NCBI GenBank assembly: GCA_030672365.1
Contig: DAOVGM010000012.1
Location: 1-36,570 of the forward strand
DNA length: 36,570 bases
DNA from: Methanomassiliicoccales archaeon
Lineage (GTDB): Archaea > Thermoplasmatota > Thermoplasmata > SG8-5 > JAGLSY01
Reading direction: 5' to 3'
The position numbers were made by a program, and so were the translations under genes. Below are positions 1 to 36,570 of the stretch, piece after piece. Every line of letters begins with the position of its first letter. The stretch's first letter is position 1. The notes below the pieces were generated by a model. It searched no databases. It had not been told where the DNA came from and worked only from the letters and a program-made list of their open reading frames with translations.

Positions 1-62
1 GAAATGAATGGGGCAGGAAAAACGACTAGCTGGGGGGAGTACCAAATGGATGGGGCGGGCCA
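1..62 (+). repeat. Partial copy (tail only) of the GC-rich structured element family
   Basis: CTGGGGGGAGTACCAAATGGATGGGGCGGGCC matches the tail GGTGGGGGG...GGATGGGGCGGG of full copies; 5' part would be outside the window. Confidence 0.6.
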
Positions 63-78
63 GCTAAACCAATCATAT

Positions 79-921
79 TTACATTTTGGCCAAAAAGGCC
101 TTCCTCTCGATCTTGTTCTTGTTGGTTTCGAAGGGCGATAACACATCACTCTCGACCTCGGCCAGCCTGTCTATGAACTTGTTCATCGTCTGTACGGTCG
201 GGCTCCGTATGTCTAAGTCGACAACTTCGCACGATTTCCGAATCACGGACATAGCGTAATCAGTGTCCTGATGAAAGTTCTCGCAGAAGTGCGCCACGAT
301 GTTGTCCATCGCCTCCGCGGGGCTGATTTTTTCCACTGCCGGCTTGATGCTGACCTCCGTGTCCTGCGTGCCGGGAACGATCTTGCGCCCCAGCATCTTG
401 AAGGCTGTTTCCACATTTTCTCCGGTCTTCGCGCTGGTGACGAAAAAGTTGGCGTCGTACTTTTTCGCAATTTCCATCATTGCCCGGTTCTCGATTTTCG
501 TGTCGTCAATCAAGTCACATTTATTGGCCAAAAACACTACCGGAACGTTGCCCGCAACCTCTTTCAATGCCTTGAGCCAGTATTCCTCGAGGCTGGAAAG
601 CGTGTCGGGGCGCGTAATGTCGCAAACCATTAGAGCACCGGAAGTGCCTTCGAAGCTCATTGACTGGAGTTTCCTGTACTCCTTCTGGCCCAGTATGTCC
701 CAAATCATGAGGGTCAAGTTGAGTTCCTTGCCGAAATAGTCGACCAGGAGCTCCTTTTTCACCGTTTTGGTGCCTATCGTGGCGATGTACTTGTCGTCAA
801 AGGTGTCGAAAACGTATTTCTTGATGAGCGAGGTCTTGCCTACTGCGTTATCTCCCAGAAGACAAACCTTTTTTATCACCTTTTTCTGCATTCTGGCCAC
901 CCGGGTATCAGTCTGCTTCAA
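79..921 (-). CDS. Ras/Rab-like small GTPase with ~100-aa C-terminal extension
   Basis: P-loop GDNAVGKTS, WDILGQ at the G3 position (in place of WDTAGQ), NKCD (G4), TSAK (G5). Confidence 0.9.
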   Translation of the reverse strand: MKQTDTRVARMQKKVIKKVCLLGDNAVGKTSLIKKYVFDTFDDKYIATIGTKTVKKELLVDYFGKELNLTLMIWDILGQKEYRKLQSMSFEGTSGALMVCDITRPDTLSSLEEYWLKALKEVAGNVPVVFLANKCDLIDDTKIENRAMMEIAKKYDANFFVTSAKTGENVETAFKMLGRKIVPGTQDTEVSIKPAVEKISPAEAMDNIVAHFCENFHQDTDYAMSVIRKSCEVVDLDIRSPTVQTMNKFIDRLAEVESDVLSPFETNKNKIERKAFLAKM

Positions 922-1462
922 TCATAGTCTTCAAAATCATATTGCCGAGGTCATCAAACGCCTTCTCGACATTTTCGCCGGTCTTCGCGCTGGAGAACAT
1001 AGCCGGCATGTTGTACCTCTTCACCTCTTCGTCGAATGCGGCCTGGTCGAAAACCCGTTGGTCTGTCAGGTCGTTCTTGTTGGCCAGAAATACAATGGGC
1101 ACTTCGCCGATTACGTCCCTGACGGAATCTATCCAGCTGTGAATTTCGGTGAGCGTCTCCTTTCGGGTGACGTCGCACACGGCCAGTATTCCGTGTGCTC
1201 CGTAGAAATAGGCATCCTGAAGAAGCGTCCTGAAACTCGGCTGGCCCATGATGTCCCAGATTATCATGTCCATGTTGGCATCCTGGTCCTCAATCGGGTA
1301 GGTCTTGGATTTCTTGGTGATTTTCGTACCGATGGTGGATATGTACTTGTCGTCGAAGATGTCCAGAACGTACTTCTTGATGAGACTGGTCTTGCCTACG
1401 GCGCTCTCACCCACAAGACATATTTTCGACTTGAACCTCCTGTCCGCCAGCATTACTACCAT
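908..1462 (-). CDS. Ras/Rab-like small GTPase
   Basis: GESAVGKTS, WDIMGQ, NKND, SSAK motifs; paralogous to and overlapping the downstream GTPase ORF by 14 nt. Confidence 0.9.
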   Translation of the reverse strand: MVVMLADRRFKSKICLVGESAVGKTSLIKKYVLDIFDDKYISTIGTKITKKSKTYPIEDQDANMDMIIWDIMGQPSFRTLLQDAYFYGAHGILAVCDVTRKETLTEIHSWIDSVRDVIGEVPIVFLANKNDLTDQRVFDQAAFDEEVKRYNMPAMFSSAKTGENVEKAFDDLGNMILKTMIEAD

Positions 1463-1465
1463 TTC

Positions 1466-2191
1466 TCATCGCTCCTTGGCATCGCTTATCATTTTCGTGA
1501 CCTTGAACTTACCGTTATCGAACATCAACGTATAAAAATTCGTATTGTGATTTGTCGAGCGCAACTTCACGCAGCGGATGTGCCTCTCGACGCTCACTCC
1601 ACCCAGCTCCGTCATTCTCAGGTACAGGATTCCGTCGGCCAGGAAGTCCTCGTCGTACTTCGAATAGGACCTTGAATCGGGATTCATCTCCGATACCAGA
1701 ATCGTCGTAATACCGAGGTCGCGAAGCCACTCGAACAGGTGGAACAGTTCTTCACGCGGGTTTTCAAATTTAGCCAGCACGTCCAGGACTGGCAGTGAGT
1801 CGATTACAAGCAGGTCGTAATTGTTGCTATCCTTCAGACTTTTAACGTACATCTTGAATACCTGCATCCAGGTATGGTCCTTCAGGTCCTTCATCTTCTT
1901 GCGGATTAGGCCCATGTCCACTATCTCGACCTTGTCCATGATCTTGTCAAATTCCATGTCCATGGTGCTCATGTGCTGGCTGAGGCTGTTGGTGCTCTGC
2001 TCGAGTGTGATATACAGGCCCTTGGCTTTGTCGTTCACCGCGTTGTGATAAAGGAAGTTGAAGGCGACGGACGACTTCATGGTGCCCGGCTCCCCGACCA
2101 GGAGGACGACCGAGTCCCTCGGGATTCCGCCCTGAAGCTTATCGTCAAATCCTTCGATATAAGTTGCGAATCTCTCCACCATTTGAACCAT
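1466..2191 (-). CDS. KaiC/RadA-like RecA-superfamily ATPase
   Basis: Walker A GEPGTMKSS, Walker B-like YDLLVIDSLPVL; N-terminal 'GFDDKLQGGIPRDSVVLLVGEPGTMKS' typical of KaiC-like proteins. Confidence 0.85.
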   Translation of the reverse strand: MVQMVERFATYIEGFDDKLQGGIPRDSVVLLVGEPGTMKSSVAFNFLYHNAVNDKAKGLYITLEQSTNSLSQHMSTMDMEFDKIMDKVEIVDMGLIRKKMKDLKDHTWMQVFKMYVKSLKDSNNYDLLVIDSLPVLDVLAKFENPREELFHLFEWLRDLGITTILVSEMNPDSRSYSKYDEDFLADGILYLRMTELGGVSVERHIRCVKLRSTNHNTNFYTLMFDNGKFKVTKMISDAKER

Positions 2192-2263
2192 ACACCTATA
2201 AACTGTATGAGTTTAAAATGTTTGTGGGATTAAACAGGTAACAGGCCAGCCAGATGTTCATCC

Positions 2264-2424
2264 CGCTCCGAGCAGGTTTTTGGGGGTTGGGAAAAGCCAG
2301 CGCAGGAGCGAAAGGGTGGGGGGTTTGAAGACTGGCTGGGGTGGGAAAAATGACATGCTTGGATTGGTAGCACCAGAAGGTAGGGTGGGCTGGGGATTGT
2401 GAATTGAAAGGGGTGGGAAAAATA
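2264..2424 (+). repeat. GC-rich structured element, copy A (core 2264-2310 plus G-rich tail modules)
   Basis: CGCTCC-GAGCA-GGTTTTT-GGGGGTTGGG-AAAAGCC-AGCGCA-GGAGCG then AAAGGGTGGGGGG...CTGGGGTGGGAAAAA. Confidence 0.85.
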
Positions 2425-2437
2425 GGGTGAATGTAAA

Positions 2438-3904
2438 TCAACTGGCAACCAATTTCCTCGCCCTGATATAGCAGGCCTTCGCCTCGTCACGTCTGCCCAA
2501 TTTGGCCAATATCTCACCTTTATTCACCCATGCCGCTGTGTATTTCGGTTTCAGGCGGGTGGCGATGTCCTGGCAGTGCTTCGCCTTGTCCAGATTTCCG
2601 AGCCTGGCCAGTGTTGTCCCTTTGTTATTCCAAGCGATGGCGTACCTCTTGTTGATGTCGATGGCATTATCGTAGCACTCCAGCGCCATCTCCAGCCTCC
2701 CGAGCCTGTAAAGCAGGTCGCCCTTGTTGCACCATGCGACCTCGTTCTTCGGGTCGAGGTTGAGAGCTATGTTGTGGCTCTTCAATGCCGCACCGTATTC
2801 ACCGAGTCGCTTCTGGGCCACTCCCTTGCTTGTCCAGGCGGTGGCCGGTTTGTTGCTGAACCTGACGGCCCGCTCGTATCTGTTAAGCGCATCACCATAG
2901 TTTCCGAGGCGGAACTGCCTGTCTCCAGCGGCGATGGCGGAGGTGCTTATCCTGAACAAAAGGAACGTGGCCAGGAATCCCATGAGCGCGATGCCGAAGA
3001 ACAGTCCGGTGGAAACGGCGGTCATGTTCTCGAATGCCCAGAGTTTGAAGGTGGCGAAAATGACGAGGAGGAGTATGACGGTCACGAGGATGATGATGTC
3101 GACGTACCGCATGCCGAAGAGATGTACCTTCGGCAATTCTTCTTCCGTGATGTCCAGCTTGTCCGGGATCTCGACCTTCTCGCCCTCGACCTCAACGATT
3201 TGGACTTCATGGACCGGCTCCGGCTTGGGTGCTTCGGCAGTCACCTCTTCTTGGATAATTTCCTCGGCTATGCCTTCCAGCTCTGCAAGGCCGTCCTCTA
3301 TGGAATCTGCCAGGCCGTCGATTGCCACCTCTTCCATGAGCTCGCCTGCCTCGTCCAACCGGGCGTTGCAGTTCGTACACATCTGGGTGTCCTTCGGAAG
3401 GGTGGTTCCGCAGAGCGGGCAGTCGAATTCGGTCTCATCTCGCAAAACCAGCGAGTCCATGAGCTCGTCGAGCAGCAGTTCGTCGTCCTCGTCGGACGCG
3501 GGTTTTCGCGGAACCGGCTTGGCCTCTTCCTCCAACTCCAGGGATTCCATGAACTCGTCGAGGAGGGCCTCTTCCTTCGTGTCGGCGGTGAGCTCGATGC
3601 CCAGGTCATCGTCGTCAACCTCGACCTTCGGTGGCTCGCGCTTGAAAAGGTCCTCGAGCACGTCTATTTCATCTTCTACGACCTTTTCTTTTGGTTTCTC
3701 TGCGGAGGCGGGTTTAGGTTGCGCTGCTGGAACCTGCTTTGGCCGGGTAACCGGAGCTGGTTTTACCGCAGGCGCTGGCTCCATGGCCTTGGCCTTTTCC
3801 GCGTCCGCCTTCAGCTTCGCTATGTTCTTGTCGTAAAGCTCCTTGGTTATTTTCCCTTCCTCATAGGATTTCTTCAATCTGGCCAACATCTCTTCGAGTT
3901 CCAT
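2438..3904 (-). CDS. SHOCT-like / zinc-ribbon / two-TM / TPR protein
   Basis: N-terminal LKKSYEEGKITKELYDKNIAKLK (SHOCT-like), zinc ribbon CPLCGTTLPKDTQMCTNC, two hydrophobic segments, then several TPR repeats (AWxNKGxxLxxLGRxxEAxxCY). Confidence 0.85.
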   Translation of the reverse strand: MELEEMLARLKKSYEEGKITKELYDKNIAKLKADAEKAKAMEPAPAVKPAPVTRPKQVPAAQPKPASAEKPKEKVVEDEIDVLEDLFKREPPKVEVDDDDLGIELTADTKEEALLDEFMESLELEEEAKPVPRKPASDEDDELLLDELMDSLVLRDETEFDCPLCGTTLPKDTQMCTNCNARLDEAGELMEEVAIDGLADSIEDGLAELEGIAEEIIQEEVTAEAPKPEPVHEVQIVEVEGEKVEIPDKLDITEEELPKVHLFGMRYVDIIILVTVILLLVIFATFKLWAFENMTAVSTGLFFGIALMGFLATFLLFRISTSAIAAGDRQFRLGNYGDALNRYERAVRFSNKPATAWTSKGVAQKRLGEYGAALKSHNIALNLDPKNEVAWCNKGDLLYRLGRLEMALECYDNAIDINKRYAIAWNNKGTTLARLGNLDKAKHCQDIATRLKPKYTAAWVNKGEILAKLGRRDEAKACYIRARKLVAS

Positions 3905-3994
3905 TCAAAGTCTCCGGACAATACAGCGATTTATCGTGCTTATGGGATATAAACGTTGTGTAAGCGGTAAGAATTTATCCGAAGAGAAGCATGC

Positions 3995-4056
3995 AATGTT
4001 GTGTTAATTGCACAACATTTTACTTCGGGACGCGAAGCGAACCGAAGTAACGCCAG
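3995..4056 (+). repeat. Twin-hairpin module, copy 1
   Basis: AATGTTGTG/CACAACATT then TACTTCGG-GACGCGAAGCGAA-CCGAAGTA then ACGCCAGC. Confidence 0.75.
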
Positions 4057-4060
4057 CACG

Positions 4061-4834
4061 ATGGAGAAGGTTATCAACCTCGGCGAGGGCATTCGGATTT
4101 CATCTGATTTGGCCGTATTTCTGACAGGGCCAGCAGTTCTCGGGCTCTGCGACCTGCACATTGGCTACGAGGCCTCGTTGCAAGCCGAGGCCGTTGCGAT
4201 TCCCGACTTCCAGCTCGAAATCATGATGAAGCGCCTGGAAAAACTGCTCGACAGCTTCGAGCCAGACATCGTGGTCATCAACGGCGACCTGAAGCACGAG
4301 TTCAGCAGGAACAGGGCGCAGGAATGGGTCGAGATAAATACTATCCTGGACATGCTGGCCCGCGACGGCGCGGACGTTCGCGTCGTCCGCGGCAACCACG
4401 ACAATTATCTGAAGACCATTCTGGCGAAGAGGGGCGTCGAGATGGCCGGCTCGTTCGAAGTGGGCGATTTCGTGTTCGTCCACGGCCACAACCCGCTGGA
4501 GCCCGACAATGTCAATCAAGATTCCATTGGGGAGAGATTCAAGATTTATGGGCACGAGCACCCTGTCATCCGCCTGAAAGATGAAATCGGCGCGATTATG
4601 ACCTTGCCGTGCTTCTTGCACGACCCTGCCAACAAGTTCCTCATTATGCCGGCGTTCAGCCCGCTGGCCTCGGGGACGAACGTGACTTCCCCCTCCCGTA
4701 CATTCATGATTAAAGAGTTGCGGGACAAGGAGCTGGCTGATGCGAAAATCTATGCCGTGGGAGACGACGGCATCCTGGACTTCGGGACGGTGGGGGCGCT
4801 CAGGAAGATGCACGAGACAGAGGAATATCGATGA
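4061..4834 (+). CDS. Metallophosphoesterase (COG1407/MJ0037-like)
   Basis: CDLHIGYE, NGDLKHE, RGNHDN, HGH, GHEHP motifs; ATG at 4061 preferred over the ORF-track start at 4001, which would run through a hairpin module. Confidence 0.85.
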   Translation: MEKVINLGEGIRISSDLAVFLTGPAVLGLCDLHIGYEASLQAEAVAIPDFQLEIMMKRLEKLLDSFEPDIVVINGDLKHEFSRNRAQEWVEINTILDMLARDGADVRVVRGNHDNYLKTILAKRGVEMAGSFEVGDFVFVHGHNPLEPDNVNQDSIGERFKIYGHEHPVIRLKDEIGAIMTLPCFLHDPANKFLIMPAFSPLASGTNVTSPSRTFMIKELRDKELADAKIYAVGDDGILDFGTVGALRKMHETEEYR

Positions 4835-5664
4835 ATGTGACCCCGATTCACGACGAATCAGCTCTCTTCATCGAGGAGCTGGCTTCCGACGGTTCGGCTA
4901 CCGGCGGAAGCGCAGCTACCCTAGTGATCGCCGACCTCCACATCGGCATCGAGCACCAGATGTTCGAATCCGGAGCTAAAATGCCCAGCAGGACTGACGA
5001 CATGAAGCACCGCCTCCTGAAACTGCTGGCCGATACAGGGGCGGAAAGACTGGCGATAGCGGGTGACGTGAAGCACTCCGTCCCCCTGTCCAGCTTCCAG
5101 GAGTCGAGGGAGATACCGCGCTTCTTCGATGAGCTGCTGGCTGTTGTAGACAACATCCAGATAGCACCAGGCAACCACGACGGGCACCTGAGCCGGTTTC
5201 TTCCGGAGGGCGTTGTATTGCACTCGTCGAAGGGCTTCGTCCTGGGGGATGCCGGCATCTGGCACGGGCACGCCTGGCCGTCCGCCGAGGTCATGGCCTC
5301 CGAGACGGTGATATTCGCGCACCTGCATCCGGTGGCTTTATTTGTCGACAACCTGGGGACGAAGGGCACTGCGAAGTGCTGGCTACGCGGAAAATGGTCC
5401 AAAAAGAGGTGCGCCGAGAAGTATGAAAAAGTCGGCAAGGAGTTCATCCTCATGCCTGCCTTCAACGACATGTGCGGCGGCACGTACATGAACGAGAAGA
5501 ACGCGCGGCTCTTCGGCGTTGTCGCGCGGAACAAGCTGGCCAATATTCAAAATGCGGAGATGTATCTGCAGGACGGCACTCAGCTCGGCAAGGTGAGGGA
5601 TAACCTTGCCGTAATCGACAGAAAATGGAATGCTGGCTATTGCAAAGGTCAACTGTCAAAATAG
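4831..5664 (+). CDS. Metallophosphoesterase, tandem paralogue of the preceding gene
   Basis: IADLHIGIEH, AGDVKHS, PGNHDG, HGH, AHLHP motifs; ATGA overlap with the upstream gene. Confidence 0.85.
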   Translation: MNVTPIHDESALFIEELASDGSATGGSAATLVIADLHIGIEHQMFESGAKMPSRTDDMKHRLLKLLADTGAERLAIAGDVKHSVPLSSFQESREIPRFFDELLAVVDNIQIAPGNHDGHLSRFLPEGVVLHSSKGFVLGDAGIWHGHAWPSAEVMASETVIFAHLHPVALFVDNLGTKGTAKCWLRGKWSKKRCAEKYEKVGKEFILMPAFNDMCGGTYMNEKNARLFGVVARNKLANIQNAEMYLQDGTQLGKVRDNLAVIDRKWNAGYCKGQLSK

Positions 5665-5669
5665 ACAAG

Positions 5670-6200
5670 TTACCGGTCAAAATAGGGGCTCTTGCTGGTC
5701 ACACTTAGGGGGATGCCCATCACAACTTTCGAATCCAGTATATTCAGGTTCCTGGCTGCTACGCCGACGCGGTACATTATCCTGTTGTCGACATTGTGAA
5801 TTTGAGCAGTTTTGGCTGCCGAGCCGAGGGCGATCCCCATGTCCAGAAGCCTTATCATGCAGCTCGGGCCCACGAAGTCGGTGTTGGCACCGGTCTTGCT
5901 GGCCTGCGCAAAGTCCGCACAGGATTCATGACCGCACGCACCGCAGTCCAGGCCAGGGCCGGGATGCTCCCTGACACCGATGAGGACCAGCCCTTCCGAG
6001 TTTTTCAAATTGTTGCCGTCCCTCTCGAAACCGGGGTCGTCCCGCTCCTTCGCGATTCGGAACATTTCTTCGGCTATTTTGGCAATCTCTTCCTTGCTGG
6101 CTACCTTCACATCCACGAAATCTTGGCCCACTCCCTTGGGGGCGGTGGTGGCCGCGACCTTCATCAATTCCGCAACGATGTCGACTCCTTCCATGCTCAT
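5670..6200 (-). CDS. DUF2148-like ferredoxin-domain protein
   Basis: Cys-rich LDCGACGHESCADF and GPSCMIRLLDMGIALGSAAKTA. Confidence 0.7.
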   Translation of the reverse strand: MSMEGVDIVAELMKVAATTAPKGVGQDFVDVKVASKEEIAKIAEEMFRIAKERDDPGFERDGNNLKNSEGLVLIGVREHPGPGLDCGACGHESCADFAQASKTGANTDFVGPSCMIRLLDMGIALGSAAKTAQIHNVDNRIMYRVGVAARNLNILDSKVVMGIPLSVTSKSPYFDR

Positions 6201-6240
6201 TCCTCCAGTTTGATAATATCCCCGGCGCTACTGCCGACAT

Positions 6241-7020
6241 CTATATTCTCACGATGTCGGCGGGACTATGCTGGCTCGCGGGAACTATCATGACCCCATC
6301 AACTTTCTTCGACTTAAGGATTTGTTTGACAGTGCCGAGCGCAACTTCCGGTGAATTATTCTCCTGGCTGAGATGGGCGAGGGTCACGTGTTTCGTGCGT
6401 GCTGAAATCACCTTGGCTAGCACCTCCCCGGTCTCGACGTTCGGCAGGTGCCCCTTCTCGCTCAGAATCCGCTTTTTCAGAAAGGCAGGGTACGGCCCGT
6501 CCTTCAGCATCTGGATGTCATGGTTTGATTCGAGAACGAGCGCATCGCAGTTCTTGAGCTTGTTTTGAACCTTCGCGGGGGCGTGGCCCATGTCTGTCGC
6601 GATTGCCATGCACTTTCCGCCGTTCTCGATGCGGAACCCGACAGTCTGGCTAGCGTCGTGCGGAACCTCGAAAGGCGTTATCTTGAAATCATCGATCTTG
6701 AAGGCCTTGGTGGGCGAGATTCTCTCCTCGTTCTCCAACCTCTGGCCCCTCAAAAAGTGGTTGTCGTGAGTTATGGGTGTTGCATACACTGGCAAGCCGT
6801 ACCTGCGCGACATCACCCCAACCCCCTTGACGTGGTCGCCGTGCTCGTGCGATACTATGACCGCGGTGATCTCCTTCGGGTCGAGGCCTGCCTTCTTCAT
6901 CCTGTTTATTATCTCCTTTCCGCTGAAGCCAGCGTCAAAAAGTAATGTGGTCTCTTTATCTCTCACAATCGTCGCGTTTCCGCTGCTTCCGCTTCCGAGA
7001 ACGCAGAACTCGAGCATCAA
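6241..7020 (-). CDS. MBL-fold metallohydrolase (YycJ/WalJ-like)
   Basis: GSGSSGNAT, SHEHGDHVKG, LESNHD, AHLSQENNSPE motifs. Confidence 0.85.
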   Translation of the reverse strand: MMLEFCVLGSGSSGNATIVRDKETTLLFDAGFSGKEIINRMKKAGLDPKEITAVIVSHEHGDHVKGVGVMSRRYGLPVYATPITHDNHFLRGQRLENEERISPTKAFKIDDFKITPFEVPHDASQTVGFRIENGGKCMAIATDMGHAPAKVQNKLKNCDALVLESNHDIQMLKDGPYPAFLKKRILSEKGHLPNVETGEVLAKVISARTKHVTLAHLSQENNSPEVALGTVKQILKSKKVDGVMIVPASQHSPADIVRI

Positions 7021-7021
7021 C

Positions 7022-8143
7022 TCACAGCTTCTCCGCTATCGCGTTAGCCACATCCAGCGTCTTCGCGTCCCCGCCCATGTCGTATGTCCTGACCTTGCCC
7101 TCGGCGATGACCTCCGAAACCGCTTTTAGGATGTGCTCCGCCATCTCTGTTTCGCCGAGCCACTCGACCATCAAGCGGGCTGCCTGAATCATCGCAATGG
7201 GGTTGACCTTGTACATGCCGGTGTATTTCGGGGCAGAGCCGTGGGTCGGCTCGAATACCGCGTAGTTGTCGCCGATGTTCGCAGCCGAAGCAAAGCCAAG
7301 GCCGCCGACCAGCTGTGCGCTTAAATCGGAAATAATGTCACCGAACATGTTGCTGGACACCAGCACGGAATAATCCTGCGGGTTCTTCACGAGCCACATG
7401 CACATCGCGTCGACGTTAGTCTCCCAGAGTTGGATGTCCGGATATTCCTCGGCCTGCATTTTCCGGGCCTCGCGGACCATCAGGCCGGATGTCTCGCGGA
7501 TGACGTTCGGCTTTTCTACAATCGTGACAGTCGGGCGCCCGGTCCTCTTCGCGTATTCGAACGCGGAGCGCAGAATCCTCTGGCATCCCTTTCTGGTGAA
7601 AATTCTCGTCGAAATCGCGAGGTCGTTGAGGTCGGTCTCTCCGAATCTGGCCATCTTCTTGTGATGCTGCATCATCGCGGCCCTCAGGCCTTCCGGGACT
7701 GGGTGCCACTCCACTCCCGCGTAAAGCCCCTCGGTGTTCTCCCTGAATACAACCAAATCGATGTCGTCGCGGTAGTTCAGCGGGTTGCCGGAAAACGCGA
7801 TGCATGGCCTCAGGTTCGTGTGCAGATCGAACAGCTGGCGCATTCCGACAATGGGACTCGAATAGACCAAGCCTTTACCTTGTAGTTCCGGGGCCAGCGC
7901 TTTCTGGGCCTCCTCTTTCGGCATCGAGGTTATCGCCCCGAATAGTGCGCAATCGGTGTTCTTCAACAGCTCGATCGTCCTCTCCGGGAAGGGGTCGCCC
8001 TCCGACTTCCAGAACTCCCAGCCGATGTCGCCGTGGACGTATTCGGCGTCCAGCCCGACCTTGTCGAGCACTATTTTCGCAGCTTCCATCACTTCAACCC
8101 CGACACCGTCGCCGGGCAGCCAAGCAATCTTGTATTTTGCCAT
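7022..8143 (-). CDS. Isocitrate/isopropylmalate dehydrogenase family protein
   Basis: LPGDGVGVEV, FRENTEGLYAGVEW, NMFGDIISDLSAQLVGGLGFASAANIGDN, EPTHGSAPKYTG. Confidence 0.88.
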   Translation of the reverse strand: MAKYKIAWLPGDGVGVEVMEAAKIVLDKVGLDAEYVHGDIGWEFWKSEGDPFPERTIELLKNTDCALFGAITSMPKEEAQKALAPELQGKGLVYSSPIVGMRQLFDLHTNLRPCIAFSGNPLNYRDDIDLVVFRENTEGLYAGVEWHPVPEGLRAAMMQHHKKMARFGETDLNDLAISTRIFTRKGCQRILRSAFEYAKRTGRPTVTIVEKPNVIRETSGLMVREARKMQAEEYPDIQLWETNVDAMCMWLVKNPQDYSVLVSSNMFGDIISDLSAQLVGGLGFASAANIGDNYAVFEPTHGSAPKYTGMYKVNPIAMIQAARLMVEWLGETEMAEHILKAVSEVIAEGKVRTYDMGGDAKTLDVANAIAEKL

Positions 8144-8226
8144 TTTATCCCTCGCAAATTGTAAATGGGAGGGTGATGTAAATGGGGTAGAAAATACTTA
8201 TTATGGAATATGCTATCCCGCCCACA

Positions 8227-9270
8227 ATGACAGACGAAAAATTCCATAAACTCATGGGCAACTGCGCCGAGGTCGTGACAGAGGACGAAGCCAGGGCACT
8301 TCTGGCTTCGGACAAGGAGCTCATTTCGTATTGGGGAATAGAGCCCTCGGGCCTGATGCATGTCGGCGGTTTGCTGGCCGCGAAGAAGTTGTTGGATGTG
8401 GCAGAGCTGGGTTTTAAAACCACTGTCTTTTTGGCTGACTGGCATGCGATGGTGAACGACAAGTTTGACACAAATATGGACCACATCAAGGTCAGCGGCG
8501 ATTATCTTCGGGACTGCCTGGAAGGGCTGGGCTGCGTCCACCCGAACATAATCTACAGGTACGGGAACGAGCTCGTCGACGACCCGAAATACTGGGAGCG
8601 GGTGCTCAGGATATCGAAGGCGTCCACGGTTGCCAGGATAAAGAGGGCGATGACTATCATGGGCAGGAGCGAGGACGAGGCGGACAGCGACGCCTCGAAG
8701 CTCATCTATCCCGCCATGCAGGTTGCCGACATCTACCATCTGGACGTCGACCTGGCACTCGGCGGAATGGACCAGAGGCACGCGCATATGCTTGCCCGCG
8801 ACGCGGCCGAGAAGCTCGGCGAGAAGAAGCCGGTTGCGTTACACTGGCCGTTGCTCATGGGGCTGCAGGGCGGGGGCCGCATGGACGCCGCGGAGGGTAA
8901 GATGAGCAAGTCGGACCCGAACTCGTGCATCTTCATCCACGATACGCCGGAGGACATCCAGGCGAAGTTCAACAAGGCCTACTGCCCTGCTGGCGAGGTG
9001 GATGAAAACCCGGTGCTCGACCACTGCCGCCTTATCGTATTCCCGTTCGTCGGCCAGATGGAGGTCAAGAGGCCGGAGAAGTTCGGCGGCGATCTGGTGT
9101 TCGAAAGCTATGAAGACCTGGTCGTGGCTTACAGGAACGGCCTCCACCCGGCAGACCTGAAGAACGCGGTTGCAGGTCACATCTCGGACATACTGGCCCC
9201 TGCCCGCGAGCACCTCACTCAGAATTCATCGAATTTTGCGAAATTAAGAGAAATCATCGGAGAGAATTAG
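8227..9270 (+). CDS. tyrS: Tyrosyl-tRNA synthetase (archaeal type)
   Basis: GIEPSGLMHVGG (HIGH region), YPAMQVADIYHLDVDLALGGMDQRHAHMLARD, GKMSKSDPNSCI (KMSKS); start at 8203 or 8227. Confidence 0.9.
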   Translation: MTDEKFHKLMGNCAEVVTEDEARALLASDKELISYWGIEPSGLMHVGGLLAAKKLLDVAELGFKTTVFLADWHAMVNDKFDTNMDHIKVSGDYLRDCLEGLGCVHPNIIYRYGNELVDDPKYWERVLRISKASTVARIKRAMTIMGRSEDEADSDASKLIYPAMQVADIYHLDVDLALGGMDQRHAHMLARDAAEKLGEKKPVALHWPLLMGLQGGGRMDAAEGKMSKSDPNSCIFIHDTPEDIQAKFNKAYCPAGEVDENPVLDHCRLIVFPFVGQMEVKRPEKFGGDLVFESYEDLVVAYRNGLHPADLKNAVAGHISDILAPAREHLTQNSSNFAKLREIIGEN

Positions 9271-9705
9271 ATGGGAAAATCCAAGAGAACTGCAAACCAG
9301 AGAGCGTTCTTGATCGGCCTTATCGGCGGTTTCCTGATGCTGATAGCCGGGATAACTGGCTTGTCCACGTGGGCCGCAATGGGCAATGCCGCCATAACGC
9401 TCACCGGCATCGAGGCCCTGAAGTACGTGTTCCTGATACTCATGATCCTGGGCTCGCTCGGCGGACTTCTGGTCATCTTCGGCTCCTGGCTTTTCGTCTC
9501 GAAGGCCAAGATGAAGAGAAAGAACAAAGTATCCTCAGGAAAGACCCTGATATCCATCGGGGCTGGCTTCGGTCTCATCGGCCTGATAATCCTGATCGTT
9601 GTCGGCCTTCTGGAAGACCAGCTCGTGCAGCTCATGACAGGCGTCAACCTGGGACTAATCGGCCTCATCCTGTCAATCATCGCCAGGAAGATAGCGAGAA
9701 AGTAA
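9271..9705 (+). CDS. Small multi-pass membrane protein, unknown function
   Basis: Four hydrophobic segments; ATG directly follows the tyrS stop. Confidence 0.6.
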   Translation: MGKSKRTANQRAFLIGLIGGFLMLIAGITGLSTWAAMGNAAITLTGIEALKYVFLILMILGSLGGLLVIFGSWLFVSKAKMKRKNKVSSGKTLISIGAGFGLIGLIILIVVGLLEDQLVQLMTGVNLGLIGLILSIIARKIARK

Positions 9706-9733
9706 TTATTCGATACAGGCTAGATATTCCAGT

Positions 9734-9876
9734 CGCTCCGAGCAGGGCATAGGGGGACGGGTATGCCCAGCGCAGGAGCGAAAGGGTGGGGGGCCAACCC
9801 ACCGGATGGGGCGGGCAGCAAAATAGATACTGGTCGGGACGGGAAACAACCCACCCGCAATATGGGGCGGGCCAAA
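9734..9876 (+). repeat. GC-rich structured element, copy B
   Basis: CGCTCC-GAGCA-GGGCATA-GGGGGACGGG-TATGCCC-AGCGCA-GGAGCG then GGGTGGGGGGCCAACCCACCGGATGGGGCGGG and a second ATGGGGCGGGCC module. Confidence 0.88.
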
Positions 9877-9895
9877 AGGGTTTTCGACCCTCCAT

Positions 9896-10273
9896 TTAGA
9901 GCAGAGCCAACTGCCCTGTCACCGCGTCCACCAGATTTTCCGGCGCCGGGCCTATTCCCAGGCAGGTCACCGTCCCCGGCGGCAATTCCGTGTGGCCGGC
10001 GTCGGTAATCAGCGAATGAGGTAATTTATTCACCTTGGCCAGATGCTGCAACTCCCTCAGTTCTTCAATGTCGTGTGCTTTGAGCACGACCTTCCGCTGG
10101 CCCTCGTCGTACCACTTCTTGAACCACTTCGGGTTCGACTTTTTGGAGGCGAAAGCGCAGTTCACCGAGGCGTGAGAAACCTGGGCAGCCAGCTTGCCCG
10201 GGCTGAGCTTCAGGTCTATGCGTACCGCGATGACCAGTTTGTTTTCCGTAAGCGGTTTTTTCATACTCTTCAT
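9896..10273 (-). CDS. pth2: Peptidyl-tRNA hydrolase Pth2
   Basis: KLVIAVRIDLKLSPGKLAAQVSHA, DAGHTELPPGTVTCLGIGPAP. Confidence 0.93.
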   Translation of the reverse strand: MKSMKKPLTENKLVIAVRIDLKLSPGKLAAQVSHASVNCAFASKKSNPKWFKKWYDEGQRKVVLKAHDIEELRELQHLAKVNKLPHSLITDAGHTELPPGTVTCLGIGPAPENLVDAVTGQLALL

Positions 10274-10292
10274 GCTCCTCGATTCTTCATCT

Positions 10293-10883
10293 TCAAACCA
10301 TCCTCTCGCTGTTCTCCATTTCCCAGATCTGGGCCTCGAGGTCTTTCAGCTTCTTCTGGAGGTCAAGCTGCTTTTTCCTGTAATAAGTTTGCATTTCTCC
10401 CGAATGCATCGCCTCCTTCTTCTCCATGTCCTCGATGGCATCCAGCAGCTGGAATTTCTCGTTTACCATGAGGCGGTGGTGGAACGCCTTTTTTCTATCT
10501 CTGATCTCCAGCCCGACAAGGCTTCTTGGGTCCGGCGGCGGGTTGCGGATGAGCACCGGATGCCACTTTCCGAGAATTGGAAAAGCGCCCCTGAGCCAAC
10601 CGATGAGGAAGAAGGAGAATGATATTGATAACAGGGTGAGGACGATGTAGCCAGTGGTGAAATATCCTATTCCCGTGTCGGGATTCGGGCCGAGGAAGTT
10701 CAGGGCGAAGCCGGTCAAAATCGTGATGACGATGCTGAGACCTATCGCGATGGAAATCCGATATAGGGTGTCGAATTCCCTGTCCAGCTCTCCCTTTCGC
10801 GGGAATAATGCCTGGACCAAAAAATATCCCGGAATGAAAAATATCAGGAAAAGGGCGGCTATCGCTCGAAGGATTCCCAGCAT
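10293..10883 (-). CDS. DUF1616-like membrane protein with C-terminal coiled coil
   Basis: FFIPGYFLVQALFPRKGELDREFDTLYRISIAIGLSIVITILTGFALNF; Lys/Glu-rich C-terminus. Confidence 0.65.
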   Translation of the reverse strand: MLGILRAIAALFLIFFIPGYFLVQALFPRKGELDREFDTLYRISIAIGLSIVITILTGFALNFLGPNPDTGIGYFTTGYIVLTLLSISFSFFLIGWLRGAFPILGKWHPVLIRNPPPDPRSLVGLEIRDRKKAFHHRLMVNEKFQLLDAIEDMEKKEAMHSGEMQTYYRKKQLDLQKKLKDLEAQIWEMENSERMV

Positions 10884-10974
10884 CGAAATTACCGGGGTGA
10901 AATGGTGCTGCGAGTTTTAAAGGTTTAGTAGTTTTATTATACAAGGTTTTCATTGTGGTCGCAAGCGTGATAGC

Positions 10975-12132
10975 ATGATAGACAGGAAGGACATCCGGGA
11001 GATAGCCAGCAACTATGATTTGGATAAGGTGAAGGTCGGGATGGTGGCTTCCCATTCCGCACTCGACGTGTGCGACGGCGCGATCGCCGAAGGGCTTCCC
11101 ACACTGGCCGTCTGCCAGAAAGGCCGCGAGAAGACCTACACCGAGTTCTTCAGGGCGCAGAGGGATGCGTCGGGCAAGGTAATCCGCGGAATGGTCGACG
11201 AGTTCTGGGTGTTCGACAAGTTCAACGAGCTCATGCTGACTGACAATCAGAAACGGCTGATTGATGAGAATGTCCTGTTTGTCCCGAATCGCTCCTTCAC
11301 CTCCTACACCAGCATCGACGCCATAGAGAACGATTTCAGGGTTCCGATGGTGGGCAGCCGCAACATGCTGAGAAGTGAGGAGAGAGGCGAGGTTCAGGAT
11401 TATTACTGGCTGTTGGAGAAAGCGGGCCTGCCGTTTCCGGAAAAACTGGAGAGCCCGAGGGACATCGACTCGCTGGTGATGGTGAAGTTGCCGCATAAAG
11501 TCAAGAAATTGGAGAGGGGATTTTTCACGGTAGCCAGTTATTCGGAATATCAGGAAAAATCATCTGAGTTGCTGAAGAACGACGTTATCACCGAGGAGGC
11601 TTTGGCCCAGGCCAGGATCGAGAGGTACGTCGTCGGGCCGGTCTTCAATCTGGATTTCTTTTATTCGCCAATCGAGACAGAGATGAACCCCATCGAGCTC
11701 ATCGGGATAGACTGGCGGTTCGAGACCTCGCTGGACGGTCACGTGCGATTGCCCAGCCCCCAGCAGATGACATTGGTCGGAGAGCAGCAGATGCCGGAGT
11801 ATACTGTCTGCGGCCACAACTCCGCGACGCTGCGAGAATCCCTGCTCGAAAAGGCCTTCGACCTGGCCGAGAAATTCGTGGCAGCCAGCAAGGAGCATTA
11901 CGCTCCCGGCATCATCGGGCCGTTCTGCCTCCAGACCTGTGTAGACAAGGACCTGAACTTCTACATCTACGACGTGGCTCCGAGGGTCGGCGGCGGGACG
12001 AACGTCCACATGGCAGTCGGGCATCCGTACGGCAATGCCCTGTGGCGCACCGAGATGAGCACCGGCAGACGTCTGGCTCTCGAAATAAGACGCGCAATCG
12101 AAATGGGCAAAATCGAGGAAATCGTTACTTGA
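10975..12132 (+). CDS. purP: FAICAR synthetase PurP (IMP biosynthesis)
   Basis: VASHSALDVCDGAIAEGLPTLAVCQKGREKTY, VPNRSFTSY, GSRNMLRSEER, PRVGGGTNVHMAVGHPY. Confidence 0.9.
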   Translation: MIDRKDIREIASNYDLDKVKVGMVASHSALDVCDGAIAEGLPTLAVCQKGREKTYTEFFRAQRDASGKVIRGMVDEFWVFDKFNELMLTDNQKRLIDENVLFVPNRSFTSYTSIDAIENDFRVPMVGSRNMLRSEERGEVQDYYWLLEKAGLPFPEKLESPRDIDSLVMVKLPHKVKKLERGFFTVASYSEYQEKSSELLKNDVITEEALAQARIERYVVGPVFNLDFFYSPIETEMNPIELIGIDWRFETSLDGHVRLPSPQQMTLVGEQQMPEYTVCGHNSATLRESLLEKAFDLAEKFVAASKEHYAPGIIGPFCLQTCVDKDLNFYIYDVAPRVGGGTNVHMAVGHPYGNALWRTEMSTGRRLALEIRRAIEMGKIEEIVT

Positions 12133-12151
12133 GCCAGCCGGACAGCCCAAC

Positions 12152-12267
12152 CCGCGTCGAGCAGGGTGCGGGGGGACGGGTGCACCCGGCGCAGACGCGG
12201 AAGGGTGGGGGGCCTGCCCACGGGATGGGGCGGGAATCGACCCACCAAAAATATGGGGTGGGCCAAA
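12152..12267 (+). repeat. GC-rich structured element, copy C
   Basis: CGCGTC-GAGCA-GGGTGCG-GGGGGACGGG-TGCACCC-GGCGCA-GACGCG then GGGTGGGGGGCCTGCCCACGGGATGGGGCGGG. Confidence 0.88.
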
Positions 12268-12281
12268 AAACAAATGACTGG

Positions 12282-13307
12282 CTACTTATGAGGCTCGATA
12301 ATTATCTTGAGGCTGTCCTTCGCCTCGACCATCAATTTGAAGCCCTTGGCAGTCTCGTCCAGCGACAGCTTGTGGGTGATAAGCTGGCGGATGTCCACTT
12401 CCTTCGTTTCGAGGAGTTGTATCGCCTCTTTGATGTCCTCCGGGGCGGCTGCATAACTGGTGGCCAGCGATATGCAGTTCTTCCAGAGTTCCCATATCTC
12501 CACCTCCGTAATCACATCCGGCTTGGTCGGCGCGAAGAAAAGAATGGTGCCGCCTTTTTCCACCGAGGCCAGCGCCTGCTTCATCGCAGACGGCGCGCCC
12601 GCACAAACAATAACCATGTCGGCCAGCTTCCCCTTGTTCCACGTCTTGACCTTCTTCGGAATGTCCTGGCTGGCGTGGAATGTGGCGAAAGCGCCGAGGT
12701 CTTTCGCCATTTTGAGACGGAAGTCCGAGACGTCGGTTGCGAACACCTTCTCCGCTCCTTTTGCACGAGCCAGCAGTAGATGGAGCATGCCGGAAATGCC
12801 GCTTCCGATGATTAGGATTGTCTTCCCTTTCGGGTCGCCAGCGGTCCGCTGTCCCCTGACCACGCAGCCGAGCGGCTCGATGAAGGTGCCGGCAGGGTAC
12901 GACATGTTGTCTGGCAGGATGAAAACCCCGTTCTTCATGTTGACTTCGGGGACTCTCACGTATTCTGCAAATCCGCCTGGGTCGAAATTGGTCGTCCTGA
13001 GCTGCTCGCAGACTGTGTGGTTTCCCTTTTGGCAGTGGTCACAGGTGTCGCACGGGACGTGATGTGATACGAATACGCGGTCGCGAACTTTAAAATCCTT
13101 GACATCCGCTCCCGCCTCGGTTATCTGGCCTGCTATCTCGTGGCCGAGTACCCGCGGAGCCGTTTTAACCCTGTACCATTCCATCAAGTCGCTGCCGCAG
13201 ATACCGCTGGCCTTGACCTTGACCAGTATTTCATTCGGCCCTATCTCCGGCTTAGTGAGCTCCTCGGTTCGGACATCGCTGTTGCTGTAATACATCGCAA
13301 CCTTCAT
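12282..13307 (-). CDS. Zinc-dependent alcohol/sorbitol/threonine dehydrogenase family protein
   Basis: GICGSDLMEW, LGHEIAGQI, CDTCDHCQKGNHTVCEQ, cofactor motif GSGISGM. Confidence 0.88.
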   Translation of the reverse strand: MKVAMYYSNSDVRTEELTKPEIGPNEILVKVKASGICGSDLMEWYRVKTAPRVLGHEIAGQITEAGADVKDFKVRDRVFVSHHVPCDTCDHCQKGNHTVCEQLRTTNFDPGGFAEYVRVPEVNMKNGVFILPDNMSYPAGTFIEPLGCVVRGQRTAGDPKGKTILIIGSGISGMLHLLLARAKGAEKVFATDVSDFRLKMAKDLGAFATFHASQDIPKKVKTWNKGKLADMVIVCAGAPSAMKQALASVEKGGTILFFAPTKPDVITEVEIWELWKNCISLATSYAAAPEDIKEAIQLLETKEVDIRQLITHKLSLDETAKGFKLMVEAKDSLKIIIEPHK

Positions 13308-13520
13308 AATTCCATGTACCCAAACCTGAGCTGATTAAAGGATTTTTCGATTGTTGTGCCAGTCAATTCATACAGCCTTGGCCAAAAAAATTATAAAAAA
13401 AATGAAATACCTGTCTAATTATGCATATTATTATAGGAAGTTTTATATACTCTTGTCAGAAAGGTTTTTATTAATTACTGCACTTACGTGGCGATTACCT
13501 CAACTTCAGGATAATTTCAC

Positions 13521-14279
13521 ATGAACACGGACGATTATAAGCGACTAGTTTCGCAACTGCAAAAGCCATCTGACATAAACAGACTGGCCAAAGAGAACGA
13601 GGACATGAAGGAGCTCTTTCTGATTCTCTACACCCACAGGGTCGTCCGCGACGCCACCAAACGTTACTACAGGGTTCAAAACAAGGCCGAAAGACTGCTC
13701 TGGCAATGGAAAAAGGGCACGCAACTTCTCCAGCTGGCCTACAGAGAGGACTTTCCCCCGGTTCTGCTTTCCCTCATTCTGGTCAAGGAGATGGGCTATT
13801 CAAGAAAGGATTACTGGAAGTTCGTCAGAGACCCGAAGAGCATTAAAGATTCAAGGCTGAAAAGAGAGATCCCTGAAGCTGCAAAAGCAGACATCATCTA
13901 TTCACCTGTCGGCATGGATATACAAACCGAGAGGGGCAGAAAGGGCGAAGAGAGGCTGGCCCAGTGGCTGGACAGGAATTACATCACCTATCGCAGAGAG
14001 GACGACCTTAAGGCCGAGTTCAGGAAAACGCCTGATTTTCTCCTCGAAAAGCCATTGTTCGTGGGCACGGAGGAATGCATCTGGATAGAGTCAAAGGCCA
14101 ACTTCGGGGACAGGGTCGAAATCCGGAAAAACATGAAGAAGCAGCTCATTCCCTACACCGAGATTTTCGGAAAGGGCATTGTAGTGTACTGGTTCGGACA
14201 CGTTGATGACTACGAGCCAGTCGAGGGAGTGACAGTCGTCGATGCACATTTTTTCCACAAGGACATAGCGGAGTTATGA
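13521..14279 (+). CDS. CDIN1/C15orf41-like TPD-motif protein (restriction-endonuclease-like fold)
   Basis: KTPDFLLEKPLFV (TPD motif) followed by CIWIESKANFGD (E-x-K); overall architecture resembles the archaeal homologues of human CDIN1. Confidence 0.75.
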   Translation: MNTDDYKRLVSQLQKPSDINRLAKENEDMKELFLILYTHRVVRDATKRYYRVQNKAERLLWQWKKGTQLLQLAYREDFPPVLLSLILVKEMGYSRKDYWKFVRDPKSIKDSRLKREIPEAAKADIIYSPVGMDIQTERGRKGEERLAQWLDRNYITYRREDDLKAEFRKTPDFLLEKPLFVGTEECIWIESKANFGDRVEIRKNMKKQLIPYTEIFGKGIVVYWFGHVDDYEPVEGVTVVDAHFFHKDIAEL

Positions 14280-14283
14280 AGGC

Positions 14284-14400
14284 GTAAACTACCAGCCCTT
14301 CAGTCTGGAAGTTTACATTCAAGCAGCCATATGCTCAAATGGTCAAAGCCAGATTTTTGCTTTGACCGTTTGAGTGCAATTGGTGGAGCATACGGCGGTC
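14284..14400 (+). repeat. Two-hairpin structured element, copy 1 (upstream of aspS)
   Basis: H1 GTAAACT-a-CCAG/CTGG-a-AGTTTAC; linker ATTCAAGCA; H2 GCCATATGCTC/GAGCATACGGC with inner GGTCAAAGC/GCTTTGACC. Confidence 0.85.
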
Positions 14401-14458
14401 TCAGCCCGCTCAAAAACGCAGATTTTATTAGAGCGTACTGGATGTCAGGTTGATTAGT

Positions 14459-15778
14459 ATGTCGTGCATCACTTTGAAGGACAGGGTGCTCAGCTCGGAT
14501 ATCGCCGTGGGCCATGACATCGTGGTTGCTGGCTGGGTCCAGGACACGCGAAATCTGGGAGGCATAGCTTTCCTCCAGGTCAGGGATAAAACCGGGGTAA
14601 CGCAAGTTACCGCCTTAAAAAAGAAGCTGGGTGACGACGTTTTCAAGGATATCACGAACATACCCAGAGAATCTGTGGTTGCCTTCAAGGGCGAGGTCAA
14701 GGCCAACGAGCAGGCGAAGTCCGGCTACGAGCTTTTGCCAGACTGTTTCGAGATACTCAGCGAGGCCATGACGCCGTTGCCTCTCGGCGTCATCGACAAG
14801 GTAGGGGCAGACCTGGACACGCGGCTGAACAACCGGTTCCTGGACCTGCGGAAGCCGGAGGTTTTTGACATATTCAAGGTGCGCGACGTCGTTCTTCAAG
14901 AGACCAGGCGATTTTTGATAGAGTACGGGTTCATCGAGGTCAGTACGCCCAAGATAGTGGCTGCGGGAGCGGAGGGCGGCTCGACGCTTTTCGAGCTCGA
15001 CTATTTCGGCAAGCCGGCATATCTGGCCCAGTCATCGCAACTGTACAAACAGGCGCTGATGTCCTCCGGTTTCGAGAGAATCTTCGAGATAGCGCCGGCG
15101 TTTCGGGCGGAGGAATCGGATACGGTGCGCCACATAGCCGAATTCGGCTCTCTAGACGTCGAGATGTCGTTTGTAGACACGTCTCACGAGGTCATGGACA
15201 TTTTGGAAGAAATGACCATCAATATTCTGGCCGCACTGGACAGGGAATACGGCGACCTTATCCGGACGCTGAACCCGGACTTCAGGGCTCCGGAGGGGGC
15301 TTTCCCGCGCTTGACCTATGCAGAGGTGAAAGAGATGCTGGCAGCTGAAGGTATCGACCTGAAAGGCGACCTCGACACCGAGGCGGAGAAAGGCCTCGGG
15401 AAGATCATGAAGGAGAAAGGCCACGACCTCTATTTCATCACCGATTTTCCGACCGAACTCAAGGTCGGCACGTTCTACGCGAGGCGTAACGACGACAACC
15501 CTGAACTCACCGGCTACTTCGATCTGGACTATTGCGGGCAGGAGATAGTGTCGGGGGGCATGCGCGAGCACAGGTACGACAAGTTGGTCAGCCAGCTCGA
15601 GGAGGCGGGCCTCAATCCAGACTCGTTCGACTTCTACCTCAAGGCGTTCAAATACGGAATGCCGCCGCACGGCGGCTTCGGCTTCGGGGTTGAGAGATTC
15701 CTGCAGATGATCCTGAACCTGGCTAACATCAGAGAGTGTGTTTTATTCCCGAGGGACATGCACCGCCTCGAACCCTGA
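14459..15778 (+). CDS. aspS: Aspartyl-tRNA synthetase (archaeal)
   Basis: Class II motifs FIEVSTPKIVAAGAEGG, AYLAQSSQLYKQ, RIFEIAPAFRAEESDT, FGFGVERFLQMIL; ATG at 14459 (TTG at 14450 possible). Confidence 0.93.
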   Translation: MSCITLKDRVLSSDIAVGHDIVVAGWVQDTRNLGGIAFLQVRDKTGVTQVTALKKKLGDDVFKDITNIPRESVVAFKGEVKANEQAKSGYELLPDCFEILSEAMTPLPLGVIDKVGADLDTRLNNRFLDLRKPEVFDIFKVRDVVLQETRRFLIEYGFIEVSTPKIVAAGAEGGSTLFELDYFGKPAYLAQSSQLYKQALMSSGFERIFEIAPAFRAEESDTVRHIAEFGSLDVEMSFVDTSHEVMDILEEMTINILAALDREYGDLIRTLNPDFRAPEGAFPRLTYAEVKEMLAAEGIDLKGDLDTEAEKGLGKIMKEKGHDLYFITDFPTELKVGTFYARRNDDNPELTGYFDLDYCGQEIVSGGMREHRYDKLVSQLEEAGLNPDSFDFYLKAFKYGMPPHGGFGFGVERFLQMILNLANIRECVLFPRDMHRLEP

Positions 15779-15891
15779 AACAATCAGCTTCCGCTGAATG
15801 TTTCATTCAAGCAGCCATATGCTCAACCTCTCGAATCCAGAGTTTTAGATTCGAGTTTCGATAAACTGTTAACGATGAGCATACGGCAGTC
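15777..15891 (+). repeat. Two-hairpin structured element, copy 2 (downstream of aspS)
   Basis: H1 GAAACA-a-TCAGC/GCTGA-a-TGTTTC; linker ATTCAAGCA; H2 GCCATATGCTC/GAGCATACGGC with inner CTCGAATC/GATTCGAG. Confidence 0.85.
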
Positions 15892-15950
15892 TTCGCTTGT
15901 CTCTTCGCCTGTCTTTTGAAAAAGTAGGGAGGGTATCAGCAATAACTCTG

Positions 15951-16042
15951 TGTGGCGGGGGGCAGGAAGGCGGGGCAGGAAGGCGGGTAAGGGTGGGTCC
16001 CTACAATGTACTAGCCTGGTGGGGGGCCGGAAGGCGGGTTAG
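15951..16042 (+). repeat. G-rich imperfect tandem repeat, likely degenerate tail of the GC-rich family
   Basis: GGCGGGGGGCAGGAA / GGCGGGGCAGGAA / GGCGGGTAAGGGTGGG ... GGTGGGGGGCCGGAAGGCGGG. Confidence 0.5.
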
Positions 16043-16278
16043 GAATCACTAATTGGACAAGTCTTCCTCGATAAAAGCCAGCCCCCAAGAAGCAGTCCGC
16101 TGGTGATAGATATAATTACAACGAATCTGCCGATGCTCCACATGTTGAAGATGCCCCAGCTCTCCTCGGCGAGGACGAAAAACGAGAGTACCGTTAATAG
16201 CAGGTAGCACACCAGCCCGATGAGCCCTAGGTAGAACGCGGACATGCCTATGCGATGCCAGTCGATTTTGATTTGCAT
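16039..16278 (-). CDS. Small two/three-TM membrane protein
   Basis: Hydrophobic 79-aa ORF, divergent from the ABC operon. Confidence 0.5.
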   Translation of the reverse strand: MQIKIDWHRIGMSAFYLGLIGLVCYLLLTVLSFFVLAEESWGIFNMWSIGRFVVIISITSGLLLGGWLLSRKTCPISDS

Positions 16279-16331
16279 GTTTCACACCGATGAAGAGAAT
16301 GTTCGAACAAGGACTTAAACCTTCCGCTCCG

Positions 16332-16507
16332 AGCCCTATTTCTTCTTTTTATGGACCTCGCTGCGCTGGCTCTAGGTAAATATTTCATGATTGAACTTCG
16401 TCAATCATAAGAAGGACGGCAGGCTGCGCCAGCCATCTAAGAAGGATCACAAGAAAAACTCGGGCAATCCTGCTCGCTCGGTCCCACAAAAAAAGAGAAA
16501 TGGGGCT
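16332..16507 (-). repeat. Long relative (subfamily 2) of the structured element, copy J
   Basis: Minus strand: GGACC-GA-GC-GAGCAGG ... CCAGCGCA-GC-GA-GGTCC, with an outer arm AGCCCYATTTCT../..AGAAATGGGGCT. Confidence 0.7.
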
Positions 16508-16527
16508 GGACACTTTTTTCCACTTTT

Positions 16528-16537
16528 TTTATATACT
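16528..16537 (+). promoter_or_regulatory. TATA box of the ABC operon
   Basis: TTTATATACT about 25 nt upstream of the ATG at 16558. Confidence 0.6.
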
Positions 16538-16557
16538 CGGGCTGGTATCAGATTGCC

Positions 16558-17601
16558 ATGGCCAAACCCATCATTCAGATTCGCGGCATGTCCAAAACCT
16601 TCAGTTCCAAAGAGCGAAAAGGCGGTGTTTTCAAGGGCAAGAGGAAGAAGGTCCGTGCCCTCATCGATGTCGACCTGGACATCATGGAAGGCGAGATTTT
16701 CGGCATCCTGGGACCGAATGGTGCCGGCAAGACAACCCTCATCAAGTGCCTGACCACACTTCTTCTTCCGACTGCTGGCAAGGCGAAAATTAATGGTTTT
16801 CACCTCGAAAAGGAGGACACCATGGTCAGGGCGTCGCTCGGCTGCATGTTGATGGGCGAGCGCGGGATGTATTGGAAACTGACCGGCCGCGAGAACCTGG
16901 ATTATTTCGGGGCCTTATATCACGTGCCGAAGAAGCTGCGGAAGGAGAAGATAAAAGAATTGGTCGAGCTTCTGAAACTGCACGACTTCATCGACAGGAC
17001 AGTTGAGACCTATTCCAGCGGGCAGAAGATGATACTGGCCTTCGCGAAGGCGCTGGTCAACGAGGCGCCGATAATCATCCTGGACGAGCCGACGGTGACG
17101 ATGGACGTCCACGTTGCGAAGGAACTGCGGGAGATCGTGAAAGGCCTGAACGCCAAGGGCCACACCATCGTTTACACGACCCACATCATGCAGGAGGCAG
17201 AGGAGTTGTGCGACAGGGTGGCTATCATCGACAAGGGCAAGATAATGACAATCGGCACGCCGGATGAACTTCGACAGACCATCGAACAAGAGAGCTCGGT
17301 GGCTATCGAGGGCATTATTCCTCAGAAGGCGATTGACGAGATGAAGGCGCTGGCCGGTGTGAGAGATGCCGTTGTGAAGTCCCAGAAGAACGGGCATATA
17401 ACTCTGTCTGTCATCTGCGAAAACTCGCGGAAGCTCCTGCCCGGCATCATCCAGACGATAACAGCCAACGACGGGCACATCGAGTACATCAGCCCGACGG
17501 ACGTGACACTCGAAGATGTATTTATCAAACTGACCGGCCGCTCACTGAGCGTCGATACCAGGGTAGTGGTGAAGGATGATGCAAAGGACGGGCCTAAGTG
17601 A
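16558..17601 (+). CDS. ABC transporter ATP-binding protein
   Basis: GPNGAGKTT, YSSGQKM signature, IIILDEPTVTMD, H-loop YTTHIMQEAEELCD. Confidence 0.93.
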   Translation: MAKPIIQIRGMSKTFSSKERKGGVFKGKRKKVRALIDVDLDIMEGEIFGILGPNGAGKTTLIKCLTTLLLPTAGKAKINGFHLEKEDTMVRASLGCMLMGERGMYWKLTGRENLDYFGALYHVPKKLRKEKIKELVELLKLHDFIDRTVETYSSGQKMILAFAKALVNEAPIIILDEPTVTMDVHVAKELREIVKGLNAKGHTIVYTTHIMQEAEELCDRVAIIDKGKIMTIGTPDELRQTIEQESSVAIEGIIPQKAIDEMKALAGVRDAVVKSQKNGHITLSVICENSRKLLPGIIQTITANDGHIEYISPTDVTLEDVFIKLTGRSLSVDTRVVVKDDAKDGPK

Positions 17602-18460
17602 GTTCAACTGGCGGACGAAGCTGGACATCATATGGACGGTGGCTGTCGCCCGCTTCAAGACCCTGGCCAGATACCGCGGCTGGGTATTCATGGACATTAG
17701 TATACCCATCGTTTTCGCGGCGATGCCAGTTCTTCTCGGCATCGCGTTTGCCGGCAGTGTCAGCGCGGCGGGAGAGAACTTCAACACGAACCTGATGAAC
17801 CTGACCGGCGCATCGACCCAGCTGTTCCAGGTCTACATGCTCATCGGGGCCAACGTTTTCATGATAGTGTCCAGCTCTCTGTGGCAGGTGGGTTTCTGGA
17901 TTAGGCGCGAGAGGTTTACGGGAACCCTCGAATCGATATATCTGGCTCCTGCGTCGCGGATGCTGGTATTGGCCGGTATTTCGTTGTATGCGAACATCCG
18001 CTCCATCCTCGCGTTCTTCGTTTCGTTCACAATCGGGTGCCTGATCTTCGGCGTCTGGCCGTTCCAGGGGCAGTTCCTGATCGCCATCCTCTTCCTGCTG
18101 GCCGGCATCATCCCGTTGTGGGGCGTCAGCTTCTTCTTCGGCAGCATAGTCATGAAAATTAGAGAGGCGAATGCGCTGATAAACATCGCCCAGCTCGGTA
18201 TATCCTTCATCATGGGCGTGTACTTCCCGATTCAGATTTTCCCCAAGGCGATGGAGTATCTGGCCCTGTGCTTTCCGCCCACGTGGATGACGAACGGCGT
18301 TAGGTCGTCAATACTCGACCTCAGCTACTTCATGGAGCACTGGTATATCGATTTCGCGGTGCTCTGGCTGTTCGCGCTCGTGTTCCCGCTGATGGGCCTC
18401 TGGGCGTTCCGCAAGATCGAGGACGGCATCAGGAAGAACGAGGGGGTCGGCCAGTTTTGA
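17576..18460 (+). CDS. ABC-2 type permease
   Basis: Multi-TM ORF overlapping the ATPase gene by 26 nt; ABC-2 membrane protein pattern. Confidence 0.85.
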   Translation: MMQRTGLSEFNWRTKLDIIWTVAVARFKTLARYRGWVFMDISIPIVFAAMPVLLGIAFAGSVSAAGENFNTNLMNLTGASTQLFQVYMLIGANVFMIVSSSLWQVGFWIRRERFTGTLESIYLAPASRMLVLAGISLYANIRSILAFFVSFTIGCLIFGVWPFQGQFLIAILFLLAGIIPLWGVSFFFGSIVMKIREANALINIAQLGISFIMGVYFPIQIFPKAMEYLALCFPPTWMTNGVRSSILDLSYFMEHWYIDFAVLWLFALVFPLMGLWAFRKIEDGIRKNEGVGQF

Positions 18461-19296
18461 GCATCCACAGGATCAAGCACCACAGCTGGCGTGACAGCTT
18501 CGCGGCCTTCCTCACAATGTCGAAGAAGCACTTCATCGTCATGACCAGATATCCGATTAACTTCGTCACAAGTTTTGGGACCATACTTCTTTTCACACTT
18601 ATGTTCGTGCTGGCTGCCACGATGTTCGTCGGAGCTGACAGCGACATTACTTTCCTGTCCGGCATAATCGCGTACGGCTTCGTCATGTTCATGTTCCTCA
18701 CGAGCACGCTCTGGGACATCGGCTATACCATTCGGGACGAGCAGATGCAGGGCACGCTGGAGGCATTCTACATGTCGCCTGTCAACAGGTACAGCAACAT
18801 GGTGTCCAGAATCTTTGCTTCATTCCTCTGGACGGCCCTGAATACGGTTGTGGCCCTGGTCATGCTGTATTACGTCCTCGGCGGGATGCCGATCGCCAAT
18901 CTAGCTCTCGGGTTATATATCCTGTTCATCAGCATAATCGGGTTCATCGGGCTGGGCTTCATTTTCTCTGCCATCACCCTGAAATTAAAGGAATCCGCCG
19001 CACTGCTGGCTAACTTCCTCCAGTTCTTCTTCATGATCTTCTGCGCGATGTTCTTTCCGTTCAGCGCGCTGCCGGACGTCATTGTGAACTACATCAGCAA
19101 AATCATTCCTGTTAGTTATTGCGTGGACGGCTTCAGGTCGGTGATGAGCGGCACGGAGCCGGAACTCATGTCGTCGCTTCCCGCAGAACTGGTGGTAATA
19201 ACTCTATTCGGACTGTTGACTCCGTTCATCGGCTGGGCAGTGTACAAAAAAATCGAAAACATGTCCAGGGTTGACGGAAGCCTGTCGGAGTACTAA
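18457..19296 (+). CDS. ABC-2 type permease
   Basis: Multi-TM; overlaps the previous gene; paralogous pattern (DEQMQGTLEAFYMSPVNR). Confidence 0.85.
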   Translation: MSIHRIKHHSWRDSFAAFLTMSKKHFIVMTRYPINFVTSFGTILLFTLMFVLAATMFVGADSDITFLSGIIAYGFVMFMFLTSTLWDIGYTIRDEQMQGTLEAFYMSPVNRYSNMVSRIFASFLWTALNTVVALVMLYYVLGGMPIANLALGLYILFISIIGFIGLGFIFSAITLKLKESAALLANFLQFFFMIFCAMFFPFSALPDVIVNYISKIIPVSYCVDGFRSVMSGTEPELMSSLPAELVVITLFGLLTPFIGWAVYKKIENMSRVDGSLSEY

Positions 19297-19370
19297 AACA
19301 ATCATCTGGAGAGCTTCTAATACCGCCGTATGCGAGTATTTTTTTTACTTTCAGTCACCCTCAAAACGTG

Positions 19371-19380
19371 TTTATATACT
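19371..19380 (+). promoter_or_regulatory. TATA box of the YhcG-like gene
   Basis: TTTATATACT about 23 nt upstream of the ATG at 19398. Confidence 0.6.
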
Positions 19381-19397
19381 TAGACGAAGATTGGTAA

Positions 19398-20528
19398 ATG
19401 ATGGTTGTGGAAAATGAACATTTTTCCTTTGATGATTTGGTACATACAATCCAACAGGTTCATGACAAGTTGGCGGGGGAGGCTGCCAAGGCCGTGAATG
19501 TCAGCTTGACATTGAGAAACTGGATGATCGGGTTTTACATCAGAGAATATGAACTGGACGGAAGCGACAGAGCGACATATGGTGAACAATTACTAGAAAA
19601 ATTGGCCTATCAATTGCAAAAAACAGGAATAAAACGTGTTGAAACGCGGGAATTACGAAGGTACAGGCAATTTTATCTGGCATATCCACAAATGCGGGAG
19701 ACTCTGAATCCCGAATTTACAGCGATGCTTCCTGCACTGGATCGAGCAAAGCCGAAACGGGAGACGGTGACTCCCGAATTGGCAACAAGCGGAATAACAC
19801 TGATTGAGAAACTTTCCTTTTCACATCTGGCCGAACTGCTCAAATTAGATGACAAATCGAAACGTGCCTTTTACGAAATCGAATGCATGTGTGGTAACTG
19901 GTCGGTGCGGGAATTGAAACGGCAGATTGCATCCCTCTACTACGAGAGGTCTGGCCTGTCAAGGGATAAGGAAAAATTGGCAGTGCTGGTGAGAGCCAGC
20001 GCGGAAGCAGAATCTCCTGCGTTGAACATTCGTGACCCATATGTTTTTGAGTTCCTAGGGCTCAAATCCAAAGAGGTGATGAGCGAGTCAGACTTGGAAA
20101 ATTCATTGCTCGACCGATTGCAGGATTTCCTTCTCGAACTCGGACACGGTTTCTGTTTCGAGGCCAGGCAGAAACGCATCCTCATCGGAGACGAGTATTT
20201 CTTCGTGGATTTGGTGTTTTATCACCGCATCCTCAAATGTCATGTTCTGCTGGAATTGAAAGTCAGCGATTTCGGCCACGAATATATCGGCCAGCTCAAC
20301 ACCTATGTGAACTGGTATATGAAGAACGAGATGTCCGAGGGTGACAATCCTCCTGTGGGAATCCTGTTGTGCACGAGAAAGAACAACACATTGGTGGAAT
20401 ACGCACTGGCAGGCATGGACAATCAATTATTCGTTTCCAAATATCAGCTGGAACTGCCGAAGAAAGAGGAGATGCAGAAGTTTCTGGAAGAGCAGATGAG
20501 GGAGGGGGCGGGGGTCGGAGGAGCATAG
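19398..20528 (+). CDS. YhcG/DUF1016-like PDDEXK nuclease-domain protein
   Basis: N-terminal helical DUF1016-like region; DEYFFVDLVFYHRILKCHVLLELKVSDFGHEYIGQLNTYVNWY (D..ExK core). Confidence 0.85.
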   Translation: MMVVENEHFSFDDLVHTIQQVHDKLAGEAAKAVNVSLTLRNWMIGFYIREYELDGSDRATYGEQLLEKLAYQLQKTGIKRVETRELRRYRQFYLAYPQMRETLNPEFTAMLPALDRAKPKRETVTPELATSGITLIEKLSFSHLAELLKLDDKSKRAFYEIECMCGNWSVRELKRQIASLYYERSGLSRDKEKLAVLVRASAEAESPALNIRDPYVFEFLGLKSKEVMSESDLENSLLDRLQDFLLELGHGFCFEARQKRILIGDEYFFVDLVFYHRILKCHVLLELKVSDFGHEYIGQLNTYVNWYMKNEMSEGDNPPVGILLCTRKNNTLVEYALAGMDNQLFVSKYQLELPKKEEMQKFLEEQMREGAGVGGA

Positions 20529-20593
20529 GCGAGGATGTTCTCCCTGTGCCTAACGTGATTTATTATAGTATAGTATTATCACCTGAGGTAAAC

Positions 20594-21559
20594 ATGTCAA
20601 AAAAAGATGGCAAGAAAGGACAAAAGAGAAAATTATCTAAAGAAGATATTGAAGTTATGGAAAAAATGAGAAATGTTCCTGGCACTCATGTTTATTTACC
20701 AAAAGAAATCTTGAAAAAACCAAGTAGATATGAGACAATGGATTCATATTATGGCATGATTAATTTTTACAAATGGTCTAAAATTCCAGGTAAGCATGGT
20801 AGTGAATTCTCTCCAATTTTCTTTTATTTGGATGAGTTAAAGAAAGAATATCCTAAAGAAATCGAAATACTAGAGTTGATATGTAGGAAAACAGCTTATC
20901 TCTGTACTTTGAAAGAAGAAATAGATTATATATCGAACAGATTTGAATGGAAAGAGATTGACTGGATTGAAGAAGTATTTTTATCACGGTTCGAAAGCTT
21001 TACAACATCTTTAGTAGAATTGATATTGATTTCCATCAATTTTCACGAAACTGGAGTATTGAAACGAGACAAAGACGAAACTGAAGTGATTAAATTTGAA
21101 GATATATTGTCTTTCCTAAGAAATCCAGAACATAATCTGCCATCTTATTATAACTCGATTAATGAATCTATAAATTTGTGTATATATGCGTATATCAGGA
21201 ACAGCATTGTCCATAATCCAAAAGAATTGGAATATCTTAAAAATAATCAAAACCCTATAATCCAGATAAAGGATATGCCCTTTGTCAAGAGAAAGGAATA
21301 TGGTGTTTTTAATGATTATTTGGAGGAGGTCTTTAAGCTATCGAAATGTAAAAAATCTCAAAACACATATCAGAAATGTATCGATCCGAGATTTCCTTAT
21401 TTGGAATTTGAACTATGGGTAAACAAAAAATCAAGGCTTGGTTTAGAAAAAACAAAGGTCAAATTTAAGATGGATATAATAAAATTGACGGATATGATGT
21501 TAGATGATTTATTCATTTTACAAAAGGACATATTTAAAACAATAATTGATTCAAATTAA
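20594..21559 (+). CDS. Hypothetical protein with candidate HEPN-like R-x4-H motif
   Basis: ATG at 20594; AT-rich gene; YIRNSIVHN (RN-x3-H) in a helical context. Confidence 0.6.
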   Translation: MSKKDGKKGQKRKLSKEDIEVMEKMRNVPGTHVYLPKEILKKPSRYETMDSYYGMINFYKWSKIPGKHGSEFSPIFFYLDELKKEYPKEIEILELICRKTAYLCTLKEEIDYISNRFEWKEIDWIEEVFLSRFESFTTSLVELILISINFHETGVLKRDKDETEVIKFEDILSFLRNPEHNLPSYYNSINESINLCIYAYIRNSIVHNPKELEYLKNNQNPIIQIKDMPFVKRKEYGVFNDYLEEVFKLSKCKKSQNTYQKCIDPRFPYLEFELWVNKKSRLGLEKTKVKFKMDIIKLTDMMLDDLFILQKDIFKTIIDSN

Positions 21560-21626
21560 CTTATCTGGCTGTCAAGTGAATTAGGTTTCTCCCTCTACAA
21601 TCCCAATCCCCTCTCCATACATTGGT

Positions 21627-22646
21627 TTAGTCCTGTTTCTTCTTGGCCTCTTTTATAACGTCAATTACATCTGACAGTTCATCTGGGTTCTCTATAATAA
21701 TATCACAACTAGGACCCCCCCAGAAATCCTGTACACTACGTGTCAAACTCTTAATCTTTTTATTTTTTATTCTCTTTTTCACTTCATTTTCTGCTAAAAT
21801 CACAACAATTCTAACTTTCTTTTTCCTAATCTGGATAAAAGCAAAATTTTTATTATCTTTGAGAGAAATGTAATATTTCCTTGGATTTATAGTAAGATTT
21901 GGATATGATTCTAACATCTCACTTTTTATTTTATTATATATATCTTTGACCGCCTGGCTAGTTCCTTCAAGATGAAATTCTTCAGTATATTTGATTTGTT
22001 CACCAATATCCTTCTCTTCCATTGTAGGAGCATCGATGAAATCTATTTGTTCAAATGGTGGCATGACTGTTATTACTCCTTTTTTCTTAGTTCCATAATT
22101 TTTAACAACAATTACCTTCACTTTTTTATCCCAGGTATCTGTGTATGTTCTTTGGATTTCATGAAATTCCTTTAGCTCATCATCAATTACTATCAAAATG
22201 TTCTGGCTATCATCAATGGTATCCTTCAAGAACTTATAAATTTCACCCTGGCCGATATTGGTTTTCAAATCAGCCAAAACATTGGTATCTTCATTAAATG
22301 CAGTCCAGACCACATCTACTAAACGGGTTTTGCTCTCTTCACTTCTGAAAAACGCAAGAAATTTGGTTACTTGGGGAAAAATGTGACGATAAAAATCATG
22401 CTTGGCAAGCTCTGCTTCAACAATATAAAATTCTGGATTTTCTTTATCAGATAGATCAAAAAGAAAGCCATCTGGGACTGCTCCGCCCAAAGTTTTGCTT
22501 TTTATTAATTTTTTAGCATCAAGATAAACCGATTTTTTACCAAAGATAACTTTTGAATTATCAATTACCAGAGTCTCAAAATCTTCTTCAATTTTAAACT
22601 CTGTTTCACGTTTTCTTTTTTCTTCAAAATATACTGCTGTTTTCAT
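21627..22646 (-). CDS. PD-(D/E)XK-like N-terminus plus DUF5655-like C-terminus
   Basis: GGAVPDGFLFDLSDKENPEFYIVEAELAKHDFYRHIFPQ (PD...ExE/K-like); C-terminal LTINPRKYYISLKDNKNFAFIQIRKKKVRIVV resembles DUF5655. Confidence 0.6.
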   Translation of the reverse strand: MKTAVYFEEKRKRETEFKIEEDFETLVIDNSKVIFGKKSVYLDAKKLIKSKTLGGAVPDGFLFDLSDKENPEFYIVEAELAKHDFYRHIFPQVTKFLAFFRSEESKTRLVDVVWTAFNEDTNVLADLKTNIGQGEIYKFLKDTIDDSQNILIVIDDELKEFHEIQRTYTDTWDKKVKVIVVKNYGTKKKGVITVMPPFEQIDFIDAPTMEEKDIGEQIKYTEEFHLEGTSQAVKDIYNKIKSEMLESYPNLTINPRKYYISLKDNKNFAFIQIRKKKVRIVVILAENEVKKRIKNKKIKSLTRSVQDFWGGPSCDIIIENPDELSDVIDVIKEAKKKQD

Positions 22647-22821
22647 ATCTCTCCCTCAATTATCTTTATCTCATCTTCACTCAGCCCATAACAGAGTTAC
22701 AATAAATAATGATTTAACGTAATTCAACAATTGATTTTCGTCTAGTCGTGGACGAGCCACGACAGACTTAATGACTCATTTTACTCGTCAATAAGAGCAG
22801 GTGACCAGAGTGTTCTCGATT

Positions 22822-22926
22822 ACCGAACGAGCAGGCTCTGGCGGGTTTTTCTTATTTTGTCCGTCTTTTTTCTTTTTGGAGCCAGAGCCAGCACAGTGAG
22901 GTCCTATAAAAAGAAAAAAGTGGGGC
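22822..22926 (+). repeat. Long relative (subfamily 2) of the structured element, copy K
   Basis: ACC-GA-AC-GAGCA-GGCTCTGGC...GCCAGAGCC-AGCACA-GT-GA-GGT; tail CCTATAAAAAGAAAAAAGTGGGGCT resembles copy J tail CCATAAAAAGAAGAAATAGGGCT. Confidence 0.75.
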
Positions 22927-22962
22927 TGATGGAATAAAACATTCATCCAGAGGATGATTGTT

Positions 22963-23403
22963 TTAGAATTTGTGAATCCCACTCTCGAGCTTCTTCTCCG
23001 CGGCCTTGACCTTGTCGACTGCCGAGTGCTCGACAGCCTTGACCTTGTCGATTGCGTGGTGCTCAGCCTCGACGATCTTCTCTTCGGCTGCATGAGCGAA
23101 GTGCTTTACCTCGTCGGCCAGCTTCCTGATTTTCGGTATTCTTTCAGGTGTCGGCTCGGTCTCCACGAACTTAGGGAAATACTTCAAAACGATAACGTCG
23201 CCGACGCTCTGAATCCACCTGTACGGCACGCTGACCGGCCTCGAGTGCTCGACCAAGAGCGGATTAGGGTTTCCGATGAACAGGCCCTCGATCTTCTGGG
23301 TGTCGGTCTCGATAACCAGGTCGTCGATGTTGCCTAGGGCTATGCCCCTGTCAGTATACACTTCCATCCCGATGAAGTCATTGATTTCGCTCAACATAAT
23401 CAT
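22963..23403 (-). CDS. PRC-barrel domain protein with heptad-repeat tail
   Basis: MLSEINDFIGMEVYTDRGIALGNIDDLVIET ... PRC-barrel pattern; repeated HAxDKVKAxEHSAVDKVKAAEKK. Confidence 0.75.
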   Translation of the reverse strand: MIMLSEINDFIGMEVYTDRGIALGNIDDLVIETDTQKIEGLFIGNPNPLLVEHSRPVSVPYRWIQSVGDVIVLKYFPKFVETEPTPERIPKIRKLADEVKHFAHAAEEKIVEAEHHAIDKVKAVEHSAVDKVKAAEKKLESGIHKF

Positions 23404-23473
23404 CACCTTCTGCAATACCTGTATACAGCACGGGGATTTTAACCTTGCGTTATATTTGTTAATGTTTGGGTCA

Positions 23474-25261
23474 TCAGTTGAGAGTCCAAGTCGTCGCCGC
23501 AGTTGCATATACCCAGTACGCGTTTCCCGCAGACATTACGGTCGACCCGTCCGACGTTTCGATTATGTCGTACGGCGCCGTATCGTCGTAATAACCGATC
23601 TTCGTCACCGTGGTTCCCCAGCCAGGCAGGGCATCCTGTGCCTGCATCTGTGTATTTGACGGATAGCCGACCAGGTTCCACCCAGCATGCAGTTCAATTT
23701 GGACAATGCCTGATTCGGCACCCTCCCCAGCAGTCAATACTCCGTCCCCATTATTTTCGATAATATGTATCCAGAAACCCATGTGGTTATTGACTAAGTC
23801 TGGCATATCTTGTATGCCACCCCAGTTCTTGTTGTAGGATTTCCAGGGGTCTGTCGCGTCCGTCGGGTCGTACCAGTAGATGATGTCCCAGGCAGTACCT
23901 CCATCACCCCACAGACTATCATCAAACACCGTTAACACATCTGCGTTTACATCTAAGGGAACTGACACAAATTGCCAAATGCCAGATGAACTCGTTATTT
24001 GATCTCCATTACTAATTGATACATCATAGGTATTCCAATTGAATGGGCCTGCCTCAGGAGGTGTTCCATTTGCAGGTACCCCTACATCATCTGTTCCATT
24101 TTGTGCATTTGCAATCCAGTAGAACTTTGATGGTTTTGGGCATGGGTCAGATACTGGCGTCCAGTCATGGCTGCCATCTATTGTGTAATCTGTCCCAAGA
24201 TAGTTCCAAGAACTTCCATTATTCGTGGAATAATAAAGGTCTACTGCAGATGGGGAGTCAGTCCATTCGTAAGTCAAGGATATGATTGGGTCATGGCTGG
24301 CTCCCTGGGGGCCGGTGGCGGTTGCTGTTTTTTGAGCTGGTGGGATTTCCCACGGTTCCATCAATGGGTAATTGTCTTGATTACCGCCTGGTCCTACAAT
24401 ATTTGTGTAAGGCGTGTCGCCCATTCCGTCACTTCCCTGTACGTTTTGCAAGGGTCCAGACATCACATCAGGTCCAAGATAATCAGACCAATAGTTACCC
24501 CCAATTGGATAGGAATCATTCCATACACAATCAAGTGCTATATCATAGGCTTGGTAATCGATATTGTTAATAAAATTGTTATTATAAACCCGAGTATTAA
24601 CGCAACCAACGGAGCGTATTATGATTCCTCGATCATTATTCTCAATTGTGTTAAATCTAATGACATTATTTGAAGTGTAGTAATCTATCCCATAATAATT
24701 TGAATAAATTTCGTTATTCTCTATGATATTATTATGGGAAGCTGATATGACAGAAAGTCCTCTCCAGAGGTTGTCATAGAGGGTATTATTTTGAATGACA
24801 TTGTTATCTGAAAAGGTAAGAAGGATGCCGTCTATGTCATTACTAGAAATAATATTGTTGTAGACGTGGGCATATTGGTGTTCTTGTCCACTATCTCCAA
24901 TACGAATACCATTTCCATCAATTGCACCTGTTATTGTAAATCCTGTTATTGTCACATTATTTGCTTCAATTTCCATAACATCTCCAGCAATAGTCGGTGT
25001 GATAATGGTTGTATTCTTATCTTCTCCAATAATTGTCAATTCCTTATCCACAACCACATTCTCATAATATGTCCCAGCCGCAACCTCAATCGTGTGCCCA
25101 TTCAAAGTATCTGGGTCGTCAATCGCAGATTGAATTGTAGTAAAGTATTCATCTGTGTCGATGTTGTGAACAGAACCAATGCCTTCTACAGTGCCAATGA
25201 TAATTATAGCATTTGCGAAAACCAATAGGCAAGACAGCCAGACCACACCCACTTTCCTCAT
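23474..25261 (-). CDS. Secreted right-handed beta-helix (NosD/PbH1-like) protein
   Basis: Signal peptide MRKVGVVWLSCLLVFANAIIII; PbH1-type repeats (NVIQNNTLYDN, NIIENNEIYSN, NVIRFNTIENN); ATG at 25261. Confidence 0.8.
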   Translation of the reverse strand: MRKVGVVWLSCLLVFANAIIIIGTVEGIGSVHNIDTDEYFTTIQSAIDDPDTLNGHTIEVAAGTYYENVVVDKELTIIGEDKNTTIITPTIAGDVMEIEANNVTITGFTITGAIDGNGIRIGDSGQEHQYAHVYNNIISSNDIDGILLTFSDNNVIQNNTLYDNLWRGLSVISASHNNIIENNEIYSNYYGIDYYTSNNVIRFNTIENNDRGIIIRSVGCVNTRVYNNNFINNIDYQAYDIALDCVWNDSYPIGGNYWSDYLGPDVMSGPLQNVQGSDGMGDTPYTNIVGPGGNQDNYPLMEPWEIPPAQKTATATGPQGASHDPIISLTYEWTDSPSAVDLYYSTNNGSSWNYLGTDYTIDGSHDWTPVSDPCPKPSKFYWIANAQNGTDDVGVPANGTPPEAGPFNWNTYDVSISNGDQITSSSGIWQFVSVPLDVNADVLTVFDDSLWGDGGTAWDIIYWYDPTDATDPWKSYNKNWGGIQDMPDLVNNHMGFWIHIIENNGDGVLTAGEGAESGIVQIELHAGWNLVGYPSNTQMQAQDALPGWGTTVTKIGYYDDTAPYDIIETSDGSTVMSAGNAYWVYATAATTWTLN

Positions 25262-25321
25262 TCTTCCTCCTTCGTATATTGAATATATGTTTAATCTCAC
25301 ACTTATAAGTTTCTATTCTCG

Positions 25322-25402
25322 CGCTCCGAGCAGGCTTTTGGGGGTTTGGGAAAAGCCAGCGCAGGAGCGGGGTGGGGGGAGAAGAGATTGGATGGGGTGG
25401 GC
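25322..25402 (+). repeat. GC-rich structured element, copy D
   Basis: CGCTCC-GAGCA-GGCTTTT-GGGGGTTTGGG-AAAAGCC-AGCGCA-GGAGCG then GGGTGGGGGG...GGATGGGGTGGG. Confidence 0.88.
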
Positions 25403-25488
25403 AGCAGAAATAAACTGAGCGGGAAAAATGACGACTGGCCAAACATACATAGCAATGTTTATCAACCCCGACGAACATATACATCACT

Positions 25489-26304
25489 ATGAGATATCCC
25501 GCTGTCGCCGGACAATTCTACGCAGGCACCGAGGAAAGCCTCAGGAAACAGGTGGAGGCATGCTTCAGAAGCCCGTTGGGGCCCGGCAAAATCCCGGAGC
25601 TGGCTGTTTCTGGTGAGCGGAAAATTAAAGGGATGGTGTCTCCGCATGCCGGGTTCATGTTCTCCGGGCCTGTTGCCGCGCACGGGTTCGGAGCGCTGGC
25701 CAAGGACGGTTTCCCGGATGTCTTTATCATCATCGGGCCGAACCATACAGGCATGGGAAGCGGAGTGGCGCTGACGACCGAGGACTTCGACATGCCGATG
25801 GGCGTGATGGAGGTCGACAAGGAGCTGGCTGGCAAGATTCACACCGGTATCATCGACGACACCATAAATTCACACAGGAACGAGCACTCCGCCGAGGTGC
25901 AGCTTCCGTTCATCCAGTACTTCGAGAAGACAAAAAAATTCGTGCCGATTTCCATGAAGATGCAGGACTACAACACCGCGGTCGAGGTCGGGCATATTGT
26001 GCGCGAGGCGATTGCGGGTCTGGATGCCGTTGTTATCGCGTCCTCCGACTTCAGCCACTACGTACCGCCTGATGTCGCCAAGCAGAAGGACATGCTGGCT
26101 GTCGATAAAATCCTGGAACTGGACTCTAAGGGGCTGTATCAGACCGTAGCTAAGCACAGGATTTCGGCGTGCGGCTACGGACCCATCATGGCTATGCTGG
26201 AGGCGGTGGGCGGCCAGTCTGCCGAACTTCTGAAATATGCGACATCAGGGGACGTGCGCCCGATGGACGAGGTCGTGGGATATGCCAGTATTATCATCAA
26301 GTGA
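25489..26304 (+). CDS. MEMO1-family protein (AmmeMemoRadiSam system protein B)
   Basis: RYPAVAGQFYAG, SPHAGFMFSGPVAAHGF, IIGPNHTGMG, SSDFSHYVPP. Confidence 0.92.
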   Translation: MRYPAVAGQFYAGTEESLRKQVEACFRSPLGPGKIPELAVSGERKIKGMVSPHAGFMFSGPVAAHGFGALAKDGFPDVFIIIGPNHTGMGSGVALTTEDFDMPMGVMEVDKELAGKIHTGIIDDTINSHRNEHSAEVQLPFIQYFEKTKKFVPISMKMQDYNTAVEVGHIVREAIAGLDAVVIASSDFSHYVPPDVAKQKDMLAVDKILELDSKGLYQTVAKHRISACGYGPIMAMLEAVGGQSAELLKYATSGDVRPMDEVVGYASIIIK

Positions 26305-26316
26305 ACTTGCTGCTCA

Positions 26317-27894
26317 TCAAGTAATCTTTTTACCCATATACGGCCCGACCCTCTCGAACCCTAGTTTTCGATAATAACCGCGGACGCCGACGCCGCTCAT
26401 GACCAGTAAATTCTCCAGGCCAGCATTTTGGATTACAGATTTGCACTCGTCGATGAGAAGTTCACCGTAGCCCTTGTGCTGCCAGGCATCCTCCTTCCGC
26501 TCTCCGAAAGGCACGGCCTCGCCGAGAACTCGTAACTCGCGGATGATTCCCGATTTTTTCATTTCCGGGCGGTGGGCCAGCTTAGACGGAATCCGCAATC
26601 TGACGAAGGCGACGAGGATGTCGTTCTCAACATCCTCGTACGACATGAATATTTCTCTCCCTCCGGAGGCCGGATACTCGGTTGTTTTGAGTTGGACGTT
26701 CTCCGGTTCCTGCCCTGTCTTCAACTTGGCGTGGCCGGCCTCCCGACACCTGATGCAACTGCATTTTTGGCCTCGGCTGGCCAGTTCTTTTTGGACAAGT
26801 TCCCTGAGGTGACTTTTTTTGGCCCCGGCATCGATTAACTGGACAGGGATATCCCTCTGGATTCGCTGGATTCTAACCCACGGCGGAAGGTTGGATTTTA
26901 CATCGGCCAGCAGTTGGACGAGCTGGTCTATCGAATAGGGCTCGTAGTCTCCCGATTTCCACATTTGATGGAGCCCGGTACCCTCGATGACCAGCGTGGG
27001 ATATATCTTCAGCATGTCCGGCTTGAATTTCTCGTCCTCGAACAGCCGACCGAAGGTCTCGAGGTCGCTAGCCGGTGTTTCACCGGGCAGGCCGGGCATC
27101 ATGTGGTAGCCGACCTTCATGCCGGCGTCCCGGGCCAACTGGCTGGCTCTCGCGCTTTCGCTTGCCCCGTGCCCCCTTTTCATCGCCTTCAGAGCCTCAT
27201 CGTTCAACGTCTGGACGCCAAGCTCGACCCTCGTCGCGCCCAATATGAGCGAGTTGTCGATTTGCTGCTCGAAGAAGAAGTCGGGGCGGGTCTCGACCGT
27301 CATCCCGATGCATCTCGCGGGTGCGCCCTCGTTCATGGAATGCGCCTCCTCCAGAGTTGAACTGGATGACTTGTTCATCGCATCGAAACAGCCCTTGACA
27401 AACTCTTCTTGGTAGGCCTCGTCCCTGGCCGTGAAAGTGCCCCCCATGATTATCAAATCGACCTTGTCGGTCTTGTGGCCGATTGCCTTCAGCTGCTCCA
27501 ATCGGGAGCTGACCTGCCGATTCGGGTCGAAGTCGTTATGAGCCGCCCGAAGGGCCGCCGGCTCGCGGCCAGTATAGGACTGCGCCGTGCCTTTTTCAAC
27601 ACCCCCTGGGCAATAGAAACACTTTCCATGGGGGCAGTCGTGGGGCGAAGTCATGACAGCCACGACAGCCACGCCGCTGATCGTACGAACAGGCTTGATT
27701 TGAAGAATCGGCTCGATAATATCGTATTGGCACTCATCAGCACTAGCCAGTATCTCGGAATTGGAGGGCACTCTGTCTATCCCATATTTCCGACAGAGTT
27801 CGATTTTCTTGCGCTGTATTTCGTCGTTGGTTGAAACGCTGCCCGACAATATGGCCTCGATGAACTCCTTGTAATAACCTGATAAATCGTCCAC
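26317..27894 (-). CDS. elp3: Elp3 tRNA carboxymethyluridine synthase (radical SAM + GNAT)
   Basis: CPHGKCFYCPGG cluster motif, ETRPDFF, LGVQTLNDEALKAMKRGH, C-terminal GNAT GYGELLIDE. Confidence 0.93.
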   Translation of the reverse strand: MDDLSGYYKEFIEAILSGSVSTNDEIQRKKIELCRKYGIDRVPSNSEILASADECQYDIIEPILQIKPVRTISGVAVVAVMTSPHDCPHGKCFYCPGGVEKGTAQSYTGREPAALRAAHNDFDPNRQVSSRLEQLKAIGHKTDKVDLIIMGGTFTARDEAYQEEFVKGCFDAMNKSSSSTLEEAHSMNEGAPARCIGMTVETRPDFFFEQQIDNSLILGATRVELGVQTLNDEALKAMKRGHGASESARASQLARDAGMKVGYHMMPGLPGETPASDLETFGRLFEDEKFKPDMLKIYPTLVIEGTGLHQMWKSGDYEPYSIDQLVQLLADVKSNLPPWVRIQRIQRDIPVQLIDAGAKKSHLRELVQKELASRGQKCSCIRCREAGHAKLKTGQEPENVQLKTTEYPASGGREIFMSYEDVENDILVAFVRLRIPSKLAHRPEMKKSGIIRELRVLGEAVPFGERKEDAWQHKGYGELLIDECKSVIQNAGLENLLVMSGVGVRGYYRKLGFERVGPYMGKKIT

Positions 27895-27928
27895 GAAAAG
27901 ACAAATGCCATGATGTATAAAAGCCGAC

Positions 27929-28010
27929 CGCTCCGAGCAGGCGAGGGGGGGATGGGGCGAGCCGGCGCAGGAGCGGGGTGGGGGGATGGCCCACTGGATG
28001 GGGCGGGAAA
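27929..28010 (+). repeat. GC-rich structured element, copy E
   Basis: CGCTCC-GAGCA-GGCGAG-GGGGGGATGGGG-CGAGCC-GGCGCA-GGAGCG then GGGTGGGGGGATGGCCCACTGGATGGGGCGGG. Confidence 0.88.
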
Positions 28011-28078
28011 AAGGGTGGCTGGGCGGGTCAAAATGAGGCCGGAGCTGGACAAAAGGTGTGGATAGTAGGGGTTGGCGC

Positions 28079-28387
28079 TCAGTAGTAGTAGAAGTTGATT
28101 CTATCCAGGCCCTTGAGCGCGACCTGGTCGTCGGGGTCTTCGGCCAGCACCATTGCGAAGCACTCCTTCGCCTGGTGAACCAGAAAGTCCTGGCCAGTCA
28201 TTCTTCCGATTTTATAAAGGCAGTCGCCCTTGAAGTCCAAAATTATCTGGACAAAAGCCGGGTCAGGGTCGTGTTCCATGACCTTGTCGCACATCTGAAT
28301 TGCTCTACCGTACTTTCTCATGCGTCTCATGTCACCGATGCGCCTGACGTACATTTTGACTTCTGGCTTGAGTTTTCTCCGCTCCAT
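28079..28387 (-). CDS. Small TPR-like protein
   Basis: Helical repeat pattern (RKYGRAIQMCDKVMEHDPDPAFVQIILDFKGDCLYKIGR). Confidence 0.5.
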   Translation of the reverse strand: MERRKLKPEVKMYVRRIGDMRRMRKYGRAIQMCDKVMEHDPDPAFVQIILDFKGDCLYKIGRMTGQDFLVHQAKECFAMVLAEDPDDQVALKGLDRINFYYY

Positions 28388-28440
28388 TTTAACCCTGATT
28401 GAGCATGGTGACGGGGATTATTAAGGTTTCGGGAAAAGGC

Positions 28441-28521
28441 CGCTCCGAGCAGGACGCGGGGGGACGGGCGCGTCCAGCGCAGGAGTTGGGTGGGGGGATT
28501 CTCGAAAACATGGGGTGGGAA
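28441..28521 (+). repeat. GC-rich structured element, copy F
   Basis: CGCTCC-GAGCA-GGACGCG-GGGGGACGGG-CGCGTCC-AGCGCA-GGAGTT then GGGTGGGGGG...CATGGGGTGGGAAAA. Confidence 0.88.
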
Positions 28522-28541
28522 AATGAGAAACTTTCGGCACT

Positions 28542-29768
28542 CTAAGCCAACTCTATCGGCTCGCCTTCCATCGGCATCAGAACCTCGAAGTCCTGCAAAT
28601 CGTCTGCCAGCGGCTGGCGGTCGTCTCCATGGCAGAGAATTACGGTTTCCGGATTGCAGTCCTTGATGAACTGCACCAGCTCGTTGTGGTCTGCGTGCGC
28701 CGAGAAGTCGAAAAAGCCGACCTCGCAATTGACTCTGGTCGGCACCTCGTGGAGCTTTATCGTTCCGGCTTCGAGAAGCATGCGGCCGTTGGTATTCTCC
28801 ACCTGGAAGCCAGTAAGTAAAATAGCGCTTCTCTCATCGTCCTTCAAAAATCTCAGATAATCGAGTATAGGGCCGCCGTCCAGCATGCCACTCGTCGTGA
28901 CTATCACTTCGGAGCGGGCCGCGACCTTTCTCTCGTCGCGGTTTCTCACGATGCGGGTGTTGCCCATCGCCTTGCTGAGGTTTTCGGCTGAAGTGAGATA
29001 ATCCGGCATCTTCAGGAATTCTGAGTTCACGGCGCGTCCCATTCCGTCGAGCCAGACGTCGAAACCGGAGTCCTTCAAAATCATCAGCATCTCCTGCGTT
29101 CTGCCCACTGCGAAAGAGGGAATAATCGCAACGCCGCCCCTATCGACCACTTCCTCGACCTTGCCCAGAAATTCGTATTCTGTTTTTGACCTTGGCGGGT
29201 GGTTCCTTCCGGAATACGTGCTCTCGATTACGAGAACGTCACAGTCATGGGCGTTGGCACCGGGCACGAGCTTGGTATCCAACGTGTTGATGTCTGCAGT
29301 AATCAAAACCCGTTTTTCTCCGGAGATCTCGAACATAGTAGCCCCTGGAATGTGGCCGGCCGAATGAAGCTTGACCTCGATGTCGCCGATTTCGACTATG
29401 TCGCCGAATGTCGAGTGCTGGAAGTACCGCCTGAGGTCGCGGACATCCCTCTTCTCGTAGGGAACCGGATACCCCTCCGATGCAGACACTTTGACCGTAT
29501 CTTCGAGAAGCATCGTGCCGACTGTGGTCGTCGGTGGAGTTGCCACCACGTCGACACCGTATTCCGCGGTCAGCCAGGGTATCATTCCCGAATGGTCGAT
29601 GTGCGCGTGGCTGAGAAATGCCAGGTCTATCGGCGAGGCCTTCATCGGATACTTGGGCGGTTTGGACGGTGTAAGGCCATTGTCGAAGAGCATTCTGATT
29701 CCGTGCTCTTCCAGATATACGGAAAAACTGCCGACCTCGCTTGCGCCTCCCATGATTTTCAGCATCAT
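28542..29768 (-). CDS. MBL-fold beta-CASP ribonuclease (aCPSF2/archaeal RNase J-like)
   Basis: SHAHIDHSGMIPWL, SAGHIPGATMFEI, TADINT, ESTYSGRNH, TTSGMLDGGPI, FSAHADHNEL. Confidence 0.88.
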   Translation of the reverse strand: MMLKIMGGASEVGSFSVYLEEHGIRMLFDNGLTPSKPPKYPMKASPIDLAFLSHAHIDHSGMIPWLTAEYGVDVVATPPTTTVGTMLLEDTVKVSASEGYPVPYEKRDVRDLRRYFQHSTFGDIVEIGDIEVKLHSAGHIPGATMFEISGEKRVLITADINTLDTKLVPGANAHDCDVLVIESTYSGRNHPPRSKTEYEFLGKVEEVVDRGGVAIIPSFAVGRTQEMLMILKDSGFDVWLDGMGRAVNSEFLKMPDYLTSAENLSKAMGNTRIVRNRDERKVAARSEVIVTTSGMLDGGPILDYLRFLKDDERSAILLTGFQVENTNGRMLLEAGTIKLHEVPTRVNCEVGFFDFSAHADHNELVQFIKDCNPETVILCHGDDRQPLADDLQDFEVLMPMEGEPIELA

Positions 29769-29937
29769 CGGGGCTGGGATAGGGTCAATATGTAAAAGAT
29801 TTATGGAGGTTGTCATGATTGACAAACACATTTACCCACCCACCACCACCACCGATTCGGAGAAATCACGGTTGGTTCGCGGGGGGTTACCACAAATTTT
29901 ATAGAGGCTCTTTCGTTCATCTGCAGATGGTGGACGC

Positions 29938-31233
29938 ATGTTCGAGCCAGATATTGAAAAAATGAGCCTTTCAGACATCCGGGAACTGCAACGGGAGAGG
30001 CTCGCCAAGATGGTCAAATATTCTTACGAAAACGTGCCGATGTACAAGAAGAGATTCGACGATGCCGGCATCTCACCCGACTCCATAAAATCGCTGGATG
30101 ACGTTTCGAAGATTCCATTCGCGGTCAAGGACGATCTGCGCCAGCACTACCCCTACGGAATACTGGCTGTTCCCCTGGAACGCATTGTAAGGCTTCACGC
30201 ATCGTCCGGAACGACAGGCAAGCCCACCGTGGTGACCTACACTCAGAAGGACATGGACACCTGGAACCGCTTGATGGCCAGAAGTTATGCGGCGGCGGGT
30301 GTGACCAGCGGTGACATCGTCCAGAACGCATACGGTTACGGACTTTTCACCGGCGGTCTGGGCTTTCATTACGGCGCCGAATTACTGGGTGCGATGGTCA
30401 TACCGACGAGCACCGGCAACACCAAAAAGCAACTTATGATGCTCAAGGACATGCAATCCACAGTGCTGGCCTGCACGCCTTCTTATGCTCTTTATCTAAC
30501 CGAAGCCGCGGCCAATGAGGGCTACGACCCCCTCAACGACTTCAACCTCAAGGTCGGGATGTTCGGCGCGGAGCCGTGGTCCGACGAGGTCAGAAAGCGA
30601 ATTCAGGAAGGTCTGGGCATTCGCGCCCACGACGTATTCGGAATGAGCGAACTGTACGGGCCCGGCGTGGCGATAGAGTGCACCGAGCAGAACGGCCTGC
30701 ACATCTGGAGCGACGAATTTTTGGTGGAAACCATCGACCCGGAAACCGGAGAGGTCCTTCCTGAGGGAGAGCGCGGTGAGCTTGTCTTCACAATGCTCAC
30801 GCGGGAGGCGATGCCGTTGCTCAGGTACCGAACGCGAGACCTGGCTGTCGTGAACTATGAAGAATGCGGGTGCGGAAGATGCCATCCCAGGATAATGCGT
30901 ATCAGGGGGCGGAGCGACGACATGCTGATAGTCGGCGGGGTCAACGTTTTCCCGAGCCAGATTGAACATGTTTTGATGAACATCGACGGTGTCGGCGACC
31001 AGTATTTGATTGTTGTGGACAGGGCGATCCTGGACGTTCTGCAGGTGCGGGTCGAGGTCGCCCCGGACTTCTTTAAATCGGCGGATTACGACGCAGCCAG
31101 ATTCGCGAAGTTGATGGAATCGGAACTGCAGGCAGTGCTGACGATCCGGGCGAGGGTGGAGTTGATGGAGCCGGGCGCCCTGCCGAGAAGCGAGGGAAAA
31201 GCCCAACGGGTTCTCGACCTCCGTAAACAATAG
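29938..31233 (+). CDS. Phenylacetate-CoA ligase family (adenylate-forming)
   Basis: LHASSGTTGKPTVVTYT, GAEPWSDEVRKRI, FGMSELYGPGVAIEC, RYRTRDL, GRSDDMLIVGGVNVFPSQIE. Confidence 0.9.
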   Translation: MFEPDIEKMSLSDIRELQRERLAKMVKYSYENVPMYKKRFDDAGISPDSIKSLDDVSKIPFAVKDDLRQHYPYGILAVPLERIVRLHASSGTTGKPTVVTYTQKDMDTWNRLMARSYAAAGVTSGDIVQNAYGYGLFTGGLGFHYGAELLGAMVIPTSTGNTKKQLMMLKDMQSTVLACTPSYALYLTEAAANEGYDPLNDFNLKVGMFGAEPWSDEVRKRIQEGLGIRAHDVFGMSELYGPGVAIECTEQNGLHIWSDEFLVETIDPETGEVLPEGERGELVFTMLTREAMPLLRYRTRDLAVVNYEECGCGRCHPRIMRIRGRSDDMLIVGGVNVFPSQIEHVLMNIDGVGDQYLIVVDRAILDVLQVRVEVAPDFFKSADYDAARFAKLMESELQAVLTIRARVELMEPGALPRSEGKAQRVLDLRKQ

Positions 31234-31271
31234 GGAAATAGTTATCTACAGTTTAGACAATGTGGTATCAG

Positions 31272-31742
31272 ATGAAAATCGAGGACATAATGACAGGAGA
31301 GATTATCAAGCTGGCTCCGGATGAGACAGTGCGCGATGCAGTTCAGAAATTCGCCGATCACAAGATATCTGGCTCGCCGGTCCTCGATACGGAAGGCAAC
31401 CTTTTGGGGATAGTCAGCGAGACCGACATACTGAACGCGGTGAAAACGAAATGCAAGCGCCTGGAGATGGTCTATCCCTCACTGTCGCTGGTCAGCGTCT
31501 CGTTTATCGAGGGTTTTGATAAAAAGGAAGTGGAGGAAGCGTTTCAGGAGATCTCCGCCACGCCTGTCGCCGAAATCATGACGAAGGACCCGATAACAGT
31601 CAACCTGGAGGGGGAGCTGGGAGAGGCGATCGACATAATGAACAAGAGCGGGATAAACAGGATACCAGTCACAAGCAACAATGATGTCGTCGGAATAATA
31701 ACCAGGCGGGACATAATCAAAGGTCTGGCCAAGGAAGGATAA
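31272..31742 (+). CDS. Tandem CBS-domain protein
   Basis: IEDIMTGEIIKLAPDETVRDAVQKFADHKISGSPVLD ... VAEIMTKDPITVNLEGELGEAIDIMNKSGINRIPV. Confidence 0.9.
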   Translation: MKIEDIMTGEIIKLAPDETVRDAVQKFADHKISGSPVLDTEGNLLGIVSETDILNAVKTKCKRLEMVYPSLSLVSVSFIEGFDKKEVEEAFQEISATPVAEIMTKDPITVNLEGELGEAIDIMNKSGINRIPVTSNNDVVGIITRRDIIKGLAKEG

Positions 31743-31766
31743 GATTATTTAGCAAGCTAAAAACCA

Positions 31767-31902
31767 GCGCCACGAGCAGGTCTGCGGGGGAAGGGCTAAT
31801 GTGGTTTAAAATGCAAAACATTTTACTTCTGGATGCGAAGCTAACAGAAGTAACGCCAGCGCAGTGGCGCAGGGTGGGGGGCAACCCTACTGGCGGGGCG
31901 GG
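31767..31902 (+). repeat. GC-rich structured element, copy G, interrupted by a twin-hairpin module
   Basis: GCGCCAC-GAGCA-GG...GGGGGAAGGG...CC-AGCGCA-GTGGCGC then AGGGTGGGGGGCAACCCTACTGGCGGGGCGGG; insert about 31797-31855. Confidence 0.85.
31798..31860 (+). repeat. Twin-hairpin module, copy 2 (inside GC-rich element copy G)
   Basis: AATGT..TTT/AAAACATT then TACTTCTG-GATGCGAAGCTAA-CAGAAGTA then ACGCCAGC. Confidence 0.75.
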
Positions 31903-31974
31903 TCCATCTGTTATACAACGGCCATAATCCACAACTAGCCAATCCTTTTATCATATGACGTTTTTCCACATTCA

Positions 31975-32583
31975 ATGGAAGTCATCAAGCGCGGTGCAGA
32001 GGCCGTCATTTCAAAAGGCCAGTGGCACGGCAGGAGCGTTGTTGTGAAAGAGCGGGTCCCGAAGAACTATCGGAACCCGGAACTCGACGGACTGCTCAGG
32101 CGAACCCGCATAAAACGGGAGTGCCAGTTAATCGTCGAAGCCCGTAATTTTGGAGTCATGACGCCCATAATCTACGATGTCGATGTCCGCAATTCCAAAA
32201 TAGTTATGCAGAATATAGAGGGCACGACTGCCAAGGAAATGCTGCAAGCCAGTAATGACAGGATGGAGCACGCGAAGGCCGTCGGCAGAAGCACCGGCCT
32301 TCTTCACGCGAACGACATCGTGCACGGCGATTTGACGACCTCCAACATGATTTTTGCTGGTGAGGGGCTGTACTTCATCGACTTCGGGCTAGGGGAGAAG
32401 AGCGCCGAGGATGAGAATAAAGGGGTCGATCTGCACCTCCTGAAAGAGGCTGTGGACAGCGCGCACTCCGAGTTCCCGGGGCTCTATGAAGCGATGGTCG
32501 AGGGATATCTGGCTGCGTATCCGGAGGGCCAGAAAATCGTGAGTCTTGTTGACGAAATCGAGAAGCGGGGGCGGTATTCATGA
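31975..32583 (+). CDS. bud32: KEOPS-associated kinase Bud32
   Basis: RGAEAVISKG, VKERVPKNYRNPELD, HGDLTTSNMI, FIDFGLGEKSAEDENKGVDLHLLKEA. Confidence 0.93.
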   Translation: MEVIKRGAEAVISKGQWHGRSVVVKERVPKNYRNPELDGLLRRTRIKRECQLIVEARNFGVMTPIIYDVDVRNSKIVMQNIEGTTAKEMLQASNDRMEHAKAVGRSTGLLHANDIVHGDLTTSNMIFAGEGLYFIDFGLGEKSAEDENKGVDLHLLKEAVDSAHSEFPGLYEAMVEGYLAAYPEGQKIVSLVDEIEKRGRYS

Positions 32584-33131
32584 AAATCCTGTTCGCAACC
32601 GGCAATCCCGGTAAATTGAAGGAAGTCAAGAGGCGTTTTGAGAGGGAGGGCATCGAGGTCGAACAGCTGGACGCTCCGTATCCGGAGATCCAGTCGGATT
32701 CGCTGCGGGAGGTCGTCGAGCACGGCCTGAAATGGCTTGGCCAGCAGCATCCTGGAAAAGCCATCATGATTGACGATTCAGGTCTCTTTATCGATGCCCT
32801 GAACGGATTTCCGGGTGTTTTCTCGGCCTACGCGCTGAAGTCTATGGGATGCGCCGGCATTTTGAAACTGCTGGATGGGGTGGAAAATCGCGGTGCGATT
32901 TTCCAATGCTGCGCCGGATTCGTGGATTCCGGGGGAAAAATTAGGACAGCCAGTGGTGTCGTCGAGGGCGAGATAATTTATGAAGAGCGGGGGTCGGAGG
33001 GCTTCGGCTACGACCCTATCTTCAAACCTACTGGCCATGACCTGACGTTCGCCGAGATGCCGCTCGATGAGAAAAATAAAATATCGCACAGGGGCAAGGC
33101 CTTCTCGCAACTGGCCAGTATGATAAAATGA
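32580..33131 (+). CDS. XTP/dITP pyrophosphatase (Ham1/RdgB family)
   Basis: FATGNPGKLKEVKRR, DDSGLFIDALNGFPGVFSAY, GSEGFGYDPIF, KNKISHRGKAF. Confidence 0.93.
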   Translation: MKILFATGNPGKLKEVKRRFEREGIEVEQLDAPYPEIQSDSLREVVEHGLKWLGQQHPGKAIMIDDSGLFIDALNGFPGVFSAYALKSMGCAGILKLLDGVENRGAIFQCCAGFVDSGGKIRTASGVVEGEIIYEERGSEGFGYDPIFKPTGHDLTFAEMPLDEKNKISHRGKAFSQLASMIK

Positions 33132-33817
33132 AGGAAGGATTATCTACTCGGCTGACGCTCTTTTTCGTACCCATCATTATCAGCACGGCGGTCGTGATGG
33201 CCCTGTTTTTCTGGCTGTCAGAGGGCATGTTCCTCATCATAGGGGCGCTCCTTCTCGGCTATTTTATCTCACCATTCGGCCGCGAGGTCCTCATACCTCT
33301 GGCCATCATCGCCGTAATAGACCTGAAAGGGCTGATTTCGGTCCCCGACCTCATTCTCATAGCCATTACCGTGGTCTTCGTCGACGTCATGTGCTCGCTT
33401 TTCATTATCTGGAACTTGGAGCTGCTGAACAAACTGCCGAGAATCGGCAATCTCATCCGGAAATTCGCGAAGGCGGGGCGTAGCCGTCTCGAAAAGAGCC
33501 GGCGCTCGAAAATCGCGACCCTGAGTCTCACCCTTTACGTCGCCCTCCCGTTCCAGGGAAGCGGCGGCGTGGCCTCCTCCATTTTCGGAATGATGGGTGG
33601 CATGCGGAAGCGGAATGTGCTGGCCGCTGTGGTGGCCGGCTCCGCAATCGGCTCGTTCACGATTGCGGTTGCCGGATGGTACGTGGCCGAAGCCCTCGTC
33701 GACATCTTCGGCTCCGCGGTTTACCTGATATTCGGACTTCTTGTTCTTATTGCCGTGATTGCGTTTCTCGTGTTCCGTTTTTTCAAAAACAAGCAGGAAA
33801 TCGCCAACAGCCAGTGA
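33128..33817 (+). CDS. COG2426-like small multidrug export family membrane protein
   Basis: Multi-TM; ALPFQGSGGVASSIFGMMGGM motif region; ATGA overlap with the ITPase gene. Confidence 0.7.
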   Translation: MKEGLSTRLTLFFVPIIISTAVVMALFFWLSEGMFLIIGALLLGYFISPFGREVLIPLAIIAVIDLKGLISVPDLILIAITVVFVDVMCSLFIIWNLELLNKLPRIGNLIRKFAKAGRSRLEKSRRSKIATLSLTLYVALPFQGSGGVASSIFGMMGGMRKRNVLAAVVAGSAIGSFTIAVAGWYVAEALVDIFGSAVYLIFGLLVLIAVIAFLVFRFFKNKQEIANSQ

Positions 33818-33925
33818 GGGCTACCCAAGGCTAAAGCCAGGGGCATCCCTTACATAATTCACACCTATCGCCATCAATTTGATGGCTGTCGCCCCTTATC
33901 CACATATCTGGCTATCGGGGCGAGG
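33818..33925 (-). mobile_element. Possible solo terminal end of an IS200/IS605-type element
   Basis: Minus strand: CCCCTGGCTTTAGCCTTGGG hairpin as in IS200/IS605 (TnpB-type) ends, plus hairpins GCCATCA-AAT-TGATGGC and CGCCCC...GGGGCG; no transposase ORF nearby. Confidence 0.35.
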
Positions 33926-33943
33926 TGCAAATTCAGTAATTAA

Positions 33944-35290
33944 TTATTCTGGCGGAGCCTGGGGTGGGATCGGCGGTGGTGGTGGAAGGCCCTCCTGTTC
34001 ATCCGGATAAGCCAGAATTTGGTCCTCGTCGGGTTCGTGGCCGGCCGGCTTCTCCGCTGGCTTGCTCAAAAGATTGCCTATCAGCAAAATCCCGAACAGG
34101 AATACGATACCGAGCCAGAACAACGGTTTGTACAAGAACAACTGGCTCGAGGGTCGGGCTGTCACGTCGATTCCTATGACCGCGCTGGTCTCGTTGAACG
34201 TCCAGTCCCATCCGGCATTGAATTCGGTCGGAACCGCGCTCACCGACAACCCCCCGAAATGAAACGAGCCCAGCGGGTCGGCGATGACCCAGTAGCCCAT
34301 GTCGTCGCGGATGGCGTGCACCTCGACGTGGGTATCGTACCAGCTGACAATGCTCTGGCTCACGTTCTGGAAGTCCTCGCTGTTGTTGCCGATATAAACC
34401 GCCGCGAAGGCATGGCCGTCGATCAGGTACATTCTGGGCGTGCCACCGATCTCCCTCACCATCGCCGCTATGAGCATGGAAAAATCCTCGCAATCCCCGG
34501 ACTTGGTGCTTAGACACTCTTCCGGCGACTGCCAGATGTCCTCGCCCTCCTGCTCCAGGTCGTAGCTGATGTTCGACAGCACGAAATCGAAAATCGCGCA
34601 GAGCTTGTCGACCCCGTAGCCGATGCCCAGCGGGACTGTCGCATAGGCTGCCACATTCTCCACCGAAGCGGATTCCAGGGTCACGAGGGTGTTGACCCTG
34701 TCATAATATGCCTTTTCGTTCACGCTGTAAGAATAGGTGCTGGCAGAGCCCAGCGGGTCTACATGAAGGGCGTCGGGCTCGAAGCGAATCCAGTTGCTGT
34801 TGCCGTCCATGAGCTGGACCCAGGTGCCTGCCCTGTGCTGGAGAACGTCGACCGAAATCCTGTAATTTGTGAGGCCGGATGTATCGGGCCCGGTGATTGC
34901 CAGAATGCCGACATTCACCGTCTCACCTCGCGGAATCATGAGAAATACATCTTTCTCGAAGCGGTGGCCAGTATCTGTCCATTCGAAGGCAATCCTATTC
35001 AGAAAAAGGTTGAAGTTGCCGATATTGTTCGCGAAAACGTCGATTGCACCCCCGTACCCCTCGTAAAGCGAGCCGACGGAGAACTGCACGGTCATGTCCG
35101 GCTCGTCGTGAATCGTGGCGGTTGAGGTGATCGGGCTGTGCGCCGGACCCGTCGTCGTAGGCACTGGCTTGACGTAATCCGAGGCAGAATATCCCTCGAT
35201 GTTCCCCTTGTAGTTCATCGACCAGGAGGCACCGGCCATGCTGATGATGAACATAATTGTCAAAATCACCGTCGGCAATCGATTTTTCAT
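33944..35290 (-). CDS. Secreted/anchored transglutaminase-like domain protein
   Basis: Signal peptide MKNRLPTVILTIMFIISMAGA; LSTKSGDCEDFSMLIAAMVREIG...GHAFAAVY (C/H catalytic region); C-terminal TM and Pro-rich tail. Confidence 0.8.
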   Translation of the reverse strand: MKNRLPTVILTIMFIISMAGASWSMNYKGNIEGYSASDYVKPVPTTTGPAHSPITSTATIHDEPDMTVQFSVGSLYEGYGGAIDVFANNIGNFNLFLNRIAFEWTDTGHRFEKDVFLMIPRGETVNVGILAITGPDTSGLTNYRISVDVLQHRAGTWVQLMDGNSNWIRFEPDALHVDPLGSASTYSYSVNEKAYYDRVNTLVTLESASVENVAAYATVPLGIGYGVDKLCAIFDFVLSNISYDLEQEGEDIWQSPEECLSTKSGDCEDFSMLIAAMVREIGGTPRMYLIDGHAFAAVYIGNNSEDFQNVSQSIVSWYDTHVEVHAIRDDMGYWVIADPLGSFHFGGLSVSAVPTEFNAGWDWTFNETSAVIGIDVTARPSSQLFLYKPLFWLGIVFLFGILLIGNLLSKPAEKPAGHEPDEDQILAYPDEQEGLPPPPPIPPQAPPE

Positions 35291-35408
35291 TAGATGAGGA
35301 TAAGCTGGGTATGAAATAAAGTTTTTGCCGAAATGGTGGGTCGGGCAAGGGCTAACTTTGCTCACTGATGTTCACAAAGTTGGCCAACTCGCTTACAAAA
35401 ATAGCGAG

Positions 35409-35482
35409 TGGGCCCGCCCAGATTTGAACTGGAGGCTATAGCTCCCAAAGCTACAAGTCTAACCAAGCTAACCCACGGGCCC
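35409..35482 (-). tRNA. tRNA-Pro (anticodon TGG)
   Basis: Read on minus strand: acceptor GGGCCCG/CGGGCCC-A, anticodon arm GTAGC-TTTGGGA-GCTAT, T arm TCCAG-TTCAAAT-CTGGG. Confidence 0.93.
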
Positions 35483-35565
35483 TATTTGATTGTGGCTCGG
35501 AATGGCTGGAACGATAAAAAACTTTTGCAAAACATTTTAATGGATTTCGCCTATCCAGTGGTCAA

Positions 35566-35675
35566 GGGCCTATGGTCTAGTCGGTTTCATTGGTGGACCT
35601 CGGCAATCCGCCAATGCCGAAAATGACGTCGCCTTCACACGGCGAAGATCTCCGGTTCGAATCCGGATAGGCCCA
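35566..35675 (+). tRNA. tRNA-Val (anticodon CAC) with a 36-nt D-loop intron at 35587..35622
   Basis: Acceptor GGGCCTA/TAGGCCC-A (CCA encoded at 35676-35678), anticodon arm TCGCC-TTCACAC-GGCGA, T arm TCCGG-TTCGAAT-CCGGA; BHB: TCGG/CCGA 4-bp helix, TTT and AAA 3-nt bulges, 9-bp intron helix. Confidence 0.92.
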
Positions 35676-35717
35676 CCACCCATCAATCTTTTTTATCTGA
35701 AAGCCATTCCCGACCCG

Positions 35718-36287
35718 ATGGGATTGCTCGTAATTCTCGCTCAGGCGGTCTGGTTCATACTTCCGGCGCTGGCCCCGAGTTCCGGGGCAGTGCTCGTGGG
35801 CGGAGGGTCGCCTATCGATTTCGGAAAGAAAACGAAGGATGGCTCCCGTGTTCTCGGCGGCGGAAAGACCTGGCGGGGACTGGCCGGCGGAACACTCACC
35901 GGCATGGTCTTGGGCACGATTCAGAACTATCTGGCTCTCAATGTTTTCAACGAGCCGAACTGGGCGTTCAGCACCTCTTGGACCTCCACATTCTTGATTC
36001 TCTTTCTCCTTGCATTCGGCTCTATGATGGGCGACATGCTGGGGAGTTTCTGCAAACGGCGATGCGGCAAGAAAAAAGGAGATAAATTCCCGGTTATGGA
36101 CCAGTACGACCTAATCATCGGCGCCTTCATCTTCGTGATACCCCTGCAATGGGCCTGGTTCAACGCCCACTACGTAGAGGGCCAGCACATATTCGGATTG
36201 GTTTTTATACTGATACTCATACCCCTTCTCCATCGAATCACGAACATAATCGGATTCAAGATGGGCAAAAAGGAGGTGCCGTGGTGA
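35718..36287 (+). CDS. carS: CDP-archaeol synthase
   Basis: GGGSPIDFGKKTKDGSRVLGGGKTWRGLAGG, FGSMMGDMLGSFCKRR, MDQYDLIIGA. Confidence 0.9.
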   Translation: MGLLVILAQAVWFILPALAPSSGAVLVGGGSPIDFGKKTKDGSRVLGGGKTWRGLAGGTLTGMVLGTIQNYLALNVFNEPNWAFSTSWTSTFLILFLLAFGSMMGDMLGSFCKRRCGKKKGDKFPVMDQYDLIIGAFIFVIPLQWAWFNAHYVEGQHIFGLVFILILIPLLHRITNIIGFKMGKKEVPW

Positions 36288-36570
36288 GCGAAACACTCGA
36301 AACCATGATTCTGAAACTCGGGGCGTTCAGGACAGGCGATTTCACGCTGGCTTCCGGAAAGAAGAGCGATTATTACGTCGACCTGAGGGTCGCGATTACC
36401 AAGCCAGACTTTTTGAAGGCAGTCACCAGAGCCATGCTACCGCACACCGAGAACGTCGACATTATTGCAGGAGTGGAGCTTAGTGCAATACCACTGGCCA
36501 CGGCCCTTTCTCTCGAATCCGGGAAGCCTTACATCATGGTCCGCAAAAAGCAGAAGGAGCATGGCACCGG
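36284..36570 (+). CDS. pyrE: Orotate phosphoribosyltransferase, 5' part, truncated by window end
   Basis: GTG start; [67 protein letters not shown]. Confidence 0.88.
   Translation, partial: [95 protein letters not shown]

Follow-up and report, generated by a model that had tools for sequence, protein, structure and literature searches.

A D-loop intron in the tRNA-Val(CAC) gene of a Methanomassiliicoccales archaeon and the loop-less alpha'2-type splicing endonuclease of its relatives

Introduction

The architecture of the splicing endonuclease EndA, above all its specificity loop, is considered in reviews to set which tRNA introns an archaeon carries (PMC4090602, PMC12397907). In lineages with an alpha4 or alpha'2 enzyme the introns are said to have stayed canonical and strict (PMC4090602, PMC12397907); loop-less alpha'2 enzymes are reported to cleave canonical motifs only (PMC6379350, PMC12397907), and a CSL or ASL loop is said to permit non-canonical motifs. 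Korarchaeum cryptofilum, which has such a loop, was called in 2014 the sole case of non-canonical introns alongside an alpha2 enzyme (PMC4033280). Here, we ask whether a putative tRNA-Val(CAC) gene of a Methanomassiliicoccales archaeon (Thermoplasmata), apparently interrupted in its D-loop, is a functional gene, and which enzyme would splice it. The window analysed is the whole 36,570-nucleotide stretch of contig DAOVGM010000012.1, which belongs to a draft genome (G000; 1.26 Mb, 92 contigs, 83.5% complete).

Results

A valine tRNA concealed by a 36-nt intron

When run on the unspliced window, ARAGORN and Rfam missed the valine tRNA and called only the neighbouring opposite-strand tRNA-Pro(TGG); with introns allowed, ARAGORN misnamed the unspliced gene Arg(CCG). 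Taking out 35587-35622 restores a standard tRNA, which ARAGORN calls as tRNA-Val(CAC), and reduces the 110-nt gene to 74 nt (Table 1). The 3' exon aligns with its counterpart in intron-free Val(CAC) genes from relatives, L053 and L055 among them. In archaea, the cut falls between nucleotides 2 and 3 of each bulge, and the splice sites in Table 1 follow this rule. On the same contig, tRNA-Pro(TGG) (35408-35482) is a divergent neighbour of tRNA-Val(CAC), a pairing kept in another genome (L085, G001:C404); the CDP-archaeol synthase (CarS) gene (35718-36287) lies directly downstream of tRNA-Val(CAC), and 3' of CarS an apparent orotate phosphoribosyltransferase gene, read by eye, is cut by the window end.

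Table 1 Features of the tRNA-Val(CAC) gene. Gene sequence, intron in brackets: GGGCCTATGGTCTAGTCGGTT[TCATTGGTGGACCTCGGCAATCCGCCAATGCCGAAA]ATGACGTCGCCTTCACACGGCGAAGATCTCCGGTTCGAATCCGGATAGGCCCA
Feature	Position	Strand	Basis or remark
tRNA-Val(CAC) gene	35566..35675	+	ARAGORN, fold; sole Val(CAC) gene of the draft genome
5' exon: acceptor strand GGGCCTA, D-stem strand, D-loop to U20a	35566..35586	+	Sequence; splice after 5'-bulge nucleotide 2
D-loop intron (36 nt), inserted at 20a/21 of the tRNA	35587..35622	+	Same bulge-helix-bulge register kept across 26 Val genes
3' exon: A21, D-stem strand, anticodon arm, T arm, acceptor, discriminator A	35623..35675	+	
D-stem 5' strand GTC, pairs with 35625-35627	35575..35577	+	Pair probability 0.94-0.95
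Central helix, exon strand TCGG	35581..35584	+	Pair probabilities 0.96-0.99; covariation
5' bulge TTT, predicted cut TT^T	35585..35587	+	Sequence and archaeal cut rule
Inner helix h', 5' strand	35588..35597	+	Fold
Inner helix h', 3' strand	35607..35616	+	Fold; 9-nt loop 35598-35606
Central helix, intron strand CCGA	35617..35620	+	Pair probabilities; covariation
3' bulge AAA, predicted cut AA^A	35621..35623	+	Sequence; without adjacent closing outer pair
D-stem 3' strand GAC	35625..35627	+	Pair probability
Anticodon CAC	35636..35638	+	ARAGORN on spliced sequence, sequence

The predicted splice junctions lie in a motif close to the relaxed form

The unconstrained fold of the precursor contains the acceptor stem, a 3-bp D stem, the central helix, the inner hairpin, and the anticodon stem together, with a z score of -4.7 against dinucleotide shuffles, none of which (0/200) folds as well. 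A 4-bp central helix lies between two 3-nt bulges at both exon-intron borders, and when the intron letters are shuffled, a complete central helix together with an in-register inner helix of 5 bp or more arises in only 31 of 200,000 shuffles. Across 16 precursors, the central-helix pair probabilities are mostly 0.6-1.0 and those of the inner helix are high. The outer helix of the strict form is missing: no helix abuts the 3' bulge in this gene (pair probability of the adjacent exon-side pair, 0.00), and the base preceding the central helix pairs with U22 at a probability of at most 0.04 in 16 of 16 genes. The 3' splice site therefore sits in an internal loop that extends from the central helix to the D stem, and the D-loop motif resembles the relaxed HBh' form (term from PMC6379350) more than the strict bulge-helix-bulge. 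The insertion point, 20a/21, matches the known 20/21 class (PMC4090602). The preliminary description was thus right about the tRNA, its 36-nt D-loop intron and its coordinates, and the fold bears out the 4-bp TCGG/CCGA helix and the TTT and AAA bulges that it gave; the inner helix that it noted is present, with 10 bp and a 9-nt loop rather than 9 bp and an 11-nt loop, and its term 'perfect' or 'textbook' is too strong for a motif in which no outer helix adjoins the 3' splice site.

Compensatory changes maintain both helices

We scored all pairs of the central helix and pairs one to five of the inner helix in a gap-free alignment of 26 D-loop-intron Val genes from 15 genomes, all in one register; the tRNA-Val(TAC) inserts of G225 and G008 were excluded because their register is ambiguous. 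Helix cells are paired in 92.3% of cases, compared with 66.8% in shuffles, and 70 cells are changed on both sides, compared with 23.4. The covariation score is 0.838 against 0.298 in shuffles (0/500 as high), registers slid along the alignment reach at most 0.256, and an earlier set of 16 Val genes gave the same result. We set the register by eye, with the motif as guide; this somewhat favours paired cells but hardly accounts for the compensatory changes. Ten of the 26 genes have a single mismatch in the central helix, for the most part at the outer end of that helix. Both helices of the motif are thus maintained through compensatory change in the Val genes.

The intron recurs in three isoacceptors and across the order

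In the draft genome, the GAC gene (C57:34059-34165) and the TAC gene (C46:1331-1439) carry introns at the same site as the CAC gene. At least 12 of the order's 13 genomes contain a D-loop-intron Val gene; among the matches listed, G007 has none, and the insert of G008 is of ambiguous register. Outside the order, at least four genomes of other families (G013, G026, G036, and G110) carry such genes, and the other Val genes of the class, among the matches listed, are mostly 73-74 nt long and intronless. Intronless orthologous Val(CAC) genes with the same exons exist, e.g., in G007 and G023, and a broader scan of the phylum at a strict threshold matched, beyond G000, only an intronless gene of 74 nt. 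Three further inserts stand apart. The tRNA-Val(TAC) gene L096 (G008:C77, minus strand) has a 113-nt D-loop insert resembling two inserts, perhaps one intron beside or inside another; L137 (G225:C11:45971-46072), a Val(TAC) gene of a distant family, has a D-arm insert in a register unlike the others; and L150 (G000:C66:10180-10297), a tRNA-Pro(GGG) gene of 118 nt, has a helix-rich D-arm insert.

This distribution bears on whether the locus is a gene at all. That ARAGORN and Rfam do not see it unspliced is what a pseudogene, a retained insertion or an assembly error would also produce. Yet it is the sole CAC gene of its genome, the same insertion point recurs in three isoacceptors and 15 genomes, and both helices show compensatory changes, which together rule out a pseudogene or assembly error for practical purposes and leave such an explanation with a negligible probability. 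Two of the circumstances that the preliminary description had named as counting against it, a second intact Val(CAC) gene and an assembly error, were checked: no second copy was found in the draft, and relatives share the insert.

T-loop introns accompany the D-loop introns in some relatives

Val genes of G026, G036, G006, and G002 (GAC) are interrupted a second time, at about 59/60 in the T-loop; the genes with a T-loop insert (L092, L093, L102, L128, and L129) mostly have the D-loop intron too, and the CAC gene of G002 has the T-loop insert without the D-loop intron. The G026 precursor folds with the D-loop and T-loop motifs simultaneously, and in its T-loop motif the T stem serves as the outer helix. 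In G000, the CAC intron and the GAC intron have in common a 12-letter run across the 5' junction, TTTCATTGGTGG, and other genomes have differing intron sequences at the same place of insertion in their Val genes. The pattern would fit a history of copying between isoacceptors inside one genome and of loss in some lines, the putative losses being those of G007 (CAC and GAC) and of the D-loop intron of the G002 CAC gene.

Relatives encode a single tandem EndA

RtcB is present in G000 (E 8.9e-185), and EndA was sought by PF01974 and PF02778 matches: none was found in this draft, nor did the 78%-complete genome G001 give a match. EndA was found in 57 of the 61 genomes searched and in all 35 of those at least 90% complete. 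In several relatives (e.g., G002, G006, and G007) a radical SAM gene adjoins EndA, and this gene is also missing from G000; because the flanking gene is missing too, an assembly gap is likely, if unproven, and we do not conclude a true absence of EndA.

Within the order, and likewise in the intron-bearing families outside it, EndA is a single-gene protein of ~350 residues containing two PF01974 domains; the two examples scanned have the domain order N-C-N-C, and the active-site Tyr, His, and Lys are confined to the second unit. A single tandem EndA gene is found in nine intron-bearing genomes of the order (G002-G006, G008, G009, G011, and G012) and likewise in G013, G026, G036, and G110, and none of these 13 genomes has another PF01974 gene over the cut-off. 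G003, G004, and G110 are 91-94% complete with the tandem EndA only, and G026 and G036 are single contigs. A binning error is ruled out for G026, whose EndA shares a 3.2-Mb contig with a Val(CAC) gene interrupted in both the D-loop and the T-loop.

An (alpha-beta)2 enzyme with the Crenarchaea-specific loop (CSL) was defined by a Lys-containing insertion of ~10 residues that precedes the LSL(I/L)E helix in the catalytic unit, and by a separate beta gene. The Thermoplasmata EndAs lack these features: against the Aeropyrum pernix alpha chain, in which the loop lies between GQP and LRLSLIE, all 19 Thermoplasmata EndAs aligned have a gap. Nor do they resemble the epsilon2 enzyme of ARMAN-2, with its order alphaN-alpha-betaC, its middle catalytic unit and its ASL; their catalytic residues are in the last domain only. 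Heteromeric and epsilon2 enzymes were both sought in the relatives and not found. The predicted monomer structure (pLDDT 88.8) best matches the Methanopyrus kandleri beta-alpha fusion 5X89 (TM 0.85) and the Archaeoglobus fulgidus enzyme 2GJW (0.76), and more weakly the ARMAN-2 epsilon enzyme (TM 0.63). Judged from its sequence, the EndA of the relatives is of alpha'2 type, one chain with two N+C units of which the second is catalytic, and it would presumably act as a homodimer. The heteromeric endonuclease hinted at in the preliminary description finds no support in the relatives, which encode a single fused alpha'2-type EndA without CSL; the description's broader point, that a non-canonical D-loop intron in a euryarchaeal genome bears on endonuclease type, holds for this member of the Thermoplasmata.

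Exactly where CSL and ASL insert, these EndAs have a short turn, FGKxxG, with an invariant Lys (K212 of the G026 protein), which is also present in relatives without D-loop or T-loop introns. In the first, non-catalytic unit, the C domain of Thermoplasmata EndA P0001 (residues 106-177; PGKNxxxxxxLxxSE) resembles betaC, the last unit of the ARMAN-2 epsilon enzyme (4fz2, 300-376); the resemblance may bear on the origin of the non-catalytic unit.

Discussion

The locus is probably a functional tRNA-Val(CAC) gene whose D-loop intron is spliced by the homodimeric alpha'2-type EndA of the lineage together with RtcB. As a plausible mechanism, the pre-tRNA would fold so that exon TCGG pairs with intron CCGA between the 3-nt bulges, beside the 10-bp intron hairpin; homodimeric EndA would cut after U35586 and after A35622, and RtcB would ligate the exons to restore a normal D-loop. 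We infer that these cuts and the ligation take place at 35566-35675. The EndA of G000, missing from the draft, is presumably of the same type as that of its relatives, and the enzyme would have to tolerate the missing outer helix. Counting against this explanation are the specificity rule for loop-less alpha'2 enzymes, the lack of an adjacent outer helix at the 3' junction, the central-helix mismatch in 10 of the 26 genes, and the missing EndA of G000 and G001.

As an alternative, a broad-specificity endonuclease missed in the draft assemblies, either an (alpha-beta)2 enzyme with CSL or an epsilon2 enzyme, would remove the intron and leave only canonical introns to the alpha'2 enzyme. The published specificity rules (PMC6379350, PMC12397907) favour such an enzyme, and the window genome's own endonuclease is unseen, with no EndA match in G000 or G001. 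However, the tandem EndA is the sole PF01974 gene over the cut-off in each of the 13 intron-bearing genomes named above, several of them being nearly complete or single contigs, and the aligned EndAs are all without CSL, so that we regard a second enzyme as unlikely. Another possibility is a finer version of the splicing by alpha'2 EndA proposed here rather than its opposite: the D stem and tertiary contacts may act as the outer helix, and a narrow alpha'2 enzyme would then cut the D-loop introns as effectively strict substrates. The central helix, both 3-nt bulges, and the inner helix are all present with the D stem 2-3 nt away, and the alpha'2 EndA of A. fulgidus cuts a relaxed bulge-helix-loop at 37/38 in a full-length pre-tRNA (PMC6379350). 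The near-zero pairing of the adjacent base with U22 in the 16 genes speaks against it; this is not decisive, since secondary-structure energies ignore tertiary folding, and we consider such a role of the tRNA body a serious possibility, if not the favoured one. Among a broader alpha'2 specificity, an outer helix supplied by the tRNA body, and a hidden enzyme, the hidden enzyme is the least likely.

The introns resemble the 20/21 introns of Crenarchaeota and other archaea (PMC4090602) in their site beside 21, central helix, 3-nt bulges, and inner hairpin, and relaxed HBh' forms are known there too. In contrast to Crenarchaeota, the host belongs to the Thermoplasmata, the EndA of its relatives is a loop-less alpha'2 rather than a CSL-bearing (alpha-beta)2 enzyme, and the introns are concentrated in the tRNA-Val genes of one order and scattered families. 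The alpha'2 EndAs of A. fulgidus and Thermoplasma acidophilum (2GJW, 2OHC) have the same tandem chain, with the catalytic triad in the second half and no specificity loop, yet their reported substrates are narrow and canonical, whereas the introns here lie in the D-loop and the T-loop. The EndA of K. cryptofilum (PMC4033280) is also homodimeric (alpha2) in a genome with non-canonical tRNA introns, but it has a CSL-type loop, which the Thermoplasmata EndAs lack. Closest in both sequence and fold is the EndA of M. kandleri (5X89), a euryarchaeal enzyme without CSL or ASL that shows some relaxed-motif cleavage (PMC6379350); it consists of two separate subunits, (alpha-beta)2, whereas the Thermoplasmata enzyme is encoded by one fused gene.

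The lineage thus combines non-canonical, partly relaxed introns with a loop-less alpha'2 EndA in relatives, contrary to the rule given in the reviews. With D-loop introns beside the only EndA type found in the relatives, one thought too strict for them, either the enzyme-intron rule or the picture of how this enzyme reads RNA needs revising. We tentatively suggest that the Thermoplasmata may have evolved a loop-free route to relaxed intron removal within the alpha'2 EndA, letting D- and T-loop introns into valine tRNAs, and the invariant Lys of FGKxxG is, from its position in the alignment, a candidate determinant of such specificity. Default tRNA finders miss or misname genes of this kind, so that valine tRNAs may look absent from such genomes. 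The order, with members of three further families, provides a natural set of enzymes and substrates on which the specificity rule can be tested.
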